DNA of 64,000 nt from Streptomyces sp. S465 (lineage in GTDB: Bacteria > Actinomycetota > Actinomycetes > Streptomycetales > Streptomycetaceae): contig NZ_CP114036.1 in the NCBI RefSeq assembly GCF_026898115.1, positions 2,046,001 to 2,110,000 of the forward strand, written 5' to 3'. The position numbers and the translations under genes are program-made. The notes under the pieces were generated by a model, which had not been told where the DNA came from, searched no databases, and was given only the letters and a program-made list of their open reading frames with translations. Shown in pieces: positions 1 to 64,000 of this stretch. Positions within the stretch are counted from its first letter, which is position 1. Every line of letters starts with the position of its first letter.

Positions 1-48
1 CGATGCTGTGCTGAGACTGCAGCAGACGCGAATCACCGTTGGGCAGGC

Positions 49-837
49 ATGCGTCCAGAGGGAGTGATCTTGACACTAGAGGGCACTGCCTCGAATTACC
101 AATGCGATCCCGAACGTGCTGGTTCCCGCCCTCCGCTACCCGGTGGCTGGCCTATTCGCAGCTTTCTGGGCAGGCTGCAGGAGAACATCCGGGCGGACAT
201 TCTCCAGCTCGGGACCCGCCGTCACTTCTCGCCGGAGGAAATCCTCCTCCAGGAGGGCGACCGTTCCCAGTATGTGATTTTGCTGCACTCCGGGTTCGTT
301 AAGGTCACCGCTCAGATGGAGAACGGCCGTGAGGCCCTTCTGGCCATCCGGGCCGGCGGTGACATCGTGGGCGAGATGGCCGCCCTGGATGATGCTCCGA
401 GATCGGCGACTGTCACCGCATGTGGGGAGATTTCAGCCAACGTCGTGGAATGTGAAGATCTGCAGCTCTTTCTCCACTGCCATTCCGACGCTGCAATCAC
501 ACTCACCGGCATGGTCGTCGAGAAGCTGCGGTGGGCCAACCGCCGCCGGGTGGAGTACGGCGGGCTCCCTGTCAAGGCACGTCTTGCACGGGTGCTGTCG
601 GAACTCGCGGCGTCGCACGGCCATCCAGTACGCCGGAGTCTCGTCATCGGTGTCGCCCTGAGTCAGCCGGAACTGGCCGCGCTGACCGGCTCCTCGGAGG
701 TCACGGTCCACAAGGCGCTCAGAGAGCTGCGCCAAGAAAGGCTGCTCGCCACCGGTTACCGCCGCATCACGGTACTCGACCTGCCGGGACTTCGTCGGAC
801 CGCGGGCCTGCCCGACCCTCCGTCCCGCCATCCCTAG
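49..837 (+). CDS. Crp/Fnr-family transcriptional regulator
   Basis: A 262-residue regulator. Residues about 45-160 form a cyclic-nucleotide-binding beta-roll. The phosphate-binding cassette is intact (GEM at 108-110 and PRSA at 117-120, with the Glu and Arg that contact cNMP in CRP). Residues 204-233 form the HTH (LSQPELAALTGSSEVTVHKA). Length and order fit the CRP family, with about 40 extra N-terminal residues, so GTG at 64 is a possible later start. Seen: full domain set with no lesion. Inferred: it senses a cyclic nucleotide and regulates the adjacent cassette, whose next gene carries a cyclase-like domain. The ligand is not known. No Fnr-type cysteine cluster is visible. Confidence 0.9.
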   Translation: MRPEGVILTLEGTASNYQCDPERAGSRPPLPGGWPIRSFLGRLQENIRADILQLGTRRHFSPEEILLQEGDRSQYVILLHSGFVKVTAQMENGREALLAIRAGGDIVGEMAALDDAPRSATVTACGEISANVVECEDLQLFLHCHSDAAITLTGMVVEKLRWANRRRVEYGGLPVKARLARVLSELAASHGHPVRRSLVIGVALSQPELAALTGSSEVTVHKALRELRQERLLATGYRRITVLDLPGLRRTAGLPDPPSRHP

Positions 838-858
838 AACCCGTATTAATAGGGTTTT
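838..858 (+). terminator. Short hairpin after the Crp gene
   Basis: Starting right after the TAG stop, AACCC at 838-842 pairs with GGGTT at 852-856 around an AT-rich near-palindromic centre (TATTAATA), followed by TT. The stem is only 5 bp, so this is a weak terminator or, given the symmetry, a possible operator in front of the gene at 948. Confidence 0.3.
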
Positions 859-947
859 CGCCAAGTTCTCCACGATCTGCTTGCACAGTTGATGCCCGGC
901 TCGCGGCAGCGAGTCCATAACCCGTCACTTCACCAGACAGGTGTCGC

Positions 948-2030
948 ATGGCATCACAGGACATCATCACGCGCCATCTCTGCTTGGCTGCTGACGTAGA
1001 GCGGTACAGCAGGCTGGACATCCCACAGCAGGAGCGGACGCAGGCCGAACTCGTCGGGGTGCTCGACAGGGCAGCGGCTCTGAGCAGTCTGGACAGGCTC
1101 TCCTGGAATCGTCAGCCACAGGGCGACCAGGAGTTCGCCGTGCTGCCCGTCGGCACTCCGGAGCAGGTTGTGCTCGGTGAGTTCGTCAGGAATCTTACGG
1201 TTGCCCTCAAGGAGTGCAACGCTCATCGTCCACGTAAGCAGCCGATGAGGCTTCGGCTGGCCGTGGACATCGGGGTGGCAAGGACCGCAGCACTCGGGCA
1301 CAGCGGCCCCGCACCGATAGCCGTCGCCCGATATCTGAACGCACCCCCGCTGAAGTCCGTGCTGAGCGGGACCCGCACCACGGACCTGGCCGTCATCGTC
1401 TCGGACCGGCTCTACCAGGACGTCGTCCAACATCACAGCCACGGGTTGGACCCGGACCAGTACGTCAAGGTGCACGTGCAACACGACGAGTTCGCCGCAT
1501 ACGGGTGGATCCAGATCCCCGAACACAGTAAGGCCGAGATCCACGGCCTTGCCCTGAACGGTCGCCCAGTGGCAGGCATGGCGGACGGAAAGCGGGAGGA
1601 CCCCAGCATGAACACACCCGAAGCGATCGCGGCGCTGGCCGGTAGTGCTGTCGTAGGCGCCATGGCCACTGACGCCTGGTCTTTCGTACGGGACCGGTGC
1701 GCCGCGCTGCTCGACCGCCACGCGCCCGAGGAGAGGCCGACAGTTCTGGATCTGTTCGAAGGCTTCGACCGGTGCCTCTCCACTGTGGAGGGGGAACAGC
1801 ACGACAGCCTCGCCGCTATGTTCGCCGACCGCGCCGCCACCGCTCTGGCACCCATCGCGGCACTTTCCGGCGAAGCAGCCGACGAAGTGCGAGCCCTCGC
1901 TGAAGCAGCGGACTCCGCGCGTACGGACAGCGCCCCCCGCAACGCCATCAGCGTCCGCGACGTGCGAGCCAAGGGGGACTTCATCCTGGGCGGCCGCGAC
2001 ACCAACGTCTACAAGGGGGGACAGCGGTGA
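948..2030 (+). CDS. Nucleotidyl-cyclase-like protein with C-terminal signalling motif
   Basis: A 360-residue protein that I do not recognise as a named family. Residues 10-165 resemble a class III nucleotide cyclase fold. Asp16 (in LAADVERY) and Asp60 (in QGDQEFAVLP) lie where the two metal-binding aspartates are expected. RLRLAVDIG at 101-109 and VARYL with Arg128 follow as in the core, but the Asn expected before that Arg is replaced, so activity is uncertain. From 221 a second part begins (EAIAALAGSAVVGAMATDAW), a hydrophobic helix seen in small actinobacterial conflict-type proteins. The last 27 residues contain ISV..D......D...GRD, which recurs in the next protein. It is 110 bases downstream of the Crp gene and its stop overlaps the next start (GTGA). 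Confidence 0.6.
   Translation: MASQDIITRHLCLAADVERYSRLDIPQQERTQAELVGVLDRAAALSSLDRLSWNRQPQGDQEFAVLPVGTPEQVVLGEFVRNLTVALKECNAHRPRKQPMRLRLAVDIGVARTAALGHSGPAPIAVARYLNAPPLKSVLSGTRTTDLAVIVSDRLYQDVVQHHSHGLDPDQYVKVHVQHDEFAAYGWIQIPEHSKAEIHGLALNGRPVAGMADGKREDPSMNTPEAIAALAGSAVVGAMATDAWSFVRDRCAALLDRHAPEERPTVLDLFEGFDRCLSTVEGEQHDSLAAMFADRAATALAPIAALSGEAADEVRALAEAADSARTDSAPRNAISVRDVRAKGDFILGGRDTNVYKGGQR
1594..1610 (+). promoter_or_regulatory. Strong internal ribosome-binding site and ATG
   Basis: GGGAGGA at 1594-1600 lies 7 bases before an in-frame ATG at 1608-1610 inside the cyclase-like gene. Starting there would give a separate 140-residue protein containing only the ATDAW helical part and the C-terminal GRD motif. 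The Shine-Dalgarno is better than the one at 948, which suggests two products from one reading frame. This is inference from sequence only. Confidence 0.4.
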
Positions 2031-4099
2031 CATTCGATAGTGATGAACCCGAGGGCTTCGAAGGGACAGCAGTCCAGAGGATCTCGGTCGACCGCTCGTC
2101 CGCGGAAAGGGATCTGGTGGTAGCGGGCCGCGACGTCACCATCAAGAACATCGTCTCGGGCCTTGCCATGCTGCGTCCACGCTCTGTCGACCGCAGCCGC
2201 ATCCTCCGCCAATCACTGTTCGTCCCGCCGCCCATGCGGTTCGGTGGGCCGGTACCGGAGCCGTTTCCTGTTGCTGACCCGAACGGGGGTAGCGTCCTCG
2301 CACTCCTGGGCAAGGAGTCCTCCGGCCGCCGCACTGTGGCACTGGACCTGCTCGATGCGACTTTGGGCGACAAGGACCGCGAAATCTTCGAGTTGTACCC
2401 GGACTGGGATAAGCCCGATGTCGATCGCATCCCCTGCGACTCCCACACCGGATATCTTCTGAACCTTGCTGGGGTCAAGGAGCCACTCGACAAGGAGTTC
2501 CACGACCGGCTTGCCGAGTACGCCATGCGGGCCCACAGCACCGATACCCTCCTGGTCGTCGTCGCCACTCCGCGTGTCTGGAACAGCACCGCCGTGAACA
2601 GCCGGACCTCACCGGTCAGGATCATGGAGTTGGGCCGGCCTTCCGCGCTAGAGGTCGCCCGTCGGCGGATCGAAGCCGATGACGAGCGTGCCGGGCGTGC
2701 CTCATGGCTTACGGACGACTCCAGTGTGTTCGCTGGTCTGCTGCACGGAGACGAGCCGCCTGCCCAGGCCGTACACCTGGCCCATGTCGTCCTGCGTGCG
2801 GAGGGCCCCGGGGACACGGATGCGCTCGATGGGTTCATGGGCTGGAAGCACAAGCTCACCGACTGGTTCGGCTCCACCGACCAGGAGGCGCCGGAACGGC
2901 GGGCTCTCCAGATTGCCGCCGCTTTCCTCGACGGCGCCCGGGCCCGCACCGTCCTCGACGCCGCTGACGCCCTCCTGGCCGACCCCGAGATCCACTGGCC
3001 AGTGCGGCACGGCGGTCCGCTGGGGGGTGCGGGCGGCAGCCAACGCTGCTCCGACGCCGAACTCGACTATTCGTCGGACGGCACCGTCTCCATCACGAAG
3101 CATCACCCGGGTATAGACCGGGCTCTGCTCGGGCACGTCTGGCGGGAGCGGCCTCAACTCGTGCCCGTCTTGACCCGCTGGCTCTCAGCGATCAGCCAGC
3201 CACAGGGCATCGCCGACACCTGCCTCCCCAGGCTGGCTGGGGTCCTGACGACTCTGGCCGAGTCCGAAGGCGCCGACGTTGTTCTCGGCCTGACGCAGGA
3301 CTGGCTGCGCAATGGCAGTGTCCGCTACACGCAGCTCGCGGTCGACGTGCTGGACCAACTCGCGGTCAACCCCGTTCTGGGAGCAGAAGTCCGTAAGGTC
3401 CTCGCTCAATGGGCTCAGGGCACCAACACGCCCGAACGCCAGTTGGCCGTCGCAGAGGTGTGCAGAAGGAAGCTGGCTCGTGAATACACCAGCGTCGCCC
3501 TGACCAGGCTGAAGTACGTCCTGGAAAGCACCTGGAAAAAGAAGGCACGAACACCTGATGCCGAAAAGGTACGCACGGTAGCGCTGACCACGCTGAAGTC
3601 CCTGCTGGGCGACACCGATCTCTCTGCGCGAGTACTGAAGACGCTCGTCGACTGGACAACATCGGAGAAGAACGCATTGGAGAAGCTGGAGTTCAGCCGC
3701 ACCGCCTTCCTCGACGTATTCGCTCTGGACGACAGCGAATCCTCCACGTCACCGGTCCACCTCCTCCTCATGGCAGAAGCGGAACACGGCGAGGCTGTCC
3801 GAGAGTTGCTCCGTCAAGGTTGGCAGGCCACATGGCACCGTGCTCAACTACGCGAGCGGGCGGCGGAGGTACTCGGTCAGTGGTGCGACGCAGCCGAAAC
3901 CGGTGAGCTGCCTGGAGACGCCGTGGAGGAAGTCGTCGCCGTCATTTTCTCGGCCCAGGCCGATGTGATGGGCGGCGAACTCGACAGACTCATCGCTGGC
4001 ACGGCGCCGTTCCGAGCCCAGCTGCGTACGAGGCTTTTCCACGTTGTCAGGGAGACGGCAGCCCGCCGGGCAGCGTCCAGCGCTCACAGCGCCGCATGA
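2027..4099 (+). CDS. P-loop-like (STAND-type?) protein with helical repeat region
   Basis: A 690-residue protein of unknown function, started at the GTG that overlaps the previous stop by 4 bases. Residues 19-40 (ISV.......D...GRD....) match the C-terminal motif of the upstream protein. A nucleotide-binding-like segment follows: VLALLGKESSGRRT at 90-103 is a Walker A look-alike in which the usual GK[ST] is GRR-T, and TLLVVVATP at 174-182 is a hydrophobic strand without the Walker B acid. From about 280 to 680 the protein is almost wholly alpha-helical with HEAT/ARM-like character. The layout (short motif, P-loop region, solenoid) resembles STAND/NLR-like sensors, but the P-loop is degenerate. 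It may sense a trigger through the solenoid and pair with the cyclase-like protein through the shared motif. Confidence 0.55.
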   Translation: MTFDSDEPEGFEGTAVQRISVDRSSAERDLVVAGRDVTIKNIVSGLAMLRPRSVDRSRILRQSLFVPPPMRFGGPVPEPFPVADPNGGSVLALLGKESSGRRTVALDLLDATLGDKDREIFELYPDWDKPDVDRIPCDSHTGYLLNLAGVKEPLDKEFHDRLAEYAMRAHSTDTLLVVVATPRVWNSTAVNSRTSPVRIMELGRPSALEVARRRIEADDERAGRASWLTDDSSVFAGLLHGDEPPAQAVHLAHVVLRAEGPGDTDALDGFMGWKHKLTDWFGSTDQEAPERRALQIAAAFLDGARARTVLDAADALLADPEIHWPVRHGGPLGGAGGSQRCSDAELDYSSDGTVSITKHHPGIDRALLGHVWRERPQLVPVLTRWLSAISQPQGIADTCLPRLAGVLTTLAESEGADVVLGLTQDWLRNGSVRYTQLAVDVLDQLAVNPVLGAEVRKVLAQWAQGTNTPERQLAVAEVCRRKLAREYTSVALTRLKYVLESTWKKKARTPDAEKVRTVALTTLKSLLGDTDLSARVLKTLVDWTTSEKNALEKLEFSRTAFLDVFALDDSESSTSPVHLLLMAEAEHGEAVRELLRQGWQATWHRAQLRERAAEVLGQWCDAAETGELPGDAVEEVVAVIFSAQADVMGGELDRLIAGTAPFRAQLRTRLFHVVRETAARRAASSAHSAA

Positions 4100-4887
4100 G
4101 ACCGCGCCTCTTCCGCCGGCGCGACGCCGGTCCCACCAGGCACGAGGCCCGGCCTTTCGGTAGGTCCTTCGCCGCCCAGTTGCCCAGCGCGGACCACGGT
4201 CTCTATTTCGACGTGCGTTTCGCATACGACTGGACAGCAGAGTCATCACACCCGGCTCCGCTCCTCCACGGCGACGCCGTGGCACGGTCACTGCTGACGG
4301 ACCGTGCCACGGAAGCCCTATGCAGACATCCCATCCGCATGGCCGACACCGCAGAAACAGCCGTCAACCGCATGCTCAGCGAAGAGATCTGTGACGATCA
4401 GAGGCTGCGCGTGACCGGCCGGGTCACGGTGGTTGTCGCTGAGGACACACTGCTGGCAGCCCGCCGCCGGAGCGAGGCCGCCGAACGGCACCGCGTGGAG
4501 GAGGCAGCCCACGTCTCACGCCTGGAAGTGCTCCGCGACCTCCTGCTCGACGGCGGACTCGGCCTGGTGTGGTGGATCGACAGGTACGCGGATCTGCAGT
4601 TCTCAGCCGGAGACCCGAAGACCAAGACGGAGTCGGTCATCGGTGCCTTCCGACTCGTGACCGATGCCCTGCATGCCGATACGACCTTCAGCCAGCGCGA
4701 CAAGAACGCCCTGATGAGAGCCCGAGTCGAGGAACTGCTCGGTGCTTTCCACAACCCAGACACAAGAATGCGCGCGATGGATCTTCTGGAGACCGTCCTG
4801 AACCTTCTCGCGCCCGAGTCGGCGGACCCAGAACAGGCAGAGGCAGAACAGCATAAGGACCTGGTCCCTGTACCCGAACCACCTTGA
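4096..4887 (+). CDS. Hypothetical protein, last gene of the Crp/cyclase cassette
   Basis: A 263-residue protein whose ATG overlaps the preceding stop (ATGA), so it is very likely translated together with it. No motif allows a firm family call. The N-terminal half is beta-rich (GLYFDVRFAYDWTAE, RVTGRVTVVVAED). It is followed by a charged helix (LLAARRRSEAAERHRVEEAAHVSRLEVLRDLL, about 115-150) and a helical C-terminus ending in an acidic tail. The beta-then-long-helix order is faintly like SPFH/band-7 proteins, but there is no membrane segment and I would not assign it. The gene ends just before a truncated IS, so a further cassette gene could have been lost. Confidence 0.55.
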   Translation: MRPRLFRRRDAGPTRHEARPFGRSFAAQLPSADHGLYFDVRFAYDWTAESSHPAPLLHGDAVARSLLTDRATEALCRHPIRMADTAETAVNRMLSEEICDDQRLRVTGRVTVVVAEDTLLAARRRSEAAERHRVEEAAHVSRLEVLRDLLLDGGLGLVWWIDRYADLQFSAGDPKTKTESVIGAFRLVTDALHADTTFSQRDKNALMRARVEELLGAFHNPDTRMRAMDLLETVLNLLAPESADPEQAEAEQHKDLVPVPEPP

Positions 4888-4892
4888 TCTCA

Positions 4893-5440
<548 letters not shown>

Positions 5441-5543
5441 GGGTGGTTCGCGCTGCGCCAGCAGGCGGCGGCGCTGGACCGCGTCGGCCCCGCGCCAGCG
5501 GGGGTGGTTCCATGAGCAGACCCCGGCCGCCGTCGGCCTGCTA

Positions 5544-6642
5544 GGGCGCGTATCGAGTCGTGATCAATGGGTGGTCCGGGTGAGGTCTTTGATCCAGATC
5601 ATCGAGGCTCGTAGGTGGAGGCCAGCGAGGTAGCTGTCCGGGGTCTTGTCGTATCGGGTGGCAATGCCTCGCCAGGCCTTGAGCTTGTTGTTCAGGCGTT
5701 CGACGGTGTTCCTTTCCTTGTAGAGAGCGGTGTCGTGGCTGACGGGCCGACCGCCCCTGGAGCCCTTCTTCTTCCGGTTGGTGGCCTGGTCCTTCTTCTC
5801 CGGGATCACTGCCTTGATGCCGCGTTGACGCAGGTGGGCCCGGTTGCCGCGAGACGAGTAGGCCTTGTCCCCAGCGACCGCGTCCGGCTGGGTGCGGGGG
5901 CGGCCGACGGGGCCGCGGACCCGTAGCTTCTTGAGCACCGGGATGAACTGCGGGCTGTCCGCGGCCTGGCCCCCAGTCAGCACGAACGCCAGCGGGCGGC
6001 ACTTGCGGTCGGCGGCCAGATGGACCTTGCTGGTCTGCCCACCCCTGGAGCGTCCGAGGAGAGCGGCCTTCAAACGGAGTCTTCGCCGACGCCGGATACG
6101 CCGTCGCTCCTCCCGCTCGGGATCTGCTGTACCATCCTGCCCGCTTTGTTCTTCGAGGCTGCCCCCTTTTGACCCGGCCTTCTCCTCCTCGGCGGCAGTC
6201 TTCTCCAACGCAGTGACGACGTCCTCGCCCAGGTGCATCCCGGCGGCATCATGATGTGCCCGCACGGTGGTGGAGTCGATACTGACCAGGGACAGGTCCA
6301 CCTCACCCCGCTTCGCCGCTTCCGCGATCAGGCCATCCAGCAGGGCCTCGAAGACGCCGGCGTCATGCCACTGCCGGAAGCGGTTGTGCACGGTCGACCA
6401 GGCGCCGAACTCCTGCGGCATCTCCCGCCACTGCCCGCTGATCCCCAACCGTCAGATCACACCCTCGAACTGCTGCCGCAGCCGCTCGGGGTACGGGCCG
6501 TACTCGCCGATCGGCAGGTACGGCTCGATGAACTCCCACTCTGCGTCTGTCAGTTGCACTCGCGTCACGCAAGAAGATCTACCGGACCAGACCTCGCCGC
6601 GAGAGTGAATCCCGCAGATTGATCACAACTCGATACGCGCCC
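5544..6642 (-). mobile_element. IS5-family insertion sequence inside a CRISPR spacer
   Basis: Terminal inverted repeats of 23 bases (5544-5566 and 6620-6642, one mismatch; outer end GGGCGCGTATCGAGT) bound a 1099-bp element. TA at 5542-5543 and 6643-6644 is the target duplication. It carries one transposase gene on the minus strand whose stop codon lies in the left inverted repeat. Removing the element and one TA restores a 32-base CRISPR spacer, which confirms the boundaries. Confidence 0.88.
5564..6568 (-). pseudogene. IS5-family transposase with in-frame stop
   Basis: Reading from GTG at 6568 gives a typical IS5-family N-terminus (LTDAEWEFIEPYLP, YGPYPERLRQQFEGVI). It then meets TGA at 6454-6452 (codon 39), where the family has Trp (TGG), and continues in the same frame RLGISGQWREMPQEFG. 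The remaining 294 codons are intact, with the DDE residues in DSTTVRAHHDA, AGDKAYSSRG and YKERNTVERLNNKLK. A TTG at 6448 could start a shortened product, but without the N-terminal region it is unlikely to transpose. A single G-to-A change explains the lesion. Confidence 0.82.
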
Positions 6643-6711
6643 TAGTCGGCCCCGCGCCAGCGGGGGTGGTTCCGCGACACGTCGGGCTCCGATGCCAGCG
6701 CAGCGTCGGCC

Positions 6712-7920
<1,209 letters not shown>

Positions 7921-7924
<4 letters not shown>

Positions 7925-8160
7925 GCTTCCTCCGTCTGCTGATCGATGACCCGCCCGTGGCCGGCCAGGAGGGTACCGGCTTCGGTGAGCGTCGCCCCGC
8001 GCGGACCACGAAGGACCAGCGACGCCTTCGACTCCCGCTCCGCCCGCGCCACCTGCTGCGTCACCGCCGCGGGTGACAGCCCGAGCGCGTGGGCGGCCGC
8101 CGTAAGGGTGCCATGGCGTTCGATCAGCGCGAGCATCCGGAGCTGTCCTGGATCGATCAT
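7921..8160 (-). pseudogene. LysR-family regulator, N-terminal fragment
   Basis: From ATG at 8160 the product begins MIDPGQLRMLALIERHGTLT and continues AAAHALGLSPAAVTQQVARAE, the standard LysR winged-HTH, then LVLRGPRGATLTEAGTLLAG. It ends after 79 residues because the end of IS copy B at 7924 supplies TGA. The effector-binding domain is absent. It is in frame with the dehydrogenase-like remnant upstream, so the two decayed pieces form one open frame from 8718 to 7921. Confidence 0.75.
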
Positions 8161-8520
8161 CGCGCCGCCGTGGGTCAGGAGCTGGAACGCCTCGGCCGCG
8201 TCGACCAGTTGGATGCCCGAGCGGTCGCCGACCCAGTCCGGTGGGAGCTCCTCGTCCCTGAGAGCGTATGCCTTGGCCTTGTTCATCGCCACGACACTGG
8301 TCGACATGTCGATGACCAGTGGCGAGCCGCCCGACCGGGGAGCGGCGAAGGCCAGGGGGTTCGTGTCCAGCACCGGCGTTGTGCCACCGGTGGCCGAGAC
8401 CACGGGCGTACGGGTCGTCGAGGTGGCCAGAGCGAGCAGGCCCGCCTCGGCGGCACGTCGTACGTAGTAGCCGGCCGCGCCGAAGTGGTGCGAGTTGCGT
8501 ACGGCGACCGCGCGCTGGCA
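8161..8520 (-). pseudogene. Lactate/malate dehydrogenase-like (Ldh_2 family) fragment
   Basis: The minus-strand frame reads AVAVRNSHHFGAAGYYVRRA, TSTTRTPVVSATGG, LDTNPLAFAAP, LVIDMSTSVVAMNKAKAYAL and DAAEAF. These are core motifs of the NAD(P)-dependent Ldh_2/MDH type II oxidoreductases (the H in SHHFG is catalytic in the family). Only about 110 of some 340 residues remain. The N-terminal part before 8520 is out of frame or lost, and the C-terminal part is replaced by the LysR start. This is a gene remnant. Confidence 0.7.
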
Positions 8521-8684
8521 GATCCGGGGCGGCCGGGCACAGTCGCAGGGCCCGGCCCGGACGGCATAGACCGCACGCGGGGCCCTCTCCGCGCAGACGG
8601 AGATGACCCGTGAGTCGACCATCCAAACGCTCGAGTCCTGCAGCGCTCTCCGCGGCAGTAGGTGATTGACAGACCTCCTCGTTG

Positions 8685-8717
8685 TGAAGTGGCCCGCCGA
8701 ATCGGCGGGCCACTTCA
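8685..8717. repeat. Perfect 16-bp inverted repeat
   Basis: TGAAGTGGCCCGCCGA at 8685-8700 is repeated in reverse complement at 8702-8717 with one base between. It lacks a flanking T-tract in either direction. It may be a rho-independent hairpin of a lost neighbour or a mobile-element end. Confidence 0.6.
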
Positions 8718-8718
8718 C

Positions 8719-9424
8719 TCAGGCGCGGGCTGTCGCTGTTCGCCCTCGCCCGAGAAAAATCCGCTCAGCTCCCCTCGCCCACCCGCCTGCTCAAGACATG
8801 TTCGCCTCGGCGGCATCCTCCGCGAATATCAACGTGTGGCGTGACCTACACGGATGAGGTTTCCGGCAAAGGCAACGCTCGTCCGCTTGGCACACTATTT
8901 TTCGCCGAGAAACCCCCGCCCACTGTCTCACCACAGCGCTCCAGAGCCAGATACGGCACTCGCACCCTGGGAGTGACCTATCTGCCGGCGGACGCCAAGG
9001 GGCTTTGCCTCGCCTTGACGCAGGTCGCTCGCAACGACCAGGACGCCCGCACACGGCCTGCCTGCGAAAACCGACTCAGCGACATCACCGACAGTCCCCC
9101 CATCCCTGTCGCATGGGGAGCGCGACTCCGTGCTCCCACCCTGAAAGGAGGCCGGGAGCCGACAAGGGTCCTTATGCCTCTCGATGCAGAGAGCACCTGA
9201 ATCGATGGGGTGACCGCATGGGCCCACGGTTGACGACGGCAGGTAAGGGCGCGGTACGGCGCTGTTCATCTACCGGATCGGGTGACGGACGAATCGGGCA
9301 CCGTTGACACGTCTGCGAGTTGGGAGCACGAGGGCTCCCAGAGGGCTCCCCATCGCTCCCAGCCTGGAAACGGTTAAGGCCGTCCCCGCTACCCGCGGAA
9401 ACGGCCTCCGACCTGCGATGATGC
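8719..9424. other. Stretch without a supported gene
   Basis: About 700 bases between the decayed dehydrogenase region and the tRNA. Open frames of 70-120 codons exist on both strands, but none shows a recognisable motif, a good ribosome-binding site or consistent third-position GC bias. No hairpin of note. It may be island remnant or tRNA 3'-flank. Confidence 0.5.
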
Positions 9425-9501
<77 letters not shown>

Positions 9502-9800
9502 GTGCTCGTTCGGTTTGGGCTTTTCCCTCGCCGACCGCGCATGAAGAACAATACCGCACTTCAGGGGGTGGTCGCTGCCACCGGGGGTGAAGATCGGGAG
9601 GCCGACGGGATCACCTGCGGGTTTCACTTACTGCGCGTTGGCGATTACCCATTGTCATCGGCGGCGGTGCCGCCGACCGCCGTGGCCGGCCCAGCGCCGC
9701 TACGGGGCGATCGACGAGCGTCTCGCGGGGCGGGGGCTGGGCCCGGCGGCGGCGCGCGGGGGTATCTGCGTTTTTCGGCGCTGAGGTGCGATGTGGTGGT

Positions 9801-10742
9801 TCAGAGGTGTTTTTCCAGCCAGGTCAGCAGGTCCTGCTGGACCTCGTCCCGGTTGGTCTCGTTGAGGATCTCATGCCGGGCCCCCTGATACCCCTTCCAG
9901 CTCAGCTGCCGCGTGCCGCCGTAGCGGAAGTCCTCGAGGAGTTCGTAGACGAGCGTCATCCCCTGGTTGCACGGGTCCTCGGTGCCCACTGCCAGATGCA
10001 CCGGCAGCGTGGTGGGGATACGGGACTGGTGGCGTGGGTCGTTGATCTTACGGACGCCACGGACCCAGTCCAGGGACAGACCGGCGCTGAACGCGAAGCC
10101 GCACCGCTCGTCCGCCGCGTACGCGGCCACCTCCGCCGCGTCGCGCGAGAGCCACTCGAAGCCCGTCTTGAACTCGTACGGATCGTTGAACGAGGCGAAG
10201 AGCGTGGGGGTGAAGGTGGACGGGGCGGTCCGGCCCCGTTCCGCGATCTCCTGGCCGATGCGCTCCAGCGCCTCCTCGGTTTCGCTCCCCGGCAGTGAGC
10301 GGAAGGTTCCGGAGAGGATCAGCCCGGCCAGCTCCTGGCCGTACTCCTGGGCGCAGTCGCGGGCCAGCATCGAACCCATGCTGTGGCCGAGCAGGAACAA
10401 CGGGACGCGGGGGTGCGCGGTCCGGGTGCGGTCGCCGACGGTGCGCAGGTCCGAGACGATCGCCCGCCAGCCGTCGCCCTCCTCGCCCACGACGCCGAAG
10501 CCGCCCGTCGACTCGGCGGTGGCCCCATGGCCGCGGTGGTCCGAGGCGACCACCGCATAGCCGTGCGCGGCGAGGAAGCGGGCGAACCGGTCGTAGCGCC
10601 GGGCGTGTTCGGCGGCGCCGTGGGCGATCTGGACGATCGCGCGCGGGGTGCCGCTCTCCGGCAGCCAGGTGTAGGTCGCGACCTGCACCCCGTCGGGCAT
10701 GGGCAGGTGGTCGGTGCGGTGGGTGATACCGCCGTCGGGCAT
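9801..10742 (-). CDS. Alpha/beta hydrolase (monoacylglycerol-lipase / S33-like)
   Basis: A 313-residue cytoplasmic hydrolase. The nucleophile elbow GHSMG is at about 134-138. An oxyanion-loop motif (IAHGAAEHARRY) precedes it, SDHRGHG lies in between, and late Asp (VGTEDPCNQG) and His (GARHEILNE) residues complete a Ser-Asp-His triad. The pattern HGxxEHxxRY with GHSMG is that of monoacylglycerol lipase/lysophospholipase-like proteins. The substrate is probably a lipid ester but cannot be read from sequence. ATG at 10742 follows a GGAG-type ribosome-binding site on the minus strand. The gene is divergent from the large exported protein at 10943. Confidence 0.88.
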   Translation of the reverse strand: MPDGGITHRTDHLPMPDGVQVATYTWLPESGTPRAIVQIAHGAAEHARRYDRFARFLAAHGYAVVASDHRGHGATAESTGGFGVVGEEGDGWRAIVSDLRTVGDRTRTAHPRVPLFLLGHSMGSMLARDCAQEYGQELAGLILSGTFRSLPGSETEEALERIGQEIAERGRTAPSTFTPTLFASFNDPYEFKTGFEWLSRDAAEVAAYAADERCGFAFSAGLSLDWVRGVRKINDPRHQSRIPTTLPVHLAVGTEDPCNQGMTLVYELLEDFRYGGTRQLSWKGYQGARHEILNETNRDEVQQDLLTWLEKHL

Positions 10743-10942
10743 GCCTTTTCATCTCCTGGTGCGGGTTGGAGTCCGGGTGAATCGTTGCGGTCGGGAAGCC
10801 CACTCTCCCTTCGCTGGAGCCGCAAGCCAAGGGCATCGACGCGGTTCTGTCCTCCGGGGCGTGGGGTGTGTAACGCTCAAACGCTTGGCGTACCACCTGG
10901 CAACTCCTGATCCCTGCACATCCCTTGTTCCAGGAGGACCGT

Positions 10943-13900
10943 TTGGACACGCACAACGCTCCGCTCTCCGCCCATTCCGCTTCCGCCCTGTCGCGGCGGC
11001 GTTTTCTCCAGGCCGCCGCCGTGGGCACCGCCGCCACCACGGCCGCACTGCCCTTGGAGTCGGCCACCGCCGCGTCGGGCCGGCCGGTCCCGCTCTCCTT
11101 CACCGCCGCCACCAACGGCGCCGCGACCCTCTCTCCCTCCGGCGACCGTCTGATCGCCGAGGTGCAGAACGTCCTGTGGTCGGTCCCCCGTAAGGGCGGC
11201 GAGGCCGTCCCGCTCACCCCGCCCGATCTCGAGCCCACCCGGCCGGTCCACTCCCCCGACGGCGAGCTGCTGGCCGTCTGCGCCTACCGGGGCGGCGGAT
11301 TCCATATCTGGACCCTCCGCCCCGACGGCTCCGGTCTGCGGCAGCGGACGGACGGTCCGTGGGACGACCGGGGTCCGGCCTGGTCGCCGGACGGCACCCG
11401 GATCGCCTTCGCCTCCGAGCGCGGCGGCGACCCTGTGGCGGGCAGCCCGTACCGGATCTGGGTGCTGGAGTTGGCCACCGGCGAGCTCACCCGGCTCACG
11501 GGGGTGGGCGGCCAGGACGGGCCGCTCCAGGACGGCGCCTGGGAGGACTTCGACCCGGCCTGGTCCCCGGACGGCGAACGGGTGCTGTTCGTGCGCGGTG
11601 CGCTCGCCGGGACGGCGCTGGACGCCCGTACGGTCGCCTCCGTACGGGCCGACGGCGCCGGTCCGGTCACGGTCGAGCACACCGACCCCACCACCGGCGG
11701 CCAGGTGATGACGCCGTCCCTGTCGGCCGACGGCCACCTCGCCTATCTGCGGACCACGGCCGCTCCCGCCGCCTCCTGCGCGCTGGTCGTGGCCGGGGAG
11801 CCGGTGGCGGTCACGGGGGATGCGCAGCCCGTGCCGCCCCGGTGGGTGTCGCGGGAGGAGCTGCTGCTCACCGTCGACGGGCGGTTCCGGGTGTTCCGGG
11901 TGTTCCGGGGGGACTCGGTGATACGGGCGGGAGCGGCCGGTGCCGCCGGTAAGGACGCTGCCGATCGGGGCGCCGTCGGAGAGGAACCCGCCGGGGAACG
12001 GTCAGCCGGGGAGCGGTCAGCCAGGGAGGAACCCACCGGTGAGCAGCCCGTCGCCGGTAGTCCCGTCCGTAAGGGCCTCGCGTATGAGGAGATCCCCTTC
12101 TCCGCCTCCCTCCCGGTCGACCGGCCCCGGTACCGGGTCAAGCGGTACGACGTCGACGGGGGCGGTGTGCGGCCGGTGCGCGGGCTGCATCTGCCCGCGC
12201 TCTCCCCCGACGGCCGTAAGGTGGCCTTCGCCGCCCTCAACTCCCTCTGGGTCGCCGATGTCGCCGGCGGCCGCGCCCCGCGCCGGGTCGTCCGGGCCGC
12301 CCCCACCCGGTATCTGCTGGCCCCCACCTGGACGCCCGACGGACGTGCCCTGGTGTACGCCGACGACCGCGACGGGCTGCTGGCCGTGCGGCGCCGGGAC
12401 CTCGCCTCGGGCGAGGAGACTCTGCTGGCCTCCGGCGGCAGGGTGCACCCGGCGCTCGCCCCCGACGGCAAGCGGCTCGCCAGTGTCGACATGTCGGGAA
12501 ACCTGGTCCTGCGCGATCTCGACGCCGGTACGGAACGGGTGCTCGCCGCGCCGATGGGCGCCGGCGGGCTGCCCGGCCGGCCGAGTTGGTCGCCCGACGG
12601 CCGCTATGTCGCCCTGTGCGACCGAAACCGGCTGAACCAGCGGTTCCGCGAGGGCTACAACCTGATCCGGGTGATCGACACCAGCAGCGGTACGGCCAGG
12701 CAGTACGCCGTCGCACCGCACACCTCCCTCTCCGACCGCTATGACTCCGGACCGGTCTGGTCCCCCGATGGCCGCCATATGGCGCTCATCGTCGAGTCCG
12801 CCCTGTGGCTGCTGCCGGTCAGCGCCGACGGCACCCCCGACGGGACGCCGCGCCGGGTGACCGACGAGGCCGCCGACCACCCCTCCTGGTCCGGGGACTC
12901 CCGCCACGTCCTGTATCTGTCGGCTGGGCGGCTGCGGCTGCTGGACGTCGCGAGCGGCACCGCCCGGACGGTCCGCGTCCCGCTGGACCACCGACGACCG
13001 AGCCCCGCGGACACCGTCGTCCACGCCGGACGGTTCTGGGACGGCACGGGAGGCGACGGCACGGGAGGTGACGGCGGCGGCGGTCGTGACGGCCGTAAGG
13101 GCGGCACGGTCCGCGAGGACGTGGACATCGTGGTACGCGGCGGACGCATCGCGGCCGTGACGGCGCACCGGGCCGGGCGGCCCGCGAAGCGGCGCGTGGA
13201 CGCCTCCGGCCACACCGTCGTCCCGGGGCTGTGGGACGCCCATACGCATCCCTGGCAGTACACCTACGGCGGCCGTCAGACCGCCCTCCAGCTCGCCTAC
13301 GGCATCACCACCGCGGTCTCCCTCGGCGGCTTCGCCTATGAGCAGGCGCGGCTCAGGGAGGCCGTCGCGGCGGGGGCTCTGGCCGGGCCTCGGCTGCTGA
13401 CCACCGGCGAGCTGCTGGACGGACCGCGCGTCGCGTACAGCATGGGCCGGGCGCATCGCACCCGGGACGGTCTGCGGCGCTCCCTGGAGCGCGGTGCCGC
13501 CCTCGACTGGGACTTCGTCAAGACGTACGTCCGCGCACCGGGGTGGATCATGGAGGAGGCGGCCCGGTTCGCGCACGAGCGGCTCGGTGTGCGTACCGGC
13601 AGCCATCTGTGCTCACCGGGCATACAGCTCGGACAGGACCTGACGACCCATCTTCAGGCCACCCAGCGGCTGGAGTACGGCCACGCCACGACGGCCACCG
13701 GGCACTCCCGCCAGGATGTGACGGAGATCTACACCGCGACCTCCGACTTCCGGCTCATCGCCACGCCGTTCACGGCCGCGCCCCTGGTCGGGGCGGACCC
13801 CTCGCTGGCCGAGGACGACCGGGTCACCCGGCTGATGCCGCCCTGGGACACCGCGTTCGTGCGGCAGCTCGCCGGGACGCCCCCGACCGAGGCGCAGCTG

Positions 13901-14356
13901 ACCACGCTGCGCACCGAGGTCGGGGTCTACCGGAGCGTGCTCGCCGGGGGCGGGGTGGTCGCCCTGGGGACGGACCAGCCGCTGGTGCCGGTGGGTCTCC
14001 ATCTGCATCTGGCCCTGCGCGCCCTGCACCGGTTCGGGCTGTCGCCGCAGGAGGCGCTGCGCACGGCGACCGTCCTGCCGGCGCGGGCCTTCGGCGCCGA
14101 CCGCGACCTGGGGACCCTGGAGGTCGGGAAGCTGGCCGATCTGACGGTGGTGGACGGCGATCCCTTCACGGACTTCGACACGCTGGTACGGACGGTGTCG
14201 GTGCTGCGGGGCGGGGTGCCGTACGAGCGGCGCGAGCTGGTCGGGTCCTTCCCGGGGGCCGGTGCCACGGCGGCACCGCACGGGAGGCCGGCGGAGGAGT
14301 GGCTGGAGGTGGGGCGGCGGCTGCGGCGCGATTCGTGCTGCGCGGTGGAGGGCTGA
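10943..14356 (+). CDS. Tat-exported beta-propeller / amidohydrolase fusion protein
   Basis: A 1137-residue secreted protein. I chose TTG at 10943 because AGGAGG at 10932-10937 precedes it by 5 bases. The N-terminus has a twin-arginine signal (SRRRFLQAAAVGTAATTAALP). Residues about 45-680 contain many PD40/TolB-type propeller blades (repeated W-SPDG-R, e.g. AWSPDGTRIAFASE, SWSPDGRYVALCD). A low-complexity insert rich in Gly/Glu/Arg (about 315-360) and a Gly/Asp run near 690-705 are linkers. The C-terminal part, about 705-1110, is an amidohydrolase: DAHTHPW metal site, GSHLCSPG, GTDQPLVPVG, and the ending LGTLEVGKLADLTVVDGDP. It probably hydrolyses an amide or cyclic substrate outside the cell; the substrate is unknown. 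Confidence 0.88.
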   Translation: MDTHNAPLSAHSASALSRRRFLQAAAVGTAATTAALPLESATAASGRPVPLSFTAATNGAATLSPSGDRLIAEVQNVLWSVPRKGGEAVPLTPPDLEPTRPVHSPDGELLAVCAYRGGGFHIWTLRPDGSGLRQRTDGPWDDRGPAWSPDGTRIAFASERGGDPVAGSPYRIWVLELATGELTRLTGVGGQDGPLQDGAWEDFDPAWSPDGERVLFVRGALAGTALDARTVASVRADGAGPVTVEHTDPTTGGQVMTPSLSADGHLAYLRTTAAPAASCALVVAGEPVAVTGDAQPVPPRWVSREELLLTVDGRFRVFRVFRGDSVIRAGAAGAAGKDAADRGAVGEEPAGERSAGERSAREEPTGEQPVAGSPVRKGLAYEEIPFSASLPVDRPRYRVKRYDVDGGGVRPVRGLHLPALSPDGRKVAFAALNSLWVADVAGGRAPRRVVRAAPTRYLLAPTWTPDGRALVYADDRDGLLAVRRRDLASGEETLLASGGRVHPALAPDGKRLASVDMSGNLVLRDLDAGTERVLAAPMGAGGLPGRPSWSPDGRYVALCDRNRLNQRFREGYNLIRVIDTSSGTARQYAVAPHTSLSDRYDSGPVWSPDGRHMALIVESALWLLPVSADGTPDGTPRRVTDEAADHPSWSGDSRHVLYLSAGRLRLLDVASGTARTVRVPLDHRRPSPADTVVHAGRFWDGTGGDGTGGDGGGGRDGRKGGTVREDVDIVVRGGRIAAVTAHRAGRPAKRRVDASGHTVVPGLWDAHTHPWQYTYGGRQTALQLAYGITTAVSLGGFAYEQARLREAVAAGALAGPRLLTTGELLDGPRVAYSMGRAHRTRDGLRRSLERGAALDWDFVKTYVRAPGWIMEEAARFAHERLGVRTGSHLCSPGIQLGQDLTTHLQATQRLEYGHATTATGHSRQDVTEIYTATSDFRLIATPFTAAPLVGADPSLAEDDRVTRLMPPWDTAFVRQLAGTPPTEAQLTTLRTEVGVYRSVLAGGGVVALGTDQPLVPVGLHLHLALRALHRFGLSPQEALRTATVLPARAFGADRDLGTLEVGKLADLTVVDGDPFTDFDTLVRTVSVLRGGVPYERRELVGSFPGAGATAAPHGRPAEEWLEVGRRLRRDSCCAVEG

Positions 14357-14393
14357 TGAAGCGTTGGTGGAGCACCCCGCCGGGGCCGCTGGT

Positions 14394-14410
14394 GACGGCG
14401 TGCGGCCGTC
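14394..14410. terminator. Small hairpin between convergent genes
   Basis: GACGGC at 14394-14399 pairs with GCCGTC at 14405-14410 (loop 5 bases) in the 59-base gap between the convergent amidohydrolase and receptor genes. The stem is short and there is no T-tract, so this is only a possible bidirectional terminator. Confidence 0.3.
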
Positions 14411-14415
14411 GCACC

Positions 14416-15153
14416 TCACCGCGCCGCCGACAGCGCGGCCGTCAGGACGGCGGGGGCCTCGGCCAGCGAAGGGCCGTACCAGGTGAGGTGGCGGCCGCTG
14501 ACCAGGGCCGCCGGGAGACCGGGGAACGCCTCGGGGCCGTCGTCGGCGGTGAAGCGGTACGGCTCGTCGGGCAGCACCACCAGATCCGCGTCCCGCGCCG
14601 TCAGCTCCTGGATCGGGACGCGGGGGTAGCGCTCGGGATGCGCGCTGTAGAGGTGCCGGACGCCCAGCCGGGCCAGGACGTCACCGGCGAAGGTGTCCCG
14701 GCCCAGCACCATCCACGGCCGCCGCCACACCGGTACGACCGCGTGCCGCGCCGGGCCCGGGGCCCGTACGTCCGCCCAGGCAGCCTCGGCCGCGTCCAGC
14801 CAGCCGGGCCGGTCCAGTCCGCAGCCGCGCACCAGGACCCGGGCCAGCTCGGTGAACGCCTGCTCCAGCGTGCGCACTTCGGTCACCAGGACCTCGAGAC
14901 CCGCGGCGCGCAGCGCGGCCAGGTCGGACGGGCGGTTCTCCTCCTCGTTGGCGATCACGAGGTCCGGTGCGAGGGCGGCGATCCGGGCGGTGTCGGGGTT
15001 CTTGGTGCCGCCGATCCGCTCCGCGGCCAGGCCGGGCGGATGCGTGCACCAGTCGGTCACCCCGGTCAGCAGCTCGGGCGCGGTGGCGGCGACGGCCTCG
15101 GTGAGCGAGGGCACGAGGGACACCACGCGCCGTACGGGGGTGCGGGGGCTCAT
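14416..15153 (-). CDS. Helical-backbone metal receptor / cobalamin-binding-like protein
   Basis: A 245-residue periplasmic-binding-protein-like domain of the BtuF/FhuD type: RVVSLVPSLTEAVAATAPELL at the start, GVTDWCTHP, GGTKNPD.ARIAALAPDLVIANEEENR and DLVVLPDEPYRF. ATG at 15153 gives the family N-terminus directly with no signal peptide or lipobox. The protein therefore seems cytoplasmic, unlike classical ABC receptors. No transporter genes are adjacent. Possible roles are corrinoid or metal-complex binding; the ligand cannot be decided. Confidence 0.8.
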   Translation of the reverse strand: MSPRTPVRRVVSLVPSLTEAVAATAPELLTGVTDWCTHPPGLAAERIGGTKNPDTARIAALAPDLVIANEEENRPSDLAALRAAGLEVLVTEVRTLEQAFTELARVLVRGCGLDRPGWLDAAEAAWADVRAPGPARHAVVPVWRRPWMVLGRDTFAGDVLARLGVRHLYSAHPERYPRVPIQELTARDADLVVLPDEPYRFTADDGPEAFPGLPAALVSGRHLTWYGPSLAEAPAVLTAALSAAR

Positions 15154-15258
15154 CGCTCCACCGTACGACGCGGCGGCCCTCGGCTCACCGGGACAGCGGG
15201 ACACCGTCAACCGCCGGACCGGTCCACGCCGCCTCGGGCGGCACCGGCCCGCACCACC

Positions 15259-15310
15259 ACGTACGGCGCCGCGGCCCGGAGCGGGTGCTCCGGGCCGCGG
15301 CGCCGTACGT
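15259..15310 (-). terminator. Perfect 24-bp hairpin after the osmolyte-transport operon
   Basis: 15259-15282 and 15287-15310 are perfect inverted copies (GC-rich, core GGCGCCGCGGCCCGGAGC) with a 4-base loop. The hairpin sits downstream of the leftward permease/binding-protein gene and upstream of the next leftward gene, so it most likely ends the former. There is no T-tract, as is common in Streptomyces. Confidence 0.8.
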
Positions 15311-15320
15311 ACGTGGTGAT

Positions 15321-15380
15321 GCGGTGGGTCAGGACACCACCGGGTGGATCAGGACGCCACCGGGTGGATCAGGATGCCAC
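15321..15380. repeat. Three tandem 20-base repeats spanning a stop codon
   Basis: Units 15321-15340, 15341-15360 and 15361-15380 share (G/C)GGGTGGATCAGGACGCCAC with few differences. The unit at 15361 contains the stop codon (15371-15369) and last codons of the osmolyte permease/binding protein. The other two look like duplications of that gene end just outside the coding region. Confidence 0.75.
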
Positions 15381-17987
15381 CGGCGCCATCTTGTCGACGA
15401 TGCCGGGGTGGGCGTCCATCCACTTCTGGACACCCTTCTCCTCATTGCCCTTACCGGCCTCCTGGACGGCCTGTTCCAGACTCGCCAGCTCCTGGTTGGT
15501 CATGTGCCACTTCTTCAGCCACCCGTAGAACTCCGGGTACTTCTTCGGGAAGGACTTGTGGCCGAGCGAACGGATCTCGTTGTTGGCCCCGAACGCCTTC
15601 TTCGGGTCGGCGAGCCTGGTGATCTGGTACTTGCTGTACGCCCAGTGCGGGGTCCACAGGACAACCGCGACCGGCTCGTGCTTGGCGTACGAGCGCTCCA
15701 GCTGCGCGAGCATGGCCGGCGAGGAGCCGTCGCTGACCTTGTACTCCTTGTCCAGGCCGTACGCCGGCAGCACCTTGTTCTTGAGCATCTTCATCTGACC
15801 GGTGCCCGGTTCGATGCCGATGATCCTCCCCTTGAAGGTGGACCCCTTGCCCTTCAGATCCGCCAGGGACTTCACGTCCTTGACATAGGACGGCACGGCG
15901 ATATCGAGAGAGGTTTTGTCGTACCAGGGACCAATATCGACCAGATTCTCCTTGTACTTGTCCCAGTACTGTTTCTGGCCGACCGGCAGCCAGGCGTCGA
16001 ATTCCACGTCGACCTGCCCGCTGCTCATCCCGGTGAACATGGAGCCGACGTCGTACTGCTTGATCGACGGCTTGTAGCCGCGCCGCTCCAGGACGTTCTT
16101 CCACAGGTAGGTGGTGGCGACGTCCTCGTCCCAGGGAAAGTAGCCGATCTGGGGCGCGGCTCCGGCGTCCTTGCCCTTCTGCTCGGCGCCGGGCACCGGG
16201 GCGAGCTTGTTGAGCATGCCGGGGTTCTTCTTGAGCCAGGCGCGCACGCCCTCCTGCTCCTTGCCCTTACCGGCGTCCTGGATCGCGGACTCCAGGCTGG
16301 TGAGCTGCTCCTCGCTCAGCTTGAAGTTCTTCATCCACTGGGCGACCTGCGGGTTCTCCTTGGAGAAGCCCTTGCGCGCGATGGTGTCGATGTGGTCGCC
16401 CTTGCCGAAGGCGCCCTTGGTGTCCTTCAGCTTGGTGAGCTTGTACTTGTCGTACGCCCAGTGCGGGGACCACAGGGTGACCGCGATCGGCTCCTGCTTG
16501 GCGTAGGAGCGGTCCAGCTGGGAGAGCATGGCCGCGGTGGAGCCCTTGACCAGGGTGAAGTTCTTGTCCAGGCCGTAGGCCGGCATGACCTTGTCCTGCA
16601 TCAGCTTCATCTCACCGGCGCCGGGCTCGATGCCGATGATCTTCCCCTTGAAGGTGGACGACTTCTTCTCGAGGTCGTCCAGGGTCTTCACGCCCTTGAC
16701 GTACGAGGGCACCGCGACCTCCAGGGAGGTGGGGCCGTACCAGGAGCCGAGGTTCTCCAGCTTGCTCTTGTACTTGGACCAGTACGCGGCGTGGGTGGCC
16801 GGCAGCCAGCCGTCGGTCTGCAGGTCGATGTTGCCGGCGGCCATACCGGTCCACAGCGCGCCGACGTCGTAGGACTGCACCTTCGGCTTGAAGCCGCGCT
16901 GCTCCAGGAGCTCCTTCCACAGGAAGGTGGAGGCGACGCCCTCGTCCCAGTTGATGTAGCCGAGGTTGACCGACTGGCCCTTGCCGACGTTGGCGGAGAC
17001 CTTGGCGCCGTCCTCGTCGCCGGAGAAGATCTGCATCCCGCCGGCGACCAGCGCCAGGACGACGACGCCGACCATGGCGACGGAGGTCGCGGGGCGCCAG
17101 CGCAGCACCTTGAGGCCGCTGACCGCCCTGGCCTGCTCCTTGGCCAGCGCACGGCGGGCCAGCGGGGAGACGCGCTGATTGAGCGCGCTGGTCATCCGGT
17201 CCAGGTACATGGCCAGGATGACCACCGCGATACCGCCCTCGAAGCCCATGGCGACGTCGACGGAGCTGATCGCCTGGAAGACGGTGGAGCCCAGGCCCTC
17301 GGCGCCGACCATGCCGGCGATGACGACCATGGACAGCGCCAGCATGATCACCTGGTTGACGCCCGCCATGATGGTGGGCAGGGCCAGCGGCAGCTGGACG
17401 CGCAGCAGGGTGCGGCGCGGATGGGTGCCGAAGGCGTCGGCCGCCTCGACCAGCTCCGCGTCCACCTGGCGGATACCCAGTTCCGTCATGCGGACGCCCG
17501 GGGGCATCGAGAAGATGACGGTGGCGACGACGCCGGGGACCACCCCGAGGCCGAAGAAGAAGATGCCGGGGATCAGGTAGACGAAGGCGGGCATCGTCTG
17601 CATGAAGTCCAGCACCGGGCGGATCACGGCGCTCACCGCGCGGTTGCGCGAGGCCCAGATGCCCAGCGGCACCGCGAGCACGATGGTGATCACACCGGCG
17701 ACCAGCACCAGTGCGAGCGTGTTCATTGCCTCGCCCCACAACTCGATCGAGTCGATGACCGCGAATCCCACGAAGGCGAGCACGGCGGGCAGCAGCCCGC
17801 GCAGCCACCAGGCGAGCAGCGCGAGGATGCCCGCGAGCAGCAGCGGCTCGGGGGCGCTGAGCACGCTGTTCACCGCGTCGTACATGCCCTGGACGACGGT
17901 GGAGACGAAGTCGAAGAGCCAGCTCAGATTGTCTCGGAGCCAGTTGACGCCGGAGTTGATCCAGTCGCCGAGCTGAAGCCTAGGCAC
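15369..17987 (-). CDS. ProU/OpuA-type ABC permease fused to two substrate-binding domains
   Basis: An 872-residue polypeptide for import of glycine betaine or related compatible solutes. Residues about 20-290 are a ProW-like permease with several membrane segments and the ABC-contact loop (GTHPRRTLLRVQLPLALPTI). After one more membrane segment near 310-330, two tandem OpuAC/ProX-type domains follow (about 345-600 and 605-870). They share motifs: INWDEGVAST / FPWDEDVATT; DGWLPATH / DAWLPVGQ; KGKIIGIEPGAGEMK / KGRIIGIEPGTGQMK; WSPHWAYDKY / WTPHWAYSKY. Acting as a dimer, the importer would carry four receptors. ATG at 17987 overlaps the end of proV by 8 bases. Confidence 0.93.
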   Translation of the reverse strand: MPRLQLGDWINSGVNWLRDNLSWLFDFVSTVVQGMYDAVNSVLSAPEPLLLAGILALLAWWLRGLLPAVLAFVGFAVIDSIELWGEAMNTLALVLVAGVITIVLAVPLGIWASRNRAVSAVIRPVLDFMQTMPAFVYLIPGIFFFGLGVVPGVVATVIFSMPPGVRMTELGIRQVDAELVEAADAFGTHPRRTLLRVQLPLALPTIMAGVNQVIMLALSMVVIAGMVGAEGLGSTVFQAISSVDVAMGFEGGIAVVILAMYLDRMTSALNQRVSPLARRALAKEQARAVSGLKVLRWRPATSVAMVGVVVLALVAGGMQIFSGDEDGAKVSANVGKGQSVNLGYINWDEGVASTFLWKELLEQRGFKPKVQSYDVGALWTGMAAGNIDLQTDGWLPATHAAYWSKYKSKLENLGSWYGPTSLEVAVPSYVKGVKTLDDLEKKSSTFKGKIIGIEPGAGEMKLMQDKVMPAYGLDKNFTLVKGSTAAMLSQLDRSYAKQEPIAVTLWSPHWAYDKYKLTKLKDTKGAFGKGDHIDTIARKGFSKENPQVAQWMKNFKLSEEQLTSLESAIQDAGKGKEQEGVRAWLKKNPGMLNKLAPVPGAEQKGKDAGAAPQIGYFPWDEDVATTYLWKNVLERRGYKPSIKQYDVGSMFTGMSSGQVDVEFDAWLPVGQKQYWDKYKENLVDIGPWYDKTSLDIAVPSYVKDVKSLADLKGKGSTFKGRIIGIEPGTGQMKMLKNKVLPAYGLDKEYKVSDGSSPAMLAQLERSYAKHEPVAVVLWTPHWAYSKYQITRLADPKKAFGANNEIRSLGHKSFPKKYPEFYGWLKKWHMTNQELASLEQAVQEAGKGNEEKGVQKWMDAHPGIVDKMAPVAS

Positions 17988-19128
17988 CGGTGATCACCTT
18001 CTTCGCGGCCTGGGGCACGTCCGGCCCGCCGCCACCCGGTGGCATCACCCCGTCGGGTCCGGTGTCCGGATCGCCGAGGACGGCGAGCAGCCGGGCGCGG
18101 GTGACCACGCCCACGAGCCCGCCGTCGTCGCCCGTGACGGCGACCGCGACGCCGCTGCGCGAGCAGGGCCCGAACAGCTCGATGATCGGGGTGTCCGTGG
18201 TGACGGTGGCGGGGGCGGCCGCCAGCACGTCCTGCTCGGTACGGAGCGCGGTGCCGTCGTCGGTCTCGGTGCCCAGCACCTCACTCGACTCGGCCATGAT
18301 CGCGCCGGCGGTGAGCACCCGGCTGCGGTCGACGTCCTGGGTGAAGGAGGCGACGTAGTCGTTGGCCGGAGTGACCAGGATGTCCTCGGCGGTGCCTATC
18401 TGGACGATCCGGCCGTCGCGCATCACGGCGATGTGGTCGCCGAGCCGCATGGCCTCGTTCAGATCGTGGGTGATGAAGACGATGGTCTTCTTGAGCCGCT
18501 TCTGGAGCTGGAGCAGCTGGTCCTGCATATCGCGGCGGATCAGCGGGTCGAGGGCGCTGAAGGACTCGTCCATCAGCAGCAGATCGGCGTCGGTGGCCAG
18601 CGCGCGGGCGAGGCCGACGCGCTGCTGCATACCGCCGGAGAGCTCATCGGGCCAGGACTTCTCCCAGCCCGCCAGGCCCACCAGCTCCAGCGCCTCGGTG
18701 GCGCGCCGGATGCGCTCCTCGCGGGGCACGCCCTGCACCTCGAGGCCGTACGCGGCGTTCTCCAGCACGCTGCGGTGCGGGAAGAGGGCGAAGTGCTGGA
18801 AGACCATGCTGATCTTGTGGGAGCGCACCTGGCGCAGGTCCCTGGGGCTGAGTGCGGTCAGGTCGTCGTCGTCGAAGAGGACGCGTCCCGCGGTCGGCTC
18901 CAGCAGCCCGTTCAGCATGCGCAGCAGGGTGGACTTACCGGATCCGGACAGGCCCATGACGACGAAGATCTGGCCCTCGTCAACGGCGAAAGAGGCGTCG
19001 ATGACCGCTGCTGTCGTACCGTTCGCGCGAAGCTCGTCGCGGTCCGCGCCGCCCTCGAGCTTCGACACCGCCTCGTCAGATCTTCTGCCGAATACCTTGT
19101 ACAGGCCCTCGGCTCGCAGTTTGGCCAC
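17980..19128 (-). CDS. proV: Glycine betaine/proline ABC transporter ATP-binding protein
   Basis: A 382-residue ATPase of the ProV/OpuAA family. It has Walker A GLSGSGKST (about 58-66), Q-loop VFQHFALFPHRS, signature LSGGMQQR, Walker B LLLMDESFSALDP and the switch His in FITHDL. The C-terminal part from about 270 holds CBS-like segments (VLAAAPATVTTDTPIIELF, GGLVGVVTRARLLAVL), which in OpuA sense ionic strength or c-di-AMP. GTG at 19128 has GAGAGG 5 bases upstream. It is the first gene of the two-gene operon and lies behind a leader hairpin (19150-19182). Confidence 0.95.
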   Translation of the reverse strand: MAKLRAEGLYKVFGRRSDEAVSKLEGGADRDELRANGTTAAVIDASFAVDEGQIFVVMGLSGSGKSTLLRMLNGLLEPTAGRVLFDDDDLTALSPRDLRQVRSHKISMVFQHFALFPHRSVLENAAYGLEVQGVPREERIRRATEALELVGLAGWEKSWPDELSGGMQQRVGLARALATDADLLLMDESFSALDPLIRRDMQDQLLQLQKRLKKTIVFITHDLNEAMRLGDHIAVMRDGRIVQIGTAEDILVTPANDYVASFTQDVDRSRVLTAGAIMAESSEVLGTETDDGTALRTEQDVLAAAPATVTTDTPIIELFGPCSRSGVAVAVTGDDGGLVGVVTRARLLAVLGDPDTGPDGVMPPGGGGPDVPQAAKKVITGA

Positions 19129-19149
19129 GTGTACCTCTCAGATAGCACC

Positions 19150-19182
19150 AAAAAACGACCCGCCACCCCCGCCGGCGGGTCG
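19150..19182 (-). terminator. Intrinsic terminator/attenuator in the proV leader
   Basis: On the minus strand a perfect 9-bp stem (CGACCCGCC / GGCGGGTCG, 19182-19174 with 19164-19156) is followed by TTTTTT (19155-19150). The T-run ends only 22 bases before the proV GTG. A terminator in this place should stop most transcripts of the operon unless an upstream leader structure prevents folding, so it is likely regulatory. The upstream neighbour is transcribed in the opposite direction, so this is not a read-through stop for another gene. Confidence 0.7.
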
Positions 19183-19346
19183 TGGAGCGGTGCGGTATCG
19201 GACCGCGGGCCGCCGCAATAGTTGAATTACTGAACGGGTCCGCTCCGGACGCGCGCCTGCCCCGATCGCTATGGCGCAAACCAAACAGTGACCCAGTTCA
19301 CATTATCGCTCTATTGCCGTCAGTGCGGTAAGGCATGATCGGGGAC

Positions 19347-20273
19347 GTGACGCGACGCCTGATGCTCCTCGACACCGCCTCCCTCTACTTCCGGGCCTAC
19401 TTCGGTGTGCCGGATTCGGTCCGGGCCCCCGACGGCACCCCGGTGAACGCCGTGCGCGGGCTGCTCGACTTCATCGCCCGGCTGGTCCAGGACCACCGCC
19501 CGGACGACCTGGTGGCCTGCATGGACTTCGACTGGCGCCCGGCCTGGCGGGTCGAGCTGATCCCCACGTACAAGGCCCACCGGGTCGCCGAGGAGGCCCC
19601 GGCGGGGGCCGGGGTGGACGTGGAGGAGGTGCCGGACACGCTCTCCCCGCAGGTCCCGGTGATCGACGAGGTGCTCGACGCGGTCGGCATCGCCCGGGTG
19701 GGCGCCGCGGGCTACGAGGCCGACGATGTGATCGGCACGCTCACCGGACGGGCGGCCGGTCCGGTCGACATCGTCACCGGCGACCGCGACCTGTTCCAGC
19801 TGGTGGACGACGAGCGCGGGGTGCGGGTGCTCTACCCCGTCAAGGGCGTGGGCACCCTGCTCCTGGTCGACGAGTCCTACGTGCGCGAGAAGTACGGGGT
19901 GGCCGGCTCGGGGTACGCGGATCTGGCGCTGCTGCGCGGCGACCCCAGCGACGGACTGCCGGGCGTGCCCGGGATCGGCGAGAAGACCGCCGCCAAGCTG
20001 CTGGCCGCCCATGGCGATCTGGCCGGGATCATGGCCGCCGTCGACGATCCCACCGCCAAGCTGACCCCCACCCAGCGCAAGCGGCTGGCCGAGGCGCGGG
20101 CGTATGTCGAGGTCGCTCCGAGGGTGGTGCGGGTCGCCCCGGACGTGGCCCTGCCGGCCTTCGACCCGGCGCTGCCGCGGTCCCCGCGCGACCCCGGGGC
20201 CGTGGCGGCGCTGGCGGAGCGCTGGGGCTTGGGCGGATCTTTGCGCAGACTTCTTTCCACCCTCGAGGGATGA
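19347..20273 (+). CDS. 5'-3' exonuclease (polymerase I N-terminal-domain type)
   Basis: A stand-alone flap/5'-3' exonuclease of about 308 residues without a polymerase domain. Metal-binding acids appear in LMLLDTASLYFRAYFG, CMDFDWRPAWR, AAGYEADDVIGTL and VTGDRDLFQLVDD. The helix-hairpin-helix is in LLRGDPSDGLPGVPGIGEKTAAKLLAAHG. It removes RNA primers or flaps during replication and repair. The start is uncertain: GTG at 19347 matches the usual family N-terminus (TRRLMLLDTAS), while ATG at 19335 adds four residues. It is divergent from proV. Confidence 0.9.
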   Translation: MTRRLMLLDTASLYFRAYFGVPDSVRAPDGTPVNAVRGLLDFIARLVQDHRPDDLVACMDFDWRPAWRVELIPTYKAHRVAEEAPAGAGVDVEEVPDTLSPQVPVIDEVLDAVGIARVGAAGYEADDVIGTLTGRAAGPVDIVTGDRDLFQLVDDERGVRVLYPVKGVGTLLLVDESYVREKYGVAGSGYADLALLRGDPSDGLPGVPGIGEKTAAKLLAAHGDLAGIMAAVDDPTAKLTPTQRKRLAEARAYVEVAPRVVRVAPDVALPAFDPALPRSPRDPGAVAALAERWGLGGSLRRLLSTLEG

Positions 20274-20277
20274 GCTG

Positions 20278-20296
20278 TTAGGTTAGGTAACCCTAA
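20278..20296 (+). promoter_or_regulatory. Iron box (IdeR/DmdR1-type operator)
   Basis: TTAGGTTAGGTAACCCTAA closely matches the actinobacterial iron-box consensus TTAGGTTAGGCTAACCTAA. It is 25 bases upstream of the siderophore-interacting protein start and would place that gene under repression by iron-loaded DmdR1/IdeR. Confidence 0.88.
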
Positions 20297-20320
20297 CTCT
20301 TTTTGATCAGGGAGGCCGCT

Positions 20321-21208
20321 ATGGCAGACCGTCCGGCCCGCAGGACGCGCACGCCGCACCGCGCACAGGTGGTGCGCACCGACCGGCTCACCCCGCATAT
20401 GGTGCGGGTCGTCCTGGGCGGCGACGGCCTCGCCGAGTTCCACGCGGGCGAGTGGACCGACCACTACATCAAGCTGCTCTTCCCGTCCGGGGGCGCCACC
20501 TACCCCGAGCCGTTCGACCTGGAGAAGATCCGCGCCGACTTCCCCCGCGACCAGTGGCCGGTCACCCGTACGTACACGGTACGGGCCTGGGATCCGGCGG
20601 CCCGCGAGCTGACCGTGGACTTCGTGACCCACGGCGACCAGGGGCTCGCCGGACCGTGGGCCGCCCGGGTCCAGCCGGGCGAGGAGATCTACTTCATGGG
20701 GCCGGGCGGCGCCTACGCCCCCAGCGCCGAGGCCGACTGGCATCTGCTCGCGGGCGACGAGAGCGCGCTGCCCGCCATCGCCACCGCACTGGAGCGGCTC
20801 ACCGCCACCGCGCCCGGTACGGACGGCGCGACCCAGCCGCCGGTGCACGTCTTCATCGAGGTCGCGGACGAGAAGGACGAGCTGAAGCTCACCGTGCCGG
20901 ACGGAGCCGAGGTGAGCTGGCTGCACCGGGGCGGCGCACCGGTCGGCGAGGCGCTGGTGGCGGCCGTCCAGGGGCTGGAGTTCCCGGCCGGCCAGGTGCA
21001 CGCCTTCGTCCACGGCGAGGCGGGCTTCGTGAAGGAGATCCGCCGCCATCTGCGCGTCGAGCGACAGATCCCGCGCGAGTGGCTGTCCATCTCCGGCTAC
21101 TGGCGGCGCGGCCATGACGAGGACGGCTGGCAGGCGTCGAAGCGGGAGTGGAACCGGCAGGTCGAGGCCGAGCAGGAGGGGGCGGGCTCCGACGAGGCCG
21201 CGGCGTAG
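20321..21208 (+). CDS. Siderophore-interacting protein (FAD-dependent ferric reductase)
   Basis: A 295-residue SIP-family flavoprotein that reduces ferric siderophores in the cytoplasm to release iron. The FAD-binding motif VTRTYTVRAWD is at about 80-90, followed by DFVTHGDQGLAGPWA and the C-terminal NAD(P)H-type region (HLLAGDESALPAIATALE). A late motif, HAFVHGEAGFVKEIRRHL, and the ending ISGYWRRGHDEDGWQ are typical. ATG at 20321 has GGAGG just upstream. An iron box overlaps the promoter region, and an intrinsic terminator follows the gene. Confidence 0.93.
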   Translation: MADRPARRTRTPHRAQVVRTDRLTPHMVRVVLGGDGLAEFHAGEWTDHYIKLLFPSGGATYPEPFDLEKIRADFPRDQWPVTRTYTVRAWDPAARELTVDFVTHGDQGLAGPWAARVQPGEEIYFMGPGGAYAPSAEADWHLLAGDESALPAIATALERLTATAPGTDGATQPPVHVFIEVADEKDELKLTVPDGAEVSWLHRGGAPVGEALVAAVQGLEFPAGQVHAFVHGEAGFVKEIRRHLRVERQIPREWLSISGYWRRGHDEDGWQASKREWNRQVEAEQEGAGSDEAAA

Positions 21209-21237
21209 CACACCGCGCCGGCGCTGACGCGTACGAC

Positions 21238-21275
21238 GGGCGGGTGGACTGCTGATGGCGTCCACCCGCCCTTTT
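21238..21275 (+). terminator. Intrinsic terminator of the siderophore-interacting gene
   Basis: GGGCGGGTGGA at 21238-21248 pairs perfectly with TCCACCCGCCC at 21261-21271 and is followed by TTTT. It is 30 bases beyond the stop of the upstream rightward gene. Confidence 0.85.
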
Positions 21276-21679
21276 GCGTCCCCACGCACCTACGCACCCA
21301 CTGGGCCACGCGCCCACCCGCGCACTCGCACGCTCGCGCGTTCGCGGCCCCGAGGAGCGCACAACGGTAGGTATTACGGCGCCCAGAGTTTTTAACCCTA
21401 CTTACACATAAGCCCCTCGATGCACCAATTGCACCTGTCGCATCCTTCACCCGATCGCTTAAATCGGTGACAGCGAGATTGACGGCGCCCCGTGCTCTGG
21501 CGCCGAGTCGCTTCCCATCGAACGACCCGCCCCCAGGTGCCGGCCCCGAGGCAACGGGTCTTTCACGCGCCCTTCCCCGCCCCCGCCGGGGCCTCCCACG
21601 CGGTCGCGGGCCGCCTCAGCCATCGGCTCGCCGCCCGTGCGCATCCCCGGCGGAGCGGTACGACCGAAGGAGAACGATC
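21276..21679. other. Upstream region of the first IPT/TIG gene
   Basis: About 400 bases without a supported gene. The part 21365-21475 is unusually AT-rich for this genome (GAGTTTTTAACCCTACTTACACATAA), as expected for a promoter or regulatory region. A leftward transcript would have no gene to serve. The ribosome-binding site GAAGGAG is at 21666-21672, before ATG 21680. Confidence 0.4.
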
Positions 21680-22471
21680 ATGGCAACCATCACTTCGCTG
21701 GTGGATACGACGACCACCACCAACCAGGGCAAGCCCGGGGACACCGTCCAGATCAACGGCACCGCCATGGCCACCACGACGAGGGTCAACTTCGGTTCGG
21801 CGGCGGTCACCCCGGCGTCCGTCACCGCCACCCAGGTCACCTTCGTCGTGCCCAATTCGGCGCCGTGTTCCGGCCAGGTCTCGGTCAGCGTCACCAGCAG
21901 CGCCGGCGCCACCAGCAACGCCCTGCCGTTCTTCGTCATCGCCTCGCCGACGACCACGGCGCTGAGCGTCGGCTGCGTCCCGGCCGCCACCGGTGGCGCG
22001 GTGACACTGTTCGGCACCAACTTCCTGACCGGAACACAAGTCGGAGTCGGCACCGTCGGCAATGTGGCGGTCACCCCCACCCAGTCCACCCAGGTCGCCT
22101 TCACCGCACCGGCCAACCCGGGCCAGGTCGGCACGGTGTCGACCCAACCGGTGACCATCACCACCGCCGGCGGAACCAGCCCATCGGGCACCACTCTGAT
22201 CGACTACTACCTCGCCCCCGCCATCACCACGGTGGCGCCCACGACCGGCACGGCGGGAGACACCATCACCATCACCGGAACCGGCTTCGTGAACGTCGCG
22301 AACGTCACCTTCACCGACAGCGCGGCCGCCACCGCCACCGCGGTCTTCACACCCATCAGTGACACCCAGCTCGTCGCCACCGTGCCCGCCGGACTCGCCC
22401 TCGGCGCCGGGACCATCACGGTCGCCACCTGCGGCGGCACCTCCAACGCCGTGGCCTTCACCGTTACCTGA
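21680..22471 (+). CDS. IPT/TIG-domain protein, three repeats, no signal peptide
   Basis: A 263-residue, Thr/Val/Gly-rich, nearly lysine-free beta protein made of three IPT/TIG (immunoglobulin-like, transcription-factor/plexin) domains at about 1-88, 90-178 and 180-263. Each contains a G..V.I.GT.......V.FG core (PGDTVQINGTAMATTTRVNFG; GGAVTLFGTNFLTG; AGDTITITGTGFVNVANVTF). ATG at 21680 follows GAAGGAG. The N-terminus (MATITSLVDTTTTTNQGKPG) has no Sec, Tat or lipoprotein signal. The function is unknown; such domains usually mediate binding on surfaces or in large assemblies. Confidence 0.82.
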   Translation: MATITSLVDTTTTTNQGKPGDTVQINGTAMATTTRVNFGSAAVTPASVTATQVTFVVPNSAPCSGQVSVSVTSSAGATSNALPFFVIASPTTTALSVGCVPAATGGAVTLFGTNFLTGTQVGVGTVGNVAVTPTQSTQVAFTAPANPGQVGTVSTQPVTITTAGGTSPSGTTLIDYYLAPAITTVAPTTGTAGDTITITGTGFVNVANVTFTDSAAATATAVFTPISDTQLVATVPAGLALGAGTITVATCGGTSNAVAFTVT

Positions 22472-22627
22472 CCGTCCGGGACGACCGGGCACCGACGGTA
22501 CGCACGACCACCGAGTCGCCGCCGTCCGCGTCGTGTGACGCGGACGGCGGCGGCGCCCCGCGCCCTGGCCGACGATCGCCGGCCGGGGCGCGGCCGTCCC
22601 AGGCGGTACGAGAAGGAGAAGAGCATC

Positions 22628-23893
22628 ATGGCCCCCGTAGTGACCAGCATCAGTCCCACCCAAGGTGCTCCAGCAGGGGGCACCTTCGTCACCCTCACCG
22701 GCTCCGGTTTCACCGGCGCCACCGCGGTCAGGTTCGGTCCCAACCTGGCCACCGACGTGGTGGTCGTGAGCGCCGCGCAGATCACGGCCAGGACGCCCGC
22801 GGGGAGCGGCACGGTGAAGGTCACGGTCACCGGGCCGACGGGGACCAGCACCCAGAACGTGTTCTTCACCTATACGACAGTGGCGGCCCCGGTCCTCACC
22901 TCGCTCAGCCCGACTTCGGGCCCCACCACGGGGGGCAACACGGTCACCCTCACCGGCACCAACCTGGCCGGGGCGACCCAAGTCCTCTTCGGCCCCAACC
23001 CCGCCACCATCCTCACCAACACCCCCACCCAAATCACCGTCACCGCCCCCGCCGGACCACCATCCTCAGTCAACGTCACCGTCACCACCCCCAGCGGCAC
23101 CAGCAACCCCCTCCCCTACACCTACACCCCCACCCCCACACCCACCCTCACCACCCTCAACCCCACCTCAGGCCCCACCACCGGCGGCAACACCGTCACC
23201 CTCACCGGCACCAACCTCACCGGCGCCACCTCGGTGACGTTCGGGCTGAACCCGGCGACGATCCTCACCAATTCAGGCACCCAGATCACCGTCAGCGCGC
23301 CCGCCGGGCCACCGTCCTCGGTCAACGTCACCGTCACCACCCCAGGCGGCACCAGCAATCCGCTGCCGTACTTCTACATCGCCGCCCCAACCGTCAGCGA
23401 TCTGTCGCCGCATTTCGGCCCGGCCGCCGGGGCCAACACCGTCACCGTCTTCGGCAGCAATCTGACCCTCACCAGCGCGGTGAGCTTCGGGGCGAATCAG
23501 GCCACCGCCATCACCGTGGTCTCCGACAGCCAGTTGACCGCGACCGCGCCGGCCGGGTCGGGCACGGTCGTCGTCACCGTCACCACCCCGGGCGGCACCA
23601 GCACGGCGGCCACCGGGAATCCGTACTACACCTATCTCGGGGCACCCATCCTGACCAGCCTCAATCCCGCCCATGGCTCGGACTTGGGGGGCGACTCCAT
23701 CGTGCTGGTCGGCAGCAATCTCACCTACACCGACGCGGTGACCTTCGGCGGGGTCCCGGCCTCGTTCTCGGCGATCTCCGACACCCAGGTCGTCGCGACC
23801 TCCCCGCCCGGGGCGCCCGGCACGGTGAACGTGGTGGCCCACACCCCGGCCGGGAACAGCAACGCCCTGCCCTACGTCTACGACCCCGCCTGA
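22628..23893 (+). CDS. IPT/TIG-domain protein, five repeats, no signal peptide
   Basis: A 421-residue paralogue of the preceding gene with five IPT/TIG repeats of about 85 residues. Each starts like VLTSLSPTSGPTTGGNTVTL with a GTNL..AT.V.FG core. Repeats 2 and 3 are nearly identical in both protein and DNA (22900-23110 against 23150-23360), which suggests recent duplication or gene conversion. ATG at 22628 has GAGAAGGAG upstream. No secretion signal is seen at the N-terminus (MAPVVTSISPTQGAPAGGTF). The 156-base gap to the first gene contains no clear terminator, so the two may be co-transcribed. Role unknown. Confidence 0.82.
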   Translation: MAPVVTSISPTQGAPAGGTFVTLTGSGFTGATAVRFGPNLATDVVVVSAAQITARTPAGSGTVKVTVTGPTGTSTQNVFFTYTTVAAPVLTSLSPTSGPTTGGNTVTLTGTNLAGATQVLFGPNPATILTNTPTQITVTAPAGPPSSVNVTVTTPSGTSNPLPYTYTPTPTPTLTTLNPTSGPTTGGNTVTLTGTNLTGATSVTFGLNPATILTNSGTQITVSAPAGPPSSVNVTVTTPGGTSNPLPYFYIAAPTVSDLSPHFGPAAGANTVTVFGSNLTLTSAVSFGANQATAITVVSDSQLTATAPAGSGTVVVTVTTPGGTSTAATGNPYYTYLGAPILTSLNPAHGSDLGGDSIVLVGSNLTYTDAVTFGGVPASFSAISDTQVVATSPPGAPGTVNVVAHTPAGNSNALPYVYDPA

Positions 23894-23947
23894 TGGGCGG
23901 GACCGCCCGTCAGCCGGTCCCGCCCGTCAGCCGTCAGCCGTCAGCCG

Positions 23948-26770
23948 TCAGCCGACCGAGGAGTACGCCACGACCCCGCGCAGCAGCCCGTCCACCGCAC
24001 GGCGGGCGTTGCGTGCCACCGTGCCCTCCGGGGCCGCCGCGGCGATCTGGCCGAGCACATCGATCAGCTGCTTGGTCCAGCGCACGAAGTCACCGGCGGG
24101 CATGTCGATTTCCCGCAGCACCTCATCGAGCCCGTGTCCGGACGCCCAGCGGTAGGCGGCCCAGGCGAACCCCAGATCCGGCTCACGCTGGCCGACGCCC
24201 TCCGTCTGGTTGATCCGGTGATCCTCCTCCAGGGCGTCCAGCCGCCCCCAGATGCGGACCATCTCGCCGAGCGCGTCCTTGGCCCGGCCGGCGGGCAGCT
24301 TGGGCGGAAGCGCGTCATCGGCCGACCGCGCCTCGTAGACGAGCGCGGAGGCACAGGCCGCGAGCTCCGCGGGGGCCAGCCCCTCCCAGACGCTCTCCCG
24401 CAGGCACTCGCTGGCCAGCAGGTCCAGCTCGCCGTACAGCCGCGCCAGCCGCTTGCCCTCGTCCGTGACCTCGTCGCCGCGCAGATAGTCCAGCTCGGTC
24501 AGCAGGGAGCAGATCCGGTCGAAGGTGCGGGCGATGGTGTTCGTACGGCCCTCGATGCGCCGCTCCAGCTGCCGGGTGTCGCGCAGCAGCCGGTGGTAGC
24601 GCTCGCCCCAGCGGGCGTGGTCCTCGCGGTCGGCACAGCCGTGGCAGGGGTGGGCGCGGATGGCCCGGCGCAGCCGGCTGATCTCGGCGTCGTCGGCCGC
24701 GGGCGAGCGCTCCTTGCGGTGGCGCCGCATCTCGTGGTGACCGGCCTTGGTGCGCAGCGCGGAGGCCAGATCGCGGCGGGACTGCGGGCTGCGCGGATTG
24801 AACGACTTGGGGATGCGCATCCGGTCCAGCGGCTCGACCGGGACCGGGAAGTCGATCGCCGCCAGCCGCTTGACCTGCCGCTCGGCGGTGAGCACCAGGG
24901 GCCGTGGCCCGTCGTGGTACTCCATGCCGCGGTGGCCACCCACCCGCCCGGCGGACAGCCCGGGGTCCAGCACCAGCGCGAGGCCGGCGAACTTGCCGGT
25001 GGGGACATGGATGACATCGCCGGGGCGGAGCTTCTCCAGGGCGACCGCGGCGGCCGCGCGCCGCTGGGCCGCGCCCTGCCGGGCCAGCTCGGTCTCGCGG
25101 TCCTTGAGCTCGCGGCGCAGCCGGGCGTACTCGTCGAAGTCGCCGAGATGGCAGGTCATGGATTCGCGGTAGCCGGCCAGCCCCTCCTCGTTGCGCTGCA
25201 CCTGCCGGGAGATCCCGACGACCGCCTTGTCGGCCTGGAACTGCGCGAAGGAGGTTTCCAGCAACTCGCGCGAGCGGTGCCGGCCGAACTGGGAGACGAG
25301 GTTGACCGCCATGTTGTACGACGGTTTGAAGGAGGAGCGCAGCGGATACGTCCGGGTGCCGGCCAGCCCGGCGAGCGCGGCGGGGTCCATGGCACGCTGC
25401 CACAACACCACCGCATGGCCCTCGACATCGATACCGCGCCGCCCGGCCCGGCCGGTCAACTGGGTGTACTCACCGGGGGTGATGTCGACGTGCTGCTCGC
25501 CGTTCCACTTGACGAGCTTCTCCAACACCACCGAGCGGGCGGGCATGTTGATGCCGAGGGCGAGGGTCTCGGTGGCGAACACCGCCTTGACCAGGCCGCG
25601 GACGAAAAGCTCCTCGACGACTTCCTTGAAGGTGGGGAGCATTCCGGCGTGGTGGGCCGCGATGCCCCGCTCCAGGCCCTCCAGGAATTCGAAGTACCCC
25701 AGCACATGGAGGTCTTCGTCGGGGATGCCGGCGGTGCGCTCCTCGACGAGGGCCCGCACCTGGCCGCGCGCCGCCTCGTCGTTGAGCCGCAGCCCCGCGT
25801 GGAGACACTGCTGGACGGCGGCTTCGCAGCCGGCCCGGCTGAAGATGAAGGTGATGGCCGGAAGCAGCCCCTCGGCGTCGAGCCGGTCGATGACCTCGGG
25901 CCGGCCGGGGGTCCAGATCCGGCTGCGCTGACGGCGCTCGCGCTCCCGGTCGGCCTCCCGCATGGTGCGGCCGCGGCGCTTGTCGCGGCCGAAGCTGGGG
26001 CGGCTGTTCTCCATCCGGGCCAGCCGGACCAGATCGGGGTTAACCTCGCGGCGTCCGCCCTGGTCGCCGTCGCGGCCGCTCTTCTCCTCGAACAGGTCGT
26101 ACATCCGGCGCCCGGCGAGGACGTGCTGCCACAGCGGCACCGGGCGGTGCTCGGAGACGATGACCTCGGTGTCGCCACGGACGGTGTCGAGCCAGTCTCC
26201 GAACTCCTCGGCGTTGGAGACGGTCGCGGAGAGTGACACCAGCGTCACCGACTCGGGGAGGTGGATGATGACCTCTTCCCAGACGGCGCCGCGGAACCGG
26301 TCGGAGAGGTAGTGGACCTCGTCCATCACCACATGGCCGAGGCCGAGCAGTGACTGGGAGCCGGCATAGAGCATGTTCCGCAGCACCTCGGTGGTCATGA
26401 CGACCACCGGGGCATCGGAATTGACGCTGTTGTCCCCGGTGAGCAGGCCGACCCGGTCGGCGCCGTAGCGTTTCACCAGGTCGGTGTACTTCTGGTTGGA
26501 CAGCGCCTTGATGGGCGTGGTGTAGAAGCACTTGCGGCCCTGGGTCAGCGCCAGGTGGACGGCGAACTCGCCCACGATGGTCTTGCCGGAGCCGGTGGGA
26601 GCGGCCACCAGCACGCCCTTGCCGGCCTCCAGGGCCTTGCACGCCTCGATCTGGAAGGGGTCCAGCTCGAAGTCGTACATCTCGCGGAAGGGGGCCAGCG
26701 CGGTGGCCTGCTCGGCGGCCCGGACGCGGGACGCCGCATAGCGCTCGGCGGGAGATAGCTCGTCGGTCAT
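23948..26770 (-). CDS. helY: Ski2/Mtr4-like DEAD/DEAH-box RNA helicase HelY
   Basis: A 940-residue superfamily 2 helicase. Motif I is APTGSGKT (about 56-63), motif Ia TTPIKALSNQKY, motif II DEVH (about 150), motif III SLSATVSN, motif VI QLTGRAGRRGID. An insert with charged residues (RDGDQGGRREVNPD) precedes the second RecA-like domain. The C-terminal part resembles the DSHCT/arch region. Actinobacterial HelY proteins are thought to act in RNA turnover. ATG at 26770 starts the conserved MTDELSPAERYAASR. It is likely in a separate transcript from tatC, given the hairpin at 26854-26876. Confidence 0.94.
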   Translation of the reverse strand: MTDELSPAERYAASRVRAAEQATALAPFREMYDFELDPFQIEACKALEAGKGVLVAAPTGSGKTIVGEFAVHLALTQGRKCFYTTPIKALSNQKYTDLVKRYGADRVGLLTGDNSVNSDAPVVVMTTEVLRNMLYAGSQSLLGLGHVVMDEVHYLSDRFRGAVWEEVIIHLPESVTLVSLSATVSNAEEFGDWLDTVRGDTEVIVSEHRPVPLWQHVLAGRRMYDLFEEKSGRDGDQGGRREVNPDLVRLARMENSRPSFGRDKRRGRTMREADRERERRQRSRIWTPGRPEVIDRLDAEGLLPAITFIFSRAGCEAAVQQCLHAGLRLNDEAARGQVRALVEERTAGIPDEDLHVLGYFEFLEGLERGIAAHHAGMLPTFKEVVEELFVRGLVKAVFATETLALGINMPARSVVLEKLVKWNGEQHVDITPGEYTQLTGRAGRRGIDVEGHAVVLWQRAMDPAALAGLAGTRTYPLRSSFKPSYNMAVNLVSQFGRHRSRELLETSFAQFQADKAVVGISRQVQRNEEGLAGYRESMTCHLGDFDEYARLRRELKDRETELARQGAAQRRAAAAVALEKLRPGDVIHVPTGKFAGLALVLDPGLSAGRVGGHRGMEYHDGPRPLVLTAERQVKRLAAIDFPVPVEPLDRMRIPKSFNPRSPQSRRDLASALRTKAGHHEMRRHRKERSPAADDAEISRLRRAIRAHPCHGCADREDHARWGERYHRLLRDTRQLERRIEGRTNTIARTFDRICSLLTELDYLRGDEVTDEGKRLARLYGELDLLASECLRESVWEGLAPAELAACASALVYEARSADDALPPKLPAGRAKDALGEMVRIWGRLDALEEDHRINQTEGVGQREPDLGFAWAAYRWASGHGLDEVLREIDMPAGDFVRWTKQLIDVLGQIAAAAPEGTVARNARRAVDGLLRGVVAYSSVG

Positions 26771-26853
26771 CGTATCTACGAGCCTACCGGCCGCCTCCGA
26801 CAGCGCACGCGATCTTTATCGGGGCTTTGTTCGGGCCACCGGGTGGGCCACCG

Positions 26854-26876
26854 GGCCGCCCACCGGGTGGGCGGCC
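26854..26876 (-). terminator. Hairpin after tatC
   Basis: GGCCGCCCA at 26854-26862 pairs with TGGGCGGCC at 26868-26876 around CCGGG. It lies just beyond the tatC stop in the direction of transcription, within a run of related CCACCGGG repeats. Confidence 0.6.
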
Positions 26877-26894
26877 GGGCACGGCCGGGTGCGG

Positions 26895-27869
26895 CTAGGT
26901 GATGTCGTCGTAGCCGTTGCGCCGGGCGTTACCGGAGTCGTCCCCGTCGGTGAGCTCCGGCGCGGCGCTGGGCGCGCCGATGGCCTCGGGCGTGAGGTCC
27001 AGCTCGGACGCCTCGTCGTCGCTCAGGCCGAAGTCGGGGTCGGCGGCCCTGCGGCGTGCCTTGCGCCGGTCGTTGACCAGGGCGACGGCGACGGCCCCGA
27101 AGTAGAGCACGACGACCGGCCCGGCCAGGGCGAACATGCCGATCGGGTCGGTGCTGGGGGTGGCGACGGCACCGAAGACCGTGATGCCCATGATCATGGC
27201 GCGCCACCAGCCGAGCATCCGGCGTCCGGTGAGGATGCCGGTGAAGTTCAGCAGGATCAGCAGCAGCGGGAGCTCGAAGGCGAGCCCGAAGACGACGACC
27301 ATGCGGGCGAGCAGGTCGAGGAAGTCGTCCAGCGGGAGGAGGTTGTTGGCCCCCTCCGGGGTGAAGCCGATGAGGACCTTGGCGCTGGTCGGGAGGATCA
27401 TGTACGCGAAGTAGGCGCCACCGACGAACAGCGGTACGCCCAGGCCCACGAAGAACAGGCCGTACTTCTTCTCGTTGCGGTGCAGTCCGGGGGCGAGGAA
27501 GGCCCACAGCTGGTACAGCCAGACCGGGGTGGCCACCACCAGACCGGTCGTGAAGGAGACCTTCAGCATGATCGTGAACGGCGACAGCAGACCGTTCACG
27601 GTGAAGTAGGCACAGTCGTGGCCGTCGCCGCCCTTTTGTGAGAGGTCGGAGAGCGAGACCCCACCACAGCCGACGGAGTCCAGCACCGGCTGCATCAGGA
27701 ACTTGGCGATGTCCATGTAGTAGAACATCGCGACGATCGTGACCACGCAGATCGCCAGGACCGATTTGAGCAACCGGTTGCGCAGCTCACGCAGGTGCTC
27801 GGACAGGGGCATCCGCCCCTCGGGGTCCTTCTCCTTCTTGCGGGCAGACTTGAGCACCCACGTCCTCAT
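26895..27869 (-). CDS. tatC: Sec-independent protein translocase TatC
   Basis: A 324-residue polytopic membrane protein with the TatC signature near the N-terminus (EGRMPLSEHLRELRNRLLKS), including the conserved Glu of the twin-arginine recognition site, and six membrane segments between about 35 and 260. The hydrophilic C-terminal tail (about 270-324) is longer than in E. coli. It binds the RR signal of exported proteins such as the one encoded at 10943. It lies 49 bases downstream of tatA. A GTG at 27857 (VLKSARKKEKDPEG) is an alternative start. Confidence 0.96.
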   Translation of the reverse strand: MRTWVLKSARKKEKDPEGRMPLSEHLRELRNRLLKSVLAICVVTIVAMFYYMDIAKFLMQPVLDSVGCGGVSLSDLSQKGGDGHDCAYFTVNGLLSPFTIMLKVSFTTGLVVATPVWLYQLWAFLAPGLHRNEKKYGLFFVGLGVPLFVGGAYFAYMILPTSAKVLIGFTPEGANNLLPLDDFLDLLARMVVVFGLAFELPLLLILLNFTGILTGRRMLGWWRAMIMGITVFGAVATPSTDPIGMFALAGPVVVLYFGAVAVALVNDRRKARRRAADPDFGLSDDEASELDLTPEAIGAPSAAPELTDGDDSGNARRNGYDDIT

Positions 27870-27918
27870 CTCGTGCGTCCAGTGGCGGCCGTCCGTGCCG
27901 CCTTCACGTGGCCCTGGG

Positions 27919-28206
27919 TCAGCGCTTGGTGGTGTCGCTCGGCTCCGACACCGGGCGCGAGCTGGTCACGTCGCCGGGCGCGGCCTGGATCGTGCGGTGG
28001 GTGGCGTCGTCCTGACCGGGGTTGGGCGGGTCGGCCGGCGCGCTCTGCTGCTGGCTGTCCGACTTCATCGCCTTCGCCTCGCTCTTGAGGATGCGGGCCG
28101 ACTTGCCCAGCGAGCGGGCCATGTCCGGAAGCTTCTTCGCACCGAACAGCAGCACGACGACGACAAGGATGAGGATGATCTCGGGAGCGCCGAGCCTTCC
28201 GAACAT
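27919..28206 (-). CDS. tatA: Twin-arginine translocase subunit TatA
   Basis: 95 residues: a short N-terminal membrane helix ([17 protein letters not shown]), the hinge FGAKKLP, an amphipathic helix ([20 protein letters not shown]) and an unstructured polar tail. This is the TatA/E plan, and TatA oligomers form the export pore. It is followed closely by tatC in the same direction. The start has the family sequence MFGRLG.PEI. Confidence 0.95.
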
Positions 28207-28479
28207 AAGCGTCTACCTTCTCACCGAGGCGGCTGGGGGTGGGGCTGCCCGACCGGTCGGACAGGTGTCCGGCAGCCGTGCTGTCAGCGATCGTAGCGCG
28301 CGGGGGTGAACCGGAGGCAATCCCCGTGCGGACTCCGGGTTGCGGCCCTCCGCCTCGCTGCCAGGGCCACGAACTGTCAGCGTACCCCCCTTGGCTGTGA
28401 CGCAGCAGAGCGCCCGTCGGCCGCCGTCCGACCGGAGAATCGGCCACGGACCGTGACCGCCGCCGACGCGGAGTGGCCC

Positions 28480-28683
28480 CTACCCCCGGCGCAGACCGTC
28501 GACGTGGGCCCCCAGTGGAGCCGAGGCCCGCTCCAGGTCCTCGGCGGCCCGGGTGATCCGCTGCGAGCTGTCCGAGACCTGTCGGGCCAGCCTGCGGACC
28601 TCGGCGTAGACCCGCACCGAGAGCACGGCGAGAACGGCGATTCCGCAGAAGGCGAGGGCGAGGGCGAGCATCGGCCAGAGCAT
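28480..28683 (-). CDS. Small single-span membrane protein
   Basis: 67 residues: one membrane helix (MLALALAFCGIAVLAVLSV, about 5-23) followed by a coiled-coil-like amphipathic stretch (YAEVRRLARQVSDSSQRITR). I chose ATG at 28683, which begins directly with the membrane segment; longer frames upstream overlap the zinc-ribbon gene. The position between pafC and tatA suggests co-transcription. It resembles DUF948-type small proteins, but the function is unknown. Confidence 0.65.
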   Translation of the reverse strand: MLWPMLALALAFCGIAVLAVLSVRVYAEVRRLARQVSDSSQRITRAAEDLERASAPLGAHVDGLRRG

Positions 28684-28693
28684 GCGCCAGAGC

Positions 28694-28957
28694 CTAGACC
28701 GTGGAGTGCAGGCGCAGCGTACGCACCCCGCCGCCGGTGAGCAGCTCCACGATCCGCTCCCCCGCCGGCTTGCGCACCGCGGTTCCGCAGTCGGGGCAGG
28801 TGAAGGAGTAGAAGGTGGTGCGGTCGCTGGCCCCGATCGCCAGCCGCAGCGCGCCCGCGGCCAGCTCGAACCGGCCACGGCACTCCGGACAGGCTGCCTT
28901 GAACACCACCGAAGCGGCGCTCCCCCGTGCGGTCACTGCGTGTGTCCTTTCACTCAC
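28694..28957 (-). CDS. Small zinc-ribbon-like protein
   Basis: 87 residues with two CxxC pairs (ACPECRGRFEL and TCPDCGTAVRK) spaced as in a zinc ribbon. GTG at 28957 overlaps the end of pafC by 8 bases, so translation is probably coupled. The family is conserved next to pafBC in actinobacteria. A nucleic-acid or protein-binding role is likely, but no specific function is known. Confidence 0.75.
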   Translation of the reverse strand: MSERTHAVTARGSAASVVFKAACPECRGRFELAAGALRLAIGASDRTTFYSFTCPDCGTAVRKPAGERIVELLTGGGVRTLRLHSTV

Positions 28958-29909
28958 CGTACGCCGCGAGCGCCTGTCGCGCCGCGTCCCGGGCACTGTC
29001 CGCGAGCCCCTGCGGCGAGACGATCCGGCCGTCCCGGCCCAGCCGCAGGGCCAGCCGCCGCAGCGAGCCGGGGTCGGGCGCGCGCAGCGTGATCCTGAGA
29101 CCGCCGTCGGGCAGCTCCTCCGCGCTGTCGTGCGGGTAGTACTCGGCGACCCAGCGCCCGCCGGGGCCGACCTCGACGACCACCTCGGGGTCCTCGGCAC
29201 CGGTCTGCACCAGCCCGGTGGCCAGGTCCGACAGATCGCGCAGCTCGATCGGCGGCGGATCGGACGCCTCGTCGAGCAGCTTGATCTCGGCCACCCGGTC
29301 GAGCCGGAAGGTCCGCCGCGCCTCGGAGAGGCGGCACCAGGCCTCCATATACGTACGCCCGACGGCGAACAGCCGGATCGGGTCGACCTCGCGCTCGGTG
29401 ATCTCGTCACGCGCGGGCGAGTAGTAGCGCAGCCACAGCCTGCGACGCTCGGAGATGGCGCGGTCGACCTCGGCGAAGACGCCGCCCTCCGACTCGAAGA
29501 TCACCGAGAGCCGGGAGCTGGCGCCCGCCGCCTCGCCCGCCGCGGCCTCCAGCTTGGCGGTGGCCCGCAGCAGCGCGTCCCGGTCGCTCTCGCGCAGCCC
29601 GGGGAGGGTCGCGACGGCGCGGGCGGCGACCAGCAGCGCGGTGGCCTCGTCGGCGGCCAGCCGCAGCGGTTCCGCGACGTCATCGGGGTTGTGCCACCAG
29701 ATCCGGTCACCGTCGGTGTCGATGTCCAGCAGATCGCCGCCGCGGAAGCTGGTGCCGCACAGCGGCAGCACATCGAGGTCGGCGATCAGCTCGTCCTCGC
29801 TGATGCCGAAGGCCCGTGCGACATCGGCGACGCGGGCGCCGGGGCGCTCGCGCAGATAGGTGACCAGGGAGAGCATCCGGCGGGTCTGGTCAATCGCGTT
29901 TCCGGCCAT
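28950..29909 (-). CDS. pafC: WYL-domain transcriptional regulator PafC
   Basis: 319 residues: an N-terminal winged helix (TRRMLSLVTYLRERPGARVADVARAFGISEDEL), a WYL domain in the middle (about 145-240; RRLWLRYYSPARDEITEREVDPIRLFAVGRTYMEAWC) and a C-terminal WCX region. It pairs with the adjacent PafB; the two form the PafBC activator that drives the RecA-independent DNA-damage response in actinobacteria. The gene starts 20 bases after pafB. Confidence 0.9.
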   Translation of the reverse strand: MAGNAIDQTRRMLSLVTYLRERPGARVADVARAFGISEDELIADLDVLPLCGTSFRGGDLLDIDTDGDRIWWHNPDDVAEPLRLAADEATALLVAARAVATLPGLRESDRDALLRATAKLEAAAGEAAGASSRLSVIFESEGGVFAEVDRAISERRRLWLRYYSPARDEITEREVDPIRLFAVGRTYMEAWCRLSEARRTFRLDRVAEIKLLDEASDPPPIELRDLSDLATGLVQTGAEDPEVVVEVGPGGRWVAEYYPHDSAEELPDGGLRITLRAPDPGSLRRLALRLGRDGRIVSPQGLADSARDAARQALAAYGE

Positions 29910-29929
29910 GGTGAAGTCGCTCCGTCCCC

Positions 29930-30895
29930 TCAGTCCTTGGCGACCGCGCGCAGCCGGTCCACGACATCCGCCCGCAGCTCGTCGGGCGCCAGTACGACCA
30001 CGTCCGGGCCGAACTCCACGAGCCAGGCGTCCAGACCGTGCCCATAGGGGATCTCCAGCTCGTCCCAGCCGTCGCCGGCCGCCCGGGTGGACAGCGCCTT
30101 CGCCCGCAGCGGATAGCCGTGGCCGGAACGCAGCCTGATCCGGGCGGTGCCGGTGGCGGTCTCGCCCGCCCAGGTCTCCACGGTCTCCCGCACGGTGACG
30201 TGATCGGGCACCTCGGCGGTGAACGAGCCGGACCGCAGCCGGACCCGGCTGGTGATCCGGGAGAGCCGGAAGACCCGCTCGGCGGCGCGCTCACGGTCCC
30301 ATCCGGCGAGGTACCAGTGACCGCGCCAGCACTCCAGGGTCCAGGGCTCGACCTGCCGCTGCTCGGGGCGCGCGGCGTTCGCCTTGCGGTAGTCGAAGAC
30401 GACGGGGCGGCGGTCGCGGCAGGCGAGCATCAGCGGCTCGAAGGCGCTCTCATGGACCGGGATGCGCGGCTCCAGCGCGCCGTGTCCGGGTGTGTCGTAC
30501 GGGTCCTCGGCGACCGGCATCCCGGCGGCGCGCAGCTTCTGGAGCGCGCCGCTGGCGGCGCCCGCGAGCCGGGCCTGCTGCCAGACCTTGGCGGCGAGGC
30601 CGAGCGCGGCGGCCTCCTCGGCGTCGAGGGTGATCGGCGGGAGGCGGTTGCTGTCCCGGCGGGCGAGATAGCCGATCTCGCCGTCGATGCCCTCCACCGT
30701 CTCGATGACCAGGCCGAGTTCGCGCAGATCGTCCTTGTCGCGCTCGAACATGCGATTGAACGCCTCGTCGTTGGCCGCGTCGGCCTGGAGGTACGCCTCT
30801 ATGGAGCCCCGCAGCTCCCGTTTGGTCAGCGGACGCCGCGTTCCCAGCAGGCACAGGGCCAGATTCATCAGCCGCTCGGCCTTGGCAATCGCCAT
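29930..30895 (-). CDS. pafB: WYL-domain transcriptional regulator PafB
   Basis: 321 residues, paralogous to PafC. N-terminal helix-turn-helix MNLALCLLGTRRPLTKRELR, central WYL domain (PVVFDYRKANAARPEQRQVEPWTLECWRGHWYLAGWD, about 175-215), C-terminal WCX extension. The WYL domain probably binds single-stranded nucleic acid or another damage signal. The order pafA ... pafB-pafC is the typical actinobacterial arrangement. Here two FKBP genes separate it from pafA. Confidence 0.9.
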   Translation of the reverse strand: MAIAKAERLMNLALCLLGTRRPLTKRELRGSIEAYLQADAANDEAFNRMFERDKDDLRELGLVIETVEGIDGEIGYLARRDSNRLPPITLDAEEAAALGLAAKVWQQARLAGAASGALQKLRAAGMPVAEDPYDTPGHGALEPRIPVHESAFEPLMLACRDRRPVVFDYRKANAARPEQRQVEPWTLECWRGHWYLAGWDRERAAERVFRLSRITSRVRLRSGSFTAEVPDHVTVRETVETWAGETATGTARIRLRSGHGYPLRAKALSTRAAGDGWDELEIPYGHGLDAWLVEFGPDVVVLAPDELRADVVDRLRAVAKD

Positions 30896-30953
30896 CGACG
30901 CCCTTTCTACGTGACCTTACGCACGTGACCGTACCGCTACCGGGACGCACGGC

Positions 30954-30993
30954 AAAAGCCGAGGGCCCCTGCCCGGCGGCAGGAGCCCTCGGC
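30954..30993 (-). terminator. Intrinsic terminator after the FKBP gene
   Basis: A 16-bp stem with one mismatch (30958-30973 with 30978-30993; GCCGAGGGC outer part) and, on the minus strand, a following TTTT (30957-30954). It ends the FKBP transcript, so pafB needs its own promoter between here and 30895. Confidence 0.85.
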
Positions 30994-31009
30994 GCGGCGG
31001 GCGCCGGTC

Positions 31010-31384
31010 TCAGACGGAGACCAGGTCGCAGACGAAGATCAGGGTCTCGCCCGGCTTGATCCGGCCGCCACCGGCGCCCTGGTCCCCATAGGCGAGGTGC
31101 GGCGGAATGATCAGCTGCCGGCGGCCGCCGACCTTCATGCCCTGGAGGCCCTGGTCCCAGCCGCTGATGACCTGGCCCACACCGAGCTGGATCCGCAGCG
31201 GGGTGCCACGGTTGTAGCTCGCGTCGAACTCCTCACCGGTGCTGAAGGCGACGCCCACATAGTGGACGGCGATGTTGTCGCCGGCCTTCGCCGCGGGGCC
31301 GTCGCCCTCCCAGATGTCCTTGATCTCCAGCTCGGCCGGCGGCTCGCCGCCCGGGAAGTCGACCTCGGGCTTCTCGATGCTCAC
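31010..31384 (-). CDS. FKBP-type peptidyl-prolyl isomerase (cytoplasmic)
   Basis: 124 residues comprising one FKBP domain: VHYVGVAFSTGEEFDASYNRG, VISGWDQGLQGMKVGGRR, IIPPHLAYGDQG, LIFVCDLVSV. The FKBP ligand pocket residues (Y, FD, W, Y) are present. GTG at 31384 (SIEKPEVDFPGGEPP) is the usual start in this family; an upstream start would add a few residues that do not look coding. No signal peptide, so it acts in the cytoplasm as a protein-folding catalyst. It is paired with the exported FKBP lipoprotein gene just upstream. Confidence 0.92.
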   Translation of the reverse strand: MSIEKPEVDFPGGEPPAELEIKDIWEGDGPAAKAGDNIAVHYVGVAFSTGEEFDASYNRGTPLRIQLGVGQVISGWDQGLQGMKVGGRRQLIIPPHLAYGDQGAGGGRIKPGETLIFVCDLVSV

Positions 31385-31423
31385 GAAATAGCTCCTTGTG
31401 ATGTTGTGGGCAACCCGCACAGG

Positions 31424-32419
31424 CTACAGAACCGCCAGGATGTCCACGGAGAAGACCAGCGTGGAGTTGGCGGGGATGCCCTTCTGGGCCGCCTTGCCGT
31501 AGCCCAGGTCCGGGGGTACGACGATCATGACCCGGCTGCCCACCTTCTTGCCGGTCAGCCCCTGCGACCAGCCCTTGACCACCTGCTGCAGCGAGAACTG
31601 GGCGAGCTCACCGCGCTTGTAGGTGGAGTCGAACTCCTTGCCGCCGTCCCACAGCACGCCCCTGTACTGGACGAGCAGGGCGTCGGTCTTCTTGACCTCC
31701 TTGCCGTCGCCCTCGATGACGTACTCGGAGACGAGCTTCTTGGGCGCGGACTTCTTGGGGACGGTGATGGTGGGCGCCTTGCCGTCGGTGTTGGTCGACA
31801 CCTTGGGCAGGTCGGGGTCGGTCTGCTCCACCTTGCTGCCCTTGGCCGAGCTCTTGGCGTCGTAGGCGTTCACGATGTCGATGACGAAGACCAGCGTGTC
31901 GGTGCCCTTGATACCGGCCTGCGGCTGGCCCTGCTTGCCGTAGGCGTACGCGGGCGGGACGGCCAGCTCCAGCCGGCTGCCCACGTTCCGGCCCAGCAGT
32001 CCCTGGTCCCAGCCCGGGAGGACCTGGCCCTGGCCGACCGGGAAGGCGGCGGTCTTCTTCTTGTCGAAGGTGTTGTCGATGGCCTTCCCGGTGTCCCAGA
32101 TCTGCGCCAGATAGTTGATCTGGAGCCAGTCGCCCTTGACCGTCTTCCGGCCGTCTCCCTGGCTGATCGTCTTGACCGCCAGATGGCTCGACGGCTCACC
32201 CGTGCCCTTGGCGACCTTCGGCTTCTCACCGAACTTCTTACCGCCGGTAATGGGCGGCACCGGTCCGGAGACGATCTTGCCGCTGGGGGCCGGTGAGGGA
32301 CTCTGGCTGGTCGGCTCCTGGGACGGGCTGCTCTTGTCGGACCCTGATTTTTCGTCACCGCAGCCCGCGAGCGTGAGCAGGCCCGCGGGTACGGCAAGGA
32401 GTACGGAGCGTCGGCGCAC
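31424..32419 (-). CDS. FKBP-type peptidyl-prolyl isomerase lipoprotein, two domains
   Basis: 331 residues with a lipoprotein signal (SVLLAVPAGLLTLAGC, Cys about 20), a Ser/Pro-rich linker and two FKBP domains (about 80-190 and 220-330): YLAQIWDTGKAIDNTF / YRGVLWDGGKEFDSTYKRG; PGWDQGLLGRNVGSR / KGWSQGLTGKKVGSR; YAYGKQG / LGYGKAA. It is anchored outside the membrane and probably assists folding of exported proteins. GTG start at 32419. The gap to the cytoplasmic FKBP gene is 39 bases, so they are co-transcribed. Confidence 0.93.
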   Translation of the reverse strand: MRRRSVLLAVPAGLLTLAGCGDEKSGSDKSSPSQEPTSQSPSPAPSGKIVSGPVPPITGGKKFGEKPKVAKGTGEPSSHLAVKTISQGDGRKTVKGDWLQINYLAQIWDTGKAIDNTFDKKKTAAFPVGQGQVLPGWDQGLLGRNVGSRLELAVPPAYAYGKQGQPQAGIKGTDTLVFVIDIVNAYDAKSSAKGSKVEQTDPDLPKVSTNTDGKAPTITVPKKSAPKKLVSEYVIEGDGKEVKKTDALLVQYRGVLWDGGKEFDSTYKRGELAQFSLQQVVKGWSQGLTGKKVGSRVMIVVPPDLGYGKAAQKGIPANSTLVFSVDILAVL

Positions 32420-32477
32420 GGAGTCCTCGTTAGGTAGATCTTGTGATGGCCAATGCGCGCCACTCTACGACGTAGTA

Positions 32478-32508
32478 CGGGCCCCGTCCGGAGAACGCAC
32501 GGGGCCCG
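32478..32508 (-). terminator. Terminator hairpin after pafA
   Basis: CGGGCCCCGT (32478-32487) pairs perfectly with ACGGGGCCCG (32499-32508). It lies between the pafA stop and the FKBP lipoprotein start on the transcribed minus strand. No T-tract. Confidence 0.7.
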
Positions 32509-32532
32509 TGGCCAAGGTAAGCCGTACGCCGG

Positions 32533-33894
32533 TCACATGCCGGCGATGAGTTTCTCCACCCGGTCGTCGACCGAACGGAACGGGTCCTTGCACAGCACGG
32601 TGCGCTGTGCCTGGTCATTGAGCTTCAGATGCACCCAGTCGACCGTGAAATCGCGGCGCTGCTCCTGGGCCCGGCGGATGAAGTCGCCGCGCAGCCGGGC
32701 GCGGGTGGTCTGCGGTGGCACCGACTTGCCCTCGAAGATTTTCACGTCGTTGCAGACCCGGGCCGCCTGGCCGCGCTTCTCCAGCAGGTAGTAGAGGCCG
32801 CGGCGGCGGTGGATGTCGTGGTAGGCGAGGTCTATCTGGGCGATACGCGGATGCGACATGGTGATGTTGTTCTTGGCCCGGTACCGCTCGATGAGCTTGT
32901 ACTTCATCACCCAGTCGATTTCGGTCTCGATCCGGTCGAGCTCCTCGGTGCGGATCGCGTCCAGGGTGCGGCCCCACAGCTCGAGGACGCGCTCGACCAT
33001 GCCGGTGCGGATGCCACGGCGCTCGCAGAAGTCGACGGCCTTCTCGTAGTACTCCTGCTGCACCTCCAGGGCGGACGCCTCGCGGCCGCTGGCGAGCCGC
33101 ACCTTGCGCTGCCCGGTGGTGTCATGGCTGACCTCGCGGATGGCCCGGATCGGGTTCTCCAAGGTCAGGTCGCGCATCACCGTGCCCGCCTCGATCATGC
33201 GGAGCACCAGGTCGGTGGCGCCGACCTTGAGCAGCATGGTGGTCTCGGACATGTTGGAGTCGCCCACGATGACATGCAGCCGGCGGTAGCGCTCGGCGTC
33301 GGCGTGCGGTTCATCGCGGGTGTTGATGATCGGCCGGGAGCGGGTCGTCGCGGAGCTGACGCCCTCCCAGATGTGCTCGGCGCGCTGGCTGACGCAGTAG
33401 ACCGCGCCGCGCGGGGTCTGCAGGACCTTGCCCGCACCGCACAGCAGCTGCCGCGTCACCAGGAACGGAATGAGAATGTCGGCGAGCCGGGAGAACTCCC
33501 CGTGCCGCGCCACCAGATAGTTCTCGTGACAACCGTAGGAGTTGCCCGCGGAGTCGGTGTTGTTCTTGAACAGATAGACGTCGCCCGCGATTCCCTCCTC
33601 GTGCAGGCGGCGCTCCGCGTCCACGAGCAGACCCTCGAGAATGCGCTCGCCTGCCTTGTCGTGGGTGACCAGCTCGGTCACGTTGTCGCACTCGGGAGTT
33701 GCGTATTCCGGGTGCGAGCCCACGTCGAGATAGAGGCGGGCACCGTTGCGCAGGAAGACATTGCTGCTGCGGCCCCAGGAGACGACACGGCGGAAGAGGT
33801 ACCGCGCCACTTCGTCAGGAGACAACCGGCGCTGTCCCCTGAATGTGCACGTGACGCCGTACTCGTTCTCCAGCCCGAAAATGCGGCGGTCCAT
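32533..33894 (-). CDS. pafA: Pup-protein ligase PafA
   Basis: 453 residues; the ligase that joins the C-terminal glutamate of Pup to lysines of target proteins using ATP. Family motifs: [20 protein letters not shown] with the Mg-binding glutamates, [67 protein letters not shown]. It is a paralogue of Dop at 39492 but lacks the long Dop loop and has the ligase-type N-terminus. ATG at 33894. Confidence 0.97.
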
Positions 33895-33903
33895 GCCTGA
33901 ACA

Positions 33904-35187
33904 TTACGCCTGATGGCGTGGTCTGAAACCGGGTTCGACGGCATGGTTGCGATCATTTTCCTCCCCAGGTTCACCCGGGGTTCGGTGTGTGGTCGGCCGC
34001 ACGACCGGACGCGGGCCCTCCAGGAGGAACCGCTGGGCGGCCAACAGCACCGCCAGCGCGGCCGCTCCACCGGCCGCCGGCACCGCGAAACCGGAGACCA
34101 CTCCGCCGAACTGGACCACGGGCCCCGCCACCGCGGAGCCGAGCGCGTTGCCCACCACGAAGGTGGTCACCAGCCAGGAGAACGCCTCGGTGACCGTGCC
34201 GGACGGCGCGTGGCGGTCCACGACGACGAACGCGCAGGCCAGCGCCGGGGCCAGAAACAGGCCCGCCACCGCGGCCAGGACGGTCATCGAGGCGACGCCC
34301 GGCACCAGCATGAGCGGCAGATAGCCGAGCGCCAGCGCGGCCACGAGCAGCCGCAGCCGCCGTTCGGGCGCGCCGGGCCAGGTGCGGGCGCCGTAGCCGA
34401 TGCCGCCGACCAGCGCGCCCGCGCCGAGGGCGGACAGCAGCGCGCTGGAGACCAGGCCGCCGCCGTGCTCGTCGGCGTACGCCACCGCGGCCACCGCGAT
34501 CGCACCGAGGGCGAGCCCGATGAAGAAGAACGAGCCGAGCAGCACCAGCAGCCCGGGCGAGCGCAGCGCGCCCAGCCAGTGCGCCTCGCGCGGCGCGGAG
34601 CGCCACTGCCGGGACGGCCGCGAGACCACGACGGACAGCGCGCCGGCGACCCCGATGACATTGATGACCAGCAGCGCGGCCGCCTCGGACCACACGGCCA
34701 CCACGAGGGTGACCAGCAGCGGACCGACGGCGAACATCACCTCCTGGGCCACCGCGTCCAGCGCGTACGCCGCGTGCACCTGGTCCTCGCGGCGCAGCAC
34801 CGACGGCCACAGCGCCCGCAGCCCGCCTTCCAGCGGCGGGGTGAACAGACCGGCGACGAGCATCGCGGCGTACGCCACGGGCAGCGGTTCGAGCCCGGTG
34901 ACGGCGAACAGGACCATGCCGAGCGCGGAGGCCACGGCGGCGGGGAGCATCACCCGGGGCTGGCCGAAGCGGTCCACGGCCCGGCCCAGCAGCGGCTGGC
35001 CCACCGCGTTGGCCGCGCCGTAGACGGCCGACAGCGCCCCGGCGAGGGCGTAGCTGCCGCCCTCGGAGCGGGCGAAGAGCAGCACGGCCAGGGCGGCGGT
35101 GGCGTTCGGCAGCCGCCCCAGGAGTGTGCCGACGAGCAGCCGTGCCGCGTGCGGGGTGCGCAGCAGTTCCCCGTAGCCAGCCGCCAT
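33904..35187 (-). CDS. MFS transporter
   Basis: 427 residues with about 12 hydrophobic membrane segments. The loop 2-3 motif is LLGRAVDRFGQPRVM, close to the MFS G-x-x-x-D-R-x-G-R-R pattern. The start chosen is ATG at 35187 (MAAGYGELLRTPHAARLLVG). It is most like uncharacterised drug- or sugar-efflux permeases; no substrate can be deduced. It is divergent from the LacI-family gene at 35361, which may control it. Together they interrupt the prcA-pafA neighbourhood. Confidence 0.88.
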   Translation of the reverse strand: MAAGYGELLRTPHAARLLVGTLLGRLPNATAALAVLLFARSEGGSYALAGALSAVYGAANAVGQPLLGRAVDRFGQPRVMLPAAVASALGMVLFAVTGLEPLPVAYAAMLVAGLFTPPLEGGLRALWPSVLRREDQVHAAYALDAVAQEVMFAVGPLLVTLVVAVWSEAAALLVINVIGVAGALSVVVSRPSRQWRSAPREAHWLGALRSPGLLVLLGSFFFIGLALGAIAVAAVAYADEHGGGLVSSALLSALGAGALVGGIGYGARTWPGAPERRLRLLVAALALGYLPLMLVPGVASMTVLAAVAGLFLAPALACAFVVVDRHAPSGTVTEAFSWLVTTFVVGNALGSAVAGPVVQFGGVVSGFAVPAAGGAAALAVLLAAQRFLLEGPRPVVRPTTHRTPGEPGEENDRNHAVEPGFRPRHQA

Positions 35188-35250
35188 TGCCTGCCCCTTC
35201 CTGCGGATTCCCGCGATGCGTCTCGGTTCATCGCGGGTCGTGAGGACGTT

Positions 35251-35279
35251 GTACGTATAACTTCCGGGGTCATACGTAC
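35251..35279. promoter_or_regulatory. Inverted-repeat operator candidate between LacI and MFS genes
   Basis: GTACGTAT at 35251-35258 and ATACGTAC at 35272-35279 form a perfect 8-bp inverted repeat with a 13-base spacer in the divergent promoter region. AT content is locally raised. It is a likely binding site for the LacI-type regulator encoded to the right. Confidence 0.5.
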
Positions 35280-35360
35280 CATGGCCGCCACCGCGGGTCC
35301 ACTCGCGGGCCGGATCGAGCAGCCGGTGGCGACAGCACGGCGCGAAGGGGAGCGGAGGCG

Positions 35361-36509
35361 ATGGTGGCGAGCGCGGACCACGCCCGCCCGGCGGGCGGGG
35401 CCGCCGGGAAGGGGTCCCCGGGGACCGGCCGGACGGGCGAGCCCACGCGGCGCGGGGGCCCGGCCGGCGGGGCGGCTCCGGGGCGCCCGGCGCCGGGCCG
35501 GGCGACGAACCGGGCGACGAGCCGGGACGTGGCGCGGGCGGCGGGCGTGTCGCAGGCGACCGTGTCCCTGGTGCTCGGGGAGAAGTGGTCCGGACGGGTC
35601 TCCGAGCGCACCGCCGAGGCCGTACGCGCCGCCGCCCGCGAACTGGGCTACCGCCCCAACCTCGCGGCCCGCAGCCTCCGCCTGGGCCGCACCAGAACCG
35701 CGCTCCTGGTGGTCCCCGCCCTGACCACCGAGTTCTTCGCCCGCGTCTACACGGGCGCCGAGCGGGTCGCCGCCGACCACGGCTTCGGGGTGGTGCTCTA
35801 CCCCTCGCCCGAGGGCGTGGGCCCCGCCCGGGACCCGTTCGACCCGGCGCGCGCCTCGCTCGACGGGGTGATCGCCTCCTCCATGGCGGCCGACGCGCTG
35901 GCCGCCGTGCGCGGCGGCGGACTGCCACTGGTGATGCTCGACAGCGACCCGGACGACGCGGCCGCGGCGGCCACGGTCAACCTGGACATCGCGGACGGGG
36001 CGCGGCAGGCGGCGGCCCATCTGCTGGCCCTCGGACACCGCCGGGTGGCCCATCTCGCGGCGGCGGTGGACTCCTGGACGTTCCGGGTCCGCGCCCGCGC
36101 CCTGGCCGAGGCGGTGGGCGAGGTCCCGGGCGCCACCGTGTGCGCCGAACCCGCCGGGCTGAGCGTCGAGGAGGGCCGCCAGGCCGCCGAACGCGTCCTG
36201 GGCCGCCCCGGCCCCCGGCCGACCGCGCTCGTCTGCGACGACGACATCCTGGCCGCCGGCGCCTGCAAGGCGGCCCGGCGGCTGGGGCTGCGGGTCCCGG
36301 CCGACATCTCGGTGACCGGCTTCGACGACCTGGCCCTGGCCACGGCGGTGGACCCGGAACTGACCACGGTCCGACTCCCCGCGGAAGCGGTGGGCGCGGC
36401 CGGTATGCGGGCCCTGCTGACCCTCCTGGACGGCGAAACCCCCCAGGACACCACACTCCCCGTCGAACTGATCCCCAGAGCCTCCACGGCCCCACCACCA
36501 GCGAACTGA
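35361..36509 (+). CDS. LacI-family transcriptional regulator
   Basis: 382 residues. After a Gly/Pro/Arg-rich N-terminal stretch of about 50 residues comes the LacI HTH and hinge (TSRDVARAAGVSQATVSLVL, GRVSERTAEAVRAAARELGYRPN). The periplasmic-binding-like effector domain follows (VVPALTTEFFARVYTGAE, LGHRRVAHLAA, ALVCDDDILAAGACKAA, ISVTGFDDLALA). ATG at 35361 has GGAGG 3-7 bases upstream. The long N-terminal extension is unusual, so a later GTG/ATG could be the real start. It probably binds a sugar or related ligand and regulates the divergent MFS gene. Confidence 0.9.
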   Translation: MVASADHARPAGGAAGKGSPGTGRTGEPTRRGGPAGGAAPGRPAPGRATNRATSRDVARAAGVSQATVSLVLGEKWSGRVSERTAEAVRAAARELGYRPNLAARSLRLGRTRTALLVVPALTTEFFARVYTGAERVAADHGFGVVLYPSPEGVGPARDPFDPARASLDGVIASSMAADALAAVRGGGLPLVMLDSDPDDAAAAATVNLDIADGARQAAAHLLALGHRRVAHLAAAVDSWTFRVRARALAEAVGEVPGATVCAEPAGLSVEEGRQAAERVLGRPGPRPTALVCDDDILAAGACKAARRLGLRVPADISVTGFDDLALATAVDPELTTVRLPAEAVGAAGMRALLTLLDGETPQDTTLPVELIPRASTAPPPAN

Positions 36510-36806
36510 CCGACGCGGGGACCGCCGCAGCGGTCCCCGCGTCGGCCACGGAACCGACCGGCGCCAGGACAGACCGGCACGGCTGACCGGCCGGGAACCA
36601 CCGCCAGGTCGACCGGCGCGGGAACCACCCATGCGGTCGGCGGGCCCGGGAGCCGCCGCTGCGGTCGACCCACCCCCAGGCCGCCGCTACGGCCCCACGG
36701 CCCCGCCACCACGCACCTGACCGAAGCGGGGACGACCGCCCACGGCTGACCGGCCGCAACACCACCCCTGCGGCCGACCGGCCCAGGAACCACGGCCCCA
36801 TAACGC
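36510..36806. repeat. Intergenic region with degenerate GC-rich repeats
   Basis: About 300 bases with no gene. It contains several imperfect copies of GACCGGCGCGGGAACCACC-like units (for example near 36590, 36612 and 36640, with scattered later copies at 36750-36790) separated by GCGGTCG. They lack a regular period. It may be a decayed repeat tract or transcription-termination region between convergent genes. Confidence 0.45.
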
Positions 36807-36840
36807 CCGCCGCCGCCCCGGTGGCCCGGGGCGGCGGCGG
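36807..36840 (-). terminator. Terminator hairpin after prcA
   Basis: A 15-bp stem (36807-36821 with 36826-36840; core CGCCGCCCCGG / CCGGGGCGGCG) lies 40 bases past the prcA stop. It also faces the LacI gene, so it may work in both directions. Confidence 0.65.
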
Positions 36841-36880
36841 CGGTGGTGGTAGCGGTGGTGGACGGTCCGCGGTGCGGGGC

Positions 36881-37651
36881 TCAGTCCTCGGACTCCTCGG
36901 TCCCGGAGGACTCGGACGCGGCATCCGATGCCTCCGAGTCCGCCGCGCTCGCCGCGGACTCCAGGAGCCGGGAGAGCTGGCCGCCCAGGACGCGCTTGAA
37001 CTTGCGCTTCTGGGGGCGGGTGCGGTCCAGGACCGCCACCTCGAGCTGCTCGGCGGTGAGGCTGCGCTCGCCGCCGTTGTTGTCGCGGGAGAGCGAGTCG
37101 ACGGCCAGCTTGAGGGCTTCGGCGAGGGTCATGCCGTCCCGGTGCCGCTGGTCGAGATAGCTGCTGATCTGGTCGGCGTTGCCACCGACGGCGACCGAGC
37201 CGTGCTCGTCCACGATGGAGCCGTCGTGCGGGAGGCGGTAGATCTGGTCGTCCTCGGGGCCCTCCCCGACCTCGGCGACGATCAGCTCGACCTCGTACGG
37301 CTTCTCGGCGGCGCTGGAGAAGATCGTGCCCAGGGTCTGGGCGTAGACATTCGCCAGCCCACGGGCCGTGACATCCTCACGGTCATAGGTATAGCCACGC
37401 AGGTCGGCGTAACGGACACCGCCGATCCGCAGATTCTCGAATTCGTTGTACTTACCGACCGCCGCGAAGGCGATCCGGTCATAGATCTCACTGACCTTGT
37501 GCAGCGCGCGGGACGGGTTCTCCGCAACGAAGACGATGCCGTCGGCGTACTGCAGCACGACCACGCTGCGGCCGCGCGCGATGCCCTTACGGGCGTATTC
37601 CGCGCGGTCGGCCATGGCCTGCTGAGGAGAAACATAGAACGGCGTCGTCAC
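36881..37651 (-). CDS. prcA: Proteasome alpha subunit
   Basis: 256 residues of the 20S core alpha subunit. N-terminus [27 protein letters not shown] with the gating/H0 helix region, then the Ntn fold ([49 protein letters not shown]). The acidic C-terminal tail ([18 protein letters not shown]) is typical of Streptomyces. Alpha rings cap the beta rings and dock the ARC ATPase. It follows prcB by 53 bases and is in the same transcript. Confidence 0.97.
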
Positions 37652-37704
37652 CGGCTGTCCGTCCCTTCTGTCATTGGCGAATGCATTCCGGTTGGACCGT
37701 CCTC

Positions 37705-38550
37705 TCAGAGCAGGCCGGCGCGGGGGCCGTCCGGCTCTTCGAGGCGCCGTTCATGGATGGCGCGGGCGAGATCGGCCACCTCTGCCTCGCTGAACCTCTT
37801 GAAACCGTCTTCGGTGATGGATGTGACGATCGGAAAAATACGGCGGGCGAGATCCGGCCCACCGGTCGCCGAATCGTCGTCGGCGGCGTCGTAGAGCGCC
37901 TGGAGCACGGCGGTCGCGGCCTGCTCCTCGGTCAGGTCATCGCGGTAGAGCTTCTTGAGCGCACCCCGGGCGAACATCGAACCCGAGCCGGTGACGGCGT
38001 AGCCGCGCTCCTCCGAACGCCCCCCGGTCACGTCGTAGGAGAAGATGCGCCCCTTCTCCCGGTCGACGTCCCACCCCGCGAAGAGCGGGACCACGGCAAG
38101 GCCCTGCATCGCCATGCCGAGGTTGCCGCGGATCATGGTCGACAGCCTGTTCGCCTTGCCCTCGAGCGAGAGCACGGTGCCCTCGACCTTCTCGAAGTGC
38201 TCCAGCTCGAGCTGGAAGAGCTTGACCATCTCCACGGCGATACCGGCGGTCCCCGCGATGCCGACGGCCGAGTACTCGTCGGTGGGGAAGACCTTCTCGA
38301 TGTCGCGCTGCGCGATGACATTGCCCATCGTGGCGCGGCGGTCACCGGCGAGCACCACGCCGCCGGGGAAGGTCACCGCCACGATCGTGGTGCCGTGGGG
38401 TGCCTCGATGGCGCCCTGCACCGGGGGCAGCGGACGGTTCCCCGGAAGCAGCTCGGGCGAGTGGTCGCCCAGGAAGTCCATGAAGGAGGACGAACCCGGC
38501 GTCAGGAAGGCAGCTGGTAGACGCCCGGTGCTACGAGTGTTGGCTTCCAC
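37705..38550 (-). CDS. prcB: Proteasome beta subunit (catalytic)
   Basis: 281 residues from GTG at 38550 ([21 protein letters not shown]). The propeptide ends at Gly53, exposing the catalytic Thr54 ([23 protein letters not shown]). The Lys/Asp of the active site lie in GDRRAT and the following conserved blocks. It forms the two inner rings of the 20S particle. Its first 49 bases overlap the 3' end of the endonuclease VII-like gene in another frame, which implies tight translational linkage. Confidence 0.96.
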
Positions 38551-39092
38551 GCGTTTCCTTCCACGTATGTCGCAGCCCGCCTTATCACGTCGGGCTGATC
38601 CTTGAACTGCCCCAGTGCCGCGTTGCAGCTGAAGCACAGTACGCCCCGGACCCTACCCTTCTCATGGCAGTGATCCACATGTGCGGCCGGGGCAGCAAGG
38701 CATATACAGCAGACGCCTTGCTGCTCGGCAACCAGCGCGTCTGACTCCGCTGGCGTGAGGCCGTACCTGCGCTTGAAATAGCTGACCCGGTTCCGCTCTG
38801 CCCTGCACGCGCAGCAATAGCTCGCCCAGCCGTCCGACGAGGACTTGTTGCGCTCCCATTCGGAGTGCGGCTTCACCTCTTCGCACTGCGGACACCGTTC
38901 GCGTCCAGGCGGGGCCGGAGCCTTCTTACGGACCTTCTTCCCCTTGGCCTCCTGGCGTTGCCGGTAGTACTCGGCAGCGCACTCCCGGCAGTACGCCTGG
39001 AGGCCATCGGGCATGGACGTGTTGCTTGCGAAGGCAGCGCACGGCAGATACTGCTTGCAGCGCGAACAGCGCCTCGCTTCCGTCTCTTCCAT
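38502..39092 (-). CDS. Endonuclease VII-like HNH protein inside the proteasome operon
   Basis: 196 residues. Three zinc-binding Cys clusters ([13 protein letters not shown] ... [23 protein letters not shown] ... [39 protein letters not shown]). The last includes the DHCH and C..CN elements of the recombination endonuclease VII (ENDO VII / HNH) fold. ATG at 39092 fits the start. The gene sits between pup and prcB and overlaps the prcB start. Similar genes are known at this site in other actinobacteria, but their link to protein degradation is not established. Whether it cuts DNA here is unknown. Confidence 0.85.
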
Positions 39093-39137
39093 CACTCCGA
39101 GCAATCTCGCGACTTCACCTTGCAATCCAAGGCAAAA

Positions 39138-39356
39138 TCACTCTCCGCCCTTCTGAACAAAGGACCTCACGAAATCCTCTGCGTTCTCCTCCAAGACGTC
39201 GTCGATCTCGTCCAGCACGGAGTCGACGTCGTCGGAGAGCTTCTCCTGCCGCTCCTTGAGGTCCTCCGCGGCCTGCGCGTCCTGCGCCTGCTCCTCGACC
39301 TCCTCGGTCGAGCGCGACGCCTTCTGCTGCCCGCCGCCGGTGTCCTTGGTCGCCAT
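39138..39356 (-). CDS. pup: Prokaryotic ubiquitin-like protein Pup
   Basis: 72 residues from ATG at 39356 (MATKDTGGGQQKASRSTEEV), intrinsically disordered and acidic with the coiled-coil-forming middle (KLSDDVDSVLDEIDDVLEENAEDFV). It ends in VQKGGE: the C-terminal glutamate is already present, so deamidation by Dop is not needed before ligation by PafA. It tags proteins for the proteasome. Upstream of the endonuclease VII-like gene, same strand. Confidence 0.97.
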   Translation of the reverse strand: MATKDTGGGQQKASRSTEEVEEQAQDAQAAEDLKERQEKLSDDVDSVLDEIDDVLEENAEDFVRSFVQKGGE

Positions 39357-39491
39357 ATCCCTCACCCCGCTCGGTTCGCCCGCTGATTCGATCGGTCTCA
39401 AGATCAGACCCTACAAGCCGGGTCCGACATCGGCCTCCCACTCGCTACAACGCGCGGAGGCCACCTCGATGATTCCCGGCCCGGGGGCATT

Positions 39492-41003
39492 TCAGCCGCC
39501 CGAAAGCACCCGCACCAGGTCCTCCGCCGTGCGGCAGCGGTCCAGCAACTCCTTGACGTGGTTGCGGGTGCCGCGCAGCGGCTCCAGCGTGGGGACCCGT
39601 TGCAGAGAGTCACGGCCCGGCAGGTCGAAGATCACCGAGTCCCAGGAGGCCGCGGCGACGTCGTCGGCGTACTGCTCCAGGCAGCGGCCGCGGAAGTAGG
39701 CGCGGGTGTCCTCCGGGGGCTTGTTCTGGGCCCGTGCGACGTCCTGGTCGTCCAGCAGCCGCTTCATCTTGCCGCGGGCCACCAGCCGGTTGTACAGGCC
39801 CTTGTCGGGGCGTACGTCGGCGTACTGGAGGTCCACCAGATGGAGCCGGGCCGCGTCCCACTCCAGGGCGTCGCGCCGGCGGTAGCCCTCCATCAGCTCC
39901 CGCTTGGCGATCCAGTCCAGCTCGCCGGACAGGCTCATGGGGTCGCGCTCCAGCCGGTTCAGCACGTCCTCCCAGCGGGTCAGGACGTCCCGGGTCTGCT
40001 CGTCGGCGTCCGCGCCGAAGCGGTCCTCGACATATTTGCGGGCCAGCTCGAAGTACTCCATCTGGAGCTGCACCGCGGTCAGCGTACGGCCGCTGCGCAG
40101 GGTGACGAGACGGCGCAGAGTGGGGTCGTGCGAGACCTGGTGCAGGGTGCGCACCGGCTGGTCCACCGCGAGGTCCACGGCGATGAAGCCGTCCTCGATC
40201 ATCGACAGCACCAGGGAGGTGGTGCCGAGCTTGAGGTAGGTCGACAGCTCGGAGAGGTTGGCGTCCCCGATGATCACATGCAGCCGGCGGTACTTCTCGG
40301 CGTCGGCGTGCGGCTCGTCCCGGGTGTTGATGATCGGGCGCTTGAGCGTGGTCTCCAGACCGACCTCGACCTCGAAGTAGTCGGCCCGCTGGCTGATCTG
40401 GAAGCCGTGCTCATGGCCGTCCTGGCCGATGCCGACGCGTCCGGCGCCCGCGACGACCTGGCGGGAGACGAAGAAGGGCGTCAGATGGCGCACGATGTCC
40501 GAGAAGGCGGTCTCCCGCTTCATCAGGTAGTTCTCATGCGTGCCGTAGGAGGCGCCCTTGTTGTCGGTGTTGTTCTTGTAGAGGTGGATGGGCTGGCCGC
40601 CGGGCAGCTCCGCGGCGCGCAGCGCGGCCTCGGCCATGATGCGCTCACCCGCCTTGTCCCAGAGCACCGCGTCCCGGGGGTTGGTGACCTCGGGGGCGGA
40701 GTATTCGGGGTGGGCATGGTCCACATAGAGCCGTGCGCCGTTGGTGAGGATCACGTTGGCCAGGCCGATGTCCTCGTCCGTGAGCTGGCTGGCGTCCGCG
40801 GACTCGCGCGCGAGGTCGAAGCCGCGGGCGTCCCGCAGTGGGTTCTCCTCCTCGAAGTCCCAGCGGGCGCGGCGCGCCCGGTGCATCGCCGCCGCGTAGG
40901 CGTTGACGACCTGGGACGAGGTGAGCATGGCATTGGCATTCGGGTGCCCGGGGACGGAGATTCCGTACTCCGTCTCGATTCCCATTACGCGCCGTACGGT
41001 CAT
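39492..41003 (-). CDS. dop: Pup deamidase/depupylase Dop
   Basis: 503 residues, paralogue of PafA. It has [20 protein letters not shown] with the metal-binding glutamates, the Dop-type insertion after residue 40 ([21 protein letters not shown]), [15 protein letters not shown] with the nucleophile Asp, [20 protein letters not shown] and [29 protein letters not shown]. It removes Pup from conjugates. As Pup here ends in Glu, the deamidase activity would be redundant. Lies upstream of pup in the same transcription direction. Confidence 0.97.
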
Positions 41004-41214
41004 GCGGCCCTCCTTGCCCGGCGCCGCCCCCGGCTGGGGTCGGCACTCAAGTACCGCTGCGTTTCCGGTCCGTGTGCGGCCCCCGATCCCCCATGCCGCG
41101 CGTGTGCGGTACCGAAGAGCCTAGAACGGCCAAGCGGTGCTGCGGAGATCATTTCAGTCATTGCTCCGGTCGGGCTCGTAGGACTCATACGAAGAATGCG
41201 GTCCGAAAAGCGCA

Positions 41215-41254
41215 TCCGGCTGCGGATGCCCCGTCCAGGACATCCGCAGCCGGA
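41215..41254 (-). terminator. Terminator hairpin after arc
   Basis: TCCGGCTGCGGATG (41215-41228) pairs perfectly with CATCCGCAGCCGGA (41241-41254), just downstream of the arc stop. It probably separates arc from the dop transcript. Confidence 0.75.
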
Positions 41255-41262
41255 CCGCGGTG

Positions 41263-43029
41263 TTACAGGTACTGACCGGTGTTCGCCACCGTGTCGATGG
41301 AGCGTCCGGTGTCCGCGCCCTGCTTTCCGGTGACCAGGGTGCGGATGTAGACGATCCGCTCGCCCTTCTTACCGGAGATCCGGGCCCAGTCGTCCGGATT
41401 CGTGGTGTTGGGCAGGTCCTCGTTCTCCTTGAACTCGTCCACGCACGCGGCGAGCAGGTGGGAGACGCGAAGGCCCTTCTGGTTGTGGTCCAGGAAGTCC
41501 TTGATCGCCATCTTCTTGGCGCGGTCCACGATGTTCTGGATCATGGCGCCGGAGTTGAAGTCCTTGAAGTAGAGGACTTCCTTGTCGCCATTGGCGTAGG
41601 TGACCTCCAGGAAGCGGTTCTCCTCGGACTCGGTGTACATCTGCTCGACCACCGACTGGATCATCCCGCCGATCGCGGCCTTGGGCGACCCGCCGTGCTC
41701 GGAGAGGTCGTCCGTGTGGATCGGCAGGGACTCCGTCAGGTACTTCGAGAAGATGTCCTTGGCGGCCTCGGCGTCCGGACGCTCGATCTTGATCTTCACA
41801 TCGAGGCGGCCGGGGCGCAGGATCGCCGGGTCGATCATGTCCTCACGGTTGGAGGCGCCGATGACGATCACATTCTCCAGGCCCTCCACACCGTCGATCT
41901 CGGAGAGCAGCTGCGGGACGATGGTGTTCTCCACGTCCGAGCTGACCCCGGAGCCACGGGTGCGGAAGAGCGAGTCCATCTCGTCGAAGAAGACGATGAC
42001 GGGTGTGCCCTCGCTGGCCTTCTCCCGGGCCCGCTGGAAGACCAGCCGGATGTGCCGCTCCGTCTCGCCGACGTACTTGTTGAGCAGCTCGGGGCCCTTG
42101 ATGTTGAGGAAGAAGCTCTTCCCCGCGGGCTTCCCGGTCACCTCGGCGACCTTCTTGGCAAGGGAGTTGGCCACGGCCTTGGCGATCAGCGTCTTGCCGC
42201 AGCCGGGCGGGCCGTACAGCAGCACGCCCTTGGGCGGCCGCAGTTCGTGCTCCTTGAAGAGGTCGGGGTAGAGATAGGGGAGCTCGACCGCGTCGCGGAT
42301 CAGCTCGATCTGGTTTCCCAGACCGCCGATCTTGTTGTAGTCGATGTCCGGAACCTCTTCGAGGACGAGCTCTTCGACCTCGCTCTTCGGGACGACCTCG
42401 TAGACGTAGCCGGACCGGGGCTCGAGCAGCAGGGCGTCACCGGGGCGGATGGTGGTGTGCAGCAGCGGCTCGGCCAGCCGCACCACCCGCTCCTCGTCGG
42501 TGTGCCCGATCACCAGGGCGCGCTCGCCGTCCTCAAGGACCTCCTTGAGGGTGACGATGTCCCCGGCGCGCTCGAACTCCATGGCCTCGACCACATTGAG
42601 CGCCTCGTTGAGCATGACCTCCTGGCCGCGCTTGAGGTCGTCGAGCTCGACACTTGGGCTGACATTCACGCGGAGTTTACGACCACCGGTGAAGATGTCG
42701 GCGGTACCGTCCTCGTTCGCCTGCAGAAAGGCACCGAATCCGGCCGGCGGCTGCGCGAGCCGGTCGACCTCCTCCTTGAGGGCCACGATCTGGTCGCGGG
42801 CCTCACGGAGTGTGTTCGCGAGCCGCTCGTTCTGTGCGGACACTCCCGCCAGATTGGTCTGCAGCTCGACGATCCGCTCTTCGAGAATCCTCGTATGACG
42901 CGGAGAGTCGGCGAGCTTGCGGCGCAGGACGGCGATTTCCTGCTCGAGATAGGCAACCTGGCCGGCAGGGTCGTCAGACCCCCGCCCCGGCCGGATGCCG
43001 CGGTTGATGTCGTCGTCGTGGGCTGCCAC
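41263..43029 (-). CDS. arc: Proteasome-associated AAA ATPase ARC/Mpa
   Basis: 588 residues from GTG at 43029 ([16 protein letters not shown]), which is preceded by GGAGGAGG at a spacing of 8. N-terminal coiled coil about 23-92 ([17 protein letters not shown]...) that captures Pup, two OB-type domains (about 95-220), then the AAA module: Walker A GPPGCGKT at 273-280, Walker B FFDEMDS at 347-353, sensor and arginine regions [16 protein letters not shown]. The C-terminus GQYL carries the penultimate Tyr used to dock into the proteasome alpha ring. It unfolds pupylated proteins and feeds them to PrcAB. Confidence 0.97.
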
Positions 43030-43286
43030 GGTCCTCACCTCCTCCAAGGGGAGCTGGACGCTTCCTGACCCTACCTGGGCCGGTGCGGGTTGAAACCCCT
43101 AGATCACAAACCCGGTCGGCGTGTGTCCGATCTTCACCCTTGCGCACTCCCTCACGCCAGGTGAATACCCACCCAACAACATCGGAAAGCGACCGGTTGT
43201 ATCGTCGACACGGTCAACACCCGTCAGGGTTGGCGATATTTAGACAATGTTGAATGGCGTATCGAAGGAACAGCAGGGGGCACACC

Positions 43287-43577
43287 GTGCGGAACGAGGA
43301 GCTCGGCGATCTTGAAGTCTGGATCGACCAGGATCTGTGCACCGGCGATGGCATCTGCGCCCAGTACGCTCCCGAGGTCTTCGAACTCGACATCGACGGT
43401 CTAGCCTACGTCAAGAGCGCCGATGATGAGCTGCTCCAGGACAAGGGCGCGACCACACCGGTCCCCCTGGCGCTGCTGACCGAGGTCAGGGATTCCGCCA
43501 AGGAGTGCCCCGGCGACTGCATCCATGTACGGCGCGTCACCGACCGGGTCGAGGTCTACGGCCCGGACGCGGAGTGA
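43287..43577 (+). CDS. Ferredoxin (3Fe-4S type)
   Basis: 96 residues from GTG at 43287 (RNEELGDLEVWIDQDLCTG); a GGGGG run lies about 10 bases upstream. The iron-sulfur ligands are C-x5-C (CTGDGIC) and C-x3-C within ECPGDCIHVRR. The spacing without the second Cys of a CxxC resembles one-cluster 3Fe-4S ferredoxins that serve actinobacterial cytochromes P450 and similar oxidoreductases. It is divergent from arc across a 257-base gap. No partner gene is adjacent. Confidence 0.85.
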   Translation: MRNEELGDLEVWIDQDLCTGDGICAQYAPEVFELDIDGLAYVKSADDELLQDKGATTPVPLALLTEVRDSAKECPGDCIHVRRVTDRVEVYGPDAE

Positions 43578-43595
43578 CGCCCCGCGAGTAACCGC

Positions 43596-44195
43596 TCACA
43601 CACTCCCCGGCACCGGCAGTGCCTTCAGTACGAACTTGCCGTCCCGCCACTGCCAGTTGACCTTGCGCTGGCGATCCGGACAGCAGCGCGGGACATCGGC
43701 CGACGAGTATCCCAGCAGGGTGGCCGAAACCGTCTTTCCGCGCACCGCGAAATCGCGGACGCTCATCCCTTCCTTCGGGTCGACGAACGTGGCCACCACA
43801 CGGGGCGCGGCGCCCGCGCGGGCCGGCTGGGAGAGCACATACACGCCGCTGGGCGGGGTACCGAAGGCGGAGGGGCAGCGCACCACGGCGACGGTCTCGG
43901 GCCGCCCGTCCCCGTCCAGGTCCGCCGAGGCCCGGTCGGTGACATCGGGCCTGGAGCGCCCGCAGTCCACCGGGTAGTCCGCGGCGCGGGGGTCGGGGGC
44001 CTGTCCGGCCGGAAGGCCGCCGGTCCGGGGGGCGGAGACGGCGGCGGACGTGGTGGCCTTGGCGCCGGTGGGCTCGAGGACCGAGGCCCCGGCGATGACG
44101 GCGGCCACGGCGGCCGCGGTCGCGACCCAATGCACCGGACGGGGACGGGTGTGCGCGAGATCCGGGCCCAGAGGCTGCACGCGGGATGACTCCAT
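43596..44195 (-). CDS. Membrane-anchored hypothetical protein with FG-GAP-like segment
   Basis: 199 residues from ATG at 44195. A single hydrophobic segment (VHWVATAAAVAAVIAGASVL, about 20-40) acts as signal anchor, then a Ser/Pro/Ala-rich linker and a small extracellular domain. DRASADLDGDGRPETVAVVRCP resembles calcium-binding FG-GAP/DxDxDG repeats. Four cysteines (DCGRS, RCPS, CCPDR) may form disulfides. No named family recognised. The gene converges on the ferredoxin gene. Confidence 0.7.
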   Translation of the reverse strand: MESSRVQPLGPDLAHTRPRPVHWVATAAAVAAVIAGASVLEPTGAKATTSAAVSAPRTGGLPAGQAPDPRAADYPVDCGRSRPDVTDRASADLDGDGRPETVAVVRCPSAFGTPPSGVYVLSQPARAGAAPRVVATFVDPKEGMSVRDFAVRGKTVSATLLGYSSADVPRCCPDRQRKVNWQWRDGKFVLKALPVPGSV

Positions 44196-44339
44196 GTGAG
44201 GGCTGCGGCGGGAGATGCCCCGCATCGTGCCACATTTCACAGCGGCGCGGCCACCGTTCCCGCACGGGGAGTCCGGTGGCCGCGCCGAGCCGTCACGGCG
44301 GTGTGTGGTGCCGGTGTCCGGCGGGTGGCCGTCAGGCCG

Positions 44340-45317
44340 TCAGGCGTCGCCGGAGGGGGCGTCCGGGCCGCTGGATGCGCCCTGAGCGCCTCCTGGGGCG
44401 TCCGTGGCGCCGGTGCCCTTGGGGGTGTCCTTCGCCGTCCCCCAGCCCACGTAGTCCTCGCCGTAGGCCCCCTTGGCGGGCCTGCGGCGGCGCATCGGGG
44501 GTTCCACGCCGTCCGCGAGACGGCGAGCGGTGAGCAGGAAGCCGGTGTGGCCGATCATGCGGTGGTCGGGCCGCACCGCGAGGCCCTCGACGTGCCAGGT
44601 GCGCACCATGGTCTCCCAGGCGGACGGCTCGTTGAAGGTGCCGTGCTCGCGGATCGCCTCCACGGTGCGGGCGAGCTGGGTGGTGGTGGCGACGTACGCG
44701 CACAGGATGCCGCCGGGGACGAGCGCCTTGGACACCGGCTCCAGGCACTCCCAGGGGGCGAGCATGTCCAGGATCACGCGGTCCACGTCGGTGTCGCTGA
44801 GGTTGTCCTGGAGGTCGCCGACGGTGAGCCGCCAGGCGGGGTGCGGGGCGCCGAAGTAGCGCTCCACGTTCTGGGCGGCGATCTCGGCGAAGTCGGCCCG
44901 GCGCTCGTAGGAGTGCAGCATGCCCTGGTCGCCGATGGCCCGCAGCAGGAAGGTGGAGAGCGAGCCGGAGCCGACGCCCGCCTCGACGACGCGTGCGCCG
45001 GGGAAGATGTCGGCCATCGCCAGGATCTGCCCCGCGTCCTTGGGGTAGACCACGGCGGCACCGCGTGGCATGGACAGAACATAGTCGGGGAGCAGGGGAC
45101 GCAGCGCGAGGTACGCGACGTTTCCCGTGGTACGCACGACGGTTCCCTCGGGGGCGCCGATCAGCTCGTCATGAGGGAAGGACCCCTTGTGGGTGTGGAA
45201 ATTCTTCCCGGCCTCGAGCGTGAAGGTGTAGTGGCGTCCCTTGGGGTCGGTGAGCTGGACCTGGTCCCCGACCTGGAAGGGCCCGCGACGGCGGGCGGCA
45301 CCGGTCGGTTCGGACAT
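44340..45317 (-). CDS. trmI: tRNA (adenine-N1)-methyltransferase TrmI
   Basis: 325 residues of the class I SAM methyltransferase that makes m1A58 in the T-loop of tRNA. N-terminal small domain (FQVGDQVQLTDPKGRHYTF), then the SAM motif VVEAGVGSGSLSTFLL (about 110-125), motif II YERRADFAEIAAQNVERYF, motif IV VDRVILDMLAPWECL, and the motif CAYVATTTQL. The C-terminal 45 residues are a Gly/Asp/Ser-rich tail. Location next to the arc-dop-pup region is common in actinobacteria. Confidence 0.95.
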   Translation of the reverse strand: MSEPTGAARRRGPFQVGDQVQLTDPKGRHYTFTLEAGKNFHTHKGSFPHDELIGAPEGTVVRTTGNVAYLALRPLLPDYVLSMPRGAAVVYPKDAGQILAMADIFPGARVVEAGVGSGSLSTFLLRAIGDQGMLHSYERRADFAEIAAQNVERYFGAPHPAWRLTVGDLQDNLSDTDVDRVILDMLAPWECLEPVSKALVPGGILCAYVATTTQLARTVEAIREHGTFNEPSAWETMVRTWHVEGLAVRPDHRMIGHTGFLLTARRLADGVEPPMRRRRPAKGAYGEDYVGWGTAKDTPKGTGATDAPGGAQGASSGPDAPSGDA

Positions 45318-45379
45318 GTGAACAGCCTACCGGGCGCTTCCCCGTGCCCGGACCACGCCCGGGGACCGGCCTCACGGCC

Positions 45380-46624
45380 TCAGCCCGAGGGCGTCCTGGC
45401 CATGGCCGCCACGAAGGCGCGCTCGACATCGGCCGTGGAGAGCACCCCGTAGACCTCGCCGGTCTCCTCGACCACCAGGTACTCGGTGGCCGGGGTGGCC
45501 CGCAGGGTGTCCAGCAGCTCCTCGCCGGTGAGCTCGGCGGAGACCCGCATACCGTCCTTGAGGTCCTGGGCGAGACCGCTGACCGCGACCCAGGGGCGGC
45601 GGTGCTCGGGGACGCCCACGATGGCCGCCTCGCGCACCACGGCGGTCGGCGTGCCGTGGCCGTCCACCACGACCAGGGCGCGGGCCCCGGCCTCGTTCGC
45701 CCGGCGCAGCGCCTCCGAGAGCGGGGTGTCGGCCGCCACGGGGACGGCGCGCCGGGTGAGCGTACGGGCGCGCAGGTCCGGCAGCCGCTCCCGCAGCCGG
45801 GCCATGCGCAGGCTGTTGCCCGCGCCGGTCCAGATGATCGCGGCGAGTATGGCGGCCAGCAGCGCGTCGGTGAGCGAGTCGACACTGCCGAAGCTCTGCG
45901 GCTCCTCGCCGAGCCCGCCCGCCTGGGTGAGCAGCGGCAGCCCGACGAGCACCGCGACGGCGAGCGCGCGGCCGCTCCAGGCGGCGGCGACGGTGCCGGT
46001 CATCGGCCGGCCGCTGAGCTTCCACACCACGGCGCGCAGCATCCGCCCGCCGTCCAGCGGCAGGCCGGGGAGCAGGTTGAACACGGCCACGATCAGGTTG
46101 GAGATCATCAGCCCGGCGAGCAGCACCCCGGGCACCGTGCCGGGCTCCACGAGCAGCATGCCCAGGTAGAACAGGCCCGAGAGGACCAGGGAGAGCAGCG
46201 GGCCGACGAAGGCGAGCACGAACTCCCGGCCGGGAGTCTCGGTCTCCTTCTCGATCTCCGAGACGCCGCCGAAGAACTGGAGCTGGATCCGGCGCACCGG
46301 CAGCTTGAAGCGGAGCGCGGCCACGGTGTGGGCGAGCTCGTGCACCAGGACGGAGGCGTAGAAGGCCACCGCGAAGAAGAGCGAGACCAGATACCGGGCG
46401 GCGCCGAGCTCGGGCAGCACCCGGTCCAGCTGACCGCCGAAGACCCAGGTGATGAGGGCTGCGACCAGGAACCAGCTGGGCGAGACGTACACGGGCACGC
46501 CGAACGGCCGGCCCATGAGAAACCCGCCGCCCACCTCGCGTGGGCGCGGCTGTTTGCCGTCCTCGGGCTCGGTCGCGCGGTCCGATTCCCCGTTGTCGGA
46601 CTGCCGCTGCCCGCTGTTGTCCAC
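45380..46624 (-). CDS. Site-2 protease family (M50) zinc metallopeptidase with CBS domains
   Basis: 414 residues from GTG at 46624 (DNSGQRQSDNGESDRATEP); the upstream open frame overlaps the divergent nuclease gene and is not family-like. Membrane segments start near residue 40. The zinc site is VLVHELAHTV (about 93-102), the third ligand region NLLPGLPLDGGRMLRA. The C-terminal portion (about 285-414) holds two CBS domains (VPVAADTPLSEALRR..., SAELTGEELLDTLRA...). It probably cleaves membrane proteins such as anti-sigma factors; the substrate is unknown. Confidence 0.9.
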   Translation of the reverse strand: MDNSGQRQSDNGESDRATEPEDGKQPRPREVGGGFLMGRPFGVPVYVSPSWFLVAALITWVFGGQLDRVLPELGAARYLVSLFFAVAFYASVLVHELAHTVAALRFKLPVRRIQLQFFGGVSEIEKETETPGREFVLAFVGPLLSLVLSGLFYLGMLLVEPGTVPGVLLAGLMISNLIVAVFNLLPGLPLDGGRMLRAVVWKLSGRPMTGTVAAAWSGRALAVAVLVGLPLLTQAGGLGEEPQSFGSVDSLTDALLAAILAAIIWTGAGNSLRMARLRERLPDLRARTLTRRAVPVAADTPLSEALRRANEAGARALVVVDGHGTPTAVVREAAIVGVPEHRRPWVAVSGLAQDLKDGMRVSAELTGEELLDTLRATPATEYLVVEETGEVYGVLSTADVERAFVAAMARTPSG

Positions 46625-46752
46625 GGTGTCCCCTCGTCGGATGCTCGGTCGCACCCCTCTTTTGATACGGTCCCCACGATCATGCAGTGCGAGGGGCTCG
46701 GACGTCGATGGTATGCGTCCGGCTGTCGGTGGCGGGTCGTAGGGTCTTCGCC

Positions 46753-47676
46753 ATGGGAACCACCACCGGAGCCACCGCCGGGAAGGCCGAACCGGCGGAC
46801 GGACCACGGAAGTCCGCCCGCGCCGCCTCGTTGTCACCGTCACGGGCGGCCGATTTCATGCGGTGCCCGCTGCTGTACCGCTTCCGAGTGATCGACAAGC
46901 TGCCGGAGAAGCCCAGCGCGGCGGCCACCCGCGGCACGGTGGTCCACGCGGTGCTGGAGCGGCTCTTCGACGCGCCGGCCGCCGAGCGCACCGCGCCGCG
47001 GGCGCGGGCGATGGTGCCGCGGGAGTGGGAGCGGCTGCTGGCGGCCAAGCCGGAGCTGGCGGAGCTGTTCCAGGAGGAGGGCGGCGGCCCGGCGCCGGAG
47101 CGGCTGGCCGAGTGGCTGGCGGGGGCCGAGGCGCTGGTGGAGCAGTGGTTCTCGCTGGAGGATCCGGCCCGTCTGGAGCCCGCGGAGCGGGAGCTGTTCG
47201 TGGAGACGGAGCTGGAGTCCGGGCTGACGCTGCGCGGGATCATCGACCGGATCGACATCGCTCCGACAGGTGATGTACGGATCGTGGACTACAAGACGGG
47301 AAAGGCCCCCGCTCCGCAGTACGCGGGCGAGGCCCTGTTCCAGATGAAGTTCTACGCCTTGGTGCTGTGGCGGCTGCGCGGGGTGATCCCGCGCCGGCTC
47401 CAGCTGGTCTATCTGGGCAGCGGCGATGTGCTGACGTACGACCCGGACGAACGGGATCTGCGGGCGGTGGAGCGCAAGGTGCTGGCCCTGTGGGAGGCGA
47501 TCCGGCTGGCCACCGAGACGGGTGCCTTCGTCCCGCGGCAGACCAGGCTCTGCGGCTGGTGCGACCACCAGGCCCACTGCCCGGAGTTCGGGGGCACGCC
47601 GCCGCCGTACCCGTTGGCGGTGGTCCCTGTTCAGTCCGGGCCGTCCGGGCAGTCCGGCAGAATGGACGCGGTCTAG
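46753..47676 (+). CDS. RecB-family PD-(D/E)XK nuclease with Fe-S-type cysteines
   Basis: 307 residues from ATG at 46753. The Cas4/RecB-type core: LSPSRAADFMRCPLLYRFRV, RGTVVHAVLERLF, then the catalytic block LRGIIDRIDIAPTGDVRIVDYKTGK (Asp...Asp-Tyr-Lys). Cys at RCPL plus C-x2-C-x5-C at the C-terminus (LCGWCDHQAHC) can hold a 4Fe-4S cluster, as in AddB/Cas4 nucleases. It probably acts in DNA repair or processing. The divergent gene is the site-2 protease; the next gene is 14 bases downstream. Confidence 0.92.
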   Translation: MGTTTGATAGKAEPADGPRKSARAASLSPSRAADFMRCPLLYRFRVIDKLPEKPSAAATRGTVVHAVLERLFDAPAAERTAPRARAMVPREWERLLAAKPELAELFQEEGGGPAPERLAEWLAGAEALVEQWFSLEDPARLEPAERELFVETELESGLTLRGIIDRIDIAPTGDVRIVDYKTGKAPAPQYAGEALFQMKFYALVLWRLRGVIPRRLQLVYLGSGDVLTYDPDERDLRAVERKVLALWEAIRLATETGAFVPRQTRLCGWCDHQAHCPEFGGTPPPYPLAVVPVQSGPSGQSGRMDAV

Positions 47677-47690
47677 CGAAGGAGTTCCCC

Positions 47691-48362
47691 GTGGCGATCC
47701 GTGTCCTACTGGTCGATGACCAACCGCTGCTGCGCACCGGCTTCCGGATGATCCTGGAGGCGGAGCAGGATCTGGCGGTCGTCGGCGAGGCGGGGGACGG
47801 TCTCCAGGCGCTCGACCAGGTGCGGGCGCTCCAGCCCGATGTGGTGCTGATGGACATCCGGATGCCGCGGATGGACGGCGTGGAGGCGACCCGTCAGATC
47901 ACCGGTCCGGGGCGGGACGGCCCGGCCAAGGTGCTGGTGCTGACCACCTTCGATCTGGACGAGTACGTGGTGGAGGCGCTGCGCGCCGGGGCCAGCGGCT
48001 TCCTGTTGAAGGACGCGCCCGCCACCGAGCTGGTGCAGGCCATCCGCGTGGTGGCGGCGGGCGAGGCGATGCTGGCGCCCAGCATCACCCGCAGGCTGCT
48101 CGACAAGTACGCCGGACACCTGCCGTCGGGCGAGGAGCCGGTGCCGGACACCCTGCACACGCTGACCGAGCGCGAGGTCGAGGTGCTGAAGCTGGTGGCC
48201 CGGGGGCTGTCCAACGCGGAGATCGCCGCGGATCTGTTCGTCAGCGAGACCACGGTCAAGACGCATGTGGGCCATGTGCTGACCAAGCTGGGGCTGCGCG
48301 ACCGGGTGCAGGCCGCCGTCTACGCGTACGAGAGCGGGCTGGTCCGCCCCGGCGCGCAGTAG
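47691..48362 (+). CDS. Response regulator, NarL/LuxR type
   Basis: 223 residues from GTG at 47691 with AAGGAG just upstream. Receiver domain about 1-120: acidic pair VDDQ, phospho-acceptor Asp in VVLMDIRMPRMDG, TTF and Lys in FLLKDAP. The GerE-type HTH is at about 155-215 (LTEREVEVLKLVARGLSNAEIAADLFVSETTVKTHVGHVLTKLGLRDR). No sensor kinase gene is adjacent in the window. It may be co-transcribed with the nuclease gene. Confidence 0.94.
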   Translation: MAIRVLLVDDQPLLRTGFRMILEAEQDLAVVGEAGDGLQALDQVRALQPDVVLMDIRMPRMDGVEATRQITGPGRDGPAKVLVLTTFDLDEYVVEALRAGASGFLLKDAPATELVQAIRVVAAGEAMLAPSITRRLLDKYAGHLPSGEEPVPDTLHTLTEREVEVLKLVARGLSNAEIAADLFVSETTVKTHVGHVLTKLGLRDRVQAAVYAYESGLVRPGAQ

Positions 48363-48393
48363 CGGCGCCGGGGCGGGACGGCCCCGGTTCGGG

Positions 48394-49989
48394 TCAGCCG
48401 TCGGACGACGTGCCGACCTCCCAGAAGCGGAAGACCGTCGAGGAGTCGAGGGTCCACTGCAACCCGGTGATGTCGTGCTGGGCCACCGCGTACTGCTTGC
48501 CCTGCCACAGCGGCAGCATCGGCACCTCGTCGGCGACGATGTCCTGGATCCGCTGGAAGGCGCCGACCGTGGCCTCCCGGCTGGGCTGCTCGGCGGTGGC
48601 GGGGATGAGCTGCGCGGTCAGCCGTGGCGAGGTGTAGTGGTTGGACAGGACGTTGCCGGCGCCGAAGAACGGGGCGACGAAGTTGTCCGGATCCGGGTAG
48701 TCGGGCACCCAGCCCTTCACATAGACGCCGTACTTCCCGTCGGCGACGCCCTTCTCGTACGCGGCGACGTCCACGCTCCGCACATCGACGTCGAACAGCC
48801 CGCTGGCGTTGAGCTGCTTGGCGATCTCGCGCAGGCCCGGGAGGGTGCCGGGGCCGTAGCGGATCGGGGTGCCCCACAGCGTCAGCTCGACCTTGCCGGT
48901 GATCCCCTCCTCGCGCAGGGCCTGCTTGGCCTTACCGGGCTGCGGCTGGTCGCCGTACTTGTCGTAGAAGGCGGTGTTGTGGCCGGTGATACCGGCCGGG
49001 ACGACCGAGTACAGCGGTTCGGCGGTGCGCTTGTAGACGTCCCGCACCAGGGTGGAGCGGTCGATGAGGTAGGCCATGGCCTTGCGCACTCCGAGCTTGC
49101 CCGCCACCGGGTCCTTCATGTTGAAGACCAGGTGCTGGACCTCGGCGCCGGTGCCCTCGACCACGTTCAGGTCCTTGCCGCCGCCGAGGCTTCGTGCCTG
49201 GAGGTCGGCGAGGTCCCGCATGGCGAGCCCGCGATAGGCGAGGTCCACATCGCCCTGCTGGACGGCGGACTTCAGCCGCTCCTGCCGGCCGTGGAAGAAC
49301 TTCATGGTCATTCCGGAGTTCTTCGGCCGGGCGGGCCCCCGGTAGCCGTCGTTGAGGGAGAAGTCCGCCTCGTCCTTGGTGAAGGAGTCCAGCTTGTAGA
49401 CGCCGGAGCCGACGGCCGTGTGGTCGGTGCGCAGCTTGTCGGCGGGGTATTCGCGGTGGTCGACGATGGAGCCGGCGCCGGAGGCGATCTTCTGCGGGAA
49501 GGTCGCGTCGGCGTGGGTCAGATGGAAGACGACGGTCCGCTTGTCCGGGGTGTCGATGCTCCCGATGGAGGTGAGCATCAGCGCCGGACCGTTCTCGTCG
49601 TTGATCCGCTTGGTGCGCTCGAAGGAGAACTTGACGTCCTCGGAGGTGAGCGGATGGCCGTCGGAGAACGTCAGGTCGTTCTTCAGGGTGCAGGTGTAGA
49701 CCCGGCTGGCGTTGTCCTCGAAGGCGCACCTCTCCGCCGCCTCCGGCTGCGGAGAGGTGCTGCCCTTCGGGAAGCTCAGCAGGGACTGGAAGACGTTGTT
49801 GAACAGCAGCCAGGAGCCCGGGTCGTAGCCGGAGGCCGGGTCGGTGGCGAGCACGTCGTCCGACATCCCCATGACCACGTGCTCGCCGCTGCCCGCGGCG
49901 TCGTCGTCCGCACTGCCGCATCCGGTGAGCAGGGCGGCGGCCAGTCCTGCCCCGAGGGGAGCTGCCAGCCACTGATCACGTTTCCTCAA
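48394..49989 (-). CDS. Peptide-type ABC substrate-binding lipoprotein (family 5)
   Basis: 531 residues with lipobox ALLTGC (Cys about 24) and the family-5 SBP fold (DGHPLTSEDVKFSFERTK, LGVRKAMAYLIDRSTLVRDVYK, GWVPDYPDPDNFVAPFF). Paralogue of the next gene upstream (50075-51670), with shared blocks such as RDVYKRTAEPLYS and PYLPLWQG / PMLPLWQG. No permease or ATPase genes are near, so it would have to serve a transporter encoded elsewhere. It probably binds oligopeptides. It converges on the response-regulator gene. Confidence 0.92.
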   Translation of the reverse strand: MRKRDQWLAAPLGAGLAAALLTGCGSADDDAAGSGEHVVMGMSDDVLATDPASGYDPGSWLLFNNVFQSLLSFPKGSTSPQPEAAERCAFEDNASRVYTCTLKNDLTFSDGHPLTSEDVKFSFERTKRINDENGPALMLTSIGSIDTPDKRTVVFHLTHADATFPQKIASGAGSIVDHREYPADKLRTDHTAVGSGVYKLDSFTKDEADFSLNDGYRGPARPKNSGMTMKFFHGRQERLKSAVQQGDVDLAYRGLAMRDLADLQARSLGGGKDLNVVEGTGAEVQHLVFNMKDPVAGKLGVRKAMAYLIDRSTLVRDVYKRTAEPLYSVVPAGITGHNTAFYDKYGDQPQPGKAKQALREEGITGKVELTLWGTPIRYGPGTLPGLREIAKQLNASGLFDVDVRSVDVAAYEKGVADGKYGVYVKGWVPDYPDPDNFVAPFFGAGNVLSNHYTSPRLTAQLIPATAEQPSREATVGAFQRIQDIVADEVPMLPLWQGKQYAVAQHDITGLQWTLDSSTVFRFWEVGTSSDG

Positions 49990-50074
49990 CGGTGGTCCTC
50001 ACACATTCGTCGTTCTGGTACGTGCCCCCCTTGGTGTGCCCCCGCCCTCCTGTGCCGCCCCCCTTGTGCCGCCG

Positions 50075-51670
50075 TCAGCTCTTGCCGAGCTCCCACAGCT
50101 GGAGCATGGTCGAGGAGTCGAAGGCGTACTCGGCGCCGATGACGTTCTTACGGGCGGCCACATAGGTGTTGCCCTGCCACAGCGGCAGATAGGGCACATC
50201 TTCGGCGACGGCGTTCTGGATGGACTGGAAGTCCTTCTCGGCGAGGCTGCGCTGGGCCTCTTGCCGGGTCTCGGGGATCAGCTCGTCCTGGATGGTGCTG
50301 TTGCGGTAGGGCGAGTTGAGCCAGTTGTCCTTGGTGAGGAAGGGGGCGGTGTAGCTGTCGGGGTCCGGGAAGTCGGGGAACCAGCCGACCCCGGAGGCGG
50401 AGAACTGGCGCTTGATGAGCGCGGGGCGGTACTCCCGCCACGGGTAGCCCTTGATCGTGATGTCGAAGAGGCCGCTGTCGTTGAGCTGCTTACGCAGCTC
50501 CTTGAACTCCGCGGCCGTCTCCGGACCGTAGTGGTCGGTGGTGTAGGTCAGCGTCAGCTTCACCGGGGTGCTGATGCCGGCGTCGTGCAGCACGCTGCGG
50601 GCGGCGTCGGGGTCCGGGTCGCCGTACTCGTTGTGGAACGAGTTGATGTGCGAGGTGATGCTGGTGGGGATCAGCGAGTAGAGGGGCTCGGCGGTCCGCT
50701 TGTACACGTCGCGCACCAGCGCCTGGCGGTCCACGAGATGGGCGATGGCCTGCCGGACGGCCTTCTCCTTGACCACCGGGGCGTTGGTGTTGAAGATCAG
50801 GTAACGGATGCCCTGCCCGGAGGACTCGAAGAGGCGGACGCCCTCGACCTCGCCCTTGCTGAGCTTGTCGATCTGCTCGGGCGAGAAGCCGCGGTGCACC
50901 ACGTCGATGTCGCCCTTGGCCAGTGCCTGCTCCATGGTGGAGGTGGAGTCGTAGAACCGCATCTCCGCCTTGTCGGCCTTCGGCTTCAGATCTCCCTTGT
51001 AGTGGGGGTTCTTGGTGAAGACGACCTTCGTCAGCCGGTTGTTCCTCACCTCGGTCTGCGCGCTGTACGGACCCGAGCCCGTCATCTCCCAGCCCTTGCG
51101 CAGCGCGTCGCCCCGGTAGACCTCGCTGTCCAGGATGGCGGCGGCCGGGGTGGTGAGTTTGGACGGGAAGGTCGCGTCCGGCTGGGAGAGGTGGATGACG
51201 ATCTCGCGGGCGCTGGGGGTCTCGATCCTGTCCACGTTGGAGAGCAGCGACTTGGTCCCGTTGGGATCGTCGATGCGCAGCACGCGGTCGAGGGAGAACT
51301 TGACGTCCTCGGAGGTCAGGTCGTGGCCGTTGGAGAACTTCAGCCCGCTGCGCAGGGTGCAGCGGTACTGCTCGCTCTGTCTGTCCGCGAAGCCGCACCT
51401 CTCCGCCGCGTCGGGTATCGGTTCGGTTCCCGAGCGGGGCAGTCTCATGAGCGTCTGGAAGGTGTTGTGCAGCACGCTCCAGGACGCGAAGTCGTAGGCC
51501 AGGGCCGGATCCAGCGGCGCGGGCGCCACCTTGGTCGCCTCGATGCGGTCCGTGCTGCCCAGGACGATCGTCTTACCGTCCGAGCCCGAGCCGTCGGTAC
51601 CACCGCACGCGGCGAGCGTGGAGATCAGGAGGCCGGCCACAGCCGGCAGCACCAGCGACTTGCGCGTCAT
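50075..51670 (-). CDS. Peptide-type ABC substrate-binding lipoprotein (family 5), paralogue
   Basis: 531 residues from ATG at 51670 (MTRKSLVLPAVAGLLISTLAAC; an upstream ATG would add seven residues). The lipobox is STLAAC. Family-5 motifs NGHDLTSEDVKFSLDRV, VRQAIAHLVDRQALVRDVYKRTAEPLYSLIP, GVGWFPDFPDPDSYTAPFL, VPYLPLWQG. Same strand as its paralogue at 48394 with an 85-base gap. Both proteins appear to be a tandem duplication of orphan receptors. Confidence 0.92.
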   Translation of the reverse strand: MTRKSLVLPAVAGLLISTLAACGGTDGSGSDGKTIVLGSTDRIEATKVAPAPLDPALAYDFASWSVLHNTFQTLMRLPRSGTEPIPDAAERCGFADRQSEQYRCTLRSGLKFSNGHDLTSEDVKFSLDRVLRIDDPNGTKSLLSNVDRIETPSAREIVIHLSQPDATFPSKLTTPAAAILDSEVYRGDALRKGWEMTGSGPYSAQTEVRNNRLTKVVFTKNPHYKGDLKPKADKAEMRFYDSTSTMEQALAKGDIDVVHRGFSPEQIDKLSKGEVEGVRLFESSGQGIRYLIFNTNAPVVKEKAVRQAIAHLVDRQALVRDVYKRTAEPLYSLIPTSITSHINSFHNEYGDPDPDAARSVLHDAGISTPVKLTLTYTTDHYGPETAAEFKELRKQLNDSGLFDITIKGYPWREYRPALIKRQFSASGVGWFPDFPDPDSYTAPFLTKDNWLNSPYRNSTIQDELIPETRQEAQRSLAEKDFQSIQNAVAEDVPYLPLWQGNTYVAARKNVIGAEYAFDSSTMLQLWELGKS

Positions 51671-52008
51671 TGTCGGGAGTCTCCCTGCCATCGGTCAGCT
51701 ACTCGCGACGAGATTAGACCGAGGCGCCAGTCATGCTCAGACACAACGAAGTTGAGGCGATATCACGCCCCGATAACGAGCGCCCGTCGACCGATATCCG
51801 AACACGGTCGCGATTCACGCGACATGCCACCAATCCGGACACATGGGTTCGCCCAAATCGCACCAGACGGGACGCGCGGCAGCCATCCGGCGCACACGTC
51901 TACGGCATATGCAGTGATAAACATCACGTTCCGATGTCGCCGACGGAACGTGAAAAATGAGCGCGCGCTATTCAGTCTGCAATTTACAGAAATACGCTCG
52001 GTGCGCGT
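51671..52008. other. AT-richer intergenic region upstream of the peptide-binding genes
   Basis: About 340 bases without a supported gene. It is notably AT-rich for this genome (for example GATAAACATCACG and CAGTCTGCAATTTACAG), as expected for the promoter region of the leftward lipoprotein gene. No clear operator or terminator seen. Confidence 0.4.
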
Positions 52009-52710
52009 TCAGTGCATTGCAGTGACCAGAGTACGCAGAAAAGAAAGATCCACTTCTTCGAGCGAACCGATGACCGTACGCCCCGCCACGGGTTCGATCG
52101 GCACCACGGACGGCACCGCGACCACCTGGCACCCGGCCGCCTCCGCGGCCCGTACGCCCGTCTCGGTGTCCTCGATGACCACGCACCGCCCCGGCTCGGC
52201 GTCCAGCCCGGCCGCGGCGAGCAGATACGGGTCCGGATGCGGCTTGGTCCGCTCGACCTCGTCGCCCGCGACCGTCAGGGAGAAGTGCTCCGGGCCCAGC
52301 GAACGCAGGATCCGGTCCATCACCCGCCGGTGGGAGGCGGAGACCAGGGCGGTGGGGACGCCGTGCGCGGCCAGCTCGGTGAGCAGCCGGCGGGCGCCCG
52401 GCAGCATCGGCACACTGCCGTCGAGCAGTTCGGTGAAGCGGCTGTTGAGCAGGCCGGTGAGCTCGGCGAGGGCGATGTCGGCGCCGGTGGCCTCGATGAG
52501 GAACTGGGCGCTGCGCGACATCGGGCCGCCGACGACGACCTGGCGGTACTCCTCGGCGAGCGCATGGCCGAGCTCGGCGAAGATGGCGACCTCCGCGTCC
52601 CACCAGATGCCCTCGGTGTCGACCAGGGTGCCGTCCATGTCGAGCAGAACGGCCTGTAGGGCTGAGCCTCCACCCGTAAGGGTATCGACGGCGGGGATGC
52701 TGCTGGTCAT
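52009..52710 (-). CDS. HAD-superfamily phosphatase
   Basis: 233 residues of the HAD/beta-phosphoglucomutase-like type. Motif I LLDMDGTLVDTE with the nucleophile Asp (about 24), motif II ALVSASHRR, motif III Lys in ERTKPHPDPYLLAA, motif IV VVIEDTETGVRAAEAAG. A helical cap lies between motifs I and II. The substrate is unknown, probably a sugar phosphate. A terminator for metH lies just upstream, so it has its own promoter. Confidence 0.92.
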   Translation of the reverse strand: MTSSIPAVDTLTGGGSALQAVLLDMDGTLVDTEGIWWDAEVAIFAELGHALAEEYRQVVVGGPMSRSAQFLIEATGADIALAELTGLLNSRFTELLDGSVPMLPGARRLLTELAAHGVPTALVSASHRRVMDRILRSLGPEHFSLTVAGDEVERTKPHPDPYLLAAAGLDAEPGRCVVIEDTETGVRAAEAAGCQVVAVPSVVPIEPVAGRTVIGSLEEVDLSFLRTLVTAMH

Positions 52711-52736
52711 CCGAACACCTCCGGGTGAGGGACACG

Positions 52737-52777
52737 GAGGCCGGCCCCCTTCCGCTGACGGGAAGGCGACCGGCCTC
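52737..52777 (-). terminator. Terminator hairpin after metH
   Basis: An outer 8-bp stem (GAGGCCGG 52737-52744 with CCGGCCTC 52770-52777) and an inner 6-bp stem (CCTTCC / GGAAGG) lie in the gap after the metH stop on the minus strand. Confidence 0.7.
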
Positions 52778-52860
52778 TACCGGATCGACCAGTCTACGTG
52801 GCACCACGCCGACGCGCCTCATGGCCACCGTAAGGCGGCCTTCGCGTGGCGGCCGGCGGA

Positions 52861-55800
52861 CTACCGCGCGTTGAAGTACTTCGCCTCCGGGTGGTGGATC
52901 ACGATGGCGTCCGTGGACTGCTCGGGGTGGAGCTGGAACTCCTCCGAGAGCTTCACCCCGATCCGCTCCGGCCGCAGCAGATCGGCGATCTTCGCGCGGT
53001 CCTCCAGGTCGGGGCAGGCGCCGTAGCCCAGCGAGAAGCGGGCGCCGCGGTACTTCAGCGCGAACATGTCCTCCATCTGGTTCGGGTCCTCACCGGCGAA
53101 GCCCAGCTCGGCGCGGACCCGGGCGTGCCAGTACTCGGCCAGCGCCTCCGCCAGCTGGACGGACAGCCCGTGCAGCTCCAGGTAGTCGCGGTAGGAGTCG
53201 GAGGCGAACAGCTCGGCGGTGGCCTCACCGATCTTCGAGCCGACGGTCACCACCTGTAGCCCGACCACATCGGTCTCGCCGGACTCCTCGGGCCGGAAGA
53301 AGTCGGCCAGGCACAGCCGGCGGCCGCGGCGCTGGCGCGGGAAGGTGAAGCGGGTCCGCTCACTGCCGTCCTCGTTCAGCAGCACCAGGTCGTCGCCCTT
53401 GGAGACGCACGGGAAGTAGCCGTAGACGACGGCCGCCTCCAGCAGGTTCTCGGTGTGCAGCCGGTCCAGCCAGCCGCGCAGCCGGGGCCGCCCCTCGCGC
53501 TCCACCAGCTCCTCGTAGCCGGGCCCCTCGCCGGTGCGGGACTGCTTGAGCCCCCACTGGCCCTTGAACAGCGCCCCCTCGTCCAGCCAGGAGGCGTAGT
53601 CGGCCTGCTGGATGCCCTTGACCACGCGGGTGCCCCAGAAGGGCGGCGTGGGGACGGGGTTGTCGGTGGCCACGTCGGAACGCGCCGGGCCCTCCTCCGG
53701 CTCCGGCTCCCGCACCTGGGCGGCGCGCTGGGGGACGCGGCGCTGCCTGAGCTCGGGGAGCGTGGCGCCGGGCACGCCCCGCTTGACGGCGATCAGCGCG
53801 TCCATCAGCCGCAGCCCCTCGAAGGCGTCGCGGGCGTAGCGCACCTCGCCCTCGTAGATCTCGTGCAGGTCCTGCTCGACATAGGCCCTCGTCAGCGCGG
53901 CGCCGCCGAGGATGACGGGGAAGCGGGCGGCCAGCTTGCGCTGGTTGAGCTCCTCCAGGTTCTCCTTCATGATCACCGTGGACTTCACCAGCAGCCCGGA
54001 CATGCCGATCACATCGGCCCGGTGCTCCTCGGCGGCCTCCAGGATCGCGGAGACCGGCTGCTTGATGCCCAGGTTGACCACGTTGTAGCCGTTGTTGGAC
54101 AGGATGATGTCCACGAGGTTCTTACCGATGTCATGGACGTCGCCGCGGACGGTGGCGAGCACGATGGTGCCCTTGCCCTCGTCTCCTTCGCCGTCGGCGG
54201 TCTTCTCCATGTGCGGCTCGAGGTACGCGACCGCGGTCTTCATGACCTCGGCGGACTGGAGGACGAACGGCAGCTGCATCTGGCCGGAGCCGAACAGGTC
54301 GCCGACCACCTTCATGCCGTCCAGCAGCGTGTCGTTGACGATGTCGAGGGCGGGCCGCTCCTGGAGCGCCTCGTCGAGGTCGGCTTCCAGGCCGTTGCGC
54401 TCGCCGTCGATGATGCGCCGCTTGAGGCGCTCCTCCAGGGGCAGCGCGGCCAGCTCCTCGGCCTTGCCCGCCTTCAGCGACGTGGCGGTGGCGCCCTCGA
54501 AGAGCTGCATCAGCTTCTGCAGCGGGTCGTAGCCCTCGGCACGGCGGTCGTAGATCAGGTCCAGGGCCGTGGTGACCTGCTCCTCGTCGAGCCGCGCGAT
54601 CGGCAGGATCTTGGAGGCGTGCACGATCGCCGAGTCCAGGCCCGCCTTGACGCATTCGTCGAGGAAGACGGAGTTGAGCACGATGCGGGCGGCCGGGTTG
54701 AGGCCGAAGGAGATGTTCGACAGGCCGAGGGTGGTCTGGACGTCCGGGTGGCGCCGCTTGAGCTCGCGGATCGCCTCGATGGTGGCGAGGCCGTCCTTGC
54801 GGGACTCCTCCTGACCGGTGCAGATGGTGAAGGTCAGGCAGTCGATGAGGATGTCCTCCTCGCGGATGCCCCAGTTGCCGGTCAGGTCGGCGATCAGCCG
54901 CTCGGCGATCTCCACCTTCTTCTCCGGCGTCCGGGCCTGGCCCTCCTCGTCGATGGTCAGCGCGATCAGCGCCGCGCCGTGCTCCTGCGCGAGCCGGGTG
55001 ACCTTGGCGAACCGGGACTCGGGGCCGGCGCCGTCCTCGTAGTTGACGGAGTTGATGACCGCCCGTCCGCCGAGCTTCTCCAGACCGGCCTGGATGACGT
55101 CGACCTCGGTGGAGTCCAGGACGATGGGGAGGGTGGAGGCGGTGGCGAACCGCCCGGCCAGCTCCTCCATGTCCGCGACGCCGTCCCGGCCGACGTAGTC
55201 CACGCACAGGTCGAGCAGATGGGCGCCCTCACGGATCTGGTCCCGGGCCATCTCCACGCAGTCGTCCCAGCGGCCCTCCAGCATGGCCTCGCGGAACTTC
55301 TTGGAGCCGTTGGCGTTGGTGCGCTCGCCGATCGCCAGGTACGAGGTGTCCTGGCGGAACGGCACGGTCTGGTACAGCGAGGCGGCGCCGGGCTCGGGGC
55401 GCGGGGCGCGCTCGGTGGGGGCCAGCTCGCGGACCCGCTCGACGACCTGGCGCAGATGCTCGGGGGTGGTGCCGCAGCAGCCGCCGACCAGGGAGAGCCC
55501 GTACTCGCGGACGAACGTCTCCTGGGCGTCGGCCAGCTCGCCCGGGGTGAGGGGGTAGTGGGCGCCGTCCTTGCCCAGCACCGGAAGGCCCGCGTTGGGC
55601 ATGCAGGACAGCGGGATGCGCGAGTGGCGGGCCAGATAGCGCAGGTGCTCGCTCATCTCGGCGGGGCCGGTGGCGCAGTTCAGACCGATCATGTCGATGC
55701 CGAGCGGCTCCAGCGCGGTGAGCGCCGCGCCGATCTCGGAGCCGAGCAGCATGGTGCCGGTGGTCTCGACGGTGACCGAGCAGATCACCGGGAGGTTGGC

Positions 55801-56379
55801 GCCGGTGGCGTCCAGGGCCCGGCGGGCGCCGAGGACCGCGGCCTTGGTCTGGAGCAGGTCCTGGGTGGTCTCCACCAGCAGGGCGTCGGCACCGCCGGCG
55901 ATCATGCCTTCGGCGTTGGCCTGGTAGGCGTCGCGGAGCGTGGTGTAGGGGGCGTGGCCCAGGGTGGGCAGCTTGGTGCCCGGTCCCATCGAGCCGAGCA
56001 CCCAGCGCTGGCGTCCGTCGGCGCCGAACTCGTCGGCGACCTCGCGGGCGATCCGGGCGCCGGCCTCGGAGAGCTCGTGGACGCGGTGGGGGATGTCGTA
56101 CTCGCCCAGCGCCGCGTGGTTGGCGCCGAAGGTGTTGGTCTCGACGCAGTCCACACCGGCGGCGTAGTACGCCTCGTGGACCGAGCGGACGATGTCCGGG
56201 CGGGTGACGTTGAGGATCTCGTTGCAGCCCTCGAGCTGCTGGAAGTCGTCGAGACTGGGCTCCTGCGCCTGGAGCATCGTCCCCATCGCGCCGTCGGCGA
56301 CCACCACGCGGGTGGCCAGCGCTTCGCGGAGCGCGTCGGCTCGGGCGGCGGATGTGGGCGATGGCGTGTGCGAGGCCAT
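52861..56379 (-). CDS. metH: Cobalamin-dependent methionine synthase
   Basis: 1172 residues from ATG at 56379 (MASHTPSPTSAARADALREAL). Four modules in order: homocysteine-binding barrel with zinc Cys residues (GLNCATGP; GGCCGTTPEHL), the methyl-folate pterin domain (about 360-620; ERTNANGSKKF, LCVDYVGRDG), the cobalamin domain with cap (about 650-880; DVHDIGKNLVDIILSNNGY, GLLVKSTVIMKENL) and the C-terminal SAM activation domain (ADFFRPEE, GYGACPDLEDR). It makes methionine from homocysteine. A 237-base region separates it from the divergent gylR. Confidence 0.97.
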   Translation of the reverse strand: MASHTPSPTSAARADALREALATRVVVADGAMGTMLQAQEPSLDDFQQLEGCNEILNVTRPDIVRSVHEAYYAAGVDCVETNTFGANHAALGEYDIPHRVHELSEAGARIAREVADEFGADGRQRWVLGSMGPGTKLPTLGHAPYTTLRDAYQANAEGMIAGGADALLVETTQDLLQTKAAVLGARRALDATGANLPVICSVTVETTGTMLLGSEIGAALTALEPLGIDMIGLNCATGPAEMSEHLRYLARHSRIPLSCMPNAGLPVLGKDGAHYPLTPGELADAQETFVREYGLSLVGGCCGTTPEHLRQVVERVRELAPTERAPRPEPGAASLYQTVPFRQDTSYLAIGERTNANGSKKFREAMLEGRWDDCVEMARDQIREGAHLLDLCVDYVGRDGVADMEELAGRFATASTLPIVLDSTEVDVIQAGLEKLGGRAVINSVNYEDGAGPESRFAKVTRLAQEHGAALIALTIDEEGQARTPEKKVEIAERLIADLTGNWGIREEDILIDCLTFTICTGQEESRKDGLATIEAIRELKRRHPDVQTTLGLSNISFGLNPAARIVLNSVFLDECVKAGLDSAIVHASKILPIARLDEEQVTTALDLIYDRRAEGYDPLQKLMQLFEGATATSLKAGKAEELAALPLEERLKRRIIDGERNGLEADLDEALQERPALDIVNDTLLDGMKVVGDLFGSGQMQLPFVLQSAEVMKTAVAYLEPHMEKTADGEGDEGKGTIVLATVRGDVHDIGKNLVDIILSNNGYNVVNLGIKQPVSAILEAAEEHRADVIGMSGLLVKSTVIMKENLEELNQRKLAARFPVILGGAALTRAYVEQDLHEIYEGEVRYARDAFEGLRLMDALIAVKRGVPGATLPELRQRRVPQRAAQVREPEPEEGPARSDVATDNPVPTPPFWGTRVVKGIQQADYASWLDEGALFKGQWGLKQSRTGEGPGYEELVEREGRPRLRGWLDRLHTENLLEAAVVYGYFPCVSKGDDLVLLNEDGSERTRFTFPRQRRGRRLCLADFFRPEESGETDVVGLQVVTVGSKIGEATAELFASDSYRDYLELHGLSVQLAEALAEYWHARVRAELGFAGEDPNQMEDMFALKYRGARFSLGYGACPDLEDRAKIADLLRPERIGVKLSEEFQLHPEQSTDAIVIHHPEAKYFNAR

Positions 56380-56585
56380 GGATGTGCTCCCTGGAGTGCG
56401 ACGGCTGTCGGCTTTGCGCCCCCGCTGGGGAGGGCGCACCACGCCAGGGTAGCTGCCAGTGGTCATGTGCCGATGGTCGTTCCATCAGCCGGGACGGGGG
56501 CCGGGCGGCCGGGCCCCCGGTGCTCCGTCGGCCATCGGCGGATGCACTGCGGTACCGCGGGGTCGGCATGGACCGATAGTGTTCA

Positions 56586-56597
56586 GCATTGTCGAAC
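56586..56597 (+). promoter_or_regulatory. GylR operator candidate upstream of gylR
   Basis: GCATTGTCGAAC lies about 20 bases before the gylR start. The identical 12 bases occur upstream of glpF (57568-57579), which supports binding by GylR and autoregulation. Confidence 0.5.
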
Positions 56598-56616
56598 CGC
56601 AGTCAGGAGGTGGGCG

Positions 56617-57384
56617 ATGGCCCGGAACATCCAGTCGTTGGAGCGCGCCGCCGCGATGCTACGCCTGCTCGCCGGTGGTGAGCGCCGTCTGGGACTGTCC
56701 GACATCGCCTCCACCCTGGGGCTGGCCAAGGGCACCGCGCACGGCATCCTGCGCACCCTCCAGCAGGAGGGCTTCGTCGAGCAGGACGAGGCGTCCGGCC
56801 GCTATCAGCTCGGCGCGGAGCTGCTGCGCCTGGGCAACAGCTATCTGGACGTGCACGAGCTGCGCGCCCGCGCCCTGGTGTGGACGGACGACCTGGCCCG
56901 CGCCAGCGGCGAGAGCGTGTACCTGGGCGTGCTGCACCAGCAGGGCGTGCTGATCGTCCACCATGTCTTCCGGCCGGACGACAGCCGCCAGGTGCTGGAG
57001 GTCGGCGCGATGCACCCGCTGCACTCCACGGCCCTGGGCAAGGTGCTCTCCGCGTACGACCCGGTCGCCCACAGCGAGGTGACCGAGACCGAGCGCCAGG
57101 CGTTCACCGCGCGCACGGTGACCGGGGAGCCCGAGTTCGAGGGCGTGCTGGACCTGACCCGGGCGCGCGGCTGGGGCTCGGATGTGGAGGAGACCTGGGA
57201 GGGCGTGGCGTCGGTCGCGGCGCCCATCCACGACCGGCGCCGGCTGCCCGTGGGCGCGGTGGGCATCACCGGGGCCGTCGAGCGGGTGTGCGACGACGGG
57301 GAGCTGCGCTCGGAGCTCGTGGCCGCCGTACGGGACTGCGCGCGCGCCGTCTCCCGGGACCTGGGCGCCCTGCGCCGTTTCTGA
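56617..57384 (+). CDS. gylR: IclR-family regulator of the glycerol operon
   Basis: 255 residues from ATG at 56617 with AGGAGG 6 bases upstream. N-terminal winged helix (SLERAAAMLRLLAGGERRLGLSDIASTLGLAKGTAHGILRTLQQEGFV) and C-terminal IclR effector domain (GESVYLGVLHQQGVLIVHHVF, LGKVLSAY, GVASVAAPIHDRRRLPVGAVGI). Its position before glpF-glpK-glpD is that of GylR in S. coelicolor, which represses the operon unless glycerol-3-phosphate is present. Confidence 0.93.
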   Translation: MARNIQSLERAAAMLRLLAGGERRLGLSDIASTLGLAKGTAHGILRTLQQEGFVEQDEASGRYQLGAELLRLGNSYLDVHELRARALVWTDDLARASGESVYLGVLHQQGVLIVHHVFRPDDSRQVLEVGAMHPLHSTALGKVLSAYDPVAHSEVTETERQAFTARTVTGEPEFEGVLDLTRARGWGSDVEETWEGVASVAAPIHDRRRLPVGAVGITGAVERVCDDGELRSELVAAVRDCARAVSRDLGALRRF

Positions 57385-57431
57385 AGCGTGTCCGGAATCA
57401 CGTCGCGTACCGCGCGTTGAACCGTGCCGAC

Positions 57432-57450
57432 CAGGGGTGATCCACCCCTG
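57432..57450 (+). terminator. Hairpin after gylR
   Basis: CAGGGGTG (57432-57439) pairs perfectly with CACCCCTG (57443-57450) around ATC, followed by a C-rich run. It probably ends the gylR transcript ahead of the glpF promoter. Confidence 0.5.
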
Positions 57451-57523
57451 ATCCGCCCCCCTGTCCCTGCATGACCTGCTTCATCACGGTTTCACATAGG
57501 CGCGACTTTTCCGCACACGACCC

Positions 57524-57592
57524 TTGACGGGGTCTTCAGCGTGAAGAAAACTGCCGTTCATCGGTCGGCATTGTCGAACACCTGACGACAAT
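57524..57592 (+). promoter_or_regulatory. glpF promoter region and GylR operator candidate
   Basis: TTGACG at 57524-57529 may be a -35 element. GCATTGTCGAAC at 57568-57579 repeats the motif found upstream of gylR. The inverted repeat ATTGTCG (57570-57576) / CGACAAT (57586-57592) is palindromic around a 9-base spacer. The region precedes glpF by about 115 bases. Confidence 0.55.
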
Positions 57593-57707
57593 ATTCGCTA
57601 TGGTGGACTCGCCGCGGGCCGACCAACGCCCTCCCACGAGGGCGCGGACCGTCCGGCACAACCCGGGGGGTTCGCCTTCCCCTGGACGAAGGACAAAGGA
57701 GTCGCGG

Positions 57708-58502
57708 GTGTCCAGCTCCGACATCTTCATCGGCGAGACCATCGGTACCGCCGTACTCATCCTGCTCGGCGGTGGTGTCGTCGCCGGCGTGAACCTGAAG
57801 CGATCCAAGGCGTTCGACGCCGGGTGGGTCGCCATCGCCTTCGGGTGGGGTTTCGCCGTCCTCACCGGCGCCTACATCTCGGCCCCGCTCTCGGGGGCCC
57901 ACCTCAACCCGGCGGTGACGCTCGGCCTCGCCATCGAGGGCGGCACCGAGTGGAGCGACGTGCCCGTCTACTTCCTCGGGCAGATGCTCGGCGCCCTCAT
58001 CGGCGCGACGCTGGTCTGGATCGCCTATCTCGGCCACTTCCACGCCCATCTCACCGACCGCGAGATCGTCGGCGGTCCGGGCGCCCAGAACACGGCCGCG
58101 GCGGACCGGCAGACGGCCCCCGGCCCCGGCCCGGTGCTGGGCGTCTTCTCCACCGGCCCGGAGATCCGCAACACCGCGCAGAACCTGGCCACCGAGATCA
58201 TCGCCACCGCGGTGCTGGTGCTCGCCATCCTCACTCAGGGGCTCAACGGCGACGGCAAGGGCCTGGGCGTCATCGGCGTCCTGATCACCTCCTTCGTGGT
58301 GGTCAGCATCGGCCTCTCGCTCGGCGGCCCGACCGGTTACGCCATCAACCCGGCGCGTGACCTCGGCCCCCGGATCGTCCACGCCCTCCTGCCGCTGCCC
58401 AACAAGGGCGGCTCGGACTGGGGCTACGCCTGGATCCCCGTCGTCGGTCCGCTCATCGGCGGCGCCATCGCGGGCGGGATCTACGAGATCGCCTTCGCCT
58501 AG
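57708..58502 (+). CDS. glpF: Glycerol facilitator (aquaporin family)
   Basis: 264 residues from GTG at 57708 ([21 protein letters not shown]), preceded by AAAGGAG at a spacing of 6. Six hydrophobic segments and both NPA boxes: [11 protein letters not shown] (about 67) and [11 protein letters not shown] (about 212). The Arg of the selectivity filter follows the second NPA, and the Asp in NPARD is typical of glycerol-permeable members. The gene begins the glpF-glpK-glpD operon; glpK starts 33 bases later. Confidence 0.96.
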
Positions 58503-58535
58503 CCACCCCCACCACTCGCAGGAGAGCAGCAGACC

Positions 58536-60083
58536 ATGACCGACACCCACACCACGAGCGCTTCCTCGCACGGCCAGGGGCCGTTCATCGCGGCCATCGA
58601 CCAGGGCACCACCTCCAGCCGCTGCATCGTCTTCGACCGCGACGGCCGCATCGTCTCGGTGGACCAGAAGGAACACGAGCAGATCTTTCCCAAGCCCGGC
58701 TGGGTGGAACACAACGCCACCGAGATCTGGGAGAACGTCAAGGAGGTCGTCGCCGGCGCCATCACCAAGGCCGGGATCACCGCCGTCGACGTCAAGGCGA
58801 TCGGCATCACCAACCAGCGCGAGACCACCCTGCTGTGGGACAAGAACACCGGTGAGCCGGTGTACAACGCCATCGTCTGGCAGGACACCCGCACCGACGC
58901 CCTCTGCCGCGAGCTCGGCCGCAACGTCGGCCAGGACCGCTTCCGCCGGGAGACCGGCCTCCCGCTGGCCTCCTACTTCGCCGGTCCCAAGATCCGCTGG
59001 CTGCTCGACAACGTCGAGGGGCTGCGCGAGCGGGCCGAGGCGGGCGACCTGCTCTTCGGCACCATGGACTCCTGGGTCATCTGGAACCTGACCGGCGGCG
59101 TCAACGGCGGTGTGCACGTCACCGATGTCACCAACGCCTCCCGCACCCTCCTGATGAACCTGCACACCCTGGACTGGGACCAGAAGATCCTGTCCTCGAT
59201 GGACATCCCGGCCGCCGTGCTGCCGCGGATCCGCTCCTCCGCCGAGGTGTACGGGCACACCGCCGAGGGCGTCCTGGCGGGCGTGCCGGTCGCCTCCGCG
59301 CTGGGCGACCAGCAGGCGGCCCTGTTCGGCCAGACCTGTTACGCCGAGGGCGAGGCCAAGTCGACCTACGGCACCGGCACCTTCCTGCTGATGAACACCG
59401 GCGAGACGCCGGTCAACTCCTACAACGGCCTGCTGACCACGGTCGGCTACCGGATCGGCGACGAGAAGCCGGTCTACGCCCTGGAGGGCTCGATCGCGGT
59501 CACCGGTTCGCTGGTGCAGTGGATGCGGGACCAGATGGGTCTGATCAACAGCGCCGCCGAGATCGAGACCCTGGCGAGCTCGGTGGAGGACAACGGCGGC
59601 GCGTACTTCGTACCGGCCTTCTCGGGCCTGTTCGCCCCGTACTGGCGGTCCGACGCCCGCGGCGTGATCGCGGGCCTGACCCGCTATGTCACCAAGGCGC
59701 ACATCGCGCGCGCGGTGCTCGAGGCCACCGCGTGGCAGACCCGCGAGATCGTCGACGCGATGACCAAGGACTCCGGGGTCGAGCTCACCGCCCTGAAGGT
59801 GGACGGCGGTATGACCTCCAACAACCTGCTGATGCAGAGCCTCTCGGACGCCCTGGACGCACCCGTGGTGCGCCCGATGGTCGCCGAGACCACCTGCCTC
59901 GGCGCCGCCTACGCCGCCGGTCTGGCCGTGGGCTTCTGGCCGGACACCGACGCGCTGCGCGCCAACTGGCGCCGGGCGGCCGAATGGACCCCCCGAATGG
60001 ACGCGGACGTTCGCGACCGCGAGTACAAGAACTGGCTCAAGGCCGTGCAGCGGACCATGGGCTGGATCGAGGACGAGGAGTAA
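58536..60083 (+). CDS. glpK: Glycerol kinase
   Basis: 515 residues. FGGY family motifs: [19 protein letters not shown] (ATP/phosphate region), [44 protein letters not shown]-like [42 protein letters not shown]. Phosphorylates glycerol to sn-glycerol-3-phosphate. Sits between the facilitator and the dehydrogenase with 33- and 3-base gaps. Some GlpKs are regulated by phosphorylation of a His; none is clear here. Confidence 0.97.
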
Positions 60084-60086
60084 GCA

Positions 60087-61697
60087 ATGACCACCCTGCA
60101 GAGCGTTCCGTCACTCGGAACGCACCCGGCTGCCGGTTCGAACCCGAGCCGAGCCGAAACCCGGGAACAGCTCTCCAAGGCGACGTACGACCTCCTGGTG
60201 ATCGGCGGCGGCATCCTGGGCATCACCACTGCCTGGCACGCCGCCCAGTCCGGGCTGCGGGTGGCGATGGTGGACGCCGGTGACTTCGCCGGCGCCACCT
60301 CCTCCGCCTCCTCCAAGCTGCTCCACGGCGGCCTGCGCTACCTCCAGACCGGCGCGGTCAAGCTGGTCGCCGAGAACCACTTCGAGCGGCGCGCGGTCTC
60401 CCGCTCCGTCGCCCCGCACCTGTCCAACCCGCTCACCTTCTACCTGCCGGTCTACAAGGGCGGTCCGCACGGCGCGGCCAAGCTCGGCGCGGGCGTCTTC
60501 GCCTACTCGGCGCTCTCGGCGTTCCGTGACGGCGTCGGCCATGTCATCGGCGCCGACCGGGCCGCGCGCGACGTCCCGGAGCTGCGCACCGAGAACCTCA
60601 AGGCGGTCGCGGTCTACGGCGACGGCCAGATGAACGACAGCCGGATGGCCCTGATGACGGTCCGGGCGGCCGTGGAGGCGGGCGCCACCGTCCTCAACCA
60701 CGCCGAGGTCGTGGGCCTGCGCAAGAGCGACGGCCGGGTCACCGGCGCCGAGCTCAAGGACCGCACCGACGGTACCGAGTTCGGGGTGAGCGCCCGTCTG
60801 GTACTCAACGCCACCGGCCCCTGGGTGGACCATCTGCGCCGGATGGAGGACCCGAACGCGGCGCCGTCGATCCGGCTGTCCAAGGGCGCCCACCTGGTCC
60901 TCAAGCGCACCTCCCCGTGGCGGGCCGCGCTGGCCACCCCGATCGACAAGTACCGCATCACCTTCGCCCTCCCCTGGGAGGACATGCTGCTGCTGGGCAC
61001 CACGGACGAGGAGTTCGAGGGCGACCCGGCCGATGTCGCGGTCACCGAGAAGGACATCGCCCAGATTCTGGACGAGGCCGCCTTCTCCATCCGCGACCAG
61101 CAGCTCTCCCGCGATCTGATCACCTACTCCTTCGCCGGCCTGCGGGTGCTGCCCGGCGGCCCCGGCGACACCGCCAAGGCCAAGCGGGAGACCGTGGTCA
61201 CCGAGGGCCGGGGTGGGATGCTCTCCATAGCCGGCGGCAAGTGGACCACCTTCCGCCACATCGGCCGCACGGTGATGAACAAGCTCGCCCAGCTGCCGGG
61301 CCGGCCGCTCGCCGACGACATGGAGCCGGTCAGCCGGCTGCCCAAGCACATGCCGCTGCCGGGTCTGGCCAATCCGCACGCCGTCGAGCACCGGCTGCTG
61401 GTGGACGGCGGCACCCCCGGCCCGCGCATGGCCGCCGACACCGCCCGCCATCTGGCCACCCACTACGGCTCGCTCTCCTTCGACATCGCCCGGCTGGCCA
61501 GCGGCGATCCGGCGCTCGCGGAGCGCATCCACCCGGACGCCCCGGAGATCTGGGCGCAGGTCGTCTACGCGCGGGACTACGAGTGGGCGCGCACCGCGGA
61601 CGACGTACTGCGCCGCCGCACCACCCTGACCATCCGCGGCCTGGACTCCGAGGACATCCGGAGCCGGGTCGAGGATCTGCTGGCCAAGCGACCCTGA
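60087..61697 (+). CDS. glpD: Glycerol-3-phosphate dehydrogenase (FAD, respiratory)
   Basis: 536 residues. N-terminal FAD Rossmann motif YDLLVIGGGILGITTAWHAAQSGLRVAMVD (about 33-60), the DFAGATSSASSKLLHGGLRYLQ block, and NATGPWVDHLRR. C-terminal domain from about 390 (GKWTTFRHIGRTVMNKL). Oxidises glycerol-3-phosphate to dihydroxyacetone phosphate and passes electrons to the quinone pool. Its ATG is 3 bases beyond the glpK stop. A strong terminator follows. Confidence 0.97.
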   Translation: MTTLQSVPSLGTHPAAGSNPSRAETREQLSKATYDLLVIGGGILGITTAWHAAQSGLRVAMVDAGDFAGATSSASSKLLHGGLRYLQTGAVKLVAENHFERRAVSRSVAPHLSNPLTFYLPVYKGGPHGAAKLGAGVFAYSALSAFRDGVGHVIGADRAARDVPELRTENLKAVAVYGDGQMNDSRMALMTVRAAVEAGATVLNHAEVVGLRKSDGRVTGAELKDRTDGTEFGVSARLVLNATGPWVDHLRRMEDPNAAPSIRLSKGAHLVLKRTSPWRAALATPIDKYRITFALPWEDMLLLGTTDEEFEGDPADVAVTEKDIAQILDEAAFSIRDQQLSRDLITYSFAGLRVLPGGPGDTAKAKRETVVTEGRGGMLSIAGGKWTTFRHIGRTVMNKLAQLPGRPLADDMEPVSRLPKHMPLPGLANPHAVEHRLLVDGGTPGPRMAADTARHLATHYGSLSFDIARLASGDPALAERIHPDAPEIWAQVVYARDYEWARTADDVLRRRTTLTIRGLDSEDIRSRVEDLLAKRP

Positions 61698-61720
61698 CCC
61701 CCGCGGGGCCGCTTTCCCAG

Positions 61721-61770
61721 GGCCGGACGGCCGGGTGTGAAGAAACGTCTTCTCACCCGGCCGTCCGGCC
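61721..61770 (+). terminator. Terminator of the glp operon
   Basis: GGCCGGACGGCCGGGTG (61721-61737) pairs perfectly with CACCCGGCCGTCCGGCC (61754-61770); the inner bases almost pair too (TGAAGA / TCTTCT). No long T-tract follows, as usual in Streptomyces. Confidence 0.85.
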
Positions 61771-61816
61771 TGCTAGTTTGAGACGGCAACCAATGTCAGG
61801 AGGGGGTGAGCGCACG

Positions 61817-61906
61817 ATGCCCTACGCGGAGCACGCCATCTCGCTCACCGCCCGGCGCCATATCGATCTGCACCGCGTCTCCAGCGCGATCTGTCAGGGC
61901 CGCTGA
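61817..61906 (+). CDS. 29-residue leader peptide upstream of an ABC importer
   Basis: ATG at 61817 with a strong ribosome-binding site (AGGAGGGGGTGAG, 61799-61811) encodes MPYAEHAISLTARRHIDLHR VSSAICQGR. The RRH-x-DL-x-R-x-x-SAIC pattern is that of the actinobacterial leader peptides found in front of transporter and sulfur-metabolism genes. It has one Cys codon, TGT (rare in this genome), four codons from the end. The last codons form one arm of a terminator-like hairpin (61896-61929), so translation speed could control transcription of the downstream genes. Confidence 0.8.
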   Translation: MPYAEHAISLTARRHIDLHRVSSAICQGR

Positions 61907-61929
61907 CGGCTTTTCCGCCGCCCGGCCCT
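61896..61929 (+). terminator. Attenuator-like hairpin overlapping the leader peptide stop
   Basis: AGGGCCG (61896-61902) pairs with CGGCCCT (61923-61929), with an inner stem CGGC / GCCG (61907-61910, 61917-61920). A pyrimidine-rich T-containing run (TTCTCTTCACTCTCTTCCTG) follows. Its left arm lies in the last codons of the leader, so a stalled ribosome would prevent folding. Confidence 0.55.
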
Positions 61930-61965
61930 TTCTCTTCACTCTCTTCCTGCCTGGAGACTTTCCCC

Positions 61966-63570
61966 ATGCTCGGCTCGCGCCGTCGTTATGCCGTGTTCAC
62001 TTTTGTCACCGCCCTGTCCCTGGCCGCCACCGCCTGCTCGTCCTCCGGCGCGTCCGGCACGGGGAGTTCCACCCCGCACTCCGGCGGCCATCTGACCTTC
62101 GCCCTCGCCTCCGACCCGATCTGCGTCGACCCGCAGCAGCAGGGCAACAACGACGCGATCTACCCCGCCCGGCAGTTGGTCGACTCCCTCACCGACCAGG
62201 ACCCGAAGACCGGGAAGATCGTGCCCTGGCTGGCCAAGAGCTGGGAGGTGAGCAAGGACGCCACCACCTTCACCTTCCACCTCCGCCACGGCGCCACCTT
62301 CAGCGACGGGACCCCGGTCGACGCCCGCGCCGTCAAGGACAACTTCGACGGCATCGTGCGGCTCGGCGCCAAGTCGGTGCTGGGCGCCAGCTACCTGGCC
62401 GGGTACCAGGGCACCACCGTGGTCGACGAGGACACCGCGCGGGTGCGGTTCAAGGAGCCCAACGCGCAGTTCCTCCAGGCCACGTCCACCTTCACACTCG
62501 GTCTGCTCGCCCGGTCCACGACCCGGCTGCCGGCGGCGAAGCGCTGCACCGACCACATCGTCGGCTCCGGTCCCTTCACCCTCGTCGACTACACCCCGAA
62601 CAAGTCGGTCGAGGAGCGCCGCCGCTCGGGCTACACCTGGGGCTCGTCGCTGTGGCGCAAGAAGGGCCCGGCCTATCTGGAGCGGATCTCCTTCAAGGTG
62701 GTGCCCGAGTCCGGGGTGCGCACCGGCTCCCTCCAGTCCGGGCAGGCCGACGCCATCGGCGGCGTGGCGCCGCAGGACGAGGCCGGGCTGAAGAGCACCG
62801 GATTCACCCTGCTCAGCCGCGCCAACCCCGGAGTGCCGTTCGCCCTGACGGCCAACACCGCCCGCCCGCTCACCCGGGACGCCAGGGTCCGCCAGGCCAT
62901 CCAGCTGGGCGTGAACCGCAAGGAGGTGGTCGACACCGTCCTCAGCCCCCGCTACAAGCCGGCCACCAGCTCGCTGGCGTCCACCACCACCGCGTACAAG
63001 AACCTCGGCGACCGGCTGGCTTACGCCCCGGACCGGGCCAAGAAGCTGCTGGAGCAGGCGGGCTGGAAGCCCGGCCCCGGCGGCATCCGGGTGAAGAACG
63101 GCAAGAAGCTCTCCCTCACGGTGGTGTGGGCCACCAACTTCGGCCCCAACCAGACCGCGCTGGAGCTGATCCAGCAGCAGCTGAAGAAGATCGGCGTGCA
63201 GATCAAGCTGAAGTCCCATTCCATCGGGGACTACGTCGAGGTCCGGCAGAAGGGCGACTACGACTACGCCTGGGGCAACACCACCCGCGTCGACCCCGAC
63301 ATCCTGCGCACCTCCTTCTCCAGCGAGGGCCTCAACCTCTCCCGGCTGCACGACTCCGCCCTCGACTCCGTGCTCGACGAGCAGTCGGCCACGGCCGACC
63401 CCGCGCGGCGCGCCGAACACGCCGCCCGCGCCCAGGCCCTGGTGCTGGACAAGGGCTACCAGGTGCCGGTCTTCGAGCTCACCACCGTGATCGGGGTCTC
63501 GGACAAGGTCCACCACCTGGACTTCGAGGCGTCCTCCCGGCTCCAGTTCCACGACACCTGGCTGTCCTGA
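61966..63570 (+). CDS. ABC importer substrate-binding lipoprotein (family 5)
   Basis: 534 residues with a lipoprotein signal (FVTALSLAATAC, Cys about 24). Family-5 features: GGHLTFALASDPICVDPQQQ, LAKSWEVSKDATTFTFHLRHGATFSDGTPVDARAVKDNF, VRQAIQLGVNRKEVVDTVL, LSLTVVWATNFGPNQTALELIQQQLKKIGV. First structural gene of an operon with the permease 41 bases downstream. The Cys-containing leader hints at a sulfur-related ligand, but the substrate cannot be fixed from sequence. It is not closely related to the orphan pair at 48394 and 50075. Confidence 0.92.
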   Translation: MLGSRRRYAVFTFVTALSLAATACSSSGASGTGSSTPHSGGHLTFALASDPICVDPQQQGNNDAIYPARQLVDSLTDQDPKTGKIVPWLAKSWEVSKDATTFTFHLRHGATFSDGTPVDARAVKDNFDGIVRLGAKSVLGASYLAGYQGTTVVDEDTARVRFKEPNAQFLQATSTFTLGLLARSTTRLPAAKRCTDHIVGSGPFTLVDYTPNKSVEERRRSGYTWGSSLWRKKGPAYLERISFKVVPESGVRTGSLQSGQADAIGGVAPQDEAGLKSTGFTLLSRANPGVPFALTANTARPLTRDARVRQAIQLGVNRKEVVDTVLSPRYKPATSSLASTTTAYKNLGDRLAYAPDRAKKLLEQAGWKPGPGGIRVKNGKKLSLTVVWATNFGPNQTALELIQQQLKKIGVQIKLKSHSIGDYVEVRQKGDYDYAWGNTTRVDPDILRTSFSSEGLNLSRLHDSALDSVLDEQSATADPARRAEHAARAQALVLDKGYQVPVFELTTVIGVSDKVHHLDFEASSRLQFHDTWLS

Positions 63571-63611
63571 AGCGCTGTCCGGAACCACGCGAGCGAAAAG
63601 AGCGAACTCCC

Positions 63612-64000
63612 ATGCCGCGCTACCTTGTGCAGCGGCTGCTCCAGGCGGTCTTCGTGCTGTGGGCGGCCTTCACCACCTCCTTCGTCGTGCTGTATCTACT
63701 GCCCGGCGACCCCGTGTCGATCATGGCTTCGGGGGGCGGTGACACCAACGATGTGAGTCCCGAGCAGATCGCCGAGCTCAAGCGGACCTACGGTTTCGAC
63801 AAACCGCTGATCGAGCAGTACGGAGACCGGCTGTGGCACGCCCTGCGGGGCGACTTCGGGATCTCCGTGCAGAACGGTGACCCGGTCACCCGGCTGATCG
63901 CCGACCAGCTGCCCGCGACGCTCCAGCTCACCTCGGCCGCGCTGCTGCTGGCCACGGTGCTGGGGGCGGGCGTCGCCCTGGCGGCCACCTACACCCGGCG
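63612..64000 (+). CDS. DppB-like ABC permease (cut by the window edge)
   Basis: Starts at ATG 63612 and stays open to the last base, giving at least 129 residues: PRYLVQRLLQAVFVLWAAFT (first membrane helix), STVLLLPGDP-like VVLYLLPGDPVSIMA, ELKRTYGFDKPLIEQYGDRL, GDFGISVQNGDPVTRLIADQ, and the start of the second helix TLQLTSAALLLATVLGAGVA. This is the DppB/OppB permease N-terminus. It belongs with the binding protein upstream; further transporter genes should follow. Confidence 0.9.
   Translation, partial: MPRYLVQRLLQAVFVLWAAFTTSFVVLYLLPGDPVSIMASGGGDTNDVSPEQIAELKRTYGFDKPLIEQYGDRLWHALRGDFGISVQNGDPVTRLIADQLPATLQLTSAALLLATVLGAGVALAATYTR

Follow-up and report, generated by a model that had tools for sequence, protein, structure and literature searches.

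A paired terminal motif, probably of BASS kind, that may couple a STAND-like receptor to a nucleotide-signalling effector in Streptomyces sp. S465

In the 64,000-nucleotide stretch of Streptomyces sp. S465 DNA that was analysed here (the window), the last residues of one protein (encoded by gene A) resemble the first residues of the P-loop protein encoded next to it (gene B), which raises the question whether the two stretches belong together as one paired signalling motif. We consider it fairly probable that they do, and that the pair is of the bacterial amyloid signalling (BASS) kind, with gene B encoding a STAND/NLR-like receptor, gene A its effector, and triggered templating leading to a cyclic-nucleotide output. 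The motif is perhaps a new type within that kind, by which a STAND-like receptor would be linked to an effector of nucleotide signalling. What was computed directly is the pairing and its co-variation, the disorder predicted for the two ends, the fold classes and the neighbouring genes.

Genes A and B overlap by the four bases GTGA (2027-2030) and lie between a gene for a CRP-type regulator and a third, conserved gene (Table 1). A same-strand CRP-type gene was found within 1.5 kb of 33 of the 38 cyclase-domain genes that were examined (near-identical loci being kept in this count), and the matches of the window CRP gene to PycTIR and PycC run mainly over its cNMP-binding part. The third gene has no Pfam match of its own; its family showed similarity to a Band_7-like protein of a second locus in the same genome, L176 (hhalign, P 1.5e-4, probability 52%). 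Neither gene A and gene B nor the third gene could be given a credible name from Pfam, NCBIfam or PADLOC.

Table 1. Features of the locus, with positions in the window
Feature	Position	Strand	Basis
CRP-type regulator: cNMP-binding domain and Crp HTH, cassette GDIVGEMAALDDAPRSA	49..837	+	Pfam cNMP_binding 9.2e-18, HTH_Crp_2 2.5e-14; cassette pattern
Gene A, putative effector, 360 aa: cyclase-homology domain, helical module and motif tail	948..2030	+	ORF; AlphaFold2 model, mean pLDDT 80.6
Cyclase-homology domain, class III nucleotide cyclase fold, gene A residues 1-205	948..1562	+	Foldseek; profile to 3mr7; metal Asp
Helical module, gene A residues 224-327	1617..1928	+	AlphaFold2 model; homologous stand-alone protein in this place in L061
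C-terminal motif of gene A, ISVRDVRAKGDFILGGRDTNV, residues 334-354 of 360	1947-2009	+	Pairwise, permutation and profile tests
Gene B, receptor-like P-loop protein, 690 aa	2027..4099	+	ORF; profile homologues
N-terminal motif of gene B, ISVDRSSAERDLVVAGRDVTI, residues 19-39 of 690	2081-2143	+	Pairwise, permutation and profile tests
AAA+/STAND-like NTPase region, gene B residues 43-274	2153..2848	+	VIA-align; Foldseek; alignment A2
C-terminal region of gene B, mostly helical, repeat-like	2849..4096	+	Model; Foldseek
Third gene, conserved, 263 aa, possibly Band_7/SPFH-like	4096..4887	+	A homologue follows gene B directly in several relatives

Gene A has no Pfam or PADLOC match (a single NCBIfam match at 0.038 was not credited, and no PADLOC family, PycC included, was found at E up to 1), and as a sole query it found no relatives in the genome contigs. 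Its fold class came from structure and profile comparison: the N-terminal domain matched 1wc1, 4wp8 and 3mr7 in Foldseek (E about 1e-6), with TM-scores normalised by target that were mostly 0.60-0.75 among the best 20 matches listed, and the cyclase-domain profile (A5) matched 3mr7 at 6.6e-8. Asp16 and Asp60 align to the metal aspartates of 3mr7, and a MAFFT alignment (A5) of a smaller, chosen set of homologues has both of these, as well as one Arg, in every row (21 of 21 cyclase domains). In an earlier, looser local profile alignment the second metal Asp appeared in 34 of 60 domains, and we take it to have been misplaced there. Gln56, Pro121 and Ile124 of the window domain stand opposite Lys, Asp and Asn of 3mr7, of which we take the Lys and Asp to specify the substrate (ATP or GTP) and the Asn to be the transition-state residue. 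The fold and the metal aspartates are thus present, but because of these three replacements we do not class gene A among the adenylate or guanylate cyclases. The domain is followed by a helical module, predicted by AlphaFold2 as five helices (pLDDT 72-98 by blocks of ten), and a stand-alone protein of a related locus (L061) showed similarity to residues 208-354 of gene A (blastp, 3.9e-22). This module resembles BELL, a comparison made by description only.

In another reading, which we regard as rather unlikely, the pairing is real and amyloid-like, the cyclase-homology domain has lost catalysis and only binds nucleotide or regulates, and the helical module is the executioner (a BELL/HeLo-like membrane domain). 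The Gln, Pro and Ile just mentioned would fit such a loss, given the roles of the residues of 3mr7, and so would the stand-alone helical proteins with matching tail motifs that occur in other loci. Conservation of the metal aspartates and the Arg throughout the chosen domains argues against it, as does the company of CRP-type cNMP-binding regulators, and sometimes of PycTM, that the cyclase domain keeps, and the window protein has no clear transmembrane helix (best 19-residue Kyte-Doolittle mean 1.39).

Gene B could be tentatively placed in a fold class by structure, with no solved structure matched by its sequence below E 0.075. Residues 43-274 resemble AAA+ chains (VIA-align, Z up to 10.5), and the Foldseek matches of the protein include NLRC4, NOD2, NLRP3 and Avs3, with low TM-scores; no NLR chain was found among the best 50 VIA-align matches, a result still compatible with that fold. 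For the C-terminal region, Foldseek matches include armadillo repeat proteins and importins. The Walker-A-like sequence GKESSGRRT has Arg where Lys is expected, a position occupied by Arg in 9 of 10 and by Ala in 1 of 10 sequences of alignment A2, and no acidic Walker B residue was seen in gene B, so that NTP-driven switching is doubtful. The receptor family has no credible Pfam or PADLOC match, and only 1 of the 17 members scanned with Pfam has nSTAND3 (at 0.058). Homologues (profile A1, E 1e-10) were found in at least 128 of 295 genomes of the genus and at least 48 of 394 genomes of the class, its own genome included; these counts are lower bounds, since the profile scan missed the receptor of L176, which hmmsearch with the same alignment finds at 7e-34.

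The original prediction had placed matching stretches at the C-terminus of gene A and the N-terminus of gene B, and both are present there. The similarity held up, and the reported identity of about 10 of 22 positions proved slightly too high: the alignment has 8 identities over 21 residues, with 4 conservative changes by our count. At the DNA level 34 of 63 bases are equal, and the pair is therefore not a fresh DNA duplication. Location within a folded domain, which had been named as a possible objection, was not found, since residues 333-360 of gene A and 1-46 of gene B have pLDDT below 50 and lie outside the folded domains in the predicted structures. Taken by itself the window pair beats chance by a modest margin only: among 137 gene pairs that are adjacent on one strand (taken from the remaining part of the window and from 20 stretches of this genome), 4 reach its Smith-Waterman score of 38, and so do 225 of 20,000 shuffles of the gene A tail. 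We therefore rejected it as stand-alone evidence. A relation to BASS3 via two published peptides was also considered, and gave no signal for the window: the BASS3 peptide and a BASS3-like peptide scored 18 and 14, and 18 and 17, against the window stretches (medians 19 and 18), and the BASS3 peptide scored highest against the tail of another locus (L099, score 35).

With the window pair alone being near chance level, the case for pairing is strong only when homologues are included. For 43 non-redundant loci of the P-loop family, the mean score of upstream tail against receptor head was 47.0 within loci and 26.6 between loci, and none of 100,000 permutations was as high. This set derives from 79 units, of which 76 were used and 43 remained after removal at 60% or more core identity. 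The three dropped units (L067, L094 and L122) had no coding-like upstream ORF, which for L067 and L094, one genome region with an upstream cyclase-domain gene, was a gene-start error. Wrong upstream ORFs probably remain (e.g. in L073, L078 and L109), and these should weaken rather than strengthen the result. The head ranked first for a given tail was that of its own locus in 17 of the 43 loci, and in 23 of 43 it was among the top three. A second set, built from cyclase domains and the next gene in 21 other loci (6 without a downstream gene were dropped, and the 15 left gave 10 non-redundant ones), behaved similarly, with 52.9 within against 30.9 between loci (6 of 100,000 permutations) and the own head first in 3 of 10; L180, L191 and L192 of this set lacked any pair.

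The type of motif varies between groups of loci, and it does so in both partners together. When 38 of the 79 units were sorted into five classes (the rest being left out), the five matched tail and head profiles gave P values of 1.9e-4 to 1.6e-11, and the twenty mismatched combinations 0.003 or worse. The clade of seven loci to which the window belongs gave P 2.1e-6 for tail profile against head profile, a score reached by none of 200 column shuffles, and P 1.9e-4 and 4.7e-4 when tails and heads were taken from disjoint loci; without the window and L062 the match fell to P 0.0024. Pair scores of the six clade members in the permutation set were 38 for the window, 41 (L061), 40 (L113), 33 (L111 and L114) and 28 (L112). 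Homologues lacking the motif, which the original prediction had named as a second objection, were not seen in the window clade, where some pairs are weak, but occur in a distant receptor subclade (L077/L100/L101, L106, L117 and L119), for which no clear shared motif pair was found. The proposed BASS-like arrangement, with the motif at the end of the effector and at the start of the adjacent receptor, is kept as a matched pair in the homologous loci, and the amyloid-motif reading finds support in those parts that are open to sequence analysis and structure prediction.

Pairing, co-variation and position would be explained equally well if the stretches were docking peptides or a small folded interface that meet one-to-one, with no cross-beta polymerisation. 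Homotypic effector-associated domains (EADs) that couple effectors to core components have been described in related conflict systems (PMC7159879). We consider this rather unlikely for the present ends, which are about 20-30 residues long and of low predicted order, whereas published EADs are presented as small domains (PMC7159879, PMC8195603). Many of the motif types are rich in Gly, Asn, Gln or Asp, some with a VQ(I/V)G core, and resemble known amyloid signalling motifs by eye, the peptide comparison being indecisive. RHIM gave no Pfam match at E up to 10 in seven proteins, five of them from the loci with the RHIM-like core (HMMER filters drop most weak matches), and a weak Curlin_rpt match in L072 (0.33) was not taken as evidence. 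A resemblance by chance or composition in low-complexity gene ends, which the 4 neighbouring gene pairs would allow for the window pair alone, is very improbable and already refuted for the family and the window clade by the permutations, column shuffles, disjoint-locus comparisons and second set, unless the alignments are grossly biased.

The effectors that precede the receptor family are of several sorts. A cyclase domain lies upstream of the receptor in 20 of the 43 loci, TIR_2 was found in all three scanned genes of the GPVN class, and other loci have a stand-alone helical module with a matching tail motif before the same receptor family. Strain S465 itself carries a second CRP-cyclase-receptor locus, L176, about 3.4 Mb from the window in the same genome, with a different motif and a much stronger match between nearly identical halves (SFGGSLVAGDQHGVSGGTVHGDVHLGG and SFGGSLVGGSQHGVSGGRVHGDVFMGG, score 122). 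L176 also carries a PycTM gene (Pfam, 1.7e-18).

Dyrka et al. (2020) reportedly presented ten BASS families as profile HMMs. In the published descriptions, BASS1-10 combine BELL, TIR or CHAT effectors with NLR receptors (PMC7889193, PMC8086366, PMC9815663, PMC12261475), an adjacent-gene criterion is used to recognise amyloid signalling motifs (PMC9815663), and the amyloid predictors tried fail to separate such motifs (PMC8086366). The present family shares with BASS the short motif at the C-terminus of the effector and at the N-terminus of a receptor encoded by an adjacent or overlapping gene, the many motif families, the occurrence in actinobacteria, TIR effectors in part and a small helical module bearing the motif. 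It differs in the effector of the window, where a class III cyclase-homology domain is joined to the helical module, in the receptor, whose Walker A is altered and for which Pfam gave no credible match, and in the CRP-type regulator that belongs to the locus. The EAD and iSTAND systems (Kaur et al. 2020, PMC7159879; PMC8195603) likewise have a matched adaptor on the effector and on a core component next door, a cNMP cyclase among the effectors and an inactive STAND-like component. The matched element is here a short, predicted-disordered end instead of a small domain. The iSTAND ternary systems are described there as almost entirely absent from actinobacteria (PMC7159879, PMC8195603), and unlike them the window has no MoxR or vWA partner gene among the four genes scanned.

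Templating of an effector motif by a receptor motif is also the mode of action proposed for the fungal HET-s/NWD2 and PP-motif signalosomes and the mammalian RHIM necrosome; the VQ(I/V)G core, seen by eye in some family members, is like that of RHIM, and the window motif is of another type. Pycsar systems consist of a nucleotide cyclase and PycTM or PycTIR. The loci described here resemble them in having a class III cyclase-fold protein beside a cNMP-binding protein, and in the PycTM of L176, but the window cyclase has no PADLOC PycC match, no PycTM or PycTIR effector was found among the four window genes scanned (Pfam, PADLOC), and a receptor with a paired motif is added. Among the literature matches listed, we found no description of an amyloid signalling motif tied to a nucleotide cyclase.

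In the templating mechanism that we favour, gene B would act as a STAND/NLR-like receptor and gene A as its effector; the receptor motif would lie in a disordered N-terminus and the cognate motif in a disordered C-terminal tail of the effector, as the structure predictions suggest. Upon a trigger, copies of gene B would assemble, and their N-terminal motifs would meet in a cross-beta arrangement that templates the gene A tails. This may cluster the cyclase-homology domains and the adjoining helical modules and activate the cyclase; class III cyclases work as dimers. The output would likely be a cyclic nucleotide that signals to the CRP-type regulator encoded immediately upstream, and in some sister systems possibly to a PycTM membrane effector as well.

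If this is true, the amyloid-type link between receptor and effector would extend from cell-death domains to second-messenger enzymes, and would also reach receptors of a family that gave no credible match in Pfam or PADLOC. With motif types that change in both partners at one conserved receptor family, the loci also form a natural data set for the specificity of amyloid templating, and the presence of different motifs in the window and in L176 makes specificity and insulation directly testable in one organism. More tentatively, and with doubt prevailing, the loci may represent a large actinobacterial signalosome family, of which we found no description among the literature matches listed. In it, amyloid-like templating driven by the receptor would activate an enzyme of class III cyclase fold, whose product would be sensed by a dedicated CRP-type regulator and, at some loci, by a Pycsar-type membrane effector as well, and parallel pathways within a cell would be kept apart by many motif types that exclude one another. 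Such a family would unite amyloid signalling with cyclic-nucleotide immunity in a single system.

As a single case, the pair formed by the C-terminal tail of gene A (the cyclase-like effector) and the N-terminal head of gene B (the P-loop, STAND-like receptor) is weak evidence for a shared motif. The placement originally predicted, at the end of one protein and the start of the next, is correct (residues 334-354 of 360 and 19-39 of 690), and the resemblance is present, with 8 of 21 residues identical in an ungapped alignment (34 of 63 bases at the DNA level) and not the about 10 of 22 first counted. The window pair scores 38; 4 of 137 adjacent same-strand gene pairs, taken from 20 stretches of its genome and the remainder of the window, score at least as high, as do 225 of 20,000 shuffles of the tail. 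The top pair of this null set (score 56; window 31010-31420 and 31424-32419, minus strand, with GWxQGLxGxKVGxR in common) probably represents two tandem paralogues, FKBP-type isomerases.

The genes form a compact unit on one strand, in which genes A and B overlap by four bases and only the CRP protein gave a credible family match. Several transposase-like ORFs, recognised by eye, lie directly 3' of the unit (4890-7846, minus strand), and mobile elements may have cut the operon or carried it in.

Genes of the window unit and the L176 locus of the same genome
Feature	Position	Strand	Length
CRP-type regulator	49-837	same as genes A, B and third gene	
Gene A	948-2030		360 aa
Gene B	2027-4099		690 aa
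Third gene	4096-4887		263 aa
L176	G000:C1:5492500-5501000	minus	

A paired receptor-effector motif is nevertheless very likely when the homologous loci are considered together. A single-protein search with gene B found homologues in 23 of 199 genomes of the genus, and a profile of 17 sequences covering the region after the motif (E 1e-10; top few candidates per genome scored, own genome counted) found them in at least 128 of 295 genus genomes and at least 48 of 394 genomes of the class, from 17 of 137 genera. In many loci an upstream gene overlaps or directly abuts gene B and has a tail resembling its head. In 43 loci made non-redundant at a core identity of 60%, the C-terminal 50 residues encoded by the upstream gene averaged 47.0 against the head (up to 140 residues) of their own receptor and 26.6 (sd 8.3) against the heads of other loci; the observed sum of 2022 was reached in 0 of 100,000 permutations (maximum 1418). 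The own head came first in 17 of the 43 loci and third or better in 23. The window tail scored best with its own head. For the window head, its own tail came second to the L114 tail, from a locus in the window's clade. One subclade (L077/L100/L101, L106, L117, L119) showed no clear motif common to tail and head; in L077, L106, L117 and L119 this concerns an upstream small protein and the receptor head, and their coupling may differ.

Five motif classes were assigned by reading the sequences, placing 38 of 79 units, and the window class coincides with the clade of at least 37% gene B identity to the window. Tail and head profiles matched within the window class (P 2.1e-6), the RHIM-like class (P 2.3e-7), the GQVVQAG...NGGV class (P 1.6e-11), which we take to be similar to BASS (bacterial amyloid signalling sequences), the GPVN class (P 1.9e-4) and the GGQH class (P 1.7e-7), vs P 0.003 or worse in 20 of 20 mismatched comparisons. 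None of 200 column shuffles equalled the window-class score, and the match survived with tails and heads from disjoint loci (P 1.9e-4 and 4.7e-4) and with the window left out (P 2.6e-4), weakening when L062 was also removed (P 0.0024).

A second set, of cyclase-domain genes from other loci (L176-L196) with the next gene, gave 10 non-redundant units and a tail/head score of 52.9 within units vs 30.9 between (reached by 6 of 100,000 permutations), the own head ranking first in 3 of 10; L180, L191 and L192 had no tail/head pair. The gene B profile matched three of the ten receptors (L176 7e-34, L177 2e-33, L189 5e-16), and the other seven gave no match at 1e-6. The highest-scoring pair of all (122), with near-identical tail and head of a motif type unlike the window's, is that of L176, which gives the window's genome two systems of this kind that differ in motif. 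Its gene row reads CRP, cyclase domain, 707-aa receptor, Band_7-like protein (2.4e-4, just below the Pfam cut-off) and PycTM (Pfam 1.7e-18).

Structure prediction, from 13 sequences for each protein, placed the motif outside folded domains. In the gene A model (mean pLDDT 80.6), a cyclase-like domain is followed by a helical module (224-327) and a tail (333-360) at pLDDT <50; in the gene B model (mean pLDDT 76.6), residues 1-46 at pLDDT <50 precede a region resembling AAA+ proteins (Z 10.5 by VIA, rmsd 4.1, 205 aligned residues) and helical repeats. Foldseek matches of gene B include NLRC4, NOD2, NLRP3 and Avs3, at low TM-scores. In all 10 aligned sequences another residue stands in place of the Walker A Lys (9 Arg, 1 Ala), and the predicted switch may therefore not hydrolyse NTP. 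By Foldseek, the first domain of gene A resembles class III cyclases (1wc1, Ma1120, 3mr7; E about 1e-6), and the sequence profile of the domain matches 3mr7 at 6.6e-8. Both metal aspartates, and the Arg that corresponds to the transition-state residue, are invariant in the 21 cyclase domains chosen and aligned; the window domain has Gln, Pro and Ile at the positions of Lys, Asp and Asn in 3mr7, so this copy may accept a different substrate or even lack activity. We did not file the unit as Pycsar (nucleotide cyclase plus PycTM or PycTIR) or as an adenylate or guanylate cyclase, because the defining features tested for each were not found.

With near-identical loci included and limited flanks, 33 of 38 cyclase-domain genes have a CRP-type gene on the same strand no more than 1.5 kb away, and 5 of the 38 have a PycTM-like ORF in their locus. 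A cyclase domain occurs in the locus of 20 of the 43 non-redundant units, and some other loci have a stand-alone helical module. In L140 (4126-7688, Nocardiopsis alborubida), a relative of the window unit, such a module ends in VRAKGDIVLSGRDSKVEKTR, close to the window tail, and no cyclase domain was found in the locus. In the GPVN class all three scanned genes have a TIR domain (Pfam TIR_2, 5.8e-11 to 6.6e-9). Upstream TIR proteins with a GPVNxGxGxQY-type tail were seen in L131, L133 and L137 (TIR_2 by Pfam) and, by eye, in L074, L134-L136 and L138; the receptor head matches this tail in most of these loci (weakly in L137).

A single receptor family preceded by varied effectors whose tails match its heads is the pattern described for amyloid signalling (PMC7889193; PMC9815663), and the same arrangement is found here. 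By analogy, amyloid templating is the best reading of how the pair would work, and the window pair would act like a BASS pair, with a cyclic nucleotide as a plausible output, judging from fold and neighbourhood.
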